Positions 1 to 64,000 of a stretch of 64,000 bases of DNA are shown in pieces (position 1 is the stretch's first letter; every line of letters begins with the position of its first letter). Source of the stretch: Pseudomonas sp. HR96 (GTDB lineage Bacteria; Pseudomonadota; Gammaproteobacteria; Pseudomonadales; Pseudomonadaceae); the NCBI RefSeq assembly GCF_034059295.1, contig NZ_CP139141.1:3455001-3519000 (forward strand), read 5' to 3'. Both the position numbers and the translations under genes were made by a program. The notes beneath the pieces are model-generated. The model was not told the origin of the DNA and ran no database searches. It saw nothing but the letters and a program-made list of their open reading frames with translations.

Positions 1-756
1 ATGGCAGATGCTCCAGCCTTTGCCGCCGGCGCCTATGTAGCTGAGGCGCCCGGGAAAGCTGGTTTCCAGGCTTTTGCGGTGCACGGCCGGGTGGTGATAG
101 CACTCCATGAAGGTTTCGGCGGCGATTTTCCAGTTGAAATCGCACGGGTAATCCGTGGTGTAGGCGACCTTCAGCTTGGCGAAACTGTGCTTGCGCAGCA
201 ACGGCACCAGGTCGCTCAAGCGCTCGCCGATGGAGTCGACGCTGGCGCTGAGCGTGATAAAGATCAAGCCTTCGACGATCTCGCAGCGCACCTGCGGCAG
301 CTGCCACTGGCTGGGGTCGAAATCCTCGGCCTGTTCCATGCTCGGCGCGCCGAGCATCTGCCCGTCCAGGCCGTAGCTCCACTTGTGAAATGGGCAGGCG
401 AAGCCGCGCGCGTTGCCAGCGCCTTCGACGATCGGCAGCCAGCGATGCAGGCACACGCGCGACATGACCCGGATGCCGTCGCCGGCCCTGACCGCCAGCA
501 GTGGCTCCTTGACGATGTCGATGGAGAAGTAGTCGCCGACATTGGCCAGTTGCGCGGCGTGGCCGATGCACAGCCAGTCGGCGCGGAACACCTTGTGCAG
601 TTCCAGTTGGTAGAACGCTGGGCTGTGGTAGGTCTCCGGCGGCAGGGTGCGCGACTGGCTGGCGGGCTTGCCGCGGTCCGCGCGCAGGGCATCGAGCAGG
701 TGCTCGACGCCAGCGACGGGCGCAGTGAGGTCTTTGAGGCTGATCAATTCGGTCAT
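1..756 (-). CDS. Rieske-type aromatic ring-hydroxylating oxygenase, large subunit (3' end beyond window)
   Basis: The visible 252 residues form the N-terminal part of a Rieske non-heme iron oxygenase, the catalytic subunit of a two- or three-component mono- or dioxygenase. The Rieske [2Fe-2S] ligands are C102, H104, C121 and H124 (CxH-x16-CxxH). Near the cut edge the sequence ETFMECYHHPAVH carries the two histidines expected to bind the mononuclear iron. The start at 756 is chosen because GAGGAGCC lies just upstream. It follows the permease gene by about 50 bases on the same strand, so it probably shares that transcript. The substrate cannot be told, and no reductase or ferredoxin gene is visible. 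The stop codon lies off the left edge. Confidence 0.9.
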   Translation of the reverse strand, partial: MTELISLKDLTAPVAGVEHLLDALRADRGKPASQSRTLPPETYHSPAFYQLELHKVFRADWLCIGHAAQLANVGDYFSIDIVKEPLLAVRAGDGIRVMSRVCLHRWLPIVEGAGNARGFACPFHKWSYGLDGQMLGAPSMEQAEDFDPSQWQLPQVRCEIVEGLIFITLSASVDSIGERLSDLVPLLRKHSFAKLKVAYTTDYPCDFNWKIAAETFMECYHHPAVHRKSLETSFPGRLSYIGAGGKGWSICH

Positions 757-806
757 TGCGGCGGCTCCTCGATGAGTGGCGGGCAGGTGGCAATGCAAGC
801 GGTGGC

Positions 807-1757
807 TCAGGGCGTGCGGCGGCTTTTGTTGAAGTGCCGCTCGATGCGCCGCTGCAACAGGCTGAGCACACTGGTGGCGAGCAGGTACCAGGTGCAGGCG
901 ACCATCAGCAGCGGGATGGTCTCGAACGTTCGCGAATAGATGGTCTGCGCGGAATAGAGCAGGTCCGACAGCGAGATCACGCTGACCAGCGAGGTCATCT
1001 TGAGCATGCCGATGGTCTCGTTGCCGGTCGGCGGAATGATGAACGGCATGGCCTGGGGCAGGACGATGCGCGCGGTCACCCGGCGCTCGCGCATGCCCAG
1101 GGCACGGGCAGCTTCCTGCTGGCCGTCGTCGACCGAGGCGATGCCGGCGCGGACGATCTCGGCCATATACGCCGCTTCGTTCAGGCCCAGGCCGAGAATC
1201 GCCGCCACGTAGGGTGTGATCAGGTCGTTGGTGGAGGCCTGGAACAGGGTCGGGCCGAACGGGATGGACAGGCTGACCTGCGGAAACAGGATCGCCAGGT
1301 TGTACCAGAAGATCAGCTGTACCAGCACCGGCGTGCCGCGGAAGAACCAGATGAAGCTGGCGCTGGCGCCAGTGATCAGCGGGTTGCGCGACAAGCGCAT
1401 CACCGCCAGCAGCACCCCCAGGACCACGCCGAGGAGCATGGTGACGATGGTCAGCCAGACGGTCATCCAGACGCCGCTGAGGATGGTGGCATCGAATAGA
1501 TAGTGGCTGACGGTAGGCCAGCCGAAATTTTCGTTGGTGACCACCAGGCGCAGGAACAGCACGGCGAGCACGATCAGCACGGCGGCGACGGCCCAGCGGC
1601 CGGGATGGCGTTGCGGCACGACCACCAGGTGGTCTTCGGGAAAGCGCTCGTTCCAGCTCGCCGCAGTGGCAGCAGCCGCTGCCGAGCCTGCCGGCAAAGC
1701 CGTTGATTCAGGGACTGGCGGCTGAGTGGATCGATCAACGGGTTGCAAGTGAGTCAT
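807..1757 (-). CDS. Polar amino acid ABC transporter permease (HisM/ArtQ type)
   Basis: Inner-membrane permease of the HisMQ/GlnP family, expected to form the channel of an importer for a polar amino acid or related compound. About 60 residues of Pro/Ala-rich, probably cytoplasmic N-terminus precede the first membrane segment (AVAAVLIVLAVLFL). The EAA-type loop for ATPase contact is visible as EAARALGMRERRV. I start at the second in-frame ATG (1757); the one at 1778 has no Shine-Dalgarno sequence. The cognate ATPase gene lies upstream on the same strand, and a palindromic operator candidate (1832-1849) sits between them. Only one permease gene is present, so the channel may be a homodimer. 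Confidence 0.9.
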   Translation of the reverse strand: MTHLQPVDRSTQPPVPESTALPAGSAAAAATAASWNERFPEDHLVVVPQRHPGRWAVAAVLIVLAVLFLRLVVTNENFGWPTVSHYLFDATILSGVWMTVWLTIVTMLLGVVLGVLLAVMRLSRNPLITGASASFIWFFRGTPVLVQLIFWYNLAILFPQVSLSIPFGPTLFQASTNDLITPYVAAILGLGLNEAAYMAEIVRAGIASVDDGQQEAARALGMRERRVTARIVLPQAMPFIIPPTGNETIGMLKMTSLVSVISLSDLLYSAQTIYSRTFETIPLLMVACTWYLLATSVLSLLQRRIERHFNKSRRTP

Positions 1758-1831
1758 GGCCGATTCTCGGGAGAACATGCAGCGCGAATTCGAACAAGCA
1801 CCAGGGGGCGTGTCGCCTACCTGCCACTCAT

Positions 1832-1849
1832 ATTAATCAACCGATTAAT
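1832..1849. promoter_or_regulatory. 18-bp palindromic operator candidate, copy A
   Basis: ATTAATCAACCGATTAAT is a perfect 7-bp inverted repeat with a 4-base spacer. It lies 75 bases upstream of the permease start. Two close relatives occur at 6395-6412 and 6527-6544 in the promoter region at the other end of the cluster, and the right half CGATTAAT is identical in all three. The repeated placement in promoter gaps of one locus suggests the operator of a local regulator. The TetR protein encoded at 7587-8252 is the obvious candidate, but nothing proves it. Confidence 0.55.
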
Positions 1850-1888
1850 TAAGGCAAGGATTAAATCGGTACGGATGGCCACTCGCGG

Positions 1889-2680
1889 TCAGAAGACCTT
1901 GGACAGAAACTCCCGGGTACGCGGGTGTCGAGGCTGCTCGAAGAGCTGCGCGGGGCTCGCGCATTCGACGATCACGCCCTGGTCCATGAACGCCACCTTG
2001 CTCGCTACCTCGCGGGCAAAGTGCATTTCGTGGGTGACGACGAGCATGGTCATGCCCTCCCCAGCCAGGTCGCGCATCACGTCGAGCACTTCGCCGACCA
2101 GTTCCGGGTCAAGTGCGCTGGTGGGCTCGTCGAACAGCATCAAGCGCGGTTTCATGGCCAGCGCGCGGGCGATCGCCACGCGTTGCTGCTGGCCGCCGGA
2201 AAGCTGGCTGGGGTAGGCGTCGAGCCGATGGCCGAGGCCCACCCGTACCAGCAGGTCATGGGCGCGCTGATGCGCCTGCTCGCGGCTCTCGCCCTTGACC
2301 TGCATGGGGGCCTCGGCGACGTTCTGCAGGGCGGTCATGTGGCCGAACAGATTGAAGCGCTGGAACACCATACCGATCCGCGCGCGGCGCGCCGACACTT
2401 CGGCGTCCTTGAGTTCGTGCAGGCGATTGCCGACCCGGCGGTAGCCGACCATCTCGCCATCGACGTAGAGCGCGCCGCCGTCGATCTTTTCCAGATGGTT
2501 GACGCAGCGCAGGAAGGTCGACTTGCCGGAGCCCGAGGGGCCGATCAGGCAGGCCACCTCGCCCTGCTCCACCGTCATGTCGACGCCGCGCAAGACCTCC
2601 TGGCCCTTGAAACTCTTGAGTACCTGGCGTGCGGTGACCGCCGGCACGTCGGCGGCGGGTGCAGTGAAATGTTCGTGCAT
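1889..2680 (-). CDS. Polar amino acid ABC transporter ATP-binding protein (GlnQ/HisP type)
   Basis: ATPase that energises the importer. It carries Walker [10 protein letters not shown], the signature LSGGQQQR, Walker [15 protein letters not shown] and the switch histidine in [12 protein letters not shown], all as in HisP/GlnQ. The start is set at 2680, where GGGAGA lies upstream; an in-frame ATG at 2701 lacks this. The protein is 263 residues, normal for the family. It is transcribed away from the SDR gene at 2817. The matching permease (807-1757) and the binding protein (5375-6283) are in the same cluster but separated by other genes. Confidence 0.92.
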
Positions 2681-2783
2681 GGCGCATGTCTCCCGGTTCA
2701 TGGATCGTCTGCCAGCGCCGCAGGGGGCGCAGCGGCTGGCGTCGAACTTGCAATGCCGTGATGGCGAGTTCCATTCCCACTAC

Positions 2784-2800
2784 CGCCGAACCGTTCGGCG
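2784..2800. promoter_or_regulatory. 17-bp perfect palindrome upstream of the SDR gene
   Basis: CGCCGAACCGTTCGGCG is a perfect 7-bp inverted repeat with a 3-base centre, ending 16 bases before the SDR start codon at 2817. It could be a protein-binding operator or an mRNA hairpin just upstream of the ribosome binding site. It differs completely from the AT-rich palindromes elsewhere in the cluster. Confidence 0.35.
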
Positions 2801-2816
2801 TCAACAGGAAGCCTTG

Positions 2817-3611
2817 ATGAAACCTGATACCGCATTAACCGATGTCTCTCTCGCCAACGGGCGCGTCGCCCTGGTCACCGGCGGCGCCAAAGGCATTGGC
2901 CGGGCCATTTCCCTGCAGCTGGCGGCCGGCGGTGCCGACATTGCCATCGTGGTGCGCAGCGACCGCGCCGCTGCCCTCGCCACCGCTGCCGAGGTGCAGG
3001 CGCTGGGCCGCCGCGCCGAGGTGTTCTGCGCCGAACTGACCGACGCGCAAGCGGTGGCCGGGTTGGTCCAGCAGGTCGAAGGCGCCATGGGCCCGATCTC
3101 CCTGCTGGTCAACAATGCCGGCCATGGCGCGCCGGGGCCGCTGTTGTCACTGACCGAAGGCGACTGGGACACGGTGGTCGCCGGCAACCTGAAATCCTGC
3201 TTCCTGCTCAGCGTTGCTGTGGCTCGGCAGATGGCTGCACGCAATATGGGTGCCATCGTCAACATCGCCGGTGCTTCCGCGCATCGGTCCTACCCCGGTG
3301 CCGGGGCCTACGGCCCGAGCAAGGCGGCCGTGGTCAGCCTCACCGTGCAGATGTCGCTGGAGTGGGCGCCACTGGGCATCCGCGTCAACGGCGTCAGCCC
3401 GGGACCGATCCGCGAGGCCGACAGCGGCTGGCAGGCTCGTGAGCCGGCGCTGGCCGAAGAAGTCTCGCGGCTGCCGCTCAAACGCGCCGGGCAACCACTG
3501 GAAGTGGCCAGGGCCGTGGCCTTCCTCGGCAGCGACGACGCCAGCTATGTCACCGGGCAGATGCTCATCGTCGATGGCGGTGGAGTGAATACCTGGTATC
3601 TGGCGGGGTAA
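2817..3611 (+). CDS. Short-chain dehydrogenase/reductase (SDR)
   Basis: NAD(P)-dependent oxidoreductase of the classical SDR family, 264 residues. It shows the Rossmann motif TGGAKGIG, the NNAG motif, and the catalytic serine, tyrosine and lysine in IAGASAHRS and YGPSK. The C-terminal FLGSDDASYVTGQMLIVDGG is typical of FabG-like members. The start at 2817 follows AGGA with a suitable spacing; a longer in-frame extension upstream overlaps the divergent ATPase gene and is not credible. It is the only plus-strand gene in this part of the cluster and converges on the flavoprotein gene. It probably oxidises or reduces an intermediate of the same pathway, substrate unknown. Confidence 0.92.
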   Translation: MKPDTALTDVSLANGRVALVTGGAKGIGRAISLQLAAGGADIAIVVRSDRAAALATAAEVQALGRRAEVFCAELTDAQAVAGLVQQVEGAMGPISLLVNNAGHGAPGPLLSLTEGDWDTVVAGNLKSCFLLSVAVARQMAARNMGAIVNIAGASAHRSYPGAGAYGPSKAAVVSLTVQMSLEWAPLGIRVNGVSPGPIREADSGWQAREPALAEEVSRLPLKRAGQPLEVARAVAFLGSDDASYVTGQMLIVDGGGVNTWYLAG

Positions 3612-3639
3612 GCCAGGCCGCGCAGCGAACCTGCCTGGC
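3612..3639. terminator. Possible bidirectional hairpin between convergent genes
   Basis: GCCAGGC (3612-3618) and GCCTGGC (3633-3639) form a perfect 7-bp stem between the convergent SDR and flavoprotein genes. There is no run of T, so it is only a weak terminator candidate. Confidence 0.3.
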
Positions 3640-3672
3640 CGCCGCCGAGCGGCCGTCAGGCCGGTTTCGCCT

Positions 3673-5373
3673 TCAGCGCCAAGCCTCGCCCCGGCGCAAC
3701 ACATCGCGCGCACAGATATACCCCCATGTCATGTTCGGCCCCAGCGTGGTGCCCGCGCCCACTGCGCGAGTGCCGATCGGGTTGGCCATGGCGACGCCAC
3801 AGCAATACAGGCCCTCCAGCACGCTGCCATCAGTGCGCAGCACGCGGCCGTGTTCGTCGGTGCGCGGGCCACCTTTGGTGGCCAGGAACGTGCGGTTGAA
3901 CGGCAGCGCGACGAACGGCCCCTGGCTGATCGGCGCCAACCCTGCATGAATGCGCTTGTCGCTTCGGGCCAGGCCATGGGCGCCCCCGGCACGGGCGAAA
4001 TCCTCGTCGACGCCGCGTTCGCAGAAGCCATTGAAACGCGCCACCGTGGCCTCGAGTTGCGCGGCGGGCAAGCCGATCTTCTCGGCCAGGGCGGCCAGCG
4101 TCGGCGCGCGCACCAGCCAGCGGGAATCGAAGCGATGGAACCAGCGCAGCATCGGCGAGCGCTTGAGCAGGCTGCGGTCGGAAATCACCCAGGCCGGCAA
4201 CTGCGCCGATGCGCCACCTGGACTCTCGCGCTGGTCCAGCGCCTCGCCGAGGTTGAAAGTGAACTCGTTGACGAAACGCTGGCCGTGGCGGTTGACGATG
4301 ATCGCGTTCGGTTCGTAGTGAAAGAACACCGCCAGGCAATGCGCCTGGCCCTGGTAGCGCCAGGGCATGGCCGGGTTGATGTTGGCCTGGTCCATGTGCG
4401 CCAGTTGCGCGCCGGCCTGCTCGGCCATGCGCTGGCCGTCGCCTTCGTTGCTGCGCGGGCTGGCGATGAAGTCCACCGGGCCGGGAAAATGCTCGGCCAG
4501 GCGCGCGGCATCCCACTCGAAACCGCCGCTGGCAAGGATCACCCCACGCGGCGCCAGCACCTTGAGCACCTGCCCGTGCTGCAGCGCCCACAGCCCGCCC
4601 ACCCTGCCCTGTTCATCGAGCAGCAGGTGCGTGGCGCGCGCGTGGCGCTCGAACTGACAGCCCAGGCGTCGACAGCCCGCCAGGAGCCCGGCGATCAACG
4701 CCGCACCCTTGCTGCGCGTGCCGCTCAACCAGCGCCACAGCAAGCGTGGCGCCAGGCGCCAGGCGCTGGCCAGGGGATGGTGGTAGACATCCAGGCCGAT
4801 GATTTCGTGGTAGCTGTAGTACTGCGGCAACGGCGAGGGCCGCAGCCAGCGGCCCAATGCACCAATACCGGCACGGCGCAGCTGGCGGCGGGTCAGCGAG
4901 CGCGGTGCGAGCATGCGTCCACGCGCCTTGGCACCGGGGTACTGCGCCAGGGGGTCGGGCTCGTCGGTGAGTTCGAAGCGCACCGGTGAATGGCCCTCGA
5001 GGCATTCGATCATGGCCCCTGCAGCGGCGCTGAATGCCCGCCACAACGGCTCTTCGGCAGATTGCCAGCCCGGCGGCGCGCTGGCTCGCAGATAGTCCAG
5101 CGCCTCCTCGCTGCTGTCGGCAATGCCGGCAGCAGCTGCATGAAGATTGGCCGGCGCCCAGGTGGCGCCGCCGGACATGGCGCTGGTGCCGCCGAGCCAG
5201 GCGCTCTTTTCCAGCACCAGCACGCGCAATCCACCGGCGGCAGCGGTCAGCGCCGCGCTCAGGGCTGCCGAGCCGGAGCCGACCACCACCATGTCGCAAT
5301 GCAACTCACGGTCGGCCATGGTAGGCGCCGGCCCCGTGGCTGCGGGCGGGTTGTCCGCCAGCCAGGTGGGCAT
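3673..5373 (-). CDS. FAD-dependent oxidoreductase, 3-ketosteroid dehydrogenase/fumarate reductase flavoprotein family
   Basis: A 566-residue flavoprotein of the FAD_binding_2 family. The N-terminal dinucleotide motif is VVGSGSAALSAALTAAAGG followed by LEK, and the C-terminal FAD-contact region reads ANPIGTRAVGAGTTLGPNMTWGYICARD, as in KstD- and succinate-dehydrogenase-like enzymes. Such enzymes introduce or reduce a C=C bond next to a carbonyl. Its start codon lies 1 base after the stop of the upstream binding-protein gene, so the two are translationally coupled. The pairing with a periplasmic binding protein suggests that it acts on the imported compound. A steroid substrate should not be assumed from the family name. 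Confidence 0.88.
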   Translation of the reverse strand: MPTWLADNPPAATGPAPTMADRELHCDMVVVGSGSAALSAALTAAAGGLRVLVLEKSAWLGGTSAMSGGATWAPANLHAAAAGIADSSEEALDYLRASAPPGWQSAEEPLWRAFSAAAGAMIECLEGHSPVRFELTDEPDPLAQYPGAKARGRMLAPRSLTRRQLRRAGIGALGRWLRPSPLPQYYSYHEIIGLDVYHHPLASAWRLAPRLLWRWLSGTRSKGAALIAGLLAGCRRLGCQFERHARATHLLLDEQGRVGGLWALQHGQVLKVLAPRGVILASGGFEWDAARLAEHFPGPVDFIASPRSNEGDGQRMAEQAGAQLAHMDQANINPAMPWRYQGQAHCLAVFFHYEPNAIIVNRHGQRFVNEFTFNLGEALDQRESPGGASAQLPAWVISDRSLLKRSPMLRWFHRFDSRWLVRAPTLAALAEKIGLPAAQLEATVARFNGFCERGVDEDFARAGGAHGLARSDKRIHAGLAPISQGPFVALPFNRTFLATKGGPRTDEHGRVLRTDGSVLEGLYCCGVAMANPIGTRAVGAGTTLGPNMTWGYICARDVLRRGEAWR

Positions 5374-5374
5374 C

Positions 5375-6283
5375 TCAGGGCTTGGGGTTCTGGATCGGGT
5401 TGCTGGATGTCAGGTTGATGCCCGGCTCTGGCAGCTTGAGGGGCGCCAGGTCCCACTTGTCCATGATCTTCTCGTAGTTGCCGCTGGCGTAGACCGCCTT
5501 GAGCGCCGCGAGCATGGCGTTGGCCATGGCCGGGTCGTCCTTTTTCACCACGATGCCCAGGTAGAACTTCGGCATCAGGCTGGAAGTCACCACGCGAATC
5601 GGCTTGGGCGCCGACTTCTCCATGTCTTTTGCGGCGGCGGCATCGTTGACCACGAAATCCACGCGCCCGGAGTACAGCGCCAGCAGCACGGCGTCGGCCG
5701 AGGGGTACTGCGACAACTCGATGGCCGGCTTGCCGGCATTCACGCAGTGCGGGGAGAACAGTTCGGTGATGGTGCTGGCGAAATCGGTGCCCGATTGCAC
5801 GGCGGCGTGCAGGCCGCACAGCGATAGCGGGTCCTCACTGACCTTGGTGTTGCTCTTGAGGGTATACAGCGCGTTGGTGGCGTAGGAGAAATCGACGAAG
5901 GAGACCTGTTTCTCGCGCTCCAGCGAGTCGGAGATGCACTCCATGGCAACGTCGTAGCGCCCGCTCTGCACCCCTGGAATCAGGCCGTCGAAGGCGATCG
6001 AAGTGGCCTTGACCTTGACCCCGAGCTTCTCGCCCATGGCGTTCCACAGGTCGGGCTCGTAGCCGACCATGGTCTTGTTGTCGGCGGCAAAGGATTCGCA
6101 TGGTGGGTAATGCGCGTCGGTGACCAGGTTGATCACGCCCGCCTTGCGCACCGCCTCCGGCAGCATGGCGTGCAAGGTCGGGTCCATGCTTTCGGTAGGG
6201 ATCTTGACTTCACTGGCGGCGTGGGCCGCACCCATGACACAGCAGAACGACAGCAGCGGCAAGCTTAAAGCGAACACTTTCAT
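5375..6283 (-). CDS. Periplasmic substrate-binding protein of polar amino acid-type ABC transporter
   Basis: A 302-residue SBP_bac_3 protein with an N-terminal signal peptide (MKVFALSLPLLSFCCVMGAAHA, cleavage after AHA). The mature part begins with the family layout: GVINLVTDAHYPPCESF, then VGYEPDLWNAMGEKLG and a C-terminal NPKP tail. The start at 6283 follows GAGGT; the track-style extension uses an upstream TTG and is unnecessary. It would capture the substrate for the permease and ATPase at 807-2680. It lies next to two operator candidates at 6395-6412 and 6527-6544 and leads the transcript that continues into the flavoprotein gene. Confidence 0.92.
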   Translation of the reverse strand: MKVFALSLPLLSFCCVMGAAHAASEVKIPTESMDPTLHAMLPEAVRKAGVINLVTDAHYPPCESFAADNKTMVGYEPDLWNAMGEKLGVKVKATSIAFDGLIPGVQSGRYDVAMECISDSLEREKQVSFVDFSYATNALYTLKSNTKVSEDPLSLCGLHAAVQSGTDFASTITELFSPHCVNAGKPAIELSQYPSADAVLLALYSGRVDFVVNDAAAAKDMEKSAPKPIRVVTSSLMPKFYLGIVVKKDDPAMANAMLAALKAVYASGNYEKIMDKWDLAPLKLPEPGINLTSSNPIQNPKP

Positions 6284-6394
6284 CAAGGTCTACCTCGGGG
6301 TCGATGCGCACGTCTGGTGCGCGCAGCCAAGCCAGCTATCCTGTGCCGAAAAGCGCTTCCCAAACACCTCGGAGCAACAAGCATGCCATGGAAA

Positions 6395-6412
6395 ATTAAC
6401 TGAGCGATTAAT
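6395..6412. promoter_or_regulatory. 18-bp palindromic operator candidate, copy B
   Basis: ATTAACTGAGCGATTAAT matches copy A (1832-1849) with an imperfect left half and an identical right half CGATTAAT. It lies 111 bases upstream of the binding-protein start in the divergent promoter region 6284-6617. Apart from copies B and C, I see nothing else definable in that 334-base gap. Confidence 0.5.
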
Positions 6413-6526
6413 CTTCAGGGTATTGATCGGCTTGACCTTTCATCGGCAGAACCGCGCTTGCACGGGGGTCCCGCCGGCGCACCAAGCGGGCGCACAATCA
6501 CCCGAAAACAGCCCAATAGCGTGCAA

Positions 6527-6544
6527 GTTAATTAGGCGATTAAT
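6527..6544. promoter_or_regulatory. 18-bp palindromic operator candidate, copy C
   Basis: GTTAATTAGGCGATTAAT is the third member of the set and sits 73 bases upstream of the helical-bundle gene at 6618. Copies B and C are therefore placed one per divergent transcript. TGCAAG and CTTGCA flank the site at 6522-6527 and 6549-6554 as a further inverted repeat. Confidence 0.5.
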
Positions 6545-6617
6545 TATTCTTGCAACCGATCGACACCGGGCATAGGCTCTTTGGCACCCCCATCCACTCC
6601 CTCGAGGGCTGCACACC

Positions 6618-7112
6618 ATGACCACCGACGAAATGATCGAACTGCTCGAACGCGAGCGCGAAGCCATCTGGCGCACCATGCCGGATGAAGTGGCGGCCAT
6701 CGGCCGTGGTGAAATCCCTCGCGGCACTGGCGCACGCGGGCAATACCTGAGCACCTTGATGTTCGCCGAGGGCGAAGCCCGCACCCTCGCCGACGAAATG
6801 TTCTGGGGCCTGATCGAAGTCTGCCGCCAGCCGGGCGCCGACCTCGCCACACTGAAAATGGTGATTCGCCAGATCATCGGCTACAAGGCCGACTTCTTCG
6901 ATTTCGTCGGCCTGCCGGGCGCAGCCGCCACGGTGCATCAGTACGTGGCCGTGGCCGATGCCACCACCACCCTCGATGAACTGGAACGCCTGACCGGCGC
7001 CGCGCTGTCGTGGGCCAACCGCCTGCACATGTGGGTCGACCACGTATTCCCATGGGGTGTTGGCGACGGCTTCCGCAAGCCGAAGACCAAGACCAAGACC
7101 GCCATCGCCTGA
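6618..7112 (+). CDS. Helical-bundle protein, resembles the C-terminal domain of cucumopine synthase
   Basis: A 164-residue, mostly helical soluble protein without signal peptide. It starts MTTDEMIELLEREREAIW and contains the conserved-looking stretch GTGARGQYLSTLMFAEGEA. I read it as the stand-alone form of the helical bundle that is C-terminal in Agrobacterium cucumopine synthase. This assignment comes from remembered family features and from the next gene, which encodes a cyclophilin-like protein equivalent to the N-terminal domain of that enzyme. The lysine/threonine-rich tail (KPKTKTKTAIA) is probably disordered. It is first in a two-gene operon behind operator copy C. If the reading is wrong, it is a conserved protein of unknown function. 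Confidence 0.55.
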   Translation: MTTDEMIELLEREREAIWRTMPDEVAAIGRGEIPRGTGARGQYLSTLMFAEGEARTLADEMFWGLIEVCRQPGADLATLKMVIRQIIGYKADFFDFVGLPGAAATVHQYVAVADATTTLDELERLTGAALSWANRLHMWVDHVFPWGVGDGFRKPKTKTKTAIA

Positions 7113-7140
7113 TCAGCCCACTTCAATACAGGAACCCCGT

Positions 7141-7567
7141 CATGCTCTTGAGTCTGAAAGTCGAAGGTCAATCCATCTGCCTGATCGAAATCTGGGAAGA
7201 CAAAGTGCCGAACCTGGCGCAGATCTTTCGTGAAAAACTGCCGCTGCAGAGCTCCCTGCAGCACGGCAAACTGCTCGGCGATCTGGTGTTCTTCACCCTG
7301 CCGATCGTTGCCCCGTGGGAAAACCGCTACCTGACCCAGGACGTCGGCAAGGAACGCATCGAGAAAACCGGCCACGCCGCCGGCGCCGTGTGCTTCTACA
7401 GCCCGCGCCAGCAACTGTGCATCGTCTATGGCGACGACGTATCGGCCGAGCCGTTGCCGATCTCTTACATCGGCGAGGTGGTGGAAGGCGCCCTGCAGCT
7501 CAAGGTAACCGGGATGGAGACCTGGTTCGAACAGGGTGCGCTGGTGGAGTTGGCGATCGCCGACTGA
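7141..7567 (+). CDS. DUF3830 family cyclophilin-like protein
   Basis: A 141-residue protein beginning MLLSLKVEGQSICLIEIWED at an ATG at 7141. The all-beta pattern and the central VFFTLPIVAPWENR and AVCFYSPRQQLCIVYGDD segments fit DUF3830, a cyclophilin-like fold. In cucumopine synthase such a domain is fused to a helical bundle; here the two are separate genes 28 bases apart. Cucumopine synthase condenses histidine with 2-oxoglutarate in a Pictet-Spengler-type reaction, so a role in making or breaking such an imine- or ring-derived amino acid conjugate is conceivable. It ends 19 bases before the convergent TetR gene. Confidence 0.7.
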
Positions 7568-7586
7568 GGTTGCAGGCGACGCGAGA

Positions 7587-8252
7587 TCAGGCCGGGCGCA
7601 CGGCCAGATGCTCCAGCACCAGCTGGCGCATCACCACGATGGCGTTCTTGAAGTTGAACTTGGGAAACATCATCGAGCGAAACAGCACGCCGTCCAGGTA
7701 GGTGGAGATGAACATGGCCATGTCGGCCGGGTCGACTTCGCGGAACACGCCGCTGGCGATGCCGTCCTTGATGGCCTTGCGCAGCACCTGGGACTCCTTG
7801 TCGTAGAACTTGCGGATCGCCTTGTCGATACGCACCGTGCGGCCGTGGGAGCTGGCGTAGTCGAGACTCATCTTGGCCAGCTTCTGCAGCAAGGCGAACT
7901 GCAGGATGTGGATCTGCAACCAGAGGAAGATGATCGACTGCGGCTCGACCGCATCGGACTTGATCGAGTTGAACTGGCGGAAGGCATCTTCCACCGTCGA
8001 CTCGACCACGCCGAGAAACAGCTCTTCCTTGCTGCCGAAGTAGTAATAGATCAAGGCCGAGTTCATCTGCGTGGCCTTGGCTATGTCCTTGATGGTGACG
8101 GTGGAATAGTTGTGCTCGGCGAACAGGTCCAGCGCGGCCGACTGCAGGGCCTTGGCGACATCGGACTGTTGGCGCTTGTCGCGCACGGCAGCCATGTCGA
8201 TCTCCTCGGCGGGGTTCTTGTCCTTTTTCGCCAGACTACTCTTCGCTGCCAT
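7587..8252 (-). CDS. TetR family transcriptional regulator
   Basis: A 221-residue TetR-type repressor. The N-terminal DNA-binding domain covers about residues 30-85, with the recognition helix region STVTIKDIAKATQMNSALIYYYFGSKEEL. The C-terminal ligand domain is typical of RutR/AcrR-like members (YASSHGRTVRIDKAIRKFYDKES). A charged stretch of about 20 residues precedes the HTH, and M20 is an alternative start. It lies at the end of the catabolic island and is divergent from the alpha/beta hydrolase gene. It may control either neighbour, and it is the nearest candidate for binding the three 18-bp palindromes, none of which lies in its own promoter. Confidence 0.9.
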   Translation of the reverse strand: MAAKSSLAKKDKNPAEEIDMAAVRDKRQQSDVAKALQSAALDLFAEHNYSTVTIKDIAKATQMNSALIYYYFGSKEELFLGVVESTVEDAFRQFNSIKSDAVEPQSIIFLWLQIHILQFALLQKLAKMSLDYASSHGRTVRIDKAIRKFYDKESQVLRKAIKDGIASGVFREVDPADMAMFISTYLDGVLFRSMMFPKFNFKNAIVVMRQLVLEHLAVRPA

Positions 8253-8381
8253 GTTGAACCCTGATGTCGATGACCGATGTTGGAAAATCCAGATACCGCG
8301 CGGCTGCGCATTATCAGCTGACGCCGGTTATTCGTCCATGCGCAACGCAGCGCAGCGCCAAGACCCGCAAAGGAGCATGCC

Positions 8382-9392
8382 ATGCCCAGCGATTACCAGA
8401 TTGCCGCTCTCGGTGACCTGCCCCTGCAATCAGGGCGGATCCTGACGGATGCCAGGCTCGCCTACCAGACCTTCGGCCAACTCAATGTGGCCGGCGACAA
8501 CGTGGTACTGCTGCCCAGCTACTACACCGGCAACCACCGTTCCTACAGCGGCTGGATCGGTGCTGGTCGCCCGCTGGACCCGGCGCGCTGGTTCATCGTC
8601 ACGGTCAACCTGTTCGGCAATGGCTACTCCACTTCGCCAAGCAACTCGGCTACCCAAGGTGGCGCCGACTTCCCCCGGGTCAGTCTGGAGGACAACATCC
8701 AGGCCCAGCGGCGTCTGCTCTGGGAGGTGCTGGGGGTGCGCTCGCTGGCGCTGGTCGGCGGCTGGTCGATGGGCGCCATGCAGGCGTTCAACTGGGCGAT
8801 TCGCTATGCCGACGATGTGCGGGCGTTGCTGGCGGTGTGCGGCACCGCGCGTTGCTGGCCGCTCAACCAGGTGTTTCTCGAGGGCGTGCGTGCCGCGCTG
8901 CAGGCCGATCAGAACTACAGCGCCGGGCGCTACCGCAGCCCGCCCGAAGCAGGACTGCGCGCATTCGGCCGCGCCTACGCCGGCTGGGCCTACTCAGCGC
9001 AGTTCTTTCGCGAACAACTGTACCGCGACCTGGGCTTCGACAGCCTCGAGCAGCTGTTGCTCGACTGGGAGCAAGACCACATGCGCCATGACGCCAACGA
9101 CCTGCTGTGCGTGCTCGACAGCTGGCATCAGGCAGACCCCAGCCAGTTGGCCCACGGCGGTGACCTTGGCGCAGCGCTCGGCGCCATTCGCGCCCGTTGT
9201 GCAGTCATGCCAGGCAGTACAGACAGCTACTTCACCGAAGCGGAAGCACGCTTGGAATGGCGCTCGCTGGGCAATGCCCAGTGCCTGCCGCTGAACTCGC
9301 CGTACGGTCATTGCGCAGGCGCACCGGGCCGCTTCGCTGTCGAGACGGCGAGCATCGACCGCGTGCTGGGCGAGCTGCTCGCCGGCATCTGA
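8382..9392 (+). CDS. Alpha/beta-fold hydrolase of the homoserine O-acetyltransferase (MetX-like) family
   Basis: A 336-residue alpha/beta hydrolase. The nucleophile elbow is GGWSMGAMQ (S129), the family's GGSxGGMQ variant. The expected acid and base appear as VMPGSTDSYF and SPYGHCAG near the C-terminus. The N-terminal LAYQTFGQLN ... YYTGNHRSY layout also follows MetX-like proteins. Real MetX enzymes have a longer lid and GGSMGGMQ, so this is more likely a paralogous hydrolase or acyltransferase than the methionine enzyme. A strong AAAGGAG precedes the start. It is divergent from the TetR gene. Confidence 0.85.
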   Translation: MPSDYQIAALGDLPLQSGRILTDARLAYQTFGQLNVAGDNVVLLPSYYTGNHRSYSGWIGAGRPLDPARWFIVTVNLFGNGYSTSPSNSATQGGADFPRVSLEDNIQAQRRLLWEVLGVRSLALVGGWSMGAMQAFNWAIRYADDVRALLAVCGTARCWPLNQVFLEGVRAALQADQNYSAGRYRSPPEAGLRAFGRAYAGWAYSAQFFREQLYRDLGFDSLEQLLLDWEQDHMRHDANDLLCVLDSWHQADPSQLAHGGDLGAALGAIRARCAVMPGSTDSYFTEAEARLEWRSLGNAQCLPLNSPYGHCAGAPGRFAVETASIDRVLGELLAGI

Positions 9393-9494
9393 TATGGTTT
9401 TTTAAGTTTCATCTGAATCTGTTATGAATCGGTCCCGGCGCGCATCCTTCACCCCATCACAGCGACAACCCTGCCGCTCAATTGGAGGTGTGAA

Positions 9495-9590
9495 ATGGAT
9501 GGCGTCATCATGCTGGTCATCATCGCCGCAACACTGGGATCATTCGGTTACGTGATGTACCTGATTCACAAGGAAAGCCGCGGACAATAG
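9495..9590 (+). CDS. 31-residue single-pass membrane peptide
   Basis: A tiny gene, too short for usual ORF lists, reading MDGVIMLVIIAATLGSFGYV then MYLIHKESRGQ. It has one hydrophobic helix (about residues 4-24) and a short basic, cytoplasmic-looking tail. Support comes from an excellent GGAGGTG Shine-Dalgarno 6 bases upstream and a complete, clean reading frame. It stands alone between the hydrolase and the chemoreceptor gene. No function can be assigned; small peptides of this shape often bind and tune larger membrane proteins. Confidence 0.6.
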   Translation: MDGVIMLVIIAATLGSFGYVMYLIHKESRGQ

Positions 9591-9654
9591 GGCTTAAGTC
9601 CATCCCCGTGTTGCCGATATCCTTGGACTATTCCAAGAACATTCAGGTGGCAAC

Positions 9655-11289
9655 ATGGGCAGTTTGCGAAGCATGTCGATCGGGCAACGGCTGTGGCTGA
9701 TTCTGATAGTGGCCATGGCCATGCTATTCAGCCTCGGCCTGGTCATGCTCAAGCAGATCCATGACGATCTGTTCCGTGGCCGTGTGGAGCGGACCATGCA
9801 CGTGGTCCAGGCCGCCAGTGGCGTGCTGGAGTATTACCACGGCCTGGAAAGTGCCGGCACCTTGACCCGCGAGGCCGCGCAGAAGCAGGCGCTGACGGTG
9901 ATCCGCGGCCTGCGCTATGACCAGACCGACTACTTCTGGATCAACGACCTGCGCCCGGTCATGATCATGCACCCTACCAACGCCAAGCTCGAAGGCCAGG
10001 ACCTGTCCGGCGTCCGCGACCCGGACGGCTTCGCCCTGTTCAGTGAAATGGCCAGACTGGCCCAGGCCAAGGGCGGCGGCACGGTGGACTACCGCTGGCC
10101 CAAGCCCGGTGCCAGCGAACCGGTAGAGAAGACGTCCTACGTGCAGTTGTTCGCGCCCTGGGGCTGGGTGCTCGGCTCGGGCGTGTACGTCGACGACATG
10201 CAGGCCGACTTCATGCAGCAGATCTGGCATGCCTCGCTGGTCGGCCTGGGCATCGTGCTGGTCATGGCGGTGCTGGTGCTGCTGATTTCGCGCAGCATTG
10301 TGCGCCCATTGCGCGCCACCGTAGCGGCCATGGCCAACATCGCCAGTGGTGAAAGCGACCTGACCCGTACCCTGGAGGTGCAGGGCAACGATGAGATCAC
10401 CCTGCTGGCAGGGCACTTCAATACCTTCACGGCCAAGCTGCACCGCGTGGTCAGCGAGCTGCAGGCCTGCGCCACGGCGCTCAACCAGTCCTCGGGCGAA
10501 CTGGGCAGCAATGCCGAACAGGCCCAGCAGCGCAGCGAACAGCAGGCACAGCAAATGGAGCTGGTGGCCACGGCGGTCAACCAGGTGACCCACGGGGTGC
10601 AGGACGTGGCACGCAACGCCGAGCATGCCGCCAGCGAGATGCGCGACGCCCAGGCCCAGGCCGAACAGGGCCAGCGCAACATCGACAGTTCTCTGAAGCA
10701 GATCGACTCGCTGTCGGCGACCATCGACGATGCGGTGCAGGTGATCCGCACCCTGGCCGGCGAAAGCACGCAGATCGGCACGGTGCTGGAGGTGATCAGC
10801 TCGATTGCCGAACAGACCAACCTGCTGGCGCTCAACGCCGCCATCGAGGCCGCGCGCGCCGGCGAGCAGGGTCGCGGCTTCGCCGTGGTGGCCGACGAGG
10901 TGCGCCTGCTGGCCCAGCGCACGCAGAAGTCCACCGCCGAAATCCACGCCATGGTCCAGCGCCTGCAGACGCACTCCGATTCAGCGGTCAAGGTCATCGG
11001 CGAAAGCAGCCGTGCCTCGCGCCTGACCATCGAACAGGCCAACCAGGCCGGGCAGAGCCTGACCTCGATCAGTCAGGCGCTGATCAATCTCAGCGGGCTC
11101 AACGCTTCGATCGCCAGCGCGACCTTGCAACAATCCCATGTGGTCGAGGACATCAACCAGAACGTCACCGTCGCTGCCGGCCTCTCCCACCACACCGCCC
11201 AGGCCGCCGAGCAGTCCAGCGCGGCGAGCCTGGGGCTGAAGCAGTTGAGTGGCGAGTTGAGTGGGTTGCTGCGCCAGTTCAGGTTGTAA
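9655..11289 (+). CDS. Methyl-accepting chemotaxis protein with single-Cache sensor
   Basis: A 544-residue chemoreceptor. A membrane helix at about residues 12-30 leads to a periplasmic sCache-type sensor ([56 protein letters not shown]). A second helix ([21 protein letters not shown]), a HAMP domain and the coiled-coil signalling domain follow. The hairpin tip [19 protein letters not shown] plus [18 protein letters not shown] binds CheA and CheW. The ligand is unknown; sCache_2 receptors of this group often respond to small carboxylates. It is a single-gene unit. Confidence 0.95.
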
Positions 11290-11389
11290 GCTTTGCCGGC
11301 TCAGGTCGCGCAAGGCTCAGGGCCACACCGCGAGCATGAAAGGGAAATCTTTTTACGGACTTTTCACCTTTTCACCGCTAAGATCCCCT

Positions 11390-11555
11390 CCTTCGTTGGG
11401 GAGTAACCCGCGGCCCGCCTCAGGGGCCGAGTTCGCATCAACATTCTCGGCAGCAGCCGTGGTGCGAGCACTCCATGAGTGGGTGAGACCGACGACACTT
11501 CCACGCCTCTAGTCGGGCGCGTGGCCGTGTCGTTGTCTCATTGCCCGACTGGAAG
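11390..11555 (+). ncRNA. yybP-ykoY manganese riboswitch with expression platform
   Basis: The leader of mntP shows the aptamer landmarks GGGGAGTA, CATCAACATTC and GTGAGACC in the right order. CGTTGG (11394-11399) pairs with CCGACG (11489-11494) to close stem P1. Downstream, 11492-11506 can pair with 11519-11533 (two blocks around a TT/CC mismatch), in competition with P1. AGTCGGGC (11511-11518) can pair with GCCCGACT (11543-11550), right beside the GGAAG ribosome site. These exclusive pairings outline a Mn-controlled switch: ion binding stabilises P1 and should favour expression of the exporter. The class identification is strong; the exact switching path is inference. Confidence 0.88.
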
Positions 11556-11561
11556 CTGCGC

Positions 11562-12125
11562 GTGAACCCGATCTCCCTCGTACTCCTGGCCCTGGCCATG
11601 TCCACCGATGCCTTCGCCGCCGCCATCGGCAAAGGCTCGAGCCTGCACAAACCGCGTCTGAGCGAAGCGCTGCGCACCGGGCTGATCTTCGGCGTGATCG
11701 AAGCCATTACCCCCCTCATCGGCTGGCTGATCGGCCAGGCCGCGACGCGCTGGGTGGCCAACTGGGACCACTGGATCGCCTTCACCCTGTTGCTGGTGCT
11801 GGGCCTGCACATGATCTACAACGGCCTCAAGGCCGATGAAGCCGAGGAGGAAAAGCCCTCCCGTCACTCCTTCCTGATGCTGGCGGTCACCGCCTTTGCC
11901 ACCAGCATCGATGCCCTGGCCGTGGGCGTCGGCCTGGCCTTCGTCGACGTCAACATTCTGATCGCGGCGGCCGCCATCGGCCTGGCGACCATGACCATGG
12001 TCACCCTGGGGGTAATGCTCGGACGGGTGCTGGGAACGGTGGTGGGCAAGCGCGCCGAAATCCTCGGCGGCGTGGTGCTGATGCTGGTGGGTGCGACGAT
12101 TCTTTACGAGCATTTGTCGGCGTGA
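11562..12125 (+). CDS. mntP: Manganese efflux pump MntP
   Basis: A 187-residue inner-membrane Mn(II) exporter of the MntP (DUF204) family. The two internal repeats are visible as [17 protein letters not shown] and [20 protein letters not shown], each with the conserved aspartate that binds metal. About six membrane helices are predicted. The start is taken as GTG at 11562, which gives the usual family length and follows GGAAG. The yybP-ykoY riboswitch in the leader supports both the identity and regulation by manganese. Confidence 0.95.
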
Positions 12126-12173
12126 ATCAACGCCCGCCCGGCGCATTGCGCAACCGGGCTGGCGCGTTCGCCA

Positions 12174-13544
12174 TCACACGTCGAGCAGACGCTCGGCCGC
12201 GACCGGCTTGAGGCGCGGGGTCAGCAGGTGGATGACCAGGATCGCCACCAGGTAGGCGCTGCCGGCGACGATGAAGATCGGCTGGTAGGACTTGAACACC
12301 TGGAGGATGTAGCCGTTGTAGGTGGTCATCAGCATGCCGCCGATGGCCCCTGCGGTACCGCCGATGCCGATGACCGAGGCCACCGCCTGTTTCGGGAAGA
12401 GGTCCGAGGGCAAGGTCATCAGGTTGGCCGACCAGGCCTGGTGCGCAGCGGCCGCCAGGCCGATGATGCCCACCACCAGCCATAGGCTGGAGACGAACTG
12501 CGCGGTGACGATCGGGGTCACCGCCAGGGCGCACAGCAGCATGGTGGTCTTGCGCGACAGGTTGGCGCTGCGGCCGCGCTTCATCTGTTTGGACGACCCC
12601 CAGCCACCCAGCACCGAGCCGACGTCAGCCAGCACGTACACGGCGATCAACGGTGGACCGAACGACTTCAGGTCCAGGCCGTAGGTCTTGCCGAGGAAGT
12701 CCGGCAGCCAGAACAGGTACAGCCACCAGATCGGGTCGGTGAGAAACTTGCCGGCGGCATAGGCCCAGGTTTCACGGAAGGTCAGCAGCTTGAACCAGGA
12801 GAACTTGGCCGGCGTGGCGTCCACGGGCAACGAGGGATCGGTATCGGAGCGGATGTAGTCCAGCTCGGCGGCGCTGACCTTGGGGTGGTCCTGCGGGCTG
12901 CGGTACACCAGCAGCCAGGCCACCAGCCACAGGGCGGTGACGATGCCGATGGAAATGAACGCCGCGCGCCAGCCCCAGGCCAGGGTGATGGCCGGCACCA
13001 GCAGGGGCGTGACGATGGGACCGAACGCGGTGCCGGCGTTGAAGATGCCGGTGGCCTGCGCCCGCTCCTTCTGCGGGAACCACTCGGACACAGCCTTGAG
13101 GCTGGCCGGAAAGCTGCCCGACTCACCGAAGCCCAAGGCAAAGCGCGCCATCGCGAACTGCGTGACACCGTTGACCAAACCATGGCAAATGCTGGCGATG
13201 GTCCACAGGGTGAAGGCCAGCGCGTAGCCGATGCGCACGCCGACCTTGTCGATGATGCGGCCAAAGGTGAGGAAGCCGATGGCATAGGCACACTGGAACC
13301 AGAACACCACGCTGGCGTAGTCGGTTTCCGTCCACTTGAGCTCGGCGGTCAAGGTGGGCTTGAGGATCCCGATCATCTGCCGGTCGATGTAGTTGATACC
13401 GATGGCGACGAACAGCAAGGCACAGATGGTCCAACGGTAGCGGCTGGTGAGGGTGCGAGGCGTTGCAACGGGTGTGGCGATGCTTGCAGTGGCGGCGCGA
13501 GGCGCTGCCTGGCCGTTAGGCGCAGGTCCGATGTCGACTGTCAT
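12174..13544 (-). CDS. MFS transporter, anion:cation symporter family (hexuronate/glucarate-like)
   Basis: A 456-residue carrier with 12 predicted membrane helices. YIDRQMIGILKPTLTAEL after helix 1, RIIDKVGVRIGYAL in the loop 2-3 signature and GFGESGSFPASLKAVSEWFP are characteristic of the ExuT/GarP/GudP group, which imports sugar acids with protons. An extended, Ala/Pro/Thr-rich N-terminal tail of about 30 residues precedes helix 1. No sugar-acid catabolic genes are adjacent, so the substrate remains open. Confidence 0.9.
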   Translation of the reverse strand: MTVDIGPAPNGQAAPRAATASIATPVATPRTLTSRYRWTICALLFVAIGINYIDRQMIGILKPTLTAELKWTETDYASVVFWFQCAYAIGFLTFGRIIDKVGVRIGYALAFTLWTIASICHGLVNGVTQFAMARFALGFGESGSFPASLKAVSEWFPQKERAQATGIFNAGTAFGPIVTPLLVPAITLAWGWRAAFISIGIVTALWLVAWLLVYRSPQDHPKVSAAELDYIRSDTDPSLPVDATPAKFSWFKLLTFRETWAYAAGKFLTDPIWWLYLFWLPDFLGKTYGLDLKSFGPPLIAVYVLADVGSVLGGWGSSKQMKRGRSANLSRKTTMLLCALAVTPIVTAQFVSSLWLVVGIIGLAAAAHQAWSANLMTLPSDLFPKQAVASVIGIGGTAGAIGGMLMTTYNGYILQVFKSYQPIFIVAGSAYLVAILVIHLLTPRLKPVAAERLLDV

Positions 13545-13689
13545 GCTGCGGCTTCCTTTGTTGTTTTTATTATCCAGCGATTCCCGGGATCTGCCGGGTC
13601 CAACCCACCGACAGCAGGGCGGTGGATTTGTCAGTCATCGTATGAGGCGTTTCTGAGTGTGTCAATTCGACCAAAGGCGCCAATGGTCG

Positions 13690-14325
13690 TTATTTTGTCC
13701 TGGGCTTGTAGAAGATGAACTTGTCGGTTTCAGCGGTCTTCAGGTAGTCCTTGCCCCAGCCGTCCAGCGCGACATGCCGGTCATGAAAGAACAGCGCGCC
13801 GCCGGTCCGATCCTTGAGCTGCTGGTTGAGGGCTTTACGCGCGACTTCCTTGGCGACGGTGTAGCGATCCTCTTCCTGGACCTGGTCCGCGCGGCCATCA
13901 CACCACCAGGAAAACTGGCAGTTCTTTTTCTCCGAGCCCTGCTTGACCACCCCGCACACGGTGTCGGCGAAACCGTCGTGGCCCAGGCGATTGATCACCA
14001 CGTCGGCCACCGCCTCCATGTCCGCCGGGCCGCCGCCCTTGGCCTCCCAGTAGATGGTGCGCGACAGGCAGGTGATGGCGTCGCTGACCGACTCCTTGCC
14101 CGCCGGGTCCACCGCCTGCACCTCGGCCGGCGTGATCGCCTCGGACTTGGGCGCCGGCTTGACCTCCTCCTTGGCAGCCACCTTCTGTTCGAGCACCTGG
14201 GCTTTGTCGACTGCTTTTGCAGCGGCGGCGGGATTGCCAGCAGCGCCTGAGTCTTCGCCGGCGACTGCCACGGCGCTGCTGGAAAGAACTGCAAACACAC
14301 ACAACACGATTGCTGATGCCCGCAT
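13690..14325 (-). CDS. SleB-type cell wall hydrolase
   Basis: A 211-residue exported protein: signal peptide MRASAIVLCVFAVLSSSAVAVAG, an Ala/Lys-rich linker to about residue 80, then a Hydrolase_2 (SleB) domain. The domain reads CLSRTIYWEAKGGGPADMEA, VADVVINRLGHDGFADTVCGVV and CQFSWWCDGR, with the usual catalytic-glutamate region in YWEAKG. Members act as muramidase-like peptidoglycan hydrolases. The start at 14325 follows AGGTGA; a longer in-frame reading to 14439 would bury the signal peptide and is rejected. In non-sporulating Pseudomonas it presumably serves cell wall remodelling. Confidence 0.85.
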   Translation of the reverse strand: MRASAIVLCVFAVLSSSAVAVAGEDSGAAGNPAAAAKAVDKAQVLEQKVAAKEEVKPAPKSEAITPAEVQAVDPAGKESVSDAITCLSRTIYWEAKGGGPADMEAVADVVINRLGHDGFADTVCGVVKQGSEKKNCQFSWWCDGRADQVQEEDRYTVAKEVARKALNQQLKDRTGGALFFHDRHVALDGWGKDYLKTAETDKFIFYKPRTK

Positions 14326-14645
14326 GGTTTCACCTGTTATTGGAAGCCCGCCGAAAGCGGATTGATGAATCGACCATGGCCAAATGGAATCATTCGCCGC
14401 AGCGCCGAGGATATTTTCGGTCGTCCCGGAAAACCCCATGCTTTCAGCAACTTGTTCACTTTTACTGTGGAGGGGGCTGTGGATAACCTGAGCACAAGCC
14501 CGCCGCGCCTAGCGTCTGCGGCGGGCGGATGACCCTGGTCAAATAGTGTTCGATTATTAGCACATGGAGGCTAGCGGCCAGCAGTGATCACGGATAAAAC
14601 CGTACAATGGCGTTTTTGCCCTGTTCTCCCCTCAAGGACTGTTCC
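14326..14645. other. Intergenic region between divergent hydrolase and antiporter genes
   Basis: This 320-base gap has no convincing gene. It holds a perfect 8-bp GC hairpin, CCCGCCGC (14499-14506) with GCGGCGGG (14518-14525), without a T-run. It must also contain the divergent promoters of the two neighbouring genes, which I could not place with confidence. Confidence 0.4.
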
Positions 14646-16469
14646 ATGCCTGAACAAGGAAATCTGCTGCAAGCCGCCGTGGTGTTTCTGTTTGCTGCGG
14701 TATTGACCGTGCCCCTGGCCAAACGCCTGCAACTGGGCTCGGTGCTCGGCTACCTTTTTGCCGGCGTGCTGATCGGCCCCCAGGTGCTCGGCCTGATCGG
14801 CAATCCGCAAAGCGTCGCGCATATTTCCGAGCTGGGGGTGGTGTTGCTGCTGTTCATCATCGGCCTGGAACTGTCGCCCAAGCGCCTCTGGGTGATGCGC
14901 AAGTCAGTGTTTGGCGTGGGCCTGGCGCAGGTGCTGCTGACCGGCCTGGTGATCGGTGCGATCGCCCTGCTCGGCTTCGGCCAGCCGCTGCCCAGCGCAG
15001 TGGTGCTGGGCCTGGGCCTGGCGCTGTCGTCCACCGCCTTCGGCCTGCAGAGCCTGGCCGAGCGCAAGCAGTTGAACGCCCCGCACGGGCGCCTGGCGTT
15101 CGCCATCCTGTTGTTCCAGGACATCGCCGCCATCCCGCTGATTGCCCTGGTGCCACTGCTGGCCGGGGGCACCGCCGCCGGCTCGGGGGATGCGCTCGAC
15201 CATGGCCTCAAGGTTCTGGGCAGCATTGCCGTGGTGGTGGTCGGCGGCCGCTACCTGCTGCGCCCAGTGTTTCGCATCGTCGCGCGCAGCGGCCTGCCGG
15301 AGGTTTCCACGGCCACCGCCCTGCTGGTGGTGATCGGCACGGCCTGGCTGATGGACCTGGCGGGCGTGTCCATGGCCCTGGGCGCCTTCCTCGCCGGCCT
15401 GCTGCTGGCCGACTCGGAATACCGGCACGAACTGGAATCGCAGATCGAGCCATTCAAGGGCCTGCTGCTGGGCTTGTTCTTCATCAGCGTGGGCATGGGC
15501 GCCAACCTTTCGCTGCTGTTCGAATCACCGGCTGCGGTGCTCGGCCTGATGCTGCTGCTGGTGGCGATCAAGCTGCCCTTGCTGATGATCATCGGCAGAC
15601 TGGCCGGGGGCCTCGACCGGTTGAGCGCAATACGCCTGGGCGTGGTGCTGGCAGCCGGCGGCGAGTTCGCCTTCGTGGTGTTCAAGATCGGTCGCGACCA
15701 GGGCCTGTTCGACGCGCGCCTGTACGACACCCTGCTGCTGACCATCACCCTGTCCATGGCCGTCACGCCGCTGCTGTTGCTGGCCTGCGCGCGCTGGGTA
15801 CGTTCACGGCCCAAGCCCGTGCAGCAAGTGCCCGAGCACCTGCGCGCCATCGAGAGCGACGGGCCGCGGGTGGTAATCGCCGGCATGGGCCGCATGGGCC
15901 AGATCGTCGCGCGGATCCTGCGCGCCCAGGGCATTCCTTTCGTCGCCCTGGACACCTCGGTGGAGTCCATCGAACTGACTCGCAGCTTCGGTGACCTGCC
16001 GGTGTTCTACGGCGACCCGCTGCGCCCCGAAATCCTCAGCGCGGCCAAGGTCGGCGAGGCGGAGTATTTCGTCATCGCCACCGACGACCCGGACACCAAC
16101 ATCAAGACCGCCGAGCTGGTCAGCCGTCTCTACCCGCATTTGAAGATCATCGCCCGGGCGCGCAACCGCCAGCACGTCCATCGGCTGGTGGACGTCGGCG
16201 CGCAGGCGGTGCGCGAGACCTATTATTCGAGCCTGGAAATGAGCCGGCGCACCCTGGTGGGCCTGGGCCTCTCCAATGCCCAGGCCGAGGCGCGCGTGCG
16301 CCGTTTCAAGACCCACGACGAACAGGTGCTGGCGGCCCAGCATCTGGTCTACGACGACGAGGCCAAGGTGCTGCAGACCGCCCAGGAAGCGCGAGCCGAA
16401 CTGGCCCGCCTGTTCGAGTCCGACAGCAAGGAAGAGCAGAAGGCGGCCAAAGGCAAGTCGGTCGGCTGA
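14646..16469 (+). CDS. Monovalent cation:proton antiporter-2 (CPA2), KefB/KefC-like
   Basis: A 607-residue antiporter. About 12 membrane helices (residues 1-385) form the Na/H exchanger domain, with the family motifs FIIGLELSPKRLWVMR, LALSSTAFGLQ and FQDIAAIPL. A cytosolic RCK/TrkA-N domain follows, with the nucleotide fold VVIAGMGRMGQIVARIL and D-containing YFVIATDDPDTNIKTAELVSR. Such proteins exchange K+ for H+; KefB and KefC are gated by glutathione adducts. The start at 14646 follows AAGGA. No KefF/KefG ancillary subunit is nearby. Confidence 0.92.
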   Translation: MPEQGNLLQAAVVFLFAAVLTVPLAKRLQLGSVLGYLFAGVLIGPQVLGLIGNPQSVAHISELGVVLLLFIIGLELSPKRLWVMRKSVFGVGLAQVLLTGLVIGAIALLGFGQPLPSAVVLGLGLALSSTAFGLQSLAERKQLNAPHGRLAFAILLFQDIAAIPLIALVPLLAGGTAAGSGDALDHGLKVLGSIAVVVVGGRYLLRPVFRIVARSGLPEVSTATALLVVIGTAWLMDLAGVSMALGAFLAGLLLADSEYRHELESQIEPFKGLLLGLFFISVGMGANLSLLFESPAAVLGLMLLLVAIKLPLLMIIGRLAGGLDRLSAIRLGVVLAAGGEFAFVVFKIGRDQGLFDARLYDTLLLTITLSMAVTPLLLLACARWVRSRPKPVQQVPEHLRAIESDGPRVVIAGMGRMGQIVARILRAQGIPFVALDTSVESIELTRSFGDLPVFYGDPLRPEILSAAKVGEAEYFVIATDDPDTNIKTAELVSRLYPHLKIIARARNRQHVHRLVDVGAQAVRETYYSSLEMSRRTLVGLGLSNAQAEARVRRFKTHDEQVLAAQHLVYDDEAKVLQTAQEARAELARLFESDSKEEQKAAKGKSVG

Positions 16470-16494
16470 TCCTTGGGATTGCGAGCTAATCGGC

Positions 16495-17340
16495 ACACCG
16501 AGGTGATGCCCTCGCCAGCTGCGCCGGCTCCTACACCGACCCCGGAATGCCCCACAGTTGGCGTAGGAGCCGGCGAAGCTGGCGAGCGAACCAACACCCA
16601 ACCCCAGGCTTGATTGGCCATGAGCCGCAATACCAGCAGACGATCCACCCGCTAACCGAGGTGATGCCCTCGCCAGCTGCGCCGGCTCCTACACCGACCC
16701 CGAACACCCCACAGCTGGCGTAGGAGCCGGCGCAGCTGGCGAGCGAAGCAACACCCAACCCCAGGTTTGATTGGCCATGGGCCGCGATACCAGCAGACGA
16801 TCCACCCGCTAACCGAGGTGATCCCGTCGCCAGCTGCGCCGGCTCCTACAACGACCCCGAACGCCCCACCGGTGGCGTAGGAGCCGGCGAAGCTGGCGAG
16901 CGAAGCTACACCGAACCCCAGGTTTGATTGGCCATGAGCCGCGATACCAGCAGATGATCCACCCGCTAACCGAGGTGATGCCCTCGCCAGCTGCGCCGGC
17001 TCCTACACCGACCCCGAACACCCCACCGGTGGCGTAGGAGCCGGCGCAGCTGGCGAGCGAAGCAACACCGAACCCCAGGTTTGATTGGCCATGAGCCGCA
17101 ATACCAGCAGATGATCCAGCCGCTAACCGAGGTGATCCCGTCGCCAGCTGCGCCGGCTCCTACACCGACCCCGAACACCCCACCGGTGGCGTAGGAGCCG
17201 GCGCAGCTGGCGAGCGAACCAATACCGAACCCCAGGCTTGATTGCCCATGGACCGCGATACCAGCAGATGATCCACCCGGACACCGAGGTGCTGCCCTCG
17301 CCAGCTGCGCCGGCTCCTACGCCAGCTCGGAACGCCCCAC
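16495..17340. repeat. Tandem REPIN array 1 (about 157-bp units)
   Basis: Five complete copies and one half copy of a palindromic element follow the antiporter gene. Each has a REP (TCGCCAGCTGCGCCGGCTCC) and its inverted partner (GTAGGAGCCGGCGCAGCTGG) around a short variable centre, so each is a REPIN. Copies repeat every 157-158 bases because the roughly 70-base spacer (CCCCAGGTTTGATTGGCCAT through GATGATCCACCCGC) is also conserved. The last copy, near 17285-17340, has only the first REP. The same unit recurs at 41931-43141. The open frames through it (about 70 residues with WYRGSWPIKPG) are by-products of the repetition. Confidence 0.93.
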
Positions 17341-17648
17341 GTGCCTATAAAAAGTCGATGTTATTCGATAAATAGCGACTCACGCGCAAGCGCTCCAATT
17401 CACCGATGAATCCTCCAAACTCGCATCCAAACGAGGTGATAACTGCCAATCGAACATCTCGACAACTAAAATAATAACACCGGTAGGAAGTTTCCTACTT
17501 GAAATAAAGACTGATATTACAGAACCTTCCTACAAACTACCAATCATCCCGCCGCAATCAAAAAATACTATTTCCCTTTTGAAACACTACATATGTAAAA
17601 AGAAACACCTTCGAAACGAAGGTATCCAATCACACAAGGAATAATTCA
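17341..17648 (+). promoter_or_regulatory. AT-rich leader and probable promoter region of the microcin-like locus
   Basis: Base composition changes sharply to AT-rich right after the REPIN array. The region holds a 7-bp inverted repeat GTAGGAAGTTTCCTAC (17483-17498), a further half-site TTCCTAC (17527-17533), and a perfect hairpin ACCTTCG-AAA-CGAAGGT (17607-17623) shortly before the ribosome site AAGGA of the precursor gene. The first pair suggests a regulator site, the second a leader hairpin. I could not fix -35/-10 boxes. Confidence 0.5.
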
Positions 17649-17861
17649 ATGGAAAGCGAATTTGGCGAAATGATGATTGCGTTCTCAAGCTTGCAGGACA
17701 GTGATGCGAGCATCGGCTTTAGCGGTGGGTCAGGCGGGTCCGGTGGTGGCGGCGCAAGTGGTGGGTCAGGCGGCGGTGGCAGTTATAAAGGTGGCTCCGG
17801 CGGTTGCGGCGGATGTGGGAGCGGTTGTGGCGGTAATGCCATAAGCTCAACGGACGACTAA
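17649..17861 (+). CDS. mcbA: Microcin B17-like LAP bacteriocin precursor peptide
   Basis: A 70-residue peptide with the two-part layout of a linear azol(in)e-containing precursor. The leader MESEFGEMMIAFSSLQDSDA shares the SEFG start and following hydrophobic stretch with the microcin B17 leader. Next comes a Gly/Ser core ending in SGGCGGCGSGCGGN, very close to the Cys-rich end of the microcin B17 core (GGCGGCSNGCSGGN as I remember it). Serines and three cysteines would be the oxazole/thiazole sites, but no adjacent Ser-Cys pair is present. A good AAGGA precedes the start. Downstream genes match mcbB (stump), mcbE and mcbF. The enzymes needed to modify it are absent here, so it may be unmodified or silent. 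Confidence 0.82.
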   Translation: MESEFGEMMIAFSSLQDSDASIGFSGGSGGSGGGGASGGSGGGGSYKGGSGGCGGCGSGCGGNAISSTDD

Positions 17862-17906
17862 TCCCCCATAGACCTATCCTATAAAAGGCAGGTTTGGAGA
17901 TAGGCC

Positions 17907-18236
17907 ATGCAAATCAAAATGCACAATTATGAAATCATGAACTTCGACTCTCAAGTTTTCGTAAATTCAACGAAAGGCATTTCAAATATCACGTCCGGGC
18001 CAATGGCAGCCTTCCTGTCCGAACTCAGGGGATGTGCGGGCCAAAACATTTCACCTGACCACATTGAAAACGAGCTGGCACGATATGGACTGGATATCGA
18101 ACCTCAATGCTTTTACGCCGCAAATCCAAAATGGTGCCGTTCCCATGACACATATGAAGTCGATCACAAAGCGGGCCACTCACAGAAAGGCACTTTTTAC
18201 TCGGCAGGTGTTAACACTTGCAATGATCTTCCTTAA
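17907..18236 (+). pseudogene. Truncated McbB-like gene: N-terminal RiPP recognition domain only
   Basis: An open frame of 109 residues with GGAG before the ATG. The first 65-70 residues (FDSQVFVNSTKGISNITSGP, AAFLSELRGCAGQNI, DHIENELARYGLD) look like the winged-helix peptide-binding domain at the start of McbB, the leader-binding partner of the cyclodehydratase, which is about 295 residues when complete. After about residue 70 the similarity ends. The frame then runs 92 bases into the permease gene in another phase, producing a meaningless tail. I read this as the 5' stump left by a deletion. Alternatively it is a genuine small stand-alone recognition protein with an odd tail. Confidence 0.65.
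18110..18148 (+). pseudogene. Possible last codons of a deleted YcaO (McbD-like) gene
   Basis: In a third frame the bases before the permease start read LLRRKSKMVPFP then TGA at 18146-18148, overlapping the permease ATG as ATGA. YcaO cyclodehydratases of azole pathways typically end in a proline-rich PxP motif, and mcbD precedes mcbE in microcin B17 loci. This is what a deletion running from inside mcbB to the end of mcbD would leave. The stretch is only about 12 codons, so the reading is inference. Confidence 0.4.
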
Positions 18237-18921
18237 GGAACAACTAAAGGAGCCTATCTCATTCTTCTGGACGCTCATCTCCCCCTGCGCATTATTCTAT
18301 TTTCTAGCGTATGCTCGATATGACGCCTCCTATTTTACCCAGACTTATATGGATGCTGCCTCATGGTTTTATGCATACACTTCAGCCAGTATCGCGCTAT
18401 TCGGAGTAGCGCTGTACTTCGTGGGCCGTCGTGAGGCTGGATTCGTCCGATCATTCATTTACACAACCCGAGCAATATACTTATACATAACGGCGCACCT
18501 CATCTGCCACTCAATTGTCTCACTTGCGTATTGCATTATTTTTTACCTGGCCACCCGTTTTGCTTTTCAAGATGCCAATCCAGCAGAACTCCCAACACTC
18601 ATCCTTCGCTTCTACCTGTGCTTTCTGCTTTTCTGTATTCCGGCGCTGCTTCTGGCCACTTGCCCACTCAGTTTCCGAAACGCCAACACATTATTTTCAA
18701 TGATACTGTTTTCAATGTTATTACTCTCGGCGATCGGTGCCTATCAGCCTCATTGGATTGTTGAGACCATCAACACCCTCAATCCATTTGTCATCGCGAG
18801 TCGTATCATGCGTGAAGGGGTCATCATGATCGAAGCCTTCTGCCTGCTGATTGGCTTTACCTTGGCGATTTATTGCAACGTGAAATACTTCCGGATAAAT
18901 CCAGTTTGGAGTCGATACTGA
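18145..18921 (+). CDS. mcbE: McbE-like ABC-2 type exporter permease
   Basis: A 258-residue integral membrane protein with six hydrophobic helices. It starts at an ATG (18145) that overlaps the TGA of the presumed mcbD remnant. The opening MIFLKEQLKEPISFFWTLISPCALFYFLAY and the later MILFSMLLLSAIGAYQPHW ... LNPFVIASRIMREGV fit ABC-2 permeases such as McbE, which with McbF exports microcin B17 and gives partial self-immunity. An upstream ATG at 18034 is rejected because it lies inside the mcbB stump. Its stop overlaps the next start as TGATG, so the two genes are coupled. The gene is intact and AT-rich relative to the flanking chromosome. Confidence 0.78.
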   Translation: MTHMKSITKRATHRKALFTRQVLTLAMIFLKEQLKEPISFFWTLISPCALFYFLAYARYDASYFTQTYMDAASWFYAYTSASIALFGVALYFVGRREAGFVRSFIYTTRAIYLYITAHLICHSIVSLAYCIIFYLATRFAFQDANPAELPTLILRFYLCFLLFCIPALLLATCPLSFRNANTLFSMILFSMLLLSAIGAYQPHWIVETINTLNPFVIASRIMREGVIMIEAFCLLIGFTLAIYCNVKYFRINPVWSRY

Positions 18922-19637
18922 TGGACAGTGTAGCAGCGCAAAGCCTATGGTTTGCCTACCCTGGCAGACAGATTCTCTCTGACGCGACATTGACTGTCCC
19001 CTCAGCTCAAGTCACCGGCTTGCTCGGGTCCAACGGTGCGGGCAAGACCACGTTTTTCGACCTGATATGTGGCATACGGACGGCTCAAGCAGGCCAACTT
19101 CAGATGAGCGGCCAGACCTGTCTCTATCTATCGCAGGTCATTACAGCCTCGCCTGTCCTGCAGATGGAGGACGCTTTCAGAATGATGGCGGCTCTGACCG
19201 CATACCGGAATGTGGATCTGGAAGAGGTGATCGAAAAACTGGCTTTGTGGTCATCGGAGTTGGTCGGCAGATACACTGCCCTTTGGCATAAAAAGTCAGC
19301 AGTGTGCAGCTACGGCGAGGTTCGGTGGTTTTTTTCCACATCGTTACTGGCGATTGGGGCGGATCTGATCCTGCTCGATGAACCCACCGCAGGAGTCGAT
19401 CCCGAGTGTAGACACTACACCTGGCAATGTATCAAAGCGGCAGCGAGAGAAGGCACAGCTGTATTGGTCTCCTCCCACAACGTGCAGGAAATCGTCGAAC
19501 ACACAGATGCTTTTCATATGCTCGCCAACCAGCGCTTCACCCGTTTCTCTTCGGGCGAGGAATATATGAATTACTACCGTTCACAGTCATTGGATGAAGC
19601 CTTTATCCAGGCCGGCAAACACGTCCTCGCGGGTTGA
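18921..19637 (+). CDS. mcbF: McbF-like ABC exporter ATP-binding protein
   Basis: A 238-residue ABC ATPase, close in size to McbF. Walker A is GSNGAGKTT, Walker B LILLDEPTAGVDPE, the switch histidine is in VSSHNVQEIV and the Q-loop is YLSQ. The signature is degenerate: CSYGEVRWF stands where LSGGQ-R is usual. That is seen in some exporter ATPases but could also mean slow or altered hydrolysis. It is translated by TGATG coupling with the permease. No mcbG-like pentapeptide immunity gene follows; the next gene, 48 bases on, is convergent and unrelated. Confidence 0.82.
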   Translation: MDSVAAQSLWFAYPGRQILSDATLTVPSAQVTGLLGSNGAGKTTFFDLICGIRTAQAGQLQMSGQTCLYLSQVITASPVLQMEDAFRMMAALTAYRNVDLEEVIEKLALWSSELVGRYTALWHKKSAVCSYGEVRWFFSTSLLAIGADLILLDEPTAGVDPECRHYTWQCIKAAAREGTAVLVSSHNVQEIVEHTDAFHMLANQRFTRFSSGEEYMNYYRSQSLDEAFIQAGKHVLAG

Positions 19638-19685
19638 GCCGAGAGTGGCTGCCGCCGGCCGGATGCATCATCGGGCCTGGCGCCC

Positions 19686-20516
19686 TCAGCCGCCGAAATC
19701 CGCTGTCCAGTAGATGCCCGCATCGCTCTTCGGATCGGTGCCATAGCCCACTCCGAGTTCCTTGAACGCCGGGTTCATCAAGTTGGCGCAATGCCCGGGG
19801 CTGGCGATCCAGCCGTCCACCACTTTGCGCGCGCTGTCATAGCCGGCGGCGATGTTTTCGCCGACCTGCTGGCCAGCGTAGCCCGCCAACTCGGCGCGAT
19901 CACCCGGGGTGCTGCCGTCACGGCCCTGGTGGTCGAAGTAATTGAGGTTGGCCATGTTGCGCGAGTAGGCGTCGGCCACGCTGGCCAGGGTGGCGTTCCA
20001 GTTCAGCGGTGGCGCGGCGCCGAACGCTTGCGCGCCGCACTGGCGCGGCTGGGCGCGGGCGCTGTTGATCATCGCCAACACCTTGCGCCCTTCGGCCTGG
20101 GAGGCTTCCAGTTTGCCGGCCAGCAAGGGGCGGCCGAGCACGATGCGCCATTCGCGGTCATCACGGCTGACGCCGATGTTGATGAACTGCGGGTCGAGCA
20201 CCACCTGGCAGAAGCTTTCCTGCACCACTTGCAAGGCCGACGCGGCGTCGCGCGGGCCCGACAGGGTGATCGCCCGCACGTTGGCCATCGGGTAGCGCGC
20301 CTGGGCCATGGCCGCGCGCAGGTCGACCTTGCCGGTGGCGGGCAGAATCAGCCGGGTATCCAGCGACAGCGGGGGCAGCTCGGGCGAGGCCTGGCTGCCG
20401 CACTTCTGCACCTGGCCACGATAGGCGTTGATCGAGTCGGCCAGTTGGCTTTCCTCTGAAGCGACAGCGGCGCTGCTGACGGTCGCCGCCAGCAGCAGCA
20501 AGACAGGTCGAAGCAT
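19686..20516 (-). CDS. Secreted CAP (SCP/PR1-like) domain protein
   Basis: A 276-residue exported protein. The signal peptide is MLRPVLLLLAATVSSAAVAS. A first domain of about 110 residues (INAYRGQVQKCG, TGKVDLRAAMAQARYPMANV) is followed by a CAP domain from about residue 145 (INSARAQPRQCG, LASVADAYSRNMANLNYFDH, GENIAAGYDSARKVVDGWIA, SPGHCANLMNPAFKELGVGYG). The start at 20516 follows AAGGA. It lies downstream of, and on the same strand as, the AraC gene (62 bases apart). The role of bacterial CAP proteins is mostly unknown. Confidence 0.88.
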   Translation of the reverse strand: MLRPVLLLLAATVSSAAVASEESQLADSINAYRGQVQKCGSQASPELPPLSLDTRLILPATGKVDLRAAMAQARYPMANVRAITLSGPRDAASALQVVQESFCQVVLDPQFINIGVSRDDREWRIVLGRPLLAGKLEASQAEGRKVLAMINSARAQPRQCGAQAFGAAPPLNWNATLASVADAYSRNMANLNYFDHQGRDGSTPGDRAELAGYAGQQVGENIAAGYDSARKVVDGWIASPGHCANLMNPAFKELGVGYGTDPKSDAGIYWTADFGG

Positions 20517-20577
20517 TGTAGGTCCTTGCATGATGGGTGGGCGCAGCCCTGCAGGAGCGGGCGCGCCCGGAAAAAGC

Positions 20578-21483
20578 TCAGCGCGACGCCAAGGTTTCAC
20601 GCGGGCTTTCCAGAAACAGTTGGCGATAGGACTCGGCAAAACGCCCAAGGTGCCAGAACGAATAGCTCATGGCGACCTCAGCCACCGTGCCTTGCCCCGG
20701 GCGCAGGCGCAATAGGGCCTGGCGCGCCAGGTTCAGGCGATGGTGACGCAGCCAGGCGCTGGGCGGCATGCCCACGCATTCGGCGAAGGCCTGGCGCAGA
20801 TGCTGAAAGGACGTGCCGGCGGCGCTGGCCAGCTGCAGCGCACTGAAATGCTCGGTGGGATAGGCGTTGACCAGTTCGAACACCCGCTGCACCACGCGCC
20901 GGTGGCCGGCCATGTGGCGCGCCTGATGGCTGCTGCGCTGGGCCTCGGAACATTCCAGCACGTACAGGCAGTCGTCCACCAACTGGCGCGACAGCGACGC
21001 GGCCTGCTCGCCGTCCGGCTGCTCGATACCCCCCAGCCACTTGCTCAACCAGCGACTGAACAGGCTGCCGTGGCCGGACTTGAGCGGCGTCAGCAACAGG
21101 TCTTCCCAGGGGCAATCGGGGCTGGGCGGGCCCAGGGCGGCCAGCTGGATGACCACGGCGATCTCGCGGTAGTGCTCCGGGGTCACCCAGAGGTTGCGGG
21201 TGTTGCCATCGAGCAGGTAGAAGCTGCCTTCGTTCATGTCGAAGCTGAACACCAGGGCATCGCTCGGCGCCTGGTAGTACTGCTCGATCCGCGTGTTCAT
21301 GCGCTCTTCGTAGACCTGCACCGGGCCCAGTTCGGCCTGCACCAGGCGCCCATGAAACTGCCCTGCGGACATCTGCGCGTAATGCAGTTGCCAGCCTTCG
21401 CTGCCCTGCTCCTGCTGTTCGGCGCAGGAGGTTTCCAGGCGTCTGACGCACACCGGTCTGGCGTCGCTGGAGGGAGCTGTCAT
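20578..21483 (-). CDS. AraC family transcriptional regulator
   Basis: A 301-residue regulator with a C-terminal AraC double HTH (FSALQLASAAGTSFQHLRQAFAECVGMPPSAWL and GTVAEVAMSYSFWHLGRFAESYRQLF). The N-terminal domain, reading DALVFSFDMNEGSFYLLDGNTR, is a ligand-binding barrel of the type found in EutR-like activators. Divergent transcription from the gamma-glutamyl-amine module (21704-25554), with a 220-base shared promoter region, makes it the likely activator of that module. The start at 21483 follows AGGT. Confidence 0.9.
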   Translation of the reverse strand: MTAPSSDARPVCVRRLETSCAEQQEQGSEGWQLHYAQMSAGQFHGRLVQAELGPVQVYEERMNTRIEQYYQAPSDALVFSFDMNEGSFYLLDGNTRNLWVTPEHYREIAVVIQLAALGPPSPDCPWEDLLLTPLKSGHGSLFSRWLSKWLGGIEQPDGEQAASLSRQLVDDCLYVLECSEAQRSSHQARHMAGHRRVVQRVFELVNAYPTEHFSALQLASAAGTSFQHLRQAFAECVGMPPSAWLRHHRLNLARQALLRLRPGQGTVAEVAMSYSFWHLGRFAESYRQLFLESPRETLASR

Positions 21484-21703
21484 CAAGGTACCTGCTGGCC
21501 AGGATCAGGGTGGAAAACGTCGCGGGTCGAACGCCGCAGCGGCGACGATAACAGCGCCGCCGAATGCCTACAAGCACCGTCGGCTACCGCGTCCAGCACT
21601 GCTCGAGCACTACAATGGGGCAAATCGTCGCGGCGAAAGTGGATAGACCGGTTACCGTCGATCACCCAGGCTGGGGGCGTCAATACCGACCCCCAGAGGC
21701 TCC

Positions 21704-24245
<2,542 letters not shown>

Positions 24246-24273
24246 GGCGGTAACGGTGAGGAGCACCGCAAGC

Positions 24274-25554
24274 ATGTCCTACATCAATACCTACTACAGC
24301 GCGACCACCGAACCGGGCCCTGCGCGGCCCGGCGTGCAGGGCCAGGTCGACGCCGACGTGTGCGTGGTCGGCGGCGGTCTGACCGGGGTCAATACCGCGC
24401 TCGAACTGGCCGAGCGTGGGCTCTCGGTGGTGCTGCTGGAGGCCCGGCGCATCGGCTGGGCCGCCAGCGGGCGCAATGGCGGGCAGCTGATCCGTGGGCT
24501 GGGCCACGATATCGAGCACCTGCGCGGGCGCCTCGGCGACGATGGCGTGCGCTTCATGCAGCAGGCCGGTTTCGAGTCGGTGGAGATTGTGCGCCAGCGT
24601 ATCGAGCGTCATGCCATCGACTGCGACCTGCGCTGGGGCTACTGCGACCTGGCCAACACACCCGCGCACTGGCGCGGGTTGCAGGCCGAGCAGCAGAACC
24701 TGCTGGCGCAAGGCTATCGCCACAAGCTGCAGCTGGTAGCGCCGCAGCGGATGCATGAGGTGGTGGATTCAGCGGCCTATGCCGGCGGCCTGATCGACAT
24801 GGGCTCGGGTCACCTGCACCCGCTCAAGCTGTTGCTGGGCGAGGCCGCAGCTGCCGAAGCGCAGGGCGCGCGGCTGTTCGAGAACAGCGCGGTGCGGCGG
24901 ATCGTGCATGGGCCGCAGGTTGAGGTGCACACTGACCAGGGCTGCGTGCGGGCCGGGCAGTTGGTGCTCGGTTGCGATGCGTTTCTCGACGACCTCGAAC
25001 CGAGCCTGAGCGGCAAGGTGCTGGCCGCCGGCAGCTATGTCATCGCCACCGAACCCCTCGGTCAGGCCCGGGCCGAGCAGTTGATCCCGCAGAACCTGGC
25101 GCTCTGCGACCAGCGCGTGACCGTGGATTACTACCGGCGCACCAGCGACCACCGCCTGCTGTTCGGCGGCGCTTGCCACTACTCCGGCCGTGACCCGGCC
25201 GACATCGGCCAGTACATGCGCGGCAAGATGGAGAAGGTCTTCCCGCAGCTGCGCGGGGTCGGCATCGACCATGCCTGGAGCGGACTGATCGGCATCGGCG
25301 CCAACCGCTTCCCGCAGATCGGCCGTCTCAAGGCCCAACGCAACGTGTTCTATGCCCAGGGCTATTCCGGCCATGGCCTGAACGTGACCCACTATGCCGC
25401 GCGGGTACTCGCCGACGCGATCGCCGCCAATGACCAGCGCGCGCTGGAGCTGTTCGAACGCGTGCCCCACCGCACCTTCCCGGGCGGCAAGGCGCTGCGC
25501 TCACCGCTGCTGGCGCTGGGGATGTTGTGGTATCGGATGAAGGAGTGGGTTTGA
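24274..25554 (+). CDS. FAD-dependent oxidoreductase (gamma-glutamylputrescine oxidase/PuuB-like)
   Basis: A 426-residue DAO-family flavoprotein. The N-terminal FAD motif VCVVGGGLTGVNTALELAERG ends with the glutamate in VVLLEA. SGRNGGQLIRGLGHD and the C-terminal QGYSGHGLNVTHYAARVLADAI are characteristic of PuuB-like enzymes, which oxidise gamma-glutamyl-amines to aldehydes with release of ammonia and H2O2. It completes the ligase plus oxidase pair of a gamma-glutamylation pathway; an aldehyde dehydrogenase is not in the vicinity. The start at 24274 follows GAGGAGC. Confidence 0.9.
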   Translation: MSYINTYYSATTEPGPARPGVQGQVDADVCVVGGGLTGVNTALELAERGLSVVLLEARRIGWAASGRNGGQLIRGLGHDIEHLRGRLGDDGVRFMQQAGFESVEIVRQRIERHAIDCDLRWGYCDLANTPAHWRGLQAEQQNLLAQGYRHKLQLVAPQRMHEVVDSAAYAGGLIDMGSGHLHPLKLLLGEAAAAEAQGARLFENSAVRRIVHGPQVEVHTDQGCVRAGQLVLGCDAFLDDLEPSLSGKVLAAGSYVIATEPLGQARAEQLIPQNLALCDQRVTVDYYRRTSDHRLLFGGACHYSGRDPADIGQYMRGKMEKVFPQLRGVGIDHAWSGLIGIGANRFPQIGRLKAQRNVFYAQGYSGHGLNVTHYAARVLADAIAANDQRALELFERVPHRTFPGGKALRSPLLALGMLWYRMKEWV

Positions 25555-25606
25555 GTCGCGGCGCGGTGACGGGCCCGGGTGGTGACACCGGGCCCGAAAA
25601 GCCCGA

Positions 25607-25900
25607 TCAGTGGGTAGCAATCGAATGCGCATGGAGCTCAATCCCCAAGGCATGCAAGACCTTGAGTACCGTCTCGAACCGTGGTTTGGCCCCAGGCGCA
25701 AAAGCTTTATACAAACTCTCGCGCCCCATGCCGGTCTGGCGGGCGATCTGCGCCATGCCTTTCGCCTTGGCCACATACCCCAATGCTCTGAGAAGCTCGT
25801 CGCTGTCTGCGTCAGCCAATACCTGGGAGAGGTATTCGTTAATGGCTTCATCGCTGTCAAGCAACGCGGCCATATCAAAAGTGGTCAATGTCTGGGTCAT
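25607..25900 (-). CDS. higA: HigA/COG3636-type antitoxin, now without its toxin
   Basis: A 97-residue DNA-binding antitoxin. The C-terminal half is the HTH region GYVAKAKGMAQIARQTGMGRESLYKAF, and the start FDMAALLDSDEAINEYL is typical of addiction-module antidotes paired with Gp49/HigB-like toxins. AAGGAGGT lies just upstream of the ATG, inside the remains of the toxin gene, and the ATG overlaps that gene's TGA (ATGA), the usual toxin-antitoxin coupling. The toxin is reduced to its last codons, so this is an orphan antitoxin, probably still able to bind its operator. Confidence 0.88.
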   Translation of the reverse strand: MTQTLTTFDMAALLDSDEAINEYLSQVLADADSDELLRALGYVAKAKGMAQIARQTGMGRESLYKAFAPGAKPRFETVLKVLHALGIELHAHSIATH

Positions 25901-25983
25901 GTTCCGACCTCCTTCGCCAATTGCCGTGCACGCCTGATATCGGCGTCCTGTGTTGAACAGCGATGTTCGCTTGCCCAGATAAT
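25897..25983 (-). pseudogene. 3' remnant of a HigB/Gp49-like toxin gene
   Basis: In the frame ending at the TGA that overlaps the antitoxin ATG, the sequence reads STQDADIRRARQLAKEVGT. This is the standard C-terminal end of RelE-like Gp49/HigB toxins (normally after CGGDK). Upstream, only a few unrelated codons separate it from a stop. About 70-80 residues of toxin, including its catalytic core, are missing. The deletion was clean: promoter/operator and antitoxin remain. Confidence 0.72.
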
Positions 25984-25995
25984 TCATTGCGCAAA

Positions 25996-26011
25996 CGTAT
26001 CCTTTTGGATA
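25996..26011. promoter_or_regulatory. Perfect palindrome, probable HigA operator
   Basis: GTATCCTTTTGGATAC is a perfect 6-bp inverted repeat with a 4-base centre, just upstream of the toxin remnant. HigA-type antitoxins repress their own operon at palindromes of this kind, so this is the likely autoregulatory site of the orphan antitoxin. Confidence 0.55.
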
Positions 26012-26053
26012 CAGATCAGCAATGAGTCAAATTGACCAAAAGCAGCCCTGCCC

Positions 26054-26524
26054 TCAAAGCCCCAGATCCGACAACCCCGGATGCTCATCCGGCCGGCGGC
26101 CCTGCGGCCAGTGGAATTTGCGGTCGGCCTCCTCGATCGGCAAGTCATTGATGCAGGCAAAGCGCCGCGCCATCAGGCCGTCCTCGTTGAACTCCCAATT
26201 CTCGTTGCCGTAGGAACGGAACCAGTTGCCCGAGTCGTCATGCCATTCGTAGGCATAGCGCACGGCGATGCGGTTGTCGCTGAAGGCCCAGAGCTCTTTG
26301 ATCAGCCGGTAATCCAGCTCCTTGCGCCATTTTCGTTCGAGGAAAGCCTGGGCTTCGGCGCGATTGTTGACAAACTCGGCGCGGTTGCGCCACTGAGTGT
26401 CCTCGGTGTAGGCCAGCGCGACCTTCTGCGGGTTGCGGCTGTTCCAGCCGTCTTCGGCCAGGCGCACTTTCTCGAGGGCGGTTTCGCGGGTGAAGGGCGG
26501 CAAGGGGGGACGGGTCGACGACAT
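26054..26524 (-). CDS. SnoaL-like (NTF2 fold) DUF1348 protein
   Basis: A 156-residue cytosolic protein of the DUF1348 family. The characteristic blocks are [72 protein letters not shown] and [14 protein letters not shown]. The fold is a cone-shaped NTF2/SnoaL barrel; no biochemical function is firmly known. It stands alone between the antitoxin locus and the two-component pair. Confidence 0.9.
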
Positions 26525-26682
26525 GGCAGAGCCTCCGGGTGGCGATGGAATGGATGGCGATCAGACGAAGAATGACCGATGCACTGCAAAACCTGTAGCC
26601 TGGGCAGTGTAAATAATCATCTGCGGGTTCTGCTCGCTCAATCACTTGCCCGTCGCTATCGTGGCCAGTCCGCTGCGCCAGG

Positions 26683-27375
26683 CTAAGGCAGGTGCAGCAT
26701 GAAGTAACCGCCCCCCAGCCCGCCGCCATTGGCCAGTTCGATACGTCCCGGCACGCCGCCACGCTGATGGCGTTCGGCGATGCGCGCGGCAAAATACAGC
26801 CCCAGCCCGGTGCTGCCACTGACCGGGTTGATGCCCTGCACCGCATGGGACTGACTCTCGATCAGCCGCGGCGGATAGCCCGGGCCGTCGTCGTTGACGC
26901 CGATGAGCATGCCGCCGCCCTCCTCGCGCACGCTGATGACGATGGCCTGGCGGGCGAAGCGGATGGCGTTGATCAGCACGTTGCCGACCACCGAGCCAAT
27001 CAGCTCGCGGTCGAAAAAGCCCAGCGGGCACAGCGGGTCGACTTCGTAGCTGGCCTCGATGCCGCGGCTTTGCAGCACGTCGGCGTGGGACGCCAGCTGC
27101 GCCTCGATGAAGTCGTCCATCTCGTGGTAGTCCGGCTGCAGCGGCAGCTGGTCGACGCCCAGTTTGTAAAGGCCCAGCAGCTGCACCATCATGCCGTTGA
27201 GGTTGGCGAACTCGTAGTCGATGACCGCGCGTTCGGCGCTGTGCTGCTGAGCCTCGGGCAGGCGCCCGAACCACTCGTTCTGCGCCTGCATGACGGTGGC
27301 CAGGGAGTTTTTCATGTCGTGCACGGTCGAGGCGATGACCATGGAAAAATCCAGACCCGGCTGCTTGTCATTCAT
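26683..27375 (-). CDS. Sensor histidine kinase (cytosolic, no membrane segment)
   Basis: A 230-residue kinase without N-terminal sensor or membrane helix. The phospho-acceptor is in VIASTVHDMKNSLATVM. The ATPase domain shows the N-box VVGNVLINAIRFA, G1 NDDGPGY and G2 GSTGLGLYFAARIAE. The ATG at 27375 overlaps the stop of the response regulator gene as ATGA, so the two are coupled. It is likely to act on, or be scaffolded by, that regulator. Confidence 0.9.
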   Translation of the reverse strand: MNDKQPGLDFSMVIASTVHDMKNSLATVMQAQNEWFGRLPEAQQHSAERAVIDYEFANLNGMMVQLLGLYKLGVDQLPLQPDYHEMDDFIEAQLASHADVLQSRGIEASYEVDPLCPLGFFDRELIGSVVGNVLINAIRFARQAIVISVREEGGGMLIGVNDDGPGYPPRLIESQSHAVQGINPVSGSTGLGLYFAARIAERHQRGGVPGRIELANGGGLGGGYFMLHLP

Positions 27376-28973
27376 GCGTCGAAAGCCCTGTTGCGCAAGT
27401 TCTGGTAGCGCTCGTAGCGCGTGTCGGTGGCCGGCAGGTTGCCTACGCTGTTCAGGCATGCCTGGCACTCCTCCAGCTTAGCTGCATCTGGCGTGGTGCC
27501 ACGGGCATGCAGCAGCGACTGCGCCAGGTTGAGGGCGATACTGATGTTTTTCGGTTGCATGGCCAGGGCCTGGCGGAACAACGCCTGGGCCTGCCCCAGG
27601 TCGCCACCCTTGTAGCTGCGCACGCCTTGCACGTTGAGGGCCATGGCGGCCTGATGGTCGGCGGCGATGTCCGGGTCGTTGGACAGGCTGACGATGCTCT
27701 GCATCACCGCCGGGTCGTCGCCGTAGATCTGCGCGCAGTTCTTGAACATGCTGGCGCTGGCCGCGTCCTGGCCCAGCTGCTGCAATTGGGTGGCGAACTT
27801 CAGGGCGATGTCGGCGCTGAAGAACTGCTCCATGTCGGCGACCTTGGCCATCGCCTCCTCGGCCAGCTTGGCGGCGGCTTCGGGGTCCGAGCGCTGCAGG
27901 CTGCTGGCTTTCATCAGGCTGGTGCGGGCCGACAGCGCCGGGTTGTCGGCGTGCTCCTTGGCCACTTCACCGAGGGTCAGGTTGAGCTCGGCGCGGCTGC
28001 GTGCATCCAGGCCGTGCTCGCCGGTCTTGTTGATCAGCGCCTGGGCGAAACCCAGGTTGGTTTCCGGGTCCTTGAAGCGCGAGTGCTTGCCCTGCGCCAC
28101 AGCCTGACGGAAGGCCCGCGAGGCGCCCTCGAAGTCTTCGTTGTCCAGCGCCAGCTTGCCCAGCAGCCCTTGCCGGCGCACGGCCAGCGGCGACAGGCGC
28201 ACGGCGTCTTCCAGCACCTTCTGCGCGCGCTTGCTGTCGCCCTGGGCGACCAGCACGTCGGCCAGGCCATCATAGAGCGCGGGCATGCTGGGGAAGGCCT
28301 TCAAGGCGGCTTCGTACACCGCCAGCGCCGGCGTGGTCTGGTTGCGCCGGGCCAGCAGGCTGCCCAGGGCGCTGTAGGCCCAGGGCGTCGGGCGGTCGGC
28401 CAGGATGCTCTTGAGCAGCGCTTCGAGCTCGTCGTCGCGCTTGAGGTCGCGCAGCGCATCGGCCTTGTAGCGCAGGCACAGGGGGGCGAAGCGCGGGTCC
28501 TGACGGGTCAGCTCGGCGCAGGCTTCGAGCACCATCGCCGGGTCGCCCTTGTCCAGCGCCTTGAGGATCGGCTTGAGCAGGGTTTTGCGCTGTACCAGCT
28601 TGTCCAGCCGCTGAGCCAGGCCGGCACGGTTGAACGGCTTGGTCAGATAGGCATCGGGCTCCCACTCCAGGGCACTCATGACCATGGCCTGGCTGTTCTC
28701 GGCGGTGACCATGATGAAGATGCATTCGTGGCTCATGAGCTTGTCGCTCATCAGGTCTTCGAGCACCTGCTGGCCGGTCTTGCGCCCGTCGCCCAGGTTG
28801 AAATCGTGCAGGATGAAGTCATAGCGGCGCAGCGCGCAGACTTTCAACGCCTCCTCGCCGGTGTCGCACATGTCGACGTTCTTGACTCCCAGTTCGCGCA
28901 GCATCGAGCGCACCGAGCTGCGAAAGTCGGAAAAATCATCGACGATCAGAAATTTTTTATCGGTGTACACCAA
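27372..28973 (-). CDS. Response regulator receiver fused to TPR repeats
   Basis: A 533-residue protein: an N-terminal receiver domain (FLIVDDFSDFRSSVRSML with acidic pocket, phospho-site aspartate in FILHDFNLGDG, and threonine and lysine in MVTAE and LTKPFN) followed by about 400 residues of tetratricopeptide repeats (AYSALGSLLARRNQTTPALA and others). There is no DNA-binding output domain, so the output is probably protein-protein contact. It is co-translated with the histidine kinase downstream. This arrangement recurs in Pseudomonas; its target is not evident. Confidence 0.9.
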   Translation of the reverse strand: MVYTDKKFLIVDDFSDFRSSVRSMLRELGVKNVDMCDTGEEALKVCALRRYDFILHDFNLGDGRKTGQQVLEDLMSDKLMSHECIFIMVTAENSQAMVMSALEWEPDAYLTKPFNRAGLAQRLDKLVQRKTLLKPILKALDKGDPAMVLEACAELTRQDPRFAPLCLRYKADALRDLKRDDELEALLKSILADRPTPWAYSALGSLLARRNQTTPALAVYEAALKAFPSMPALYDGLADVLVAQGDSKRAQKVLEDAVRLSPLAVRRQGLLGKLALDNEDFEGASRAFRQAVAQGKHSRFKDPETNLGFAQALINKTGEHGLDARSRAELNLTLGEVAKEHADNPALSARTSLMKASSLQRSDPEAAAKLAEEAMAKVADMEQFFSADIALKFATQLQQLGQDAASASMFKNCAQIYGDDPAVMQSIVSLSNDPDIAADHQAAMALNVQGVRSYKGGDLGQAQALFRQALAMQPKNISIALNLAQSLLHARGTTPDAAKLEECQACLNSVGNLPATDTRYERYQNLRNRAFDA

Positions 28974-29084
28974 GATCGGATCCTGCCGCAGGAAGAGAAG
29001 ATGAGGCCGTCGAGGCTTCGCAGTATAGGGTCTATCGGCAGGAAAGCGCTTTGCTGTAGGGGCATTGCGCCAAGGCAGGGGCGA

Positions 29085-29684
29085 TCAGGGTTTGCGCAGC
29101 AGGTAGACGCGGGCCATGGACCACAGGGCGAGCAGGTCCAGGCGCGCCTCGATCTTGAAACCGGCCTGACGGAATTGCGCCTCGGCCTCGCCGCGCAGGC
29201 GCGCGGCGGCGGCCTTGTGCGGCGGCTCGCGCCACAGCGCGACGATCAGGGTGTCGCGGCTGACCCGGTAGAACTCGCGCAGCAACGCCAGGCGCCGGGC
29301 GGGGTCTTCGAGCTGCTGCAGGCCGTCCATGCAGAAGATGCTGTCGACCGCGTTGTCCGACAGTTCGATGCGTGCCAGCTCGGTGTGCAGGGGCCGGACC
29401 CGCGCCAGCACCTCACCGCCATGGGCGCCCAACGCACGTTCCAGGGCATCGAGCGAATCGTCGGCGGCGATCACCACCCGGCTCGGCTTGCCGGCCAGCA
29501 GCGGCCAGAAACGCCCGGTGCCGCACGGCAGGTCAAGCACCAGCCCGGGGTCACCGGCCAGGGCCAGGGCCTTGCGCGCCAGCTTCAGCTCGCGCCGCGC
29601 GGCCCAGCCCGATACGGGGCTCGCCGCTGGCGGGCAAGAGGTCGAAAGGTTCAGTTGGGCAGGATTTCCCACGGCGGTCTCCAC
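29085..29684 (-). CDS. Class I SAM-dependent methyltransferase
   Basis: A 199-residue methyltransferase with motif I GLVLDLPCGTGRFWPLL, an acidic ribose contact in VIAADDS, motif III NAVDSIFCMDGLQQLEDPARRLALLREFYRVS and a short C-terminal strand region. The substrate is unknown. It is a stand-alone gene on the same strand as the two-component pair but separated by 111 bases. Confidence 0.82.
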   Translation of the reverse strand: METAVGNPAQLNLSTSCPPAASPVSGWAARRELKLARKALALAGDPGLVLDLPCGTGRFWPLLAGKPSRVVIAADDSLDALERALGAHGGEVLARVRPLHTELARIELSDNAVDSIFCMDGLQQLEDPARRLALLREFYRVSRDTLIVALWREPPHKAAAARLRGEAEAQFRQAGFKIEARLDLLALWSMARVYLLRKP

Positions 29685-29770
29685 GGATCATGGGCGCAGC
29701 CTAGCCGCCGCCGAATCAAGGAGAAGTCGTGCGAATGTGAAAAAAGTGTCGGTTTGGTTACAGACCAACG

Positions 29771-29857
29771 GCAGTGGCGCGCCTGCACGACATGACCCTG
29801 ACCGTGGGCGACGCCGCGCCGGGCTGCCGGGTGGAACTGCTCAGCCGCCCGCGCTGA
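29771..29857 (+). pseudogene. Possible C-terminal fragment of a sensor histidine kinase
   Basis: One frame reads AVARLHDMTLTVGDAAPGCR then VELLSRPR and a stop. This is the sequence that follows the G2 box at the very end of many histidine kinases (VARIAALHGA-L-L-D-PGLRV-L-P). No G-box or other kinase sequence lies upstream in any frame, so it would be a leftover of about 28 codons. The rest of the 29685-30071 gap shows nothing recognisable. Confidence 0.35.
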
Positions 29858-30071
29858 AGTGTGCCGACCAGCGGCAATCTTTCCCTCTTTCGTTCAGTCA
29901 GCAGCAAGGTGCCGGCCGGTAGCCTTGTACTCGCTGCGTATTACAAGAAGACCACGACTCGCCCGGACCTGCGGCCTTTCACCGATTTTTGACATCGCGT
30001 TGACTGGTCGTTTACTCGCCTGAGCCTAGAGTGCGGGCAGTTTTCCAGGCCATGGCCAAAAGAGGTTGCAG

Positions 30072-30758
30072 ATGTCCGATGCCGGGGTTCAGTCGCGTGG
30101 AATCGCCACGCAGTCACCACGTCGAATGGTCGGGCCGCGCCGGGTCATCCTGGCGCTGGCCATCATCTTTCTGCTGGCCCCTGCCATCGCCTGGTTCGCC
30201 CGCCCCGCCTCGGTCCTGGACCTCAGCGTCGGCAACCGCCTGGCCCGCTCGGGCCTGGCCGAAAGCTGGGCGCGGGGCGACGTCATCGTGCTGCTGCGCC
30301 ACGCCGAACGCTGCGACCGCTCCAAGCGCACCTGCCTGGGTCCGAGCAACGGCATCACCCTGCACGGCAGCGCCATCGCCACGCAACTGGGCAGCGTGTT
30401 CTCCGGCCTCGGCCTGGCCAACGCCGACGTGCTCAGCAGCACCACCCTGCGCACCCAGCAAACCGCACAGTTCGTCTTCGGCCAGCCGGCCCTGACCCAG
30501 GAATGGCTGTTCAAATGCACCGGCGACGTGCTGGGCAAGGCCATGGCGCAAAAGAACACGCAACGCAACCTGGTGCTGGTCACCCACAGCGAATGCTTCG
30601 ACCGCCTCGAACAGCAACTGGGCATCAGCGACACCACTGACAACCCCTACGCCAGCACGCTGTTCGTGCAAATCGGTGGCGAGGGCGCCAGGCCAAAAAT
30701 CCTGGGCTTCATGCATGCACGCAAGTGGCTGACACTGGCTGCGCTGGACAGGTCCTGA
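30072..30758 (+). CDS. Membrane-anchored histidine phosphatase family protein
   Basis: A 228-residue protein with an N-terminal membrane anchor (RRVILALAIIFLLAPAIAWF) and a phosphoglycerate-mutase-like phosphatase domain. The catalytic motif is VLLRHAERCDR and the second histidine is in LVLVTHSECFDRL. The domain is placed outside the cytoplasm, as in Ais/PmrG-type proteins that act on lipopolysaccharide heptose phosphate. The start at 30072 follows AGAGGT; an ATG two codons upstream is less well spaced. Confidence 0.85.
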   Translation: MSDAGVQSRGIATQSPRRMVGPRRVILALAIIFLLAPAIAWFARPASVLDLSVGNRLARSGLAESWARGDVIVLLRHAERCDRSKRTCLGPSNGITLHGSAIATQLGSVFSGLGLANADVLSSTTLRTQQTAQFVFGQPALTQEWLFKCTGDVLGKAMAQKNTQRNLVLVTHSECFDRLEQQLGISDTTDNPYASTLFVQIGGEGARPKILGFMHARKWLTLAALDRS

Positions 30759-30879
30759 GGGCAATAAGTGGTCAGAGGTGTCTCTACCAACCTAATAGCT
30801 TGTTACAGCTTCTCCGCCAGACAGGCCCGGAGGACGTGCCAATATAGCGCCCCCTTCCGGCCAGCTGGATCGCCCCGCG

Positions 30880-31416
30880 TTGACTACAGCTACAGCCCCC
30901 CTCTCATCCCCAATTCATGAGATCAAAGGCCAACGCACTTGGCTGGACTACGGTCTCCCGGACCTGCGTACCCTCCCTCGCGACATGCGTATCCTTGCGA
31001 CCAAGGAGATCATGCCCGCCGTCTCATATGAAGAAGCGATAGCCATCGTCGCACTGCACCTGGGCTTCACTGCACCCGATGTCTGCGCACTAAAGATGGG
31101 TAGCCCTATAGGTGAAGTGCTGATAGAGCGCCAGAACCTCGGCCATATCGTGGAGAAACGCCAGGACGCCCGAGAACGGTACGTGAGGATGGCAATGGAC
31201 ACGTTGACTGGACCTTTCGAGATCTGGCGCGTCGCTTTCTCGAATTGCAGCTATCGCCTGGCTTTCATAGGAACCTATGAATCACGTCGGCAGATGCTCG
31301 TCAGCGTCGCACTTGTCGACGGGCGAACGCTATGGAATTTCATGCACACCGATGCAAAATCCCTGAACAAGCATCGCCACGGAGAGCTTCTATACAAGCG
31401 TTACGAACTTTTATGA
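30880..31416 (+). CDS. Stand-alone phage-derived PBECR-type (barnase-EndoU-ColicinE5-RelE-like) domain protein
   Basis: A 178-residue protein that resembles the C-terminal part of Mu-like phage head morphogenesis (F-like) proteins. WLDYGLPDLRTLP leads to HIVEKRQDARERYVRMAMDT, PFEIWRVAF, YRLAFIGTYE and ADAKSLNKHRHGELLYKRYE. This block is the PBECR2 domain, a predicted nuclease of the BECR fold. The portal/minor-head part is absent and no other phage gene is nearby. The start is uncertain (TTG at 30880; the frame is open back to about 30800). It could be a phage relic or a captured toxin-like nuclease. Confidence 0.68.
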   Translation: MTTATAPLSSPIHEIKGQRTWLDYGLPDLRTLPRDMRILATKEIMPAVSYEEAIAIVALHLGFTAPDVCALKMGSPIGEVLIERQNLGHIVEKRQDARERYVRMAMDTLTGPFEIWRVAFSNCSYRLAFIGTYESRRQMLVSVALVDGRTLWNFMHTDAKSLNKHRHGELLYKRYELL

Positions 31417-31782
31417 TGTGCAAAGAAAAAGGGCCACTTTTTGGGATGGCCCTGAAATTGCGCTTGATATTCATATACACGCCCTCAAGCAGGGGTGTGG
31501 AGGTCTCACCCTACACCGATGTTCAGCCATCGCCGGGGTTCCTACGTCAGTCATAGCCGCTGAAGGCCACTGATTTCGCGCTCGAGACGATTATTTCTGA
31601 ACAGCAGCCTTTGGTCAATGCTTCATGAGCAGGCCATTGGCATATCCTGCGCGCCTACATTGTGACCTGCACATTATTATTGACGAACCCCCACTTGGTG
31701 TTTGACATAATAAACAGCTGTGGCAGGCTAGGCATCAGGATTCGACCAGAACCAGGCCCGTCGGCCTGCCCCAAGGTGACTT
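31417..31782 (+). other. Intergenic region before the amidotransferase gene
   Basis: This gap of 366 bases carries no convincing gene. AGGGCCA (31430-31436) and TGGCCCT (31447-31453) form a 7-bp hairpin just after the PBECR gene and could end its transcript, although no T-run follows. The last 110 bases are AT-rich with TTGAC-like motifs and probably hold the promoter of the next gene. Confidence 0.4.
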
Positions 31783-32601
31783 ATGTCCAGCAACCCTGCC
31801 AGTAGCAACGTCAATAAAAATCAACGAACACAGCCGCGCAAACCGGTGGTACTCATGTCCATGGGCACCTCGGAGCGCAAGGGCCACGCCTACCAGGTGA
31901 TGACCCACAAATACATCACTCCCCTCGTCGAACTGGCCGGCTGCGTACCGGTGCTGGTGCCCACCTGCTGCGGTATCGATGACCTGGAGCAGTACCTGGA
32001 CATGGCCGATGGCGTGTACCTGACCGGCGCCGGCAGCAATATCGATCCGGCCCTCTATAACCAGAGCAACCAGACCCCGGGCAAGGCCCAGGACCGTGAT
32101 CGCGACGATTTCGATCTGCCGTTGATTCGCGCGGCCATCGCTCGCGGGCTGCCGATTTTCGGCATCTGCCGCGGCATGCAGGAGATCAACGTCGCGTTGG
32201 GCGGCGATATCTACCAGAAGGTCTACGCCGAGCCGGGCTTCAACGATCATCGCGAGGACCCCGAGGCCTCGGTGGCCGAGCAGTACGCACCGGCCCATGG
32301 TGTCCAGGTGCTGGCCGACAGCTGGCTGCACCGCCTACTGGGCGAAGAACGCATCGAGGTCAACTCGCTGCACGGCCAGGGCCTGAAAACCCTGGGGCAG
32401 GGTTTGCAGGGTATCGCCTACGCCGACGACGGGCTGGTGGAAGCGATCCATGCACCGCAGCTGGCCTCCTTCCTGTTGGCCGTGCAGTGGCACCCTGAAT
32501 GGCAGGCCAGCGGCAATCCGGATTCAGTGAAACTGTTCGAAGCGTTCGGCCAGGCCTGCCGCGAGCGCGTAGCGGGCAAGCGCCTGGAAAACGCCGCCTG
32601 A
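31783..32601 (+). CDS. Gamma-glutamyl-gamma-aminobutyrate hydrolase family (PuuD-like) class I amidotransferase
   Basis: A 272-residue peptidase C26 protein. The nucleophilic cysteine is in FGICRGMQEINVALGG, and the catalytic His-Glu pair is in AVQWHPEWQ. GVYLTGAGSNIDPALY matches PuuD-like enzymes, which release GABA or a related acid from its gamma-glutamyl conjugate. About 20 residues of polar N-terminus precede the domain. It could supply the hydrolytic step for the gamma-glutamyl pathway at 21704-25554, but it is 6 kb away and separately transcribed. Confidence 0.9.
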   Translation: MSSNPASSNVNKNQRTQPRKPVVLMSMGTSERKGHAYQVMTHKYITPLVELAGCVPVLVPTCCGIDDLEQYLDMADGVYLTGAGSNIDPALYNQSNQTPGKAQDRDRDDFDLPLIRAAIARGLPIFGICRGMQEINVALGGDIYQKVYAEPGFNDHREDPEASVAEQYAPAHGVQVLADSWLHRLLGEERIEVNSLHGQGLKTLGQGLQGIAYADDGLVEAIHAPQLASFLLAVQWHPEWQASGNPDSVKLFEAFGQACRERVAGKRLENAA

Positions 32602-32642
32602 CGTTCCGGCTGACCCGCACCGCTCGTTGCCCCCTCAGCGTT

Positions 32643-32716
32643 CGTGGGAGGGGGCAAAGCCCCCGAGAGGCCGCCAGGCCGTCTTGATTTCACGGGCCGC
32701 GCAGGCCCTCCCGTGC
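32643..32716. repeat. Intergenic palindromic repeat, GTGGGAGGGGGCAAAGCCCC family, copy 1
   Basis: CGTGGGAGGGGGCAAAGCCC at the left and GCAGGCCCTCCCGTG at the right form a long imperfect palindrome of about 74 bases after the amidotransferase stop. A second copy lies at 48294-48372. It is a REP-like family distinct from the two REPIN arrays and probably acts as a transcript end or mRNA stabiliser. Confidence 0.65.
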
Positions 32717-32813
32717 GTCCGAAATTCCGACCGCCTACCCTCCTGCTCTGGTATAGCCCAACGCCATCATTGATAATCGGGCGCAATTCCAGCGGCACAG
32801 GTGGGCGGCGCAG

Positions 32814-33854
32814 ATGGCAGCGGTAGCAAGCAAGACCAAGGTCCGTGGCGCCTCCATGCCGCGCCGCGTCTATGCACCCCGCTGTGTCGGCCTGACCCTG
32901 GGCTTCATCGCCGTCTACTTTAACCTGCTGCCCGGCGCCAGTTATGGATCGGTGCTGGGCCTGCTGATCGGTTACTGCTTCGTCTGGCCACATCTGGCAT
33001 TCCTCGCCTCGCGCCGCAGCTGCGCCCCCATGCGCGCCGAGTACCGCAACCTGTTCATCGACGCCCTGGCCGTCGGCTTCTTCGCTGGTGCCATGGGTTG
33101 CAACCCCCTGCCTTCGGTGGCCATCGTCACCATGATCGGCATGAACAACATGGCCGCCGGCGGCTTGCGCCTGCTGTTGCAAGGCGGCGCCGTAAGCCTG
33201 TTCGGCCTCGCCATTGCCTGGCTCGGCCTGCAGCCCGGGGCGGTGGGCCAGCCCAGTGCCGGGCAGGTCAACGCCTGCCTGCCGCTGCTGGTGTTGTACC
33301 CGATGTCACTGGGCTACGTCTGCTTCATCACCACCAGCAAGCTGGCCCGGCACAAGGACCAGCTGGACATTCTCAGCCGCACCGACCACCTCACCGGCCT
33401 GACCAACCGCAAGGCCCTCAACGACCTGCTCGAAGCGCAGTTCGCCGGGGAGCCGGGCGAATGCGTGGTGGCCCTGGTCGATGTCGATCATTTCAAACAG
33501 ATTAACGACCGCCACGGTCACCTCGCCGGCGACCAGGTGCTGGCCAGGATCAGCCGGGTGATGCTCGAATGCGTGCGCGAACACGACACGGTGGCGCGCT
33601 ATGGCGGTGACGAATTCTGTGTGATCCTGCGCCAGGTAGATGAAACCCAGGCCGAGCAGATCCTCGAGCGCATGCGCTGCCTGGCGGCGCAGATGGACAC
33701 CGGCCTCGGCGTGCCCCTGCGTCCCACCCTGAGCATCGGCGCGGCGCTGCACCACCCGCGCGCGCTGAACAGCGTGATGTGGCTCAACGCCGCCGACACC
33801 GCCCTGTACCGCGCCAAGCGCGAGGGCCGCAACCGCGTCGCCTTTGCCGGCTAG
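32814..33854 (+). CDS. Diguanylate cyclase with MASE2 membrane sensor
   Basis: A 346-residue inner-membrane enzyme. The N-terminal 180 residues are hydrophobic and begin like MASE2 of AdrA-type cyclases (RRVYAPRCVGLTLGFIAVYF). The GGDEF domain (about 190-346) has LSRTDHLTGLTNRKALNDLL, the active site ARYGGDEFCVI, and an inhibitory site REHD exactly five residues before GGDEF. It should therefore make cyclic-di-GMP with product inhibition. Its TAG stop overlaps the convergent epoxide hydrolase stop within CTAG. Confidence 0.93.
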   Translation: MAAVASKTKVRGASMPRRVYAPRCVGLTLGFIAVYFNLLPGASYGSVLGLLIGYCFVWPHLAFLASRRSCAPMRAEYRNLFIDALAVGFFAGAMGCNPLPSVAIVTMIGMNNMAAGGLRLLLQGGAVSLFGLAIAWLGLQPGAVGQPSAGQVNACLPLLVLYPMSLGYVCFITTSKLARHKDQLDILSRTDHLTGLTNRKALNDLLEAQFAGEPGECVVALVDVDHFKQINDRHGHLAGDQVLARISRVMLECVREHDTVARYGGDEFCVILRQVDETQAEQILERMRCLAAQMDTGLGVPLRPTLSIGAALHHPRALNSVMWLNAADTALYRAKREGRNRVAFAG

Positions 33855-35011
33855 CGGGCGCGCAGGGGGCGAAAGAAGGCGCGGATCTCTTCGGCCAGTG
33901 CCTGGGGTTGCTCCAGCGCGGCGAAGTGGCCGCCGGCCTGCATGTCGGTCCAGCGCTGCACGTTGTACACCCGCTCCACCCACGAGCGCGGCGGCATCGG
34001 CAGCTCGGCGGGGAAACGCGCCACCCCGGTTGGCGGCAGCACGCGCTCACCGGGGTGGAAGTGCAGGGGCCGCCGACGGCTTTCCAGGTACAGGCGAAAC
34101 GACGAGCCGATGCTGCCGGTAAACCAGTACAGGCTGATGTTGGTCAGCAGCTCATCCAAGGTCACGGCGCTTTCCAATGACCCTGCGCAATCGGTCCAGG
34201 CGTGGAATTTTTCGCTGATCCAGGCCGCCAGTCCCGCAGGCGAATCGTTCAGGCCGACCGCCAGGCTCTGCGGCTTGGTGCCCTGGATCTGCCCGTAGGC
34301 GCCCTCGCGCTGTCCCCAGTCGGCCACTCGCTCGAGAAAGGCCTGCTCCTCGACACTGACCGGCGCCTGCCCGACGCCGAGGGGCGGCCGATAGGAGCCC
34401 GGAATGAAATTCAGATGCAGGCCGCTGAGCCGTTCAGGATAGCGCCAGGCCAGCCAGGTCGAGACCCCGGCGCCCCAGTCGCCGCCCTGGGCGCCGAAGC
34501 GCTCGTAGCCCAGCGCGGTCATCAATTCGGCCCACAGCCCCGCCACCTCGAACGGCCCGGTGCCGGGACGCTTGGGCGCCGAAGAAAATCCGTAGCCCGG
34601 CAGCGACGGCACCACCACGTCGAAGGCATCCTGCGGATCACCGCCATGACGGCCGGGGTCGGCCAGCAGCGGGATGATCGCCTGCATCTCGACGAAGGAG
34701 CCCGGCCAGCCATGGGTGAGGATCAACGGCAGGGGTGCCGGGCCCACGCCGCGTTGATGGACGAAGTGCAGGGTTTGATCGCCCGCTTGGGCGATGAACT
34801 GTGGCAGCGTATTGAGCTGCGCCTCCTGGGTCCGCCAGTCGAAGGAGCCCTGCCAGTAGTCCAGCAGCCGCCGCAGGAAATCGCGGTCGGTGCCCTCCTC
34901 CCAGCCCACTCCTTGGACGCCGTCCACCCGGCGGGTGCGCGCCAACCGCTGTTGCAGATCGGCCAGGGCGGCGTCCTCGATGGCAATGGCAAAAGGTCGA
35001 ATCTGCATCAT
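33851..35011 (-). CDS. Epoxide hydrolase family alpha/beta hydrolase
   Basis: A 386-residue protein with the N-terminal EHN region (FAIAIEDAALADLQQRLART ... GWEEGTDRDFLRRLLDYWQ) of microsomal-type epoxide hydrolases. The oxyanion motif is LTHGWPGSFVEM, the nucleophilic aspartate is in GAQGGDWGAGVSTWLA, and the catalytic histidine is near GGHFAALEQPQALAEEIRAFF. Such enzymes open epoxides with water. There is no signal peptide. The gene ends convergently with the cyclase gene, sharing four bases. Confidence 0.9.
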   Translation of the reverse strand: MMQIRPFAIAIEDAALADLQQRLARTRRVDGVQGVGWEEGTDRDFLRRLLDYWQGSFDWRTQEAQLNTLPQFIAQAGDQTLHFVHQRGVGPAPLPLILTHGWPGSFVEMQAIIPLLADPGRHGGDPQDAFDVVVPSLPGYGFSSAPKRPGTGPFEVAGLWAELMTALGYERFGAQGGDWGAGVSTWLAWRYPERLSGLHLNFIPGSYRPPLGVGQAPVSVEEQAFLERVADWGQREGAYGQIQGTKPQSLAVGLNDSPAGLAAWISEKFHAWTDCAGSLESAVTLDELLTNISLYWFTGSIGSSFRLYLESRRRPLHFHPGERVLPPTGVARFPAELPMPPRSWVERVYNVQRWTDMQAGGHFAALEQPQALAEEIRAFFRPLRAR

Positions 35012-35141
35012 CAGTGTCCCTCAAGCGGCTGATTGCGCGCGTGATTATCGACGCGGTCAATAGTTCCCATCGGATTTGTTCGTTTCCATTTTGCCGCGAT
35101 TCAGGCCATCATCCGCGCGCTTCGACTCCAGGACCCGAGTG

Positions 35142-35465
35142 ATGAAAACCAGTCTCATTTATCTGCTGCCCATTCTGGCAATGGCCGGTTGCGCCTCCGC
35201 ACCCAACTCCCCTTCGGTGACCCTCACCACCAGCAAGTCGCCAGGCGAGTACGCCCAATGCATCCTGCCCAAATGGCAGGCGGAACGCCCAGGCACGCAG
35301 ATGACCCAGCACCGCGAGCTGTACACCCTGACGGCGCCCAGCGGGATTGCCGCCGACCAGATCCTCGAAGTGCACAAGACCAGCACCGGCAGCCAGGTGG
35401 CCTTGTACCTACGTGGCGCCGTGTTGCGCACCCGATTGGAGAAGCACGCCCGCAGCTGCCTGTAA
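35142..35465 (+). CDS. Small lipoprotein of unknown function
   Basis: A 107-residue protein with a lipobox signal (MKTSLIYLLPILAMAGC), cysteine at residue 17. The mature part contains YAQCILPKWQAE and a C-terminal cysteine two residues from the end (HARSCL), so a disulfide is possible. I start at 35142; the upstream in-frame ATG would hide the signal. Its 3' end overlaps the convergent xylR by 57 bases. I do not recognise the family. Confidence 0.75.
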   Translation: MKTSLIYLLPILAMAGCASAPNSPSVTLTTSKSPGEYAQCILPKWQAERPGTQMTQHRELYTLTAPSGIAADQILEVHKTSTGSQVALYLRGAVLRTRLEKHARSCL

Positions 35466-36638
35466 GCCCTGCCCGGCCACCGGCGCCACGAACTCGCGCG
35501 GCGTACAACCGTACTCACGCCGGAACACGCTGTAAAGGTACTGCGCCGACTTGAAGCCGCAGGCCTGCGCCAGCTCCTGCAACGGCCGCTCGCCCGAGGC
35601 CAGCCCGGCAGCGGCGGCATTGAGTTTGAAACGCAGGATCTCGTCATGCACGCTGCGCCCCAGCTGGCGGCGAAAATGCGCCTCCAGCGATGATCGCGAT
35701 ACCCCGACATACTGCGCCACCTGCGCTGTCTTGATGCCCTGACAGGCGTACTGGCGGATGTAATGCAGCGCTCGCATGACATAGGGATGGCCCAGCGGCT
35801 GATGCAGGCTGGAGCTCTGCACGTTGATGCCGGCGGGGGCCACCAGCACGCGCTCCCCGGCCGGCGCCTTGCCATGCAGCATCTGGTGCAGCAACTGCGC
35901 CGCCAGTTGCCCCATCCGTTCGGTGCCCTGGATCACCGAGCTGAGCGGCACGCGGGTCAGGGTGCGAGTCAGCGGGTCGTTGTCGATGCCGATCAACGCC
36001 ACCTGCTCCGGCACGGCAATGCCCGCCGTCAGGCAGGCCTGGAGCAACTGCCGCGCACGGGCATCGGTCACGGCGATGATACCGATCGGTTTGGGCAGGC
36101 TTTGCAGCCAGGCGATCTGCCGCTGCACGGCGCTGTCCCAGAGCGAGGCGCTGGTACCCAGGCCGTGGTACACCAGAGCCTTGCCGCCGTCGCCAGCGAC
36201 CAACTGGCGAAACGCCGCTTCCCGCTCCTGCGCCCAGCGGTTGCTCTCGGAGGGGGGCAGGCTGAAGCAGGCAAAGCGGGTCAAGCCGGCTTCGATCAGG
36301 TGCCGGTAGGCCAGCTCGATCAGCGCGAAGTTGTCGGTGGCAACGTAAGGCACGCGCGGCGGATAGGCGCCCGCATCCTGATAGGAGCCGCCGACCGCCA
36401 CCACCGGCATGCGCATGGCCGCCAGTGCCGGCGCCATGGCCGGGTCGTCGAAGTCGGCGATGATGCCGTCACCTTGCCAGCGCTCGATACCACGCAAGCG
36501 ACAAAGAAAATCCTCTTCCAGAAACAGGTCCCAGCGCGCGCGGGTGCTGCTCAGGTAATTGCCGATGCCGGTGATGATGCCGCGGTCGTAGACCTTGCTG
36601 CCGTTGAACAGCAGAGCAATGCGATGAGGTGGGGTCAT
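35409..36638 (-). CDS. xylR: Xylose operon activator XylR
   Basis: A 409-residue XylR: an N-terminal LacI/periplasmic-binding-like sugar domain (RIALLFNGSKVYDRGIITGI, IADFDDPAMAPALAAMRMPVVAVGG, CFSLPPSESNRWA) and a C-terminal AraC HTH (QGIKTAQVAQYVGVSRSSLE, CGFKSAQYLYSVFRREYGCTPREFV). It is divergent from xylA with 159 bases between the starts and should activate the xylose genes when bound to xylose. The C-terminal 19 residues overlap the convergent lipoprotein gene. Confidence 0.93.
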   Translation of the reverse strand: MTPPHRIALLFNGSKVYDRGIITGIGNYLSSTRARWDLFLEEDFLCRLRGIERWQGDGIIADFDDPAMAPALAAMRMPVVAVGGSYQDAGAYPPRVPYVATDNFALIELAYRHLIEAGLTRFACFSLPPSESNRWAQEREAAFRQLVAGDGGKALVYHGLGTSASLWDSAVQRQIAWLQSLPKPIGIIAVTDARARQLLQACLTAGIAVPEQVALIGIDNDPLTRTLTRVPLSSVIQGTERMGQLAAQLLHQMLHGKAPAGERVLVAPAGINVQSSSLHQPLGHPYVMRALHYIRQYACQGIKTAQVAQYVGVSRSSLEAHFRRQLGRSVHDEILRFKLNAAAAGLASGERPLQELAQACGFKSAQYLYSVFRREYGCTPREFVAPVAGQGLQAAAGVLLQSGAQHGAT

Positions 36639-36797
36639 GGAGGCTGCCGATATTTTTCGTTGTTTTCGAGGGCCACAGACACCCTAGCCCGCTTTGGTCA
36701 AAATCGCACACCCTGCTGGTGAATTTCATAATCCACGGGGCACAAGCCGAAGCTAATCTCGACCCACGTCCCTCATAACAACAACTGGACTCTGTCG

Positions 36798-38114
36798 ATG
36801 CCCTACTTTCCCGCCGTAGAAAAAATCCGCTACGAAGGCCCGAACAGCCAATCACCCCTCGCCTTCCGCCACTACGATGCCGACAAGTTGGTGCTCGGCA
36901 AGCCCATGCGCGAGCACCTGCGCATGGCGGTGTGTTACTGGCACACCTTTGTCTGGCCCGGCAGCGACATCTTCGGCGCCGCCGCCTTCAAGCGCACCTG
37001 GCACAGCGCCGGCGATCCGCTGCAGGTGGCCCGGGGCAAATGCGATGCGGCCTTCGAGTTCTTCAGCAAACTGGGCGTGGACTACTACAGCTTCCACGAC
37101 ACGGACGTCGCCCCCGAAGGCGCGAGCCTTAAGGAGTACACGCACAATTTCGCGCACATGGTCGACGAGCTGGAGCGCCATCAGCAGGACAGCGGCATCC
37201 AGCTGCTATGGGGCACCGCCAACTGCTTCAGCCACCCGCGCTACATTGCCGGCGCGGCGAGCAACCCCGACCCGCAGGTGTTCGCCTGGGCCGCGACCCA
37301 GGTGTTCAGCGCGCTGAACGCCACGCAACGACTCAAGGGCAGCAACTATGTACTGTGGGGCGGTCGCGAAGGCTACGAGACGTTGCTCAACACCGACCTT
37401 GCCCGCGAACGCGAGCAGCTGGGGCGCTTCATGTCCATGGTGGTCGAGCACAAGCACAAGATCGGTTTCACCGGCGACCTGCTGATCGAGCCCAAGCCGC
37501 AGGAGCCGACCAAGCACCAGTACGACTACGACAGCGCCACGGTCTTCGGTTTTCTCCAGCAGTACGGCCTGGAGCAGGAGATCAAGGTCAACATCGAGGC
37601 CAACCACGCCACCCTCGCCGGCCACAGCTTCCACCACGAGATCGCCACGGCGGCCTCCCTCGGTATCTTCGGCAGCATCGACGCCAACCGTGGCGACCCG
37701 CAGAACGGCTGGGACACCGACCAGTTCCCCAACAGCGTCGAAGAGCTGACCCTGGCCACCTATGAAATCCTCAAGGCCGGCGGCTTTGGCCACGGCGGCT
37801 TCAACTTCGACTCCAAGGTGCGCCGCCAGAGTGTCGACGAACTGGACCTGTTCTACGGCCACGTGGCGGCGATGGACGTGCTGGCGCTGGCCCTGGAACG
37901 CGCCGCCGCGATGGTCGAGAACGACCTGCTGGCGCAGTTCAAGCAAAAACGCTACGCCGGCTGGGACCAGCCGTTCGGCCAGGCGTTGCTGGCCGGCAAC
38001 TATGACCTGGAACGCCTGGCCCAGCACGCCTTGGCCGAAGGCCTCGACCCGCAGCCGGTCAGCGGCCGCCAGGAGATGCTCGAAGGCCTGGTCAACCGTT
38101 TCATTTATCCATAG
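36798..38114 (+). CDS. xylA: Xylose isomerase
   Basis: A 438-residue class II xylose isomerase that converts D-xylose to D-xylulose with two divalent metals. Visible signature regions are [19 protein letters not shown] (catalytic histidine), [39 protein letters not shown] and [20 protein letters not shown], which contain the metal-binding Glu, Asp and His residues. Length is normal. It is the first gene of the plus-strand xylose operon; xylFGH follow, but no xylulokinase gene is in the window. Confidence 0.97.
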
Positions 38115-38196
38115 GCCCGTGAGCCAACGGCCATAAAACGACTAAAGTCATAGCGCAGCACGATGTGCCTCCAACAACAAAAACAAGGACACACTC

Positions 38197-39198
38197 ATGA
38201 AACTCCTGCATACCGCCCTCGTTGCCAGCCTGTTCACCCTGTTCGCCGCGCCGGTGTTCGCCGATGCCGCGCACCCCAAGATCGGCTTCTCCATCGACGA
38301 CCTGCGCCTGGAGCGCTGGGCCCGTGACCGCGACTACTTCACCGCTGCCGCCGAGCAGCTGGGGGCCAAGGTCTACGTGCAGTCGGCCGACGCCAACGAG
38401 CAACGGCAGATCTCGCAGATCGAAAACCTGATTTCCCGTGGCGTCGATGTCATCGTCATCGTGCCGTTCAACGCCACGGTGCTCAACAACGTGGTCGCCG
38501 AGGCGAAGAAAGCCGGGGTCAAGGTGCTCTCCTATGACCGCCTGATCCTCAACGCCGACATCGACGCCTATATCTCCTTCGACAACGAGAAGGTCGGCGA
38601 GATGCAAGCCGGCGGCGTGCTCAAGGCGCAGCCCAAGGGCAATTACTTCCTGCTCGGCGGCGCCCCCACCGACAACAACGCGAAGATCCTCCGTGAAGGC
38701 CAGATGAAAGTCCTGCAGCCGGCCATCGACAAGGGCGACGTCAAGGTGGTCGGCCAGCAGTGGGTCAAGGAATGGAACCCGACCGAGGCGCTGAGCATCA
38801 TCGAGAACGCCTTGACCGCCAACAACAACAAGATCGACGGCATCGTCGCCTCCAACGACGCCACCGCCGGCGGCGCGATCCAGGCCCTGGCCGCACAGAA
38901 ACTCGACGGCAAGGTGCCGGTCTCCGGCCAGGACGCCGACCTCGCCGCGGTCAAGCGCGTGCTGGCCGGCACCCAGACCATGACCGTGTACAAGCCGCTG
39001 AAGCTGATCGCCAGCGAGGCAGCCAAGCTCTCCGTGCAGCTGGTGCGTGGCGAGAAACCCGCCTTCAACTCGCAGTACGACAACGGCAACCACAAGGTCG
39101 ACACGATTTTGCTGACGCCCACTGCGCTGACCAAGGACAACCTGCACATCCTCGAGGATGACGGTTTCTACACCAAGGCGCAGATCGCCGGGCAGTAA
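38197..39198 (+). CDS. xylF: Xylose ABC transporter periplasmic binding protein
   Basis: A 333-residue XylF with signal peptide [22 protein letters not shown]. The mature start [20 protein letters not shown] and the blocks [40 protein letters not shown] and [17 protein letters not shown] are typical of XylF. It binds xylose for XylGH and is preceded by an AAGGA-type ribosome site. Confidence 0.96.
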
Positions 39199-39202
39199 TC
39201 CC

Positions 39203-40774
39203 ATGGCCGACTATCTGTTGCAGATGAAGGGCATCGTCAAGACCTTCGACGGCGTGCATGCGCTCAACGGCATCGACATTCAGGTACGGCCCGGCGAATG
39301 CCTGGGCCTGTGCGGCGAGAACGGTGCCGGCAAGTCGACCCTGATGAAGGTACTGTCGGCGGTCTACCCCCATGGCACCTGGCAGGGCGAGATTCTCTGG
39401 GACGGCCAGCCGCTCAAGGCCCAGTCGATCGCCGAGACCGAAGCCGCCGGCATCGTCATCATCCACCAGGAGCTGACCCTGGTGCCGGACCTGTCGGTGG
39501 CGGAGAACATCTTCATGGGTCACGAGCTGACCCTGCCGGGTGGGCGCATGAACTACCCGGCGATGTTCCACCGCAGCGAAGCGCTGATGCGCGAGCTCAA
39601 GGTGCCGGACATGAACGTGGCGCTACCAGTGTCGCAGTACGGCGGCGGCTACCAGCAACTGGTGGAAATCGCCAAGGCGCTGAACAAGAACGCTCGCCTG
39701 CTGATCCTCGACGAGCCCTCCTCGGCCCTGACCCGTTCGGAGATCGAGGTGCTGCTGGACATCATTCGCGGCCTCAAGGCCAAGGGTGTGGCCTGCGTGT
39801 ACATCTCGCACAAGCTCGACGAGGTGGCGGCGGTGTGCGACACCATCGCGGTGATCCGCGACGGCAAACACATCGCCACCACCGCCATGGCCGACATGGA
39901 CGTCAACCGTATCATCACCCAGATGGTCGGCCGCGAAATGAGCAACCTTTATCCCAGCCAGCCGCACGCGGTGGGCGAGGTGCTGTTCGAGGCCCGCCAT
40001 GTCACCTGCTACGACGTCGACAACCCGCGGCGCAAGCGGGTCGACGACGTTTCCTTCAGCCTGCGCCGGGGCGAAATCCTCGGCATCGCCGGGCTGGTCG
40101 GGGCCGGTCGCACCGAGCTGGTCAGTGCCCTGTTCGGCGCCTACCCCGGTCGCTACGAAGGGGAAGTGTGGCTGGACGGCCAGCGAATCGACACGCGCAC
40201 GCCGCTCAAGTCGATCCGCGCCGGGCTGTGCATGGTGCCCGAGGACCGCAAGCGCCACGGCATCATCCCCGACCTGGGGGTGGGCCAGAACATCACCCTG
40301 GCAGTGCTCGACACCTTCTCGCGGATGACCCGCATCGACGCCGAGGCGGAGCTGGGCAGCGTGCACGAGGAAATCCAGCGCATGCACCTGAAGACCGCCA
40401 CGCCGTTCCTGCCGATCACCAGCCTCTCCGGTGGCAACCAGCAGAAGGCCGTGCTGGCGAAGATGCTGCTGACCCGTCCGCGGGTGCTGATCCTCGACGA
40501 GCCGACCCGCGGCGTAGACGTCGGCGCCAAGTACGAGATCTACAAGCTGATGGGCGCCCTGGCGGCCGAAGGCGTGGCGATCATCATGGTCTCCTCGGAG
40601 CTGGCCGAAGTGCTCGGGGTGTCCGACCGGGTGCTGGTGATCGGCGAGGGGCAACTGCGCGGCGACTTCATCAACCAGGGCCTGACCCAGGAGCAACTGC
40701 TGGCGGCGGCGATCAGCCAGCCGGCCATCCACTCACTCGACACCACCACCCTGCCTACCGGGAGTTCCGCCTGA
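39203..40774 (+). CDS. xylG: Xylose ABC transporter ATP-binding protein
   Basis: A 523-residue double ATPase of the sugar importer class. The first domain has Walker [10 protein letters not shown] and [15 protein letters not shown]. The second carries the modified Walker [10 protein letters not shown], the signature LSGGNQQK and [17 protein letters not shown]. The start at 39203 lies only 2 bases after the xylF stop, and the stop abuts the xylH start. An upstream in-frame ATG lies within xylF and is rejected. Confidence 0.96.
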
Positions 40775-41911
40775 ATGCATCAGGTCAAACAACTGTTCAC
40801 CCGCTACAAGATGCTCGCCCTGCTGATCGCCGTGGTCATCATCTGGCTGTTCTTCAGCTGGCAGACCGAGGGCGGCTTCATCACCCCGCGCAACCTGTCC
40901 AACCTGCTGCGCCAGATGTCGATTACCGGCATCCTCGCCTGCGGCATGGTGCTGGTGATCATCAGCGGCGAGATCGACCTCTCGGTCGGCTCGCTGCTCG
41001 GCCTGCTCGGCGGCATCGCGGCGATTCTCGACGTGGTCTATCACCTGCCCCTGCCGCTCAACCTGGTGATCGTCGCGGTGGCCGGCGGGCTGATCGGCCT
41101 TGGCAACGGCTACATGACCGCCTACCTGCGCATCCCCTCGTTCATCGTCGGCCTGGGCGGCATGCTGGCGTTTCGCGGCGTGCTGCTGGGGGTCACGGGC
41201 GGCACCACCATCGCCCCGGTGTCGCCCTCCCTGGTGTATGTCGGCCAGGGTTACCTGCCGGCCTCGGTCGGCCTGGTGCTGGGCGTGCTGCTGTTCGCCC
41301 TGACCCTGTGGCTGACCTGGCGCCAGCGGCGCAACCGCGCCCTGCACGGCCTGGCGCCGCACGCTCTGGTGCGCGACGTGATCCGTGTGGTGGTGATCGG
41401 CCTGGTGCTGGCCGGCTTCGTCTACACCCTCAACAGCTACGACGGCATTCCGGTGCCGGTGCTGCTGTTGCTGGCGCTGCTCGGAGTGTTCAGCTACGTC
41501 ACCAGCCAGACCGTGTTCGGCCGGCGCATCTATTCGGTGGGCAGCAACATGGAAGCCACGCGCCTGTCCGGCATCGACGTGCAGAAGGTCAAGCTGTGGA
41601 TCTTCTGCATCATGGGCGTGATGTGCGCCCTGGCCGGGCTGGTCAACACCGCGCGGCTGGCAGCCGGCTCGCCGTCGGCCGGCAACATGGGCGAGCTGGA
41701 CGCCATCGCCGCCTGCTTCATCGGCGGCACCTCGATGCGCGGCGGCTCGGGCACCGTGTATGGCGCTTTGCTGGGCGCGCTGGTGATCAGCAGCCTGGAC
41801 AACGGCATGTCGATGCTCGACGTCGACAGCTACTGGCAGATGATCGTCAAGGGCAGCATCCTGGTGCTGGCGGTGTGGGTGGACGTGAGCACGCGCAGCG
41901 GGCGCAGGTAG
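40775..41911 (+). CDS. xylH: Xylose ABC transporter permease
   Basis: A 378-residue permease of the BPD_transp_2 family with about ten membrane helices. MVLVIISGEIDLSVGSLLGLLGG, IPSFIVGLGGMLAFRGVLLG and ACFIGGTSMRGGSGTVYGALLGALVI are hallmark stretches. The start codon directly follows the xylG stop. It ends the operon; the second REPIN array starts about 20 bases downstream and could protect or terminate the transcript. Confidence 0.96.
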   Translation: MHQVKQLFTRYKMLALLIAVVIIWLFFSWQTEGGFITPRNLSNLLRQMSITGILACGMVLVIISGEIDLSVGSLLGLLGGIAAILDVVYHLPLPLNLVIVAVAGGLIGLGNGYMTAYLRIPSFIVGLGGMLAFRGVLLGVTGGTTIAPVSPSLVYVGQGYLPASVGLVLGVLLFALTLWLTWRQRRNRALHGLAPHALVRDVIRVVVIGLVLAGFVYTLNSYDGIPVPVLLLLALLGVFSYVTSQTVFGRRIYSVGSNMEATRLSGIDVQKVKLWIFCIMGVMCALAGLVNTARLAAGSPSAGNMGELDAIAACFIGGTSMRGGSGTVYGALLGALVISSLDNGMSMLDVDSYWQMIVKGSILVLAVWVDVSTRSGRR

Positions 41912-41930
41912 CGCCTGGGATCACCCTGGC

Positions 41931-43141
41931 CACCGAGGTGATGCCTGCGCCGGCTACGCCAACCCGGGTGATCTCAAAGGTGGCGTAGGAGCCGGCGCAT
42001 CTGGCGAGCGGGGCAACCCCGAACGCCAGGTTTGATTGGCCATGAGCCGCGATACCAGCTGATGATCCACCCGCCCACCGAGGTGATGCCCTCGCCAGCT
42101 GCGCCGGCTCCTACACCGACCCCGAACACCCCACCGGTGGCGCAGGAGCCGGCGAAGCTGGCGAGCGAAGCAACACCCAACCCCAGGTTTGATTGGCCAT
42201 GACCCGCGATACCAGCTGATGATCCACCCGCCCACCGAGGTGATGCCCTCGCCAGCTGCGCCGGCTCCTACAACGGTCCGGGATAACCCACCGGTGGCGT
42301 AGGAGCCGGCGCAGCTGGCGAGCGGGGCAACCCCGAACGCCAGGTTTGACTGGCCATGGGGCGCGATACCATCGGACGATCCACCCGCCCACCGAGGCGA
42401 TGCCCTCGCCAGCTGCGCCGGCTCCTACAACGGTCCGGGATAACCCACAGCTGGCGTAGGAGCCGGCGCAGCTGGCGAGCGAAGCAACACCCAACCCCAG
42501 GTTTGATTGGCCATGAGCCGCGATACCAGCAGATGATCCACCCGCCCACCGAGGCGATGCCCTCGCCAGCTGCGCCGGCTCCTACAACGGTCCGGGATAA
42601 CCCACCGGTGGCGTAGGAGCCGGCGCAGCTGGCGAGCGGGGCAACCCCGAACGCCAGGTTTGACTGGCCCTGGGGCGTGATACCAGCAGATGATCCACCC
42701 GCCCACCGAGGCGATGCCCTCGCCAGCTGCGCCGGCTCCTACAACGGTCCGGGATAACCCACAGGTGGCGTAGGAGCCGGCGCAGCTGGCGAGCGGGGCA
42801 ACCCCGAACGCCAGGTTTGACTGGCCATGGGGCGCGATACCAGCTGATGATCCACCCGCCCACCGAGGTGATGCCCTCGCCAGCTGCGCCGGCTCCTACA
42901 CCGACCCCGGAATGCCCCACCGGTGGCGTAGGAGCCGGCGCAGCTGGCGAGCGAAGCAACACCCAACCCCAGGTTTGATTGGCCATGAGCCGCGATACCA
43001 GCAGATGATCCACCCGCCAACCGAGGTGATGCCCTCGCCAGCTGCGCCGGCTCCTACAACGGTCCGGGATAACCCCACAGGTGGCGTAGGAGCCGGCGCA
43101 GCTGGCGAGCGGGGCAACCCCGAACGCCAGGTTTGACTGGC
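41931..43141. repeat. Tandem REPIN array 2 (about 157-bp units)
   Basis: Eight units, the first degenerate, fill the gap between xylH and the SH3-protein gene. Each contains the same paired inverted REPs as array 1 and the same conserved spacer. Two unit subtypes are interspersed: one has ACCGACCCCGAA or close variants in the REPIN centre, the other ACGGTCCGGGATAACC. Two spacer versions also occur (GAAGCAACACCCAACCCCAGG and GGGGCAACCCCGAACGCCAG). Subtypes recur, which indicates multi-unit duplication within the array. No RAYT transposase gene is in the window. Confidence 0.93.
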
Positions 43142-43165
43142 CGTCAGGCCGCTCATCTCTTGCGC

Positions 43166-43804
43166 TTAGAACCAGCGATCGTTGCGCTTGCGCCCGCGGG
43201 TCAGCATCGGCAGGATCAGACCGGCCAGCAGGCCCGCGCCGGCGATGCCGCCGCCATAGACCATGTAGCGCATCAGCACCTGCTTGTTCTCGTCGCCCAG
43301 CTGCGCCTGCACCGTACGCACTTCGGTCTGGGCGGCGGTCAGCTGCGCATCGATGTCCTTGTTGTGCGCCTGCAGCTCGTCGATGAGCTTCTTGCGCGCA
43401 TCCAGCGTCTCCTGCATGCCCTGCACGCGTGTCTTCCAGCTGTCGTCGATGGTCTTGAGCTGGTCATTCAGCTCGCCAACCTGCTGGGTCAGCGCCGGCA
43501 GACGTTCGCTGGGGCTGGGCTGTTCCTGCAGGTTGGCGCTGGGCAGCCACACGGTGTCGCCCGACTCGCCGCGAATCTGGCTGTAATCACCCTGGGTGCT
43601 GATCAACTGCACCTTCTGCCCGGACTTGACCATACCGATGATGCGGTAGCCGTCGGTGGGGCCGCTGCGCACCACGGTGGTCAGGTTGTCGCTGATCCAG
43701 CGCTCGGCGTCGGCGCCTTCGGCATTGCCGGCCAGCAGCAGGGTGGCGCCGACCACAGTGGAAATACCGGTGACGAGAGAAAAAAGACGGGACAGAAAGG
43801 ACAT
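43166..43804 (-). CDS. SH3-domain, coiled-coil membrane protein (TIGR04211/YgiM-like)
   Basis: A 212-residue envelope protein: signal peptide ending in AGNAEGADA, a bacterial SH3 domain (RWISDNLTTVVRSGPTDGYRIIG, VQLISTQGDYSQIRG, DTVWLPSANL), a long coiled coil (about residues 100-180) and a C-terminal membrane anchor (YGGGIAGAGLLAGLILPMLTR) with a basic tail. The start at 43804 is chosen because the signal peptide begins there. The family is widespread in gamma-proteobacteria, with an unclear role. Confidence 0.88.
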   Translation of the reverse strand: MSFLSRLFSLVTGISTVVGATLLLAGNAEGADAERWISDNLTTVVRSGPTDGYRIIGMVKSGQKVQLISTQGDYSQIRGESGDTVWLPSANLQEQPSPSERLPALTQQVGELNDQLKTIDDSWKTRVQGMQETLDARKKLIDELQAHNKDIDAQLTAAQTEVRTVQAQLGDENKQVLMRYMVYGGGIAGAGLLAGLILPMLTRGRKRNDRWF

Positions 43805-43951
43805 GAATGATCTTCGCGTGAAATGAAAATGAAGGCTCCGATGGTCGAGCCGGCACAAGCGGGGGCTAAGGCGCCCGGGGAATGACCGCTTGGCAGAGAC
43901 CGTAAAAAAGCCTTCAGGTTCATTTATGCGAAGAACGGGGGCGACGCCAGG

Positions 43952-44875
43952 CTATTGGGTGGCGATGTTCTCGAACGGCACCGGCACCGATTTCAAGGCG
44001 CCGTCCAGGTTGCGGTAGCGATGGTACTGGTTGCCCGCCGTCGCCGTCCCCGTCGCCACCGGCAAGGCCGGCAACAACCAGCCGCGCTCGACCTGGCGCT
44101 GCCCGTCAAGCACATAGCGCACCGTCAGTTGCTGCCCGAGGTCATCGCTGTCGCCAGCGCGCAAGTCCTGCGCCAGCACACGCAGGGTTTCCTCGATGCA
44201 CTGCTGCAACTGCTGGTCGACTGCGGCCAGGTCAAGCTGGCCGTCGTCGATACACTGGGCACCGCAGCGGCGAAACGGCGCACCCACCACTTCGATGTGG
44301 CGTCGGTACAAGGGCTCACCGGCGATGTCCTGCACCTGCGCGCGGCTGATCAGCACGAAGCTGCCACGATCGGCCGACAGCACCAGCTGCGGCTCGATCA
44401 ACAGGCGCGCGGTGATCGCGCCCTGCCCGGCGGGCAAACCGGCGTCAAGGCTGGCCTGGCGAAAACGCCGCGCCAGCCGGTCGGCTTCGGCCTGCTCGGC
44501 CAGCAGCGCCGCCATCGGTCGCGCGTCGCGCTGGGCGGCGGCACGAGCATCGCGTTCGAGCACACCGGTGCCGGTCTGGGTATTGATCGCGCTGGCAACC
44601 AGCAGCCCGACCACGCCACCCGCCTGCACCGAGCTGCGGGTAATGCTGTCAGTGGTCTGCGCCGCAGCCTGGGCGGCTTTGGCATCGATGACCCAGCTGG
44701 CGCTGACAAAGCCATCGCGCGGTATCTGGACCTGCACCTGCAGGCCGTGCGCGTTGACATAGGGCAAAGCCTGCGGGCCATTGAAGCTTTTCTCGCTGGG
44801 CGGCTGCTGCGCGCAGCCGCCCAGCAACAGCGCTGCGGCCATGGCCAGGGCGCACCGGGTGGTAGCGGCCATCAT
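43952..44875 (-). CDS. Outer-membrane lipoprotein, unrecognised family
   Basis: A 307-residue lipoprotein: signal MMAATTRCALAMAAALLLGG then the lipidated cysteine. The mature part alternates strands and helices, with SVQAGGVVGLLVASAINTQTG as a glycine-rich hydrophobic stretch and three further cysteines (FRRCGAQCIDD, LQQCIEE). The start at 44875 overlaps the upstream gene's TGA, so the two lipoproteins are co-translated and probably work together. I cannot name the family. Confidence 0.78.
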   Translation of the reverse strand: MMAATTRCALAMAAALLLGGCAQQPPSEKSFNGPQALPYVNAHGLQVQVQIPRDGFVSASWVIDAKAAQAAAQTTDSITRSSVQAGGVVGLLVASAINTQTGTGVLERDARAAAQRDARPMAALLAEQAEADRLARRFRQASLDAGLPAGQGAITARLLIEPQLVLSADRGSFVLISRAQVQDIAGEPLYRRHIEVVGAPFRRCGAQCIDDGQLDLAAVDQQLQQCIEETLRVLAQDLRAGDSDDLGQQLTVRYVLDGQRQVERGWLLPALPVATGTATAGNQYHRYRNLDGALKSVPVPFENIATQ

Positions 44876-45567
44876 TGCGCGAACGGCGTGATGACCAACT
44901 GCCGGCTGCTGTCCACCGCCTGGTAATAGGCATTGGCCAGATTGGCATAGTTGGGTTGATCCCACTCACCCTGCGCCGGCTTGACCACGGCGAACGGTTT
45001 GTACCACAGCAAATGGTTGTCGCGCAGGTCGACCACGGCGCCGACGCCACCCACTTGCGGGGTTGGCACGCTGGTGGGGATCACGCTGTAGTAACTGCGA
45101 TAGGCGCCGCTGGCGGTGTAGGAAATCAGCAGCAGGCGGTCAACGCCATATTTGGCCTGCAGCGGACTCAGATCGCGGTTGTAGAAACCTTCGTGAAACT
45201 TGGCTTCCTTGTATTGCTTGAGGTCAATGACCTCGTCGATCTTCTTCGCCCTGTAGCCCTTGGCTTGCAGCTTGGCGACGATCTCGTCGGGGATGGTGGC
45301 GGCATCCTGCAGCTTCCAGGTGGCTACCTGGGCGCTGAGCTTGCTGTTGACGCCGGTGTTGATGGCAAGGTCGAGCAGGCCTTGCTGGCCGGTCAGGGCC
45401 AGTTGCGAGGCCGGCAGTGTGGTCATGGCAACGCCGATGGTCGGCTGTTTTTCGCTCCAGAACTGCGGGTCCAGATCGATCGGTTTCTGCACGGTGGAAC
45501 CGCACCCGGTAAGCGCACCGGCCAGCAACCAGCAGACAAGACCCAGGCGTAACGAGGCAAGCGACAT
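44872..45567 (-). CDS. Lipoprotein, unrecognised family, paired with the next gene
   Basis: A 231-residue lipoprotein with signal MSLASLRLGLVCWLLAGALT and lipobox LTGC. The mature domain contains EIVAKLQAKGYRAKKIDEVI and YGVDRLLLISYTASGAYRSYY, a layout seen in envelope proteins that recruit or assemble others, but I do not recognise the family. The start at 45567 follows AAAGGAAT; the longer upstream frame lacks a signal peptide. Confidence 0.78.
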   Translation of the reverse strand: MSLASLRLGLVCWLLAGALTGCGSTVQKPIDLDPQFWSEKQPTIGVAMTTLPASQLALTGQQGLLDLAINTGVNSKLSAQVATWKLQDAATIPDEIVAKLQAKGYRAKKIDEVIDLKQYKEAKFHEGFYNRDLSPLQAKYGVDRLLLISYTASGAYRSYYSVIPTSVPTPQVGGVGAVVDLRDNHLLWYKPFAVVKPAQGEWDQPNYANLANAYYQAVDSSRQLVITPFAQ

Positions 45568-45720
45568 GGAAAAATTCCTTTTAATGATGAATGTCGATTG
45601 GTTGTTTCGGCGCGGCCGTGAATAACTTGATGGCTTTTTGATACTTATTTTTTGACGCTGGTGAATCCCCCTCGCCTGCTGGCGCGCGGCGGCTTTGTGC
45701 CCTGCCCCAAGCGCCTGCAT

Positions 45721-47007
45721 TCACACCCGCCACAACTCTTCCAACGTCGTCGTGTAGCTCTGGCTCATCAACTCCTGGCGCATGCCCCAGTCCGGCATCA
45801 GCGGCACCGCCGCCGGGCGCAGGGTGCCGCGGCCCCAGCGGGCGTTGATGGTATCGAGCACGCGCATCACCTGTTCGGCGGCCGCCGGCTGCGAGGCGGC
45901 GAACAGGTCGTCGGTGTACTCGCCGCGCTGGCACAGGTCGAGCAAAAGCACCTCGGCCTTGCTGTACTGGTAGCCTTCGCGAAACACCTGCTCGAGCCCC
46001 TGCACCGCCGCCTTGGTCAGCAGGCGCACGTCATCGGTGGGGTACGGCAGGCAGACGATCACGCCATTGGCGTACTTGGCCTCCTGCGGGTTGAACATGC
46101 CGGTGCGGATGCTGATGCGGATTCGCCGGCACAGCGACTGCTGCGCGCGGAGTTTTTCCGAGGCGCGCATCATGTAGGTGGCCACCGCCTCGCGCAGCGG
46201 TGGCAGGCTGTCCAGGCGCTGGCCGAACATGCGGCTGCAGCAGATTTCCTGCTTCGGCGGGTCGGGATCGTCCAGCGCCAGGCACGGCGTGCCGGCCAGT
46301 TCCCGGGCGGTCTTCTCGATCACCACACTGAACTTGTCGCGCAGCAGGCGGGCGTCGGCCTGGGCCAGGTCCCAGGCAGTCTTGATGCCGAGGCCCTCCA
46401 GGTGCGCCGACATGCGCTTGCCGATCCCCCACACATCGCCCACCGCACAGGCCTTGAGCAGGCGGTCGCGGCGCTGCGGGGCGCGGATGTCGAGGACCCC
46501 GCCCAGCTGCGCCTGCCACTTCTTGGCGCCGTGGTTGGCCAGCTTGGCCAGGGTCTTGGTGCCGGCGATGCCGACCCCCACAGGGATGCCGGTGTACTGG
46601 TGGACCCGTGCGCGAATCCGCCGGCCGAGGGCGTCGAGGTCTTCGGTCATGCCGGTCAGGTCGGCGAACGCCTCGTCGATGCTGTACACCTCCACCGCCG
46701 GGACCATGGCCTCGATCACGCTCATCACCCGCTCGCTCATGTCGCCGTACAGCGCATAGTTGCTGGAGAACGCCAACACACCGTGCTGGCGCAGCTTGTG
46801 GCGGATCTGGAAATACGGCTCGCCCATCTTCACGAACGGCTTGGCATCGGCCGAGCGAGCGATCACGCAGCCGTCGTTGTTGCTCAGCACGACGATGGGC
46901 GTGCGCAGCAGGTCAGGGCGAAACACCCGCTCGCAGCTGGCGTAGAAACTGTTGCAGTCGATCAGGGCGAACGCCGGGGCGTGGCCGCCGCTTTCAGAGC
47001 TTTTCAT
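45721..47007 (-). CDS. umuC: DNA polymerase V catalytic subunit UmuC
   Basis: A 428-residue Y-family translesion polymerase. The N-terminal FALIDCNSFYASCERVFRPDL and the catalytic acidic motif VYSIDEAFADLTG are characteristic. The palm/finger region continues through VVLSNNDGCVIARSADAK, and GIAGTKTLAKLANHGAKK is the helix-hairpin part. The C-terminal little-finger domain follows. The gene overlaps the end of umuD by 14 bases. It allows error-prone synthesis past DNA damage once UmuD has been cleaved. Confidence 0.96.
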   Translation of the reverse strand: MKSSESGGHAPAFALIDCNSFYASCERVFRPDLLRTPIVVLSNNDGCVIARSADAKPFVKMGEPYFQIRHKLRQHGVLAFSSNYALYGDMSERVMSVIEAMVPAVEVYSIDEAFADLTGMTEDLDALGRRIRARVHQYTGIPVGVGIAGTKTLAKLANHGAKKWQAQLGGVLDIRAPQRRDRLLKACAVGDVWGIGKRMSAHLEGLGIKTAWDLAQADARLLRDKFSVVIEKTARELAGTPCLALDDPDPPKQEICCSRMFGQRLDSLPPLREAVATYMMRASEKLRAQQSLCRRIRISIRTGMFNPQEAKYANGVIVCLPYPTDDVRLLTKAAVQGLEQVFREGYQYSKAEVLLLDLCQRGEYTDDLFAASQPAAAEQVMRVLDTINARWGRGTLRPAAVPLMPDWGMRQELMSQSYTTTLEELWRV

Positions 47008-47422
47008 GGGCACGTACGCTGAAGGTGACCACGCCCCAGATGATCAGCTCGTCGCCTTCCATCACATAGCGGGGCGGGAAGTCGCGATTCTCGGACTTCA
47101 GGATCACCTCCTGGCCGCGCTTGTGCAGGCGCTTGCAGACCGGCTCGGTGTTGATCGCGGCAATGACGATATGGCCGTGTTCGGCCTCGATGGAGCGATC
47201 CACCGCCACCAGGTCGCCGCTGAAGATGCCCGCGCCGATCATGCTGTTGCCCTCGATGCGCACCAGGTACATGTGCGGCGCGCGGATATCCAGCAGCTCG
47301 TCGAGGGAGATCTTGCGCTCCATGTGGTCGGCGGCCGGCGACGGGAAGCCGCACGGCACCCGGAAGGAATACAGCGGCAGCCGGACGCCGCCGACTGCCA
47401 GGGGACCCAGCAAGGTGAACAT
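46994..47422 (-). CDS. umuD: DNA polymerase V subunit UmuD (LexA-type peptidase)
   Basis: A 142-residue S24 peptidase. The self-cleavage bond is the Cys-Gly in PCGFPSP. The catalytic serine is in IEGNSMIGAGI and the lysine in INTEPVCKRL. RecA-stimulated cleavage yields UmuD', which joins UmuC. A LexA box (47443-47462) lies about 20 bases upstream of the start, so expression is under SOS control. Confidence 0.96.
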   Translation of the reverse strand: MFTLLGPLAVGGVRLPLYSFRVPCGFPSPAADHMERKISLDELLDIRAPHMYLVRIEGNSMIGAGIFSGDLVAVDRSIEAEHGHIVIAAINTEPVCKRLHKRGQEVILKSENRDFPPRYVMEGDELIIWGVVTFSVRAHEKL

Positions 47423-47442
47423 TTAAATTGCCTCAAAATGTG

Positions 47443-47462
47443 TACTGTATGAATATACAGTT
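47443..47462. promoter_or_regulatory. LexA (SOS) box shared by umuDC and yedK
   Basis: TACTGTATGAATATACAGTT matches the CTGT-N8-ACAG SOS consensus as an almost perfect palindrome. It is 21 bases from the umuD start and 62 bases from the divergent yedK-type start, so one LexA dimer could control both directions. Confidence 0.88.
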
Positions 47463-47523
47463 AACTGTGAAGCCGCGCTGTGGTCAATTGCACAGATGGA
47501 AAATTTCGACGGGAGGAAACGCC

Positions 47524-48249
47524 ATGTGTGGACGCTATTCGATGTACCAGCCCATGGAGGTCTACCTGCGCGAGCTGGCGCCGCAGCAGTTGGTCATCAG
47601 CTACGTCGAACCCGAGCCGGCCAGCCGCTACAACATCGCCCCGTCGACCCGCGTGCCGGTGATCGTCGGCGAATCGGCCGGGCTGCGCCTGGAGCAGGTG
47701 CGCTGGGGCTGGGAGCCTTTCTGGGCCAAAGGCAAGCGGCCACCGAGCATCAATGCGCGCAGCGAGACAGTGGCCACCAGCAGGTTCTTCAAGCAGCTCT
47801 GGCCCCAGGGCCGCGTGCTGGTGCCGGCCAATGGCTGGTATGAGTGGGTCAAGGACGCGCAGGACCCGAAGAAGAAACAGCCGTATTACATCCGCCTGAA
47901 AGACCGCGCGCCGATGTTCTTCGCCGGGTTGGCCCAGGTCACGCCGGGGCTTGCGCCTGGCGAAGGCGACGGCGTGGTGATCATCACCGACGCCAGCGAT
48001 GCCGGCATGGTCGATATCCACGACCGCCGGCCGGTGGTGCTCGGCCCCGAGGCGGCGCGCCAGTGGCTCGAGTATGGCCTGGAGGCGGCGCAGGCCGACG
48101 AGCTGATGCGCGGCGCCGGGCGCGCAGTGGCGGATTTCGAGTGGTACCGGGTGGGGCCGGCAGTGGGCAATGTGCGCAATCAAGGCGGCGAGTTGATCGA
48201 CGAAGTGGTGGTGCCGCCGTTGCCGGAGACGGGTGACTTGTTCGACTGA
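47524..48249 (+). CDS. yedK: SOS response-associated peptidase family (YedK/HMCES, SRAP)
   Basis: A 241-residue SRAP protein. The ATG is followed directly by the catalytic cysteine (MCGRYSM), which forms a thiazolidine crosslink with abasic sites in single-stranded DNA. Other marks are YNIAPSTRVPVI, WGWEPFWAKG, INARSETV, RVLVPANGWYEW and the histidine in DIHDRRP. The start at 47524 follows GGGAGGA. Divergent placement from umuDC around one LexA box fits a DNA-damage role. Confidence 0.94.
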   Translation: MCGRYSMYQPMEVYLRELAPQQLVISYVEPEPASRYNIAPSTRVPVIVGESAGLRLEQVRWGWEPFWAKGKRPPSINARSETVATSRFFKQLWPQGRVLVPANGWYEWVKDAQDPKKKQPYYIRLKDRAPMFFAGLAQVTPGLAPGEGDGVVIITDASDAGMVDIHDRRPVVLGPEAARQWLEYGLEAAQADELMRGAGRAVADFEWYRVGPAVGNVRNQGGELIDEVVVPPLPETGDLFD

Positions 48250-48293
48250 CCTGACAGCCATCGCTGTGCAGATCGCCTGCTATCGCCGACAGA

Positions 48294-48372
48294 CGTGGGA
48301 GGGGGCAAAGCCCCCGAGAGGCCGTAGGCCGGTTTGAACTTGTGAAAAGCTCGCGGGCTTCGCCCTCCCACG
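48294..48372. repeat. Intergenic palindromic repeat, GTGGGAGGGGGCAAAGCCCC family, copy 2
   Basis: CGTGGGAGGGGGCAAAGCCC pairs across about 80 bases with GCGGGCTTCGCCCTCCCACG. The same element, with a different middle, is at 32643-32716. It follows the yedK stop and may terminate or stabilise that transcript. Confidence 0.65.
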
Positions 48373-48671
48373 ATTGCCCCACTCCCCCGCCTACCCTGGC
48401 TTGTAAATAAAAATACATCGGCCAATGACCGGCCCCTCTTTAGTGCAAAAAACCCTCGAAAGTTCCATTGATTCCTGTCGAACAATCCCGCCCAGGCCCC
48501 GCAAAGCAAGCACTGCAAAGATATGGCATATTGGCATTAAATAATTACATAGCCAGCTAACCAACTTCGCTATTCCAGCCGCAGTTCCCTTCTTGTCGCG
48601 ATAACGAGCTTGCGGATCGAGAATTATTAGCTATCACTGTAAGCACCAAAATGGATCATGGAGGCTTGAGG
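48373..48671 (+). other. AT-rich leader of the potE-decarboxylase operon
   Basis: No gene is visible. The last 150 bases are AT-rich and include a close direct repeat TGGCAT at 48524-48529 and 48532-48537, perhaps part of a regulator site. The promoter of the following operon should lie here, but I could not define its boxes. Confidence 0.35.
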
Positions 48672-50093
48672 ATGGCTGCCGCAAAGAAAATGAGCGTGGT
48701 GCAGCTGACCATGTTGACTGCGGTCAATATGCTCGGATCAGGCATTGTGCTATTACCGACCAAACTTGCCGAGGTCGGCGGCATTTCCATTTTGTCGTGG
48801 TTGATTACCGCCACCGGTTCTCTGGCGCTGGCCTATGCCTTCGCCCGCTGCGGCATGTTGAGCCGAAAGACCGGCGGTATGGGCGGTTATGCTGAATATA
48901 CCTTCGGCAAGTCCGGGAATTACATCACCAACTACACTTACGGCCTGTCGCTGTTGATTGCCAACGTGGCGATCAGCATTACCGCTGTCGGTTATATCCA
49001 GACGCTGTTCGATATCAAACTGGGCTCATTGCAAGTCGGCCTGGCGACCATTGCGTTGTTATGGGTGACCACCTTCGCCAACTTCGGCGGCGCGAGCATC
49101 ACCGGCAAGATCGGCGCCGTGACGGTGTGGGGTGTGATCGCGCCGGTGGTGCTGGTATCGACCATCGGCTGGTTCTGGTTCGACAGCAGCATCTACGCCG
49201 CCGGCTGGAACCCCCACGACAAGACCTGGTACGACGCCGCCGGCGCCTCGGTGGCCATCACCCTGTGGGCGTTCCTCGGCCTGGAGTCGGCGTGCGCCAA
49301 CGGCGATGCAGTGGAAAACCCCGAGAAGAACGTACCCATCGCCGTGCTCGGCGGCACCCTGGGCGCAGCGGTGATCTACATCGTTTCCACCAACGTCATC
49401 GCCGGCATCGTCGACAACGCCGCGCTGGTCTCCTCCACCGCGCCCTTCGGGCTGGTGTTCGCGCAGATGTTCAACCCGCTGGTGGGCAACATCGTCATGG
49501 GCCTGATGGTGCTGGCCTGCATCGGCTCGTTGCTGGGCTGGCAGTTCACCGTCGCCCAGGTGTTCAAGAGCTCGGCCGACACCGGTTACTTCCTGCCGAT
49601 CTTCGCCAAGGCCAACAAGCATGGCGTGCCGATCATCAGCATGCTGATCCTGCTGGCGATCCAGACCGCCATGGCCCTGCTGACCATCAGCCCGGACCTG
49701 GCCAAGCAGTTCGACACCCTGGTCAACCTCGCCGTGGTCACCAACCTGGTGCCCTACATCCTCTCCATGGCCACCCTGGTGACCCTGCAGAAGATCTCCA
49801 ACGTCCCGGCCAACAAGGCGCTGGTGACCAACATCGTCGCCGGCGTGGCGGCAGCCTACAGCTACCTGGCGCTGTACAGCTCGGGCGAACAGGCGCTGAT
49901 GCTCGGCGGCGTGGCGACCATCGCCGGCTACACGCTGTTCGGCTTCGTCAACACCCGCCTGATCCGCCTTGAAGCGCTGAACAACAGCGTACCGACCCAG
50001 ACCGTGGCCGCGCAGCACCTGAGCGCCGAGCCGATCCCGGTCAACAATCTGCCCCTGGCGCCCCTGCACGCCCCTATGGAGACCCGCCCATGA
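48672..50093 (+). CDS. potE: PotE-type amino acid/diamine antiporter
   Basis: A 473-residue APC-superfamily carrier with 12 predicted helices. VVQLTMLTAVNMLGSGIVLL, PTKLAEVGGISILSWL, RKTGGMGGYAEYTFGKSGN, TLWAFLGLESACANGDAVEN and NVPIAVLGGTLGAAVIYIVS follow E. coli PotE closely. It exchanges an amino acid such as ornithine (or lysine) for its decarboxylation product. The C-terminal tail is about 30 residues longer than in E. coli. The start at 48672 follows GGAGG. Its stop overlaps the decarboxylase start as ATGA, so carrier and enzyme are coupled. Confidence 0.9.
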   Translation: MAAAKKMSVVQLTMLTAVNMLGSGIVLLPTKLAEVGGISILSWLITATGSLALAYAFARCGMLSRKTGGMGGYAEYTFGKSGNYITNYTYGLSLLIANVAISITAVGYIQTLFDIKLGSLQVGLATIALLWVTTFANFGGASITGKIGAVTVWGVIAPVVLVSTIGWFWFDSSIYAAGWNPHDKTWYDAAGASVAITLWAFLGLESACANGDAVENPEKNVPIAVLGGTLGAAVIYIVSTNVIAGIVDNAALVSSTAPFGLVFAQMFNPLVGNIVMGLMVLACIGSLLGWQFTVAQVFKSSADTGYFLPIFAKANKHGVPIISMLILLAIQTAMALLTISPDLAKQFDTLVNLAVVTNLVPYILSMATLVTLQKISNVPANKALVTNIVAGVAAAYSYLALYSSGEQALMLGGVATIAGYTLFGFVNTRLIRLEALNNSVPTQTVAAQHLSAEPIPVNNLPLAPLHAPMETRP

Positions 50094-52375
50094 GCGAACC
50101 CAGACAACTGCTCGGCATGCTGGCCCTGCTGGTCAGCGCCGCACCGGACAAACGCACGGTATTCGGCCGCGCATTGAACCAATTGATCGCCGACGTCGAA
50201 GAGCGCTCCATCAGTATCCTGATTTCGGAAAGCCTCGGTGACGCCACTTCCATCCTGCATTCCGACCCCGCAGTGCAGTGCGTGCTGCTCAGCTGGGAGA
50301 TGGACACCAGCGAAGGCCACGCCGAATGCATCCGCCTGTTGACCGACCTGCGCGAGCGCAACACCCGCGTGCCGGTGTTCCTGATCAGCGACCGCAGCAC
50401 CGCAGCGAGCATTCCGCTGGTGGTGATGCAGCACGCCGACGACTTCATCTGGCTGCCGGAGGACACCAGCCGCTTCCTCAGCGGGCGCATCCTGGCCGCC
50501 ATCGAGCGTTACCGTCAGGCCGTACTGCCACCGATGTTCGGCGCCCTGCTCAAGTTCGCCCGCTCCTACGAATACTCCTGGCACACGCCAGGCCACGCCG
50601 GCGGCACGGCTTTTCTGAAAAGCACCGCCGGCCGGGCGTTCTACGAGTTCTTCGGGGAAAACCTGCTGCGTTCGGACCTGTCCATCTCGGTCGGTGAACT
50701 GGGTTCGCTGCTCGACCACAGCGGCCCCATCGGCCAAGGCGAACGCTACGCGGCCAAGGTGTTCGGCGCGCACCGTACCTATTACGTCACCAACGGTTCC
50801 TCGACCTCCAACCGGGTGATCCTGATGGCCAGCGTGACCCGCGACCAGATCGCCCTATGCGACCGCAACTGCCACAAATCGGCCGAGCATGCGATGACCC
50901 TGTCGGGGGCCATCCCCACCTACCTGGTGCCGACCCGCAACCGCTACGGCATCATCGGCCCGATTCTCCCGCAAACCTTGAGCCGCAAGGCGATCAAGGC
51001 AGCCATCGCCAGTAACCCGCTGGTGGGCGCCGACATCGACCCGACACCCGTGCACGCCATCGTCACCAATTCCACCTACGACGGCCTGACCTACAACGTT
51101 ACGCGGGTCGAGCAACTGCTCGGCGAAAGCGTCGACCGCCTGCATTTCGACGAGGCCTGGTACGGCTACGCACGCTTCAACCCGCTGTACCGCGACCGCT
51201 TCGCCATGCACGGCGACCCGGCCGACCACGACCCGTCGCGCCCCACCGTGTTCGCCACGCAGTCGACCCACAAGCTGCTGGCAGCGCTGTCGCAGGCCTC
51301 GATGATTCACGTGCGCAACGGCCGCAACCCGATCCCCCACGGGCGCTTCAACGAGTCGTTCATGATGCACGCCTCGACCTCCCCCAATTACGCCATCATG
51401 GCCTCGTGCGACGTCAGTTCGGCGATGATGGAAGCGCCCAGCGGGCAGATCCTCACCAATGAGTCCATCGAGGAGGCCATTGCGTTCCGCCAGGTCATCT
51501 CGCGCATGAAAAGCGAAATGCTCGGCCACGACGACTGGTTCTTCTCCTGCTGGCAGCCGCCGACCGTGACCATCGACGGGCGCCGCGTGCCCTTCCACCA
51601 TGCCGACCCGCTTATTCTCAAGACCGACCCAAGCTGCTGGGTGCTGCACCCCAACGAGGTCTGGCACGGCTTCGGCGACATCGAAGACGGCTACTGCATG
51701 CTCGACCCGATCAAGGTCTCGGTGCTCAGCCCGGGCATGGGCGATGACGGCGAGCTGCTGGACTTCGGCATCCCCGCCTGCGTGCTCAGCGCCTACCTCG
51801 GGCACCAGGGCATCGTGGTGGAGAAAACCACCGATTTCACCATTCTGTTTCTGTTCTCCATCGGCATCACCAAGGGCAAATGGGGCACCCTGGTCAACGC
51901 CCTGCTGGACTTCAAGCGTGACTACGACAGCAACCTGGAGCTGGAGCTGTGCCTGCCCGAACTGCTCGCCGCCAACCAGCAGCGCTATGCCGGCATGGGC
52001 ATTCGCGACCTGGCCGAAGAGATTTTCGCCGCCATGAAGGAGCACCGCACCACCTCGACCATGGCCAAGGCCTTCGGCATGTTGCCCACCGCCGAATTCA
52101 GCCCGGTACAGGCCTACGAAAAGCTGGTCAAGAACCAGATCGAACGGGTGACCCTGGCCGAGGCGGCCGGACGGGTGGTGGCCACGGGTATCGTCCCCTA
52201 CCCGCCTGGAATCCCGTTATTGATGCCGGGTGAAAACATCGGCCCGGCCGACGGGCCATTACTGGGGTATCTGGCGGCGCTGGAAAGTTTCGACAAGTCC
52301 TTTCCCGGGTTTACCCATGACACCCATGGCATAGAAAGCGAGGCTGGGGTTTATCAGTTGCTGGTATTGAAATAA
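50090..52375 (+). CDS. Ornithine/lysine/arginine decarboxylase (PLP, fold type I)
   Basis: A 761-residue large bacterial basic amino acid decarboxylase with three parts: an N-terminal receiver-like wing (1-140), a PLP domain and a C-terminal domain. PLP contacts are TNGSSTSNR, CDRNCHKSAEHAM, LHFDEAWYGYARF and the Schiff-base lysine in QSTHKLLAALSQ. The PotE-type partner suggests ornithine, while length and context also resemble the Pseudomonas lysine decarboxylase LdcA with its antiporter. The substrate is therefore left open. The enzyme would make putrescine or cadaverine, consume protons and feed the antiporter. Confidence 0.92.
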   Translation: MSEPRQLLGMLALLVSAAPDKRTVFGRALNQLIADVEERSISILISESLGDATSILHSDPAVQCVLLSWEMDTSEGHAECIRLLTDLRERNTRVPVFLISDRSTAASIPLVVMQHADDFIWLPEDTSRFLSGRILAAIERYRQAVLPPMFGALLKFARSYEYSWHTPGHAGGTAFLKSTAGRAFYEFFGENLLRSDLSISVGELGSLLDHSGPIGQGERYAAKVFGAHRTYYVTNGSSTSNRVILMASVTRDQIALCDRNCHKSAEHAMTLSGAIPTYLVPTRNRYGIIGPILPQTLSRKAIKAAIASNPLVGADIDPTPVHAIVTNSTYDGLTYNVTRVEQLLGESVDRLHFDEAWYGYARFNPLYRDRFAMHGDPADHDPSRPTVFATQSTHKLLAALSQASMIHVRNGRNPIPHGRFNESFMMHASTSPNYAIMASCDVSSAMMEAPSGQILTNESIEEAIAFRQVISRMKSEMLGHDDWFFSCWQPPTVTIDGRRVPFHHADPLILKTDPSCWVLHPNEVWHGFGDIEDGYCMLDPIKVSVLSPGMGDDGELLDFGIPACVLSAYLGHQGIVVEKTTDFTILFLFSIGITKGKWGTLVNALLDFKRDYDSNLELELCLPELLAANQQRYAGMGIRDLAEEIFAAMKEHRTTSTMAKAFGMLPTAEFSPVQAYEKLVKNQIERVTLAEAAGRVVATGIVPYPPGIPLLMPGENIGPADGPLLGYLAALESFDKSFPGFTHDTHGIESEAGVYQLLVLK

Positions 52376-52388
52376 CGCGCGAGCCAGG

Positions 52389-52415
52389 CATGGGCGGCGG
52401 ATAACGCCGCCCATG
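52389..52415 (+). terminator. Strong hairpin after the decarboxylase gene
   Basis: ATGGGCGGCG (52390-52399) and CGCCGCCCAT (52405-52414) form a perfect 10-bp GC stem, extended to 11 by a C-G pair, with loop GATAA. No T-run follows, so it is either a Rho-assisted end or a stabilising 3' hairpin. Confidence 0.55.
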
Positions 52416-52626
52416 ATGAGTGGCAGGAACGCCGAACAAGCAGCGCCCTCGCTTATTACAAAACGCTATAGAGCCTGCTACGTTTTATTGAAAATATTCA
52501 ACAACTAACTGGCGCCTTGAAACTTTCCTGCTAAGTTTGTGATACATGATATTCGCCTGCCAGGTCGCGTTAACGAAAGCGAAGTTGGCACGGTAAAAAG
52601 GCTCGATGTAAATAAAGGTACAACGG

Positions 52627-52653
52627 TGTGGTCGCGCTATTAGTGCGACCACA
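52627..52653 (+). promoter_or_regulatory. Hairpin/palindrome before the long envelope operon
   Basis: TGTGGTCGC (52627-52635) and GCGACCACA (52645-52653) form a perfect 9-bp inverted repeat with loop GCTATTAGT, ending 29 bases before the start at 52683. It may end any readthrough, act as a leader hairpin, or bind a regulator. The 52376-52682 gap otherwise holds an AT-rich stretch, probably the operon promoter. Confidence 0.4.
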
Positions 52654-52682
52654 GCACGATCAATGCTGCCCGGATATCAGCC

Positions 52683-53492
52683 ATGGCTATGGACCGCCGT
52701 TTCAACAAATCACTCTTCACCGCCATGTTGCTGGCACCCGCGCTGGCCTGTGCCGACAGTAGCGGCACTGGTGGCACCAGTGACGCCGCCAACAAGAGCA
52801 ACAACCCGTTGAACCTGGCGCCGGGGTTTAATCTGCAGGACTACTACACCCCCGACATCGCCAACAGCAATGCCCACAGCAACGATGCCTTGTTGCGTGG
52901 CACCTTGCCGGTGGCGCCTGGAGCCTTTATCGGTGTGCCGCAGTTGCTGCGCGCCACCCTGCCGATCAGCACCCGCCCCGACCCGCACGGCGGCTACAGC
53001 ACCGGCAGCGGCGACCTCAACCTGTTCGATATCTTTCTGCTCAAGACCGAGGGCGTGCAGCTGGGCATCGGCCCGCAGATCACCGCGCCCACTGCCGCCC
53101 ATGACGAGCTGGGGACTGGCAAATGGCAGGCCGGGCTGGCCGCCGTGGCCATCGACGCGTCGCCGCGCGGCCTGCTCGGCGCGCTGGTGCAGTACCAGAG
53201 CTCGTTCGCTGGCGACAGCGACCGCGCCCACGTGGAGTCGGCCACGCTCCAGCCGTTCCTCATTCACAACCTGCCCCGCGGCTGGTACCTGCGCTCCACC
53301 GCCACCTGGACCTTCGACCTGAAGAACGACACCCACTACATCCCCCTGGGCCTGGGCGCGGGTAAAGCGTGGAAGGTCGGCGGCAACATTTTCAATGCTT
53401 TCGTCGAGCCGCAGTGGACCGTGGAGCACAAGGGCGATGGCCTGCCGCGTTTCACCCTGTTCGCCGGGCTCAATGTGACCTTTGGAAAATGA
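52683..53492 (+). CDS. Putative outer-membrane beta-barrel protein, first gene of envelope operon
   Basis: A 269-residue exported protein with signal peptide ending in APALACADS. Alternating strands such as GDLNLFDIFLLKTEGVQLGI, WYLRSTATWTFDL and PQWTVEHKGDGLPRFTLFAGLNVTF, with an aromatic near the C-terminus, fit a small outer-membrane barrel, similar to proteins found beside DUF1254 genes. The start could also be the ATG at 52689. It leads an eleven-gene co-directional run to the window edge; the gap to the next gene is 14 bases. Confidence 0.75.
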   Translation: MAMDRRFNKSLFTAMLLAPALACADSSGTGGTSDAANKSNNPLNLAPGFNLQDYYTPDIANSNAHSNDALLRGTLPVAPGAFIGVPQLLRATLPISTRPDPHGGYSTGSGDLNLFDIFLLKTEGVQLGIGPQITAPTAAHDELGTGKWQAGLAAVAIDASPRGLLGALVQYQSSFAGDSDRAHVESATLQPFLIHNLPRGWYLRSTATWTFDLKNDTHYIPLGLGAGKAWKVGGNIFNAFVEPQWTVEHKGDGLPRFTLFAGLNVTFGK

Positions 53493-53506
53493 GGACGACC
53501 CGAGCC

Positions 53507-54955
53507 ATGAACGCCCCCAGCAAACTTACCGTCGCCCTGCTATTGGGCCTGAGCGCCAACTACGCGTCAGCCGTGGATACCCGCATCGGACCAGTGACCT
53601 TGCAAGGTGACCTGCCAGACCGCGCCTCCATTGCCCAGTTGTACGCCGAGCTGGACTTTCAACAGGCCACCCAGGCCTACCTGTGGGCGTTGCCGCTGGT
53701 GTCCTATGCGCAGTGGCAGAAGGAATTTCGCGAAAAGCTCGGTGCGCGCAACGGGGACCTGATGGTGCTCACCAGCTACGAAGACAAGCTGGGGGTCATT
53801 ACCGCAAACGCCACCACGCCTTACATTCTCGGCTTCGTCGACCTGAACCAGACCGGCCCGCTGGTCATCGAGCTGCCCCCGGGGCCGACTGCTGGTGGGG
53901 TGGGCGACTTCTGGCAGCGAGCGATCGTCGACATGGGCCAGACCGGGCCGGACAAAGGCCAGGGCGGCAAATACCTGGTGCTGCCGCCGGGCACGCCGGC
54001 GCCAGCAGACACCCAGGGCTACTACCTGGCGCCGTCGCAAACCATGAACGTGCTGGTGGGTTTTCGCGTGCTCGACCCGGACCCGGCCAAGGGCCAGGCG
54101 TTGGTGCAGAAGTTTCGCATGTACCCACTCAAGGACCAGGCGCACCCCGCTGCCACTCGCCTGCTGACCCCAGGCGGCAAACGCTGGTCAGGTACCCAGC
54201 CCGGCGGCATGGCTTATTGGCAACTGTTGCATGAGATCATTCAGCGCGAACCGGTCAACGAGCGTGATCGCTTCTACATGGCCATGCTTGCCAGCCTCGG
54301 CATTGAAAAGGGCAAGCCGTTCGCCCCGACAGCCGAACAACGCCGGGCGCTGGAGCAGGGCCTGCAAATGGGCGAGTTGATCGCCAAGGCCAACACCTTC
54401 GCCAAGCGCTTCCCCCAGGCACGCTACTGGCCCGACCGGCAGTGGGACACCGTGCTCAATATCGAGGATCCGTCCCAGCGCGTCGCCCATTACGATCAGT
54501 TGTGGGAGCGCACGGCCTGGTTCTACGAAGCGGTGACCAACACCAAGGGCATGGTCTCGCACACCCCGGGGCTGGGCCAGACGTACCTGGGCGCCTACAC
54601 CGACGCCCAGGGCCAGTGGCTGGACGGCGCCAGCCGCTACACCTTGCACGTCGACGCACAGCCACCGGCGAAGCAGTTCTGGTCGCTGACGGTCTACGAC
54701 ATCGCCACCCGCTGCCTGATCGACAACCCGCAGCGCAAAGCCGACCTGTCCTCGCGCCAGGACCTGAAGAAGAACCCCGACGGTTCGGTAGACCTGTACT
54801 TCGGCCCGCAGCCGCCCAAGGACAAGGACAAGGAAGCGAATTGGGTGCAAACCGTGCCGGGCAAACAGTGGTTCAGCTATTTCCGCCTGTACGCGCCCAC
54901 TGAAGCCTATTTTGACAAGAGCTGGAAGTTGGCCGACTTCCAGCGCGAACCCTGA
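53507..54955 (+). CDS. DUF1254/DUF1214 exported protein, copy 1
   Basis: A 482-residue protein with a signal peptide (LTVALLLGLSANYASA). The N-terminal DUF1254 region includes FQQATQAYLWALPLVSYAQW and VITANATTPYILGFVDL. The C-terminal DUF1214 region includes WLDGASRYTLHVDAQPPAKQFWSLTVYDIATRCLIDN. The family is common but of unknown biochemical function. A second member follows at once (54971-56377), and the pair probably acts together in the periplasm. The start at 53507 is chosen for the signal peptide. Confidence 0.9.
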   Translation: MNAPSKLTVALLLGLSANYASAVDTRIGPVTLQGDLPDRASIAQLYAELDFQQATQAYLWALPLVSYAQWQKEFREKLGARNGDLMVLTSYEDKLGVITANATTPYILGFVDLNQTGPLVIELPPGPTAGGVGDFWQRAIVDMGQTGPDKGQGGKYLVLPPGTPAPADTQGYYLAPSQTMNVLVGFRVLDPDPAKGQALVQKFRMYPLKDQAHPAATRLLTPGGKRWSGTQPGGMAYWQLLHEIIQREPVNERDRFYMAMLASLGIEKGKPFAPTAEQRRALEQGLQMGELIAKANTFAKRFPQARYWPDRQWDTVLNIEDPSQRVAHYDQLWERTAWFYEAVTNTKGMVSHTPGLGQTYLGAYTDAQGQWLDGASRYTLHVDAQPPAKQFWSLTVYDIATRCLIDNPQRKADLSSRQDLKKNPDGSVDLYFGPQPPKDKDKEANWVQTVPGKQWFSYFRLYAPTEAYFDKSWKLADFQREP

Positions 54956-54970
54956 ACAGTGGAGCCAAGG

Positions 54971-56377
54971 ATGAAGCCTCTCTATCGTCACGCCATCGTC
55001 GCGGCCCTCTGCGCCCTGCCGCTGGCTGCCACCTGGGCCGATACGCCGTCGCTGTCCGCCAGCGAGACCACGGCGATTGCCAAGCAGGCCTACCTGTACG
55101 GCTACCCTGTGGTGGAAATGTACAAGACGCTCTATGCCCAGGCCGTGGACCAGGGTGGCGCGGACTACAAGGCTGAGTTCAACCGCATCGGCAACACCGC
55201 CAGGGTATTCACGCCCCGCGACAAGGCCTTCGTCACCCCTAACTCCGACACGCCCTACTCGTTTCTGTGGCTGGACCTGCGTGCCGAACCTCAGGTGCTG
55301 AGCCTGCCGGCCATCGAGGCGCAGCGTTATTACTCGGTGCAATTGATCGACCTCTACACGCAGAACTTCGACTATCTGGGCACGCGAACCACCGGCAATC
55401 AGGGCGGCACCTTTCTGATCGCCGGGCCGCATTGGCAAGGGCCGGTGCCCAGCGGCATCGCCAAGGCCGTGCACAGTGAAAGCGACATTGTCTACGCCCT
55501 GTACCGCACCCAGCTGTTCGATGAAGCGGACCTGGCCAAGGTGCGCGAGATCCAGGCCGGCTACCGCGTGCAACCCTTGAGCGGCTACCTCGGGCAACCG
55601 CCGGCGCCCAAGCCAGCCGCTATTGCCTGGCCAAGGCCTCAGGCAGACATGAGCGACAGCCCGGCACTGTTTCGCTATCTGAGCTTCATGCTGGCGTTCG
55701 CTGCGCCGCAGCCTGCCGAAAAGGACCTGCTCGCACGCCTGGCGCGCATCGGCGTGACGCCGGGCGGGTCGTTCGACGAACAGCGTCTGAGCGAGGGCCA
55801 GCGCGCCGCTCTGCAGGCCGGCATCGATGCCGGCAAGGCCGAGTTCGCGCAATTCAAGAAGACCCGGGTCGACACCCACCAGATCAGCAGCAGCGACCTG
55901 TTCGGCAGTCGTGCTCACCTGCAGGGCAACACCCTGTACCGCTACGCCGGCGCCAACATGGGGATCTTCGGCAACTCCGCCGAGGAGGCGAATTACATCG
56001 GCTACTTCACCGATGCCCAGGGCCGCCCGGCCAACGGCGCGAGCCGCGACTACCGGCTGCATTTCGCCAAGGATCAACTGCCGCCAGCCAGGGCGTTCTG
56101 GTCACTGACGATGTACGACGGTGCCACCAAGCTGCTGGTGGAAAACCCCCTGCAGCGCTACCTGATCAATTCGCGAATGCTCGACAGCCTGGCCCGCGAC
56201 GCCGACGGCGGCATCACCCTGTACCTGCAACCGCACTCTCCGGGTAAAGCCCGCGAGAGCAACTGGTTGCCGACGCCGGCAGGCCCCTTCTATGCGGTGC
56301 TGCGGGTCTACATGCCGGGCCCGGAGTTGGCCAGCGGGCAATGGCGCCAGCCGCCGCTGCAAAGCACTGACCGTTGA
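54971..56377 (+). CDS. DUF1254/DUF1214 exported protein, copy 2
   Basis: A 468-residue paralogue of the preceding protein, signal peptide ending in AATWA. It opens with IAKQAYLYGYPVVEMYKTLY and VTPNSDTPYSFLWLDLRAEP (DUF1254). It ends with ANGASRDYRLHFAKDQLPPA, RAFWSLTMYDGATKLLVENP and LYLQPHSPGKARESNWLPTP (DUF1214). GGAG precedes the ATG at 54971. Two divergent family members in tandem suggest a heteromeric unit. Confidence 0.92.
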   Translation: MKPLYRHAIVAALCALPLAATWADTPSLSASETTAIAKQAYLYGYPVVEMYKTLYAQAVDQGGADYKAEFNRIGNTARVFTPRDKAFVTPNSDTPYSFLWLDLRAEPQVLSLPAIEAQRYYSVQLIDLYTQNFDYLGTRTTGNQGGTFLIAGPHWQGPVPSGIAKAVHSESDIVYALYRTQLFDEADLAKVREIQAGYRVQPLSGYLGQPPAPKPAAIAWPRPQADMSDSPALFRYLSFMLAFAAPQPAEKDLLARLARIGVTPGGSFDEQRLSEGQRAALQAGIDAGKAEFAQFKKTRVDTHQISSSDLFGSRAHLQGNTLYRYAGANMGIFGNSAEEANYIGYFTDAQGRPANGASRDYRLHFAKDQLPPARAFWSLTMYDGATKLLVENPLQRYLINSRMLDSLARDADGGITLYLQPHSPGKARESNWLPTPAGPFYAVLRVYMPGPELASGQWRQPPLQSTDR

Positions 56378-56420
56378 AGGGTCGACCGACTGATTCATTG
56401 ATACCAAGGAGTACCTCGTC

Positions 56421-57335
56421 ATGGATTTTCGCCGTCGCACCGGTTACCTCACCGCCATGACCCTGGCCGTGTCGCCGCTCCTGCCTGCCACGGCCTGGGC
56501 CGACAACGCGCGGGACTGGCAGAACACGCCGATCGACCTGAACATGCTGTTTGGCTACTACAACGTCATCGACACCAATACGCCGATCGACACGGCGCTG
56601 CCGATCAAGGGCCTGTCGCTCAACGCCAATGTCTACATCGCCCGCTACGCGCGCTCCTTCGACCTCGACGGGCGCAACACGGCGGTAGAAATCCTGCAGC
56701 CCTATGCCGACCTCTCGGCCTCCTTCGACAACGCCCAGTACTTCAGCGGCACCAAGCACAACGGCGGGCGCGGCGACACCCAGCTGGTGTTCGCCCACAA
56801 CTTCTTCGGCGGCCCGGCACTGAGCGCCGAGGAATTCGCCAAGTGGACCCCCGAGACCTTCCTCAGCGGCGCGCTGACGCTGATCACGCCGACCGGCGAC
56901 TACGACAAGAACCGCATCATCAACATCGGCTCCAACCGCTGGGCGGTGAAACCGGAGATCGCCTTTGGCACACCCATCGGCCCGACCTGGCTGGAGTTCA
57001 ACACCTACGCAACGCTGTACGGCGACAACGACGACTACCAGGGCAACAGCAAGCTGGAGCAGAAACCGCTCTACGCCATCGAGAGCCACTACAGCTACAC
57101 CATCAACCGCGCGCTGTGGATCGGCCTGGACGCCACCTACAGCGCCGGCGGCGAAACCAGGGTCGACGGCGTCAACCAGGACAACAAGCAGCAAAACACC
57201 CTGGTCGGCGCCAGCCTGGGTTTCATGTTGTCGCCGCAGTTCGGCGGCCTGGTGGCCTACAGCGACACCGTTTCCGAGCGCACCGCTTCACCGGACGTCA
57301 ACACCTGGACGTTGCGCCTGCAATACGTCTGGTAA
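56421..57335 (+). CDS. Outer-membrane transporter-like protein (MetA-pathway of phenol degradation family)
   Basis: A 304-residue exported barrel protein (signal to ATAWADNA). RDWQNTPIDLNMLFGYYNVID, LITPTGDYDKNRIINIGSNRWAVKPEIAF and NTWTLRLQYVW at the C-terminus are typical of the PF13557-type outer-membrane family often encoded in aromatic-degradation clusters. It probably forms a channel for a hydrophobic compound. It lies in the DUF1254 operon, 43 bases after copy 2. Confidence 0.88.
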   Translation: MDFRRRTGYLTAMTLAVSPLLPATAWADNARDWQNTPIDLNMLFGYYNVIDTNTPIDTALPIKGLSLNANVYIARYARSFDLDGRNTAVEILQPYADLSASFDNAQYFSGTKHNGGRGDTQLVFAHNFFGGPALSAEEFAKWTPETFLSGALTLITPTGDYDKNRIINIGSNRWAVKPEIAFGTPIGPTWLEFNTYATLYGDNDDYQGNSKLEQKPLYAIESHYSYTINRALWIGLDATYSAGGETRVDGVNQDNKQQNTLVGASLGFMLSPQFGGLVAYSDTVSERTASPDVNTWTLRLQYVW

Positions 57336-57371
57336 TCCACCGCTGCCCGTCCCATACCCAGGAGTCACCCG

Positions 57372-58052
57372 ATGAAGATGCCGCTGCTCAACACGCTGGT
57401 CTGCTGCGCCCTGCTGGGCCTGGGCGGCTGCGCCAGCTCCCAGGTCGACCCCAGCCAGTACTCGGGGTTTCTCAAGGACTACAGCCGCCTGAAACCGGCG
57501 CAAAGCCCCAGCGGCGCGCCGGTGATGCGCTGGATCGACAATGACGTCAATGCAGCGCAGTACACCCAGGTGTACATCGAGCCCAGCCAGTTCTACCCCA
57601 AGCCTCAGCCCACCGCCGTGATCTCGGCGCAGACCCTGCAAGCCATCACTCGATACTACGACAGTGCGCTCAAGCGTGAGCTGGGCAAGGACCTGAGCAT
57701 CGCCAGCGCACCCGGCCCGCACACCCTGATCGTGCGGCCGGCGATCACCGCTGTGTCGACCAGCAACCAGGGCCTCAAGCCCTATGAGGTGATTCCTATC
57801 GCGCTGGTGGCAGCGGCCGTGAACACCGCGTCCGGTGGGCGTGACCAGAATGTCGATATTGCCACCGAGGCCGCCGTGCTCGACGGCGACAGCAACAAGG
57901 TGCTGGCCCAGGTGGTGCGCAAAGGCAGCGGCAAGCCGCTGGAAAACGACAAGACCCAACTCGGGCTGGAAGACGTCAAGCCGGTACTCGACGGCTGGGC
58001 CGCCGACATGCGTGCCAGCTTCGAGAAAATCAAGGCAGGCAACGGGAGCTAG
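57372..58052 (+). CDS. DUF3313 lipoprotein
   Basis: A 226-residue lipoprotein with signal MKMPLLNTLVCCALLGLGGC. YSGFLKDYSRLKPAQSPSGA, MRWIDNDVNAAQYTQVYIEP and a C-terminal WAADMRASFEKI are DUF3313 features. It is probably outer-membrane anchored and part of the same operon. The function of the family is unknown. Confidence 0.9.
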   Translation: MKMPLLNTLVCCALLGLGGCASSQVDPSQYSGFLKDYSRLKPAQSPSGAPVMRWIDNDVNAAQYTQVYIEPSQFYPKPQPTAVISAQTLQAITRYYDSALKRELGKDLSIASAPGPHTLIVRPAITAVSTSNQGLKPYEVIPIALVAAAVNTASGGRDQNVDIATEAAVLDGDSNKVLAQVVRKGSGKPLENDKTQLGLEDVKPVLDGWAADMRASFEKIKAGNGS

Positions 58053-58055
58053 CAA

Positions 58056-58847
58056 ATGACCCAGCGTCCTTGCTCGTGCTGGCTGCGCGCCCTGGGCGCC
58101 AGCCTGGCATTGCTGGCCAGCGTGGCGGTGCAGGCCGACGACCCGCCGCCCGTTGCTGCGGCCGAACAGGACCCGCGTGCGCTCAAGGTGCTGGAGCAAA
58201 TGGGCCAGTACCTGCGCTCGCTCACGCACCTGCATCTGATCGCCAGCAGCGACACCGACCAGCAGCTCGATGACGGCCAGGTGGTGCAGTTCAACAAGCG
58301 CACCGAGCTGCTGGTGACCCAACCGAACAAGCTGCGGGTCAGCGTCGCCGACGGCCCCTGGCGCAAGACCCTGTATTTCAACGGCAAGCGCTTCGCCCTG
58401 TTCGACGAAGGTCAGCGCTACTACGCCAGCGGCGCCGGCCCGGCGACCATCGACGGGCTGCTCGACGACATGTACCTGCGCTACGGCATTGAACTGCCGC
58501 TGGCCGACCTGTTTCGCTGGGATGCCGGCACCGCCGCGGCGGTCGGCGTGAGCAGCGCCCTCTACATCAACGACCAGGAGATCGACGGCCAGCTGTGCGC
58601 CCACTACGCCTACCGTCAACCCGGCGTGGACTGGCAACTGTGGGTGCACCTGGGTGCCCGGCCGATGCCGTGCCAATTGGTGATCATCCGTCAGGACATC
58701 GACGGCAGGCCGCGGCACAGCGTGCGTTACCACTGGGTGCAGGACAAGCCGGCGCCCGCCAGCGCCTTCGACTTCGTACCGCCGGCCGACGCTCAGGCGG
58801 TGCCGCTGCGCGAGATCAGCGCGCCCGCGCAGGAGGCGCAACCATGA
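58056..58847 (+). CDS. DUF2092 periplasmic protein (LolA/LolB-like fold)
   Basis: A 263-residue exported protein (signal to SVAVQADD). LKVLEQMGQYLRSLTHLHLI, QFNKRTELLVTQPNKLRVSV and KTLYFNGKRFALFDEGQRYYA match DUF2092, whose fold is expected to be LolA-like and to bind a lipid or other hydrophobic ligand. It begins 4 bases after the lipoprotein stop, and its own stop overlaps the next start as ATGA. Confidence 0.88.
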   Translation: MTQRPCSCWLRALGASLALLASVAVQADDPPPVAAAEQDPRALKVLEQMGQYLRSLTHLHLIASSDTDQQLDDGQVVQFNKRTELLVTQPNKLRVSVADGPWRKTLYFNGKRFALFDEGQRYYASGAGPATIDGLLDDMYLRYGIELPLADLFRWDAGTAAAVGVSSALYINDQEIDGQLCAHYAYRQPGVDWQLWVHLGARPMPCQLVIIRQDIDGRPRHSVRYHWVQDKPAPASAFDFVPPADAQAVPLREISAPAQEAQP

Positions 58848-59437
58848 AGACTGCCTGCAACCGGATTCTGCAACGCGCCACCCTCGGCCTGGTGCTGGCG
58901 GCGCTGCTCTGCCCGGTACCCGCCCAGGCCTGGCACATGCGTGCCGGCGGCGGCGCACGAACCTTCGTGGTGCCGCCCCACGGCTTCGCCGGCGGCCCCG
59001 CGCCGCGTCCGATGCCAGGGCCGGCACCGCACCCCATGCCGGGACCTGCCCCGCACCCGATGCCCGGCCCCGCGCCGCATCCCCAGCCAGGCCCGGCGCC
59101 CCATCCGCAACCTGGCCCGGGCCCCGCGCCGCACCCCGGGCCGCCACCGCATCCGCCCGGACCGCCAGGGCCTCCCGGGCCTCCCGGGCCTCCCGGGCCA
59201 CCACCACCGCCGCACCACGACGACGATGACTGGTATCACCCCTGGGCCGCCGCCGCGGTGATCGGCGCCACCACGGTGACGGCCATCGCCATCGGCACCG
59301 CGGTGACCTCGGTGCCCAGAAACTGCGTGCCGGTGTTGGTCAACGGCATCAGCTACCAGCAATGCGGCAGCACCTGGTACCAGCCGCAGTACGTCGGCAC
59401 CACCTTGCAATATGTGGTGGTCGTAGCGCCGCGATGA
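58844..59437 (+). CDS. Exported proline-rich, partly collagen-like protein
   Basis: A 197-residue protein: signal peptide ending in PVPAQAW, then about 75 residues of repeats. GPAPHPMP/GPAPHPQP octamers give way to consecutive PPG triplets and a PPPPPHHDDDD patch. A hydrophobic helix (WAAAAVIGATTVTAIAIGTA) follows, then a compact C-terminal domain (CVPVLVNGISYQQCGSTWYQ, LQYVVVVAPR) of the kind seen in DUF6515-like envelope proteins. The polyproline would need EF-P during translation. It is coupled to the DUF2092 gene. Confidence 0.82.
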   Translation: MKTACNRILQRATLGLVLAALLCPVPAQAWHMRAGGGARTFVVPPHGFAGGPAPRPMPGPAPHPMPGPAPHPMPGPAPHPQPGPAPHPQPGPGPAPHPGPPPHPPGPPGPPGPPGPPGPPPPPHHDDDDWYHPWAAAAVIGATTVTAIAIGTAVTSVPRNCVPVLVNGISYQQCGSTWYQPQYVGTTLQYVVVVAPR

Positions 59438-59453
59438 AAGGACAGGAGCGAAC

Positions 59454-60431
<978 letters not shown>

Positions 60432-60442
60432 AGGAGAGCGCC

Positions 60443-61402
60443 ATGCAGGACAATCCCTCACCCTGGCACGGCGTGCAGGTGTCGCTGGCCGAGCTCATGG
60501 CGTTGGAGTTCAAGGCCCGCGGCCTCAGCCTGCTGGCACACCAGCCACGGGCCAGCCTGCTGGCCGGCAATCACGGCTCGCGCCTGCGCGGCCGCGGCCT
60601 GGATTTCGAGGAGCTGCGCCGCTACCAGCCCGGCGACGATCTGCGCGCGCTGGACTGGCGCGCCAGCTCGCGGCGCGGCCTGCCCTACGTCAAGACCTAC
60701 CATGAGGAGCGTGATCGCCCGGCCCTGCTGCTGGTGGACCAGCGCATGAACATGTACTTCGGCTCGCAGCGCAGCTTCAAGTCGGTGCTGGCCGCCGAGC
60801 TCGCCGCCCTGCTCGGCTGGATGGCCTGGCAGGCCGGCGATCGGGTCGGCGGCCTGGTGTTCAACGACGCCCGTATCGAAGCCATTGCCCCGCGCCGCAG
60901 CCGCCAGAGCGTGGCCGCCCTGCTGGCCGCGATCAGCCGGCAGAACGCTGCGCTGAGCGCTGACAGCGTACTGGCCGACGCCCCCGGACAGCTCGACCTG
61001 GCCCTGCGCCGCTGCGTGCAGGGCGGCGGGCATGACCAGCTGATCTGCATCGTCAGCGACTTCGCCGGCTGCACCGAGGCGAGCGTGCAGCTGTTGCGCC
61101 AACTGGCCGCACACAACGACGTGCTGGCCCTGCAAGTGTACGACCCGCTGGCGCTGAGGCTGCCCGAGCGCGGCCGGGTGCTGGTCACCCAGGGACAGCT
61201 GCAGGTCGAGTTGACCCTGGACCGCGCCACCGTGCGCAAGCCGCTGGGCGATTACCTGCAGGGGCGCCTGCGCGAAGTGGCCGAACTGCTGCGGCGCAGC
61301 CGGGTGCCCCTGCTGATGTTCAGCAGCGGTGAGGAGGCGCCGCTGCAACTGCGTCGTGAACTGGGCCGCGAACCTCGGCGTGGCGCCCGGAGCCCGGTAT
61401 GA
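60443..61402 (+). CDS. DUF58 protein
   Basis: A 319-residue soluble protein. The hallmark region is FEELRRYQPGDDLRALDWRA followed by SSRRGLPYVKTYHEERDRPA, then a degenerate VWA-like fold (LLLVDQRMNMYFGSQRSFKS, LICIVSDFAGCTEASVQLLR). DUF58 proteins pair with MoxR ATPases. Its end overlaps the next gene by four bases. Confidence 0.93.
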   Translation: MQDNPSPWHGVQVSLAELMALEFKARGLSLLAHQPRASLLAGNHGSRLRGRGLDFEELRRYQPGDDLRALDWRASSRRGLPYVKTYHEERDRPALLLVDQRMNMYFGSQRSFKSVLAAELAALLGWMAWQAGDRVGGLVFNDARIEAIAPRRSRQSVAALLAAISRQNAALSADSVLADAPGQLDLALRRCVQGGGHDQLICIVSDFAGCTEASVQLLRQLAAHNDVLALQVYDPLALRLPERGRVLVTQGQLQVELTLDRATVRKPLGDYLQGRLREVAELLRRSRVPLLMFSSGEEAPLQLRRELGREPRRGARSPV

Positions 61403-61878
61403 GCAGCCCGGCCATCGAGCAGTTGCAGGAGCTGCCGCTACCCGCGCCCGTCAGCTATCTGCCGCAGACCTGGGGCTGGCTGGTGCTGCTGGGGCTGGTC
61501 CTGCTGCTGGCGCTCGCGGCCAGCGCCTGGCGCTGGCGTCACTGGCGCCGTGACCGCTATCGGCGTCAGGCCCTGGCTCGGTTGCGTCAGCTGGAACGGC
61601 AGCTGGACACCGCCGCGCTGCGCGAGGTGCCCGAGTTGCTCAAGCGAGTGGCGTTGTCCATGCCGCACCAGCCGCCCGTGGCGAGCCTGACCGGCCAGGC
61701 CTGGCAGGCCTTCCTCCAGGCCAGCACCTCGGTGCCCCTGCCCCACGACTTCGCCGCGCGCCTGGCGTTGCTGGCCTACGCCCCGCAGGCGCGCCTGGAG
61801 GCCATGGCGCCACCTCAGCGTTTGGAATTGCTGCGCCTGAGCCGGCAATGGGTGGAGAGCCATCATGTGGCAGCTTGA
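61399..61878 (+). CDS. DUF4381 membrane protein
   Basis: A 159-residue protein with one membrane helix (TWGWLVLLGLVLLLALAASAW) followed by a basic juxtamembrane stretch and a helical cytosolic domain (ALARLRQLERQLDTAALREV, MPHQPPVASLTGQAWQAFLQ). DUF4381 genes are standard between the DUF58 and VWA genes in this operon. It overlaps its neighbours at both ends (4 and 14 bases). Confidence 0.92.
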   Translation: MSSPAIEQLQELPLPAPVSYLPQTWGWLVLLGLVLLLALAASAWRWRHWRRDRYRRQALARLRQLERQLDTAALREVPELLKRVALSMPHQPPVASLTGQAWQAFLQASTSVPLPHDFAARLALLAYAPQARLEAMAPPQRLELLRLSRQWVESHHVAA

Positions 61879-62860
61879 CCACCCCTGGCTGCTGGCCCTG
61901 ACGCTGCTGGCGTGGCCGGCCTGGCGCTACCTGCCCGACTACCGCGAACGCCAGCGCGCCCTGCGCGTACCGTTTTTCAATGCCCTGAGCCAGGCGGTCG
62001 GGCAGACGCCCAAGCGCCAGGGCCTGCGCCGCCACCTGGTGCAGCTGGGGCTGAACCTGCTGGTCTGGCTGCTGCTGGTGATCGCCTTGAGTCGGCCGGT
62101 GTGGGTGCAGCCACCGCTGCTGCATCAACAGCCGACCCGCGACCTGATGCTCGCCATCGATATTTCGCAATCCATGGAAACCCGAGACTACAGCCTCGCC
62201 GACGGCAGCAAGGTCGACCGCCTGAGCGCGGTCAAGCAAGTGGTGCAAGGCTTCATCCAGCAGCGCAAGGACGACCGCCTGGGCCTGATCGTGTTCGGCA
62301 GCGGCGCCTTTGCCCAGGCGCCGCTGACCCTCGACCACGCCAGCCTGGCGCTGCTGCTGGAGCAGGTGGGCATCGGCATGGCCGGCCCCAACACCGCCCT
62401 GGGCGACGCCATCGGCCTGACCATGCGCCTGCTGGAACATGCGCCGGAGCGCGACAAGGTGCTGATCCTGCTCACCGACGGCAACGACACCAGCAGCCGG
62501 GTCGCGCCCCTGCATGCAGCGAGCATGGCCGCCGCCGCCGGCATTGTGGTGCACACCATCGGCATCGGCGACCCGGCTGCCAGCGGCGACGCCAAGGTCG
62601 ACCTCGACGGCCTCGCGGCCATCGCCACGCGCACCGGCGGGCGTTTCTTTCGCGCCGAAGACAGCCGCGCGCTGCAGCAGGTCTACCAGACCCTCGACCA
62701 GATTACCCCGCACCAGGTCAGCACCCTCAGCCACCAGCCCAAGCGCGACCTGTTCTGGCTGCCACTGGGCGCCGCCATGCTGCTGCTCGGTGTCTTTCAC
62801 GGCGGCGCGGCGCTGCGCGTGTACTGGCGGCGTGCCCGGCCGCTGGCGCAGGAGACCTGA
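61865..62860 (+). CDS. Membrane VWA-domain protein (BatA-like)
   Basis: A 331-residue protein: N-terminal hydrophobic segments, a VWA domain with an intact metal-binding motif (LAIDISQSMETRD, then NTALGDAIGLT and LLTDGND), and a C-terminal membrane helix (LFWLPLGAAMLLLGVFHGGA). It should bind partners through a divalent metal at the membrane surface, matured by the MoxR ATPase. Its stop directly abuts the next start. Confidence 0.94.
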   Translation: MWQLDHPWLLALTLLAWPAWRYLPDYRERQRALRVPFFNALSQAVGQTPKRQGLRRHLVQLGLNLLVWLLLVIALSRPVWVQPPLLHQQPTRDLMLAIDISQSMETRDYSLADGSKVDRLSAVKQVVQGFIQQRKDDRLGLIVFGSGAFAQAPLTLDHASLALLLEQVGIGMAGPNTALGDAIGLTMRLLEHAPERDKVLILLTDGNDTSSRVAPLHAASMAAAAGIVVHTIGIGDPAASGDAKVDLDGLAAIATRTGGRFFRAEDSRALQQVYQTLDQITPHQVSTLSHQPKRDLFWLPLGAAMLLLGVFHGGAALRVYWRRARPLAQET

Positions 62861-64000
62861 ATGGACATCGACCTCGACGCCCTGCACTTCCTGCGCCCAG
62901 CCTGGCTGTTGCTGATACCGCTGGCGCTGCTGCTGATCCTGGCCTGGCGGCGGCTGGGCGATGCGCGCGGGCGCTTTGACGGGCTGATCGCCGAGCACCT
63001 GCTGCGTCACCTGATCGTCGCGCCCAAGGGCCAGGCGCGGGTGCAGCCGATTCACTTGCTCGGTGCCAGCCTGATCCTCGGCGCCCTGGCCATGGCCGGG
63101 CCGAGCTGGGAACAGGATCGGCCGGCCTTTCTGGACAATCGCGCACCGCTGATCCTGGCTCTGGACCTGTCGCCGTCGATGAACGGGCACGATATCGCCC
63201 CCAGCCGCCTCGAAGCCGCCCGGCACAAGCTGCTGGACCTGGTGCAACGTCGGCATGGCGGGCGCATCGGCCTGATCGCCTACGCCGGCAGCGCCCATCT
63301 GGTGCTGCCACCCAGCGACGATCCGGCGCTGCTCACATCGTTCCTGCAGGTGCTGTCCAGCGACCTGATCGCCACACCGGGTCGCGACCTGGCTGGCGTG
63401 GTCGAGATCGCCAACCGGCTGCTGGCCGCCGAACAGAGCCCGGGCACGCTGGTGCTGGTCACCGACGCCGCCGACCCAGGGCAATTGCCAGCGCTGGGCA
63501 AACTGCTCGATCAGCAGGACCTGCAACTGCTGATTGTGGCGGTCAACAGCCAGGCCGAAGCCAGCCTGCAACAGCTGGCCGACGCCACCGACGCCCCGCT
63601 GGGCAGCCTGACCGGCAACGACGACGACCTGGACTGGATCGAGCTGCATGCGCAACGCCACTTCCAGGCTGCCAGCGCCGAGCAGCAGCAACTGCAATGG
63701 AAGGACGCCGGCTACTGGCTGCTCTACCCGCTGCTGGTGCTGGCCTTCTTCAGCCTGCGCCGCGGCTGGAGCCTGAACTGGGGCGCGGCGCTGCTGGCGC
63801 TGCTGCTGCTCGGGCCGCCGCCGGCCCAGGCCGCGAGCCTGGCCGACGCCTTCTTCAGCGCCGACCAGCAAGGTCGCTGGGCCTACGAACACCACCACTA
63901 TCAACAGGCCGCCGCGCATTTCCGCGACCCGTACTGGCAAGGCCTGGCCGCCTATGCCCTGGGTGACTACGCCAGCGCCCAGGCCGCATTCGCCCGGCTC
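62861..64000 (+). CDS. Membrane VWA protein with C-terminal TPR-like region (BatB/BatC-like; 3' end beyond window)
   Basis: The visible 380 residues start MDIDLDALHFLRPAWLLLIP and contain two N-terminal helices. A VWA domain follows (LALDLSPSMNGHDIAPSRLE, with GRDLAGVVEIA and LVLVTDAADPG), then two further hydrophobic segments (YWLLYPLLVLAFFSL, WGAALLALLLLGPPPAQAAS). The last residues (QGRWAYEHHHYQQAAAHFRD, AYALGDYASAQAAFAR) are the beginning of TPR repeats. The frame is open to the window end, so the protein continues. It adjoins the BatA-like gene without a gap. Confidence 0.92.
   Translation, partial: MDIDLDALHFLRPAWLLLIPLALLLILAWRRLGDARGRFDGLIAEHLLRHLIVAPKGQARVQPIHLLGASLILGALAMAGPSWEQDRPAFLDNRAPLILALDLSPSMNGHDIAPSRLEAARHKLLDLVQRRHGGRIGLIAYAGSAHLVLPPSDDPALLTSFLQVLSSDLIATPGRDLAGVVEIANRLLAAEQSPGTLVLVTDAADPGQLPALGKLLDQQDLQLLIVAVNSQAEASLQQLADATDAPLGSLTGNDDDLDWIELHAQRHFQAASAEQQQLQWKDAGYWLLYPLLVLAFFSLRRGWSLNWGAALLALLLLGPPPAQAASLADAFFSADQQGRWAYEHHHYQQAAAHFRDPYWQGLAAYALGDYASAQAAFARL

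Follow-up and report, generated by a model that had tools for sequence, protein, structure and literature searches.

An internally deleted microcin B17-like cluster in Pseudomonas sp. HR96 and the distribution of synthetase-less mcb loci in the genus

What is to be made of a bacteriocin locus that retains a toxin precursor and an exporter and lacks the enzymes that would mature the toxin? Such a locus lies in the 64-kb stretch of the Pseudomonas sp. HR96 genome analysed here (hereafter the window). The initial annotation recognized in it a pared-down relative of the microcin B17 cluster and asked whether it is decaying, persists for immunity alone or relies on enzymes encoded elsewhere. Its parts, together with the repeat array beside it, are as follows.

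16497..17320, no strand: tandem array of a 157-bp unit, 5.2 copies with 93% matches, with REP-like inverted arms
17649..17861, forward strand: mcbA-like precursor gene, full length (70 aa), with an SEFG-type leader, a Gly/Ser/Cys core and an NAI tail
17907..18236, forward strand: ORF of 109 aa containing the 5' end of mcbB, the B part covering about residues 1-69 (to about 18113)
18089..18148, forward strand: 3'-end remnant of mcbD (YcaO), reading TGYRTSMLLRRKSKMVPFP and a stop, of which the firm part is MVPFP-stop at 18131-18148
18145..18921, forward strand: mcbE-like ABC-2 permease gene, intact (258 aa)
18921..19637, forward strand: mcbF-like ABC ATPase gene, intact (238 aa)

There are zero internal stops in the precursor gene, the 109-residue ORF, mcbE and mcbF. 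Past its B-derived part the ORF runs out of frame across the mcbD tail and into mcbE; as the ATG of mcbE at 18145 overlaps the stop of the mcbD remnant, the ORF necessarily overlaps mcbE too. The 3' part of mcbB, the whole of mcbC and mcbD save its tail are lost from the window. The original statement that mcbC and mcbD are absent therefore holds entirely for mcbC, for which the locus gave no match, but has to be amended for mcbD. The 157-bp array is the directly upstream neighbour of the mcb remnant and stands outside the mcb system; its REP-type arms were seen by eye only.

The surviving parts and the deletion junction

The precursor leader reads MESEFGEMMIAFSS, and the core aligns without gaps with that of the L077 precursor, which comes from an intact cluster, at 33 identical positions out of 40, with Tyr-Lys in the window at the place of Cys-Ser in L077. 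Alignment with the precursors of intact Pseudomonas clusters recovers both the leader and the Gly/Ser/Cys core, which bears out the proposal of a 70-residue McbA-like precursor; a protein search with the peptide returned two short relatives. The postulated McbB-like stump is likewise genuine, matching positions 1-59 of the 286 in the McbB model TIGR04424 (E 8.6e-7, 28.9 bits), with a score under the 65-bit cut-off as expected of a fragment. An RRE fold has three strands and three helices; the stump gives an RRE match to 6gos, but in its predicted structure there is hardly any sign of the third helix, and pLDDT is below 50 for residues 70-109. As a putative RRE it would come close to the stand-alone RRE domains and proteins of RiPP systems (PbtF, TbiB1, lasso B1 and PqqD). 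Two viral contigs (L032, L033) match stump residues 36-57 (22 residues) at 52%, probably by chance.

The exporter genes are, as claimed at the outset, intact and in canonical order: in tblastn searches of a database of the 56 loci described below, enterobacterial McbE matched window E at 31.5% (E 8e-31) and enterobacterial McbF matched window F at 28.8% (E 6e-31). Window F preserves the Walker A (GSNGAGKTT), signature (CSYGE), Walker B (LILLDEP) and H-loop (SSH) motifs, in the form typical of this family. Over aligned columns window E and F are only 28-29% identical to E. coli McbE and McbF, so that the substrate of the pump is something we infer.

In complete Pseudomonas loci the mcbD stop lies near or overlaps the mcbE start, and mcbD ends in MVPFP-stop in 24 of the 25 complete loci and in the partial locus L058, with no such ending in L055. 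This pattern occurs at a single site in the six frames of the window, namely 18131-18148. The 20-column stretch ending there scores 32.1 bits against the 25 D tails, the next-best site in the six frames of the 64 kb reaching 4.3. The 13 columns before MVPFP-stop alone do not stand out; hence the extent of mcbD left beyond its last codons is uncertain, and the junction is placed somewhere at about 18095-18130. Read from the DNA, the 5' end of mcbB is joined to the 3' end of mcbD with the start of mcbE kept, which marks an internal deletion; comparison with the coordinates of L087 suggests that it removed about 2.6 kb. The deletion model put forward initially is sustained by this junction and by the 25 complete clusters in the genus sample.

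That the junction is an assembly error is unlikely, since the fused ORF and mcbE recur in public contigs. Over its 109 residues the fused product is 98% identical to an ORF from such a contig (P0114), and neither of the 2 differences falls within the 69 residues derived from B; window E is 97% identical to another public mcbE product (P0001; 6 differences in 232). The longest public contig measures 2572 bp in both cases, and P0001 and P0114 probably share one contig.

Complete and synthetase-less loci across Pseudomonas

An mcbE match was found in 56 of 398 Pseudomonas genomes, that of the window included. In the 55 other loci B-F were mapped with profiles built from the loci and A by a scan for Gly-rich ORFs. 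While 25 of the 56 loci comprise a complete A-F cluster, 31 have no intact synthetase (hereafter orphans; L058 among them keeps D), and the pared-down architecture is less exceptional than first supposed. Four loci counted as complete (L041, L063, L074, L075) have B or D interrupted in the assembly, with E and F open; the interruptions may mark the onset of such a loss or be errors of sequencing. McbB above the cut-off occurs in 26 of the 398 genomes, these being the 25 with complete clusters and G317, where the cluster reaches a contig end, and thus no whole McbB was found elsewhere in the 31 synthetase-less genomes. Because an mcbE match defines the set, G317 falls outside it, as does G022, which keeps just A and B fragments. 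In this last genome an A-like start and a B stump at about 53612-53779 (L146, G022:C17:50000-58000) are what is left of an almost fully lost locus, and the stump breaks off at about the point in McbB where that of the window does. In E. coli, E-F DNA covering at least 80% of the query was found in 110 of 5426 genomes and C-D DNA in 103 of 5426, so that orphan mcb loci look rarer there than in Pseudomonas; these records are not independent.

Two traits that had been singled out in the window turn out to be general. Two enterobacterial McbG queries gave no tblastn match in any of the 56 Pseudomonas loci (L048, L054, L068 and L070 being covered for less than 0.54 kb after F). McbG thus went undetected in the window, but as it is undetected in complete Pseudomonas clusters too, its absence from the window is usual and points to no special loss; we rejected such a loss as a feature peculiar to this locus. 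Pentapeptide counts did not discriminate, with a score of 6 for E. coli McbG itself against as much as 8 in some loci, and a distant McbG is possible. In its accessible text PMC8719888, through which complete Pseudomonas microcin B-like clusters are already known, describes Pseudomonas A-F clusters without McbG and says that P. syringae clusters have it. By eye, the ORFs after F in the six highest pentapeptide-scoring loci resemble an antisense NRPS-type gene. An antisense gene that looks NRPS-module-like by eye adjoins L046, L051, L052, L056, L058 and L061, complete and stripped loci alike, and the site beside it is one of a few recurring chromosomal mcb sites. The second trait, low GC content, is real but shared by 54 of the 54 mcb loci with enough flank; it thus marks the family, and is too unspecific to signal recent acquisition at the window site.

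A tree of E+F (58 rows, the 56 loci and two enterobacterial ones; quick method) cannot by itself distinguish gain from loss. On this tree full versus orphan status changes 20 times, at least 14 of the changes being forced by supported branches, and the two states show no more clustering than randomly permuted ones (331 of 500 shuffles needed as few changes); the window stands on a long branch of its own, without near relatives. Synthetase loss seems to recur across Pseudomonas. In 17 of the 31 orphans remnants survive, either pieces of A-D or DNA that once lay immediately upstream of A and now adjoins E; leaving out L090, which has weak matches, the number is 16. Parts of A are kept in L037, L057 and the window, and 5' ends of B in L043, L082 and the window. 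Parts of C or D, or D tails, persist in L037, L043, L058, L072, L078, L079, L082, L084 and the window. DNA from upstream of A is now near E in L037, L043, L050, L056, L064, L065, L066, L069, L082, L084 and L090. L082 (G296) keeps the upstream DNA, an mcbB stump and an mcbD tail and has no mcbA, so that A and B-C-D appear to have been lost in two separate deletions.

The initial annotation proposed that a related strain with an intact cluster at the corresponding site would support a deletion. For 20 of the 31 orphans such a counterpart exists, a complete locus in another species to which both flanks match (the downstream match of L076 being short, 362 bases), which means that the same chromosomal site occurs with and without the synthetase. 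The flanks of the window itself, by contrast, are matched on both sides by no other mcb locus. A remnant, a two-sided site match or both are found in 24 of the 31 orphans and neither in seven (L042, L047, L054, L059, L067, L073, L088), where gain of E-F alone is possible.

Among mcb loci the window alone has a CAP-protein gene beside mcb. The five genes that flank the locus in the window were sought in 29 short loci, in L077 and in 7 longer stretches, and in none of them was CAP accompanied by another of the five. Of 59 genomes, 55 contain the CAP-protein neighbour, and the Kef-type neighbour occurs in 142 of 199; L049 has a Kef match (65% over 327 residues). In G050 (C1:4674000-4703000; L077, L132) about 16 kb separate the complete mcb locus from a CAP orthologue, and in contig 22 of G037 Kef-type and CAP genes are about 17 kb apart, arrangements that possibly reflect distant synteny with the window. 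When 76 relatives were searched at the DNA level, the hits apart from the window itself were weak mcb ones in G021 and G002 and numerous short ones at the ABC motifs of the ATPase; exact-peptide patterns recovered no relative among the genome contigs.

Retention of mcbE-mcbF and competing explanations

Judged by profile coverage, both E and F have open reading frames in 28 of the 31 orphans and in all 25 full loci, a rule under which L055 counts as open though the N-terminus of its E is in two pieces; E or F is broken in three orphans (L043, L060, L069). For dN/dS we chose pairs by hand, 20 for E and 11 for F, leaving out of F the codons that overlap the end of E. Eight orphan pairs gave 0.11-0.33 for E (L073/L076 saturated) and 0.05-0.23 for F, among them L083/L089 (upstream DNA 97% over 1494 bases; E 0.20, F 0.13) and L065/L066 (upstream DNA 88% over 1505 bases; E 0.16, F 0.19). 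Three full-full pairs gave 0.12-0.14 for E and 0.06-0.09 for F; the higher orphan values could mean relaxed constraint, a comparison qualified by the greater divergence of most full-full pairs. With values well below 1, constraint on E-F persists in orphans and may be weaker there. Total decay happens too, as in the three broken loci and in G022.

Could the precursor be matured in trans by enzymes encoded elsewhere in the genome, a question raised by the initial annotation? Its sequence and leader are intact, but a search of the genome (5.87 Mb, 4 contigs, listed as 100% complete) for such enzymes recovered no more than the McbB stump and a protein of OsmC-YcaO-YcaO_C architecture. No McbB other than the stump, with its N-terminal 59 model positions, was found in this genome. 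One Pseudomonas McbC as query gave no dehydrogenase, an empty answer that alone proves little. The McbD cyclodehydratase is represented by its C-terminal remnant alone, and no dedicated YcaO was found, the sole YcaO recovered from the genome being the OsmC-YcaO-YcaO_C protein, which we take to be of housekeeping type. Maturation in trans is accordingly extremely improbable, and as the synthetase was not found it is strongly indicated that the cell is unable to make an azole peptide. A working module without heterocycles would dispense with these enzymes: the precursor, the stump as a free RRE domain that still binds the leader, and the E-F exporter might, for example, export unmodified peptide, or a peptide/RRE pair might regulate or stabilise the immunity pump. 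The full-length precursor, the putative B-derived RRE fold with its match to 6gos and the open E and F agree with such a module, as does the identity of all 69 B-derived residues in P0114 beside the 6 changes of E in P0001, counts too small for significance. We nevertheless give it very little credence, for the third helix and residues 70-109 are poorly predicted, the stump ORF and E share DNA in different frames, the other stumps (L043, L082, G022) do not occur in the same combination, and E. coli McbEF is described in the accessible text of PMC10912980 as an exporter of the modified peptide.

The locus might also be a simple relic, decaying neutrally as a whole, with E and F open just through the recency of the deletion. 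The three orphans with broken E or F, the near-complete loss in G022, the Tyr-Lys for Cys-Ser exchange in the core and the isolation of the window, which has no close relative for dating, speak for such decay. We consider it unlikely, as E and F stay open in 28 orphans across many separate losses, orphan pairs show dN/dS well below 1, and the fused ORF and E are 98% and 97% identical in another lineage. The explanation that we favour, and hold to be probable, is an internal deletion in a chromosomal A-F cluster after which E-F were kept as an immunity pump, leaving an immune non-producer. As the sequence shows, a chromosomal microcin B17-like LAP cluster in the order A-B-C-D-E-F lost an internal segment, estimated at about 2.6 kb, the deletion taking the 3' part of mcbB, mcbC and nearly all of mcbD and sparing the D-E overlap. 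McbE-McbF would then protect the cell by efflux of microcin B-like gyrase poisons that other pseudomonads make; this protective role is the most likely one in view of the conservation of E and F and of what is reported for E. coli McbEF. The precursor and the RRE stump would most likely be passengers that erosion has so far spared. The window is unusual among orphans in keeping a full-length precursor together with the RRE part of McbB, and in this respect looks like an intermediate stage of loss.

Relation to known systems and implications

The window shares with the enterobacterial-plasmid mcbABCDEFG and with the Pseudomonas clusters its precursor design, McbB N-terminus, McbD C-terminus, McbE, McbF and gene order; it differs from the microcin B17 cluster in its deleted synthetase, its undetected McbG and its chromosomal location. 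As far as their accessible text goes, PMC10912980 and PMC10926693 both support a role of McbEF in the export of microcin B17 and in immunity in E. coli, and the latter reports two MccB17-resistant E. coli isolates in which mcbG and an mcbF orthologue occur without the rest of the cluster. With its export/immunity genes intact and its toxin-production genes missing, the window resembles the orphan bacteriocin immunity genes of E. coli, which occur without toxin-making genes and which the accessible portion of PMC12546727 records on 243 plasmids. The Pseudomonas loci differ in being chromosomal and in that scars and intact relatives at the same site show loss in place, and the window further differs in keeping a precursor and an RRE stump. 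At the level of titles and abstract openings, where subscription literature is thinly covered, we found no description of recurrent synthetase loss in Pseudomonas mcb loci.

The window is therefore no new system, but a well-resolved deletion derivative and a clear case of a recurrent pattern. In Pseudomonas microcin B-like loci the history of loss is readable from the DNA in 24 of the 31 orphans, and the E+F tree implies many separate events while E-F stay constrained. This pattern bears on whether orphan immunity arises by toxin loss or by immunity gain, a question called unsettled in the accessible text of PMC12546727, whose own data on E. coli plasmids speak for immunity being acquired and maintained rather than for simple loss of the toxin. 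With producer, immune non-producer and empty genomes in a single genus, Pseudomonas would offer a ready system for testing rock-paper-scissors dynamics.
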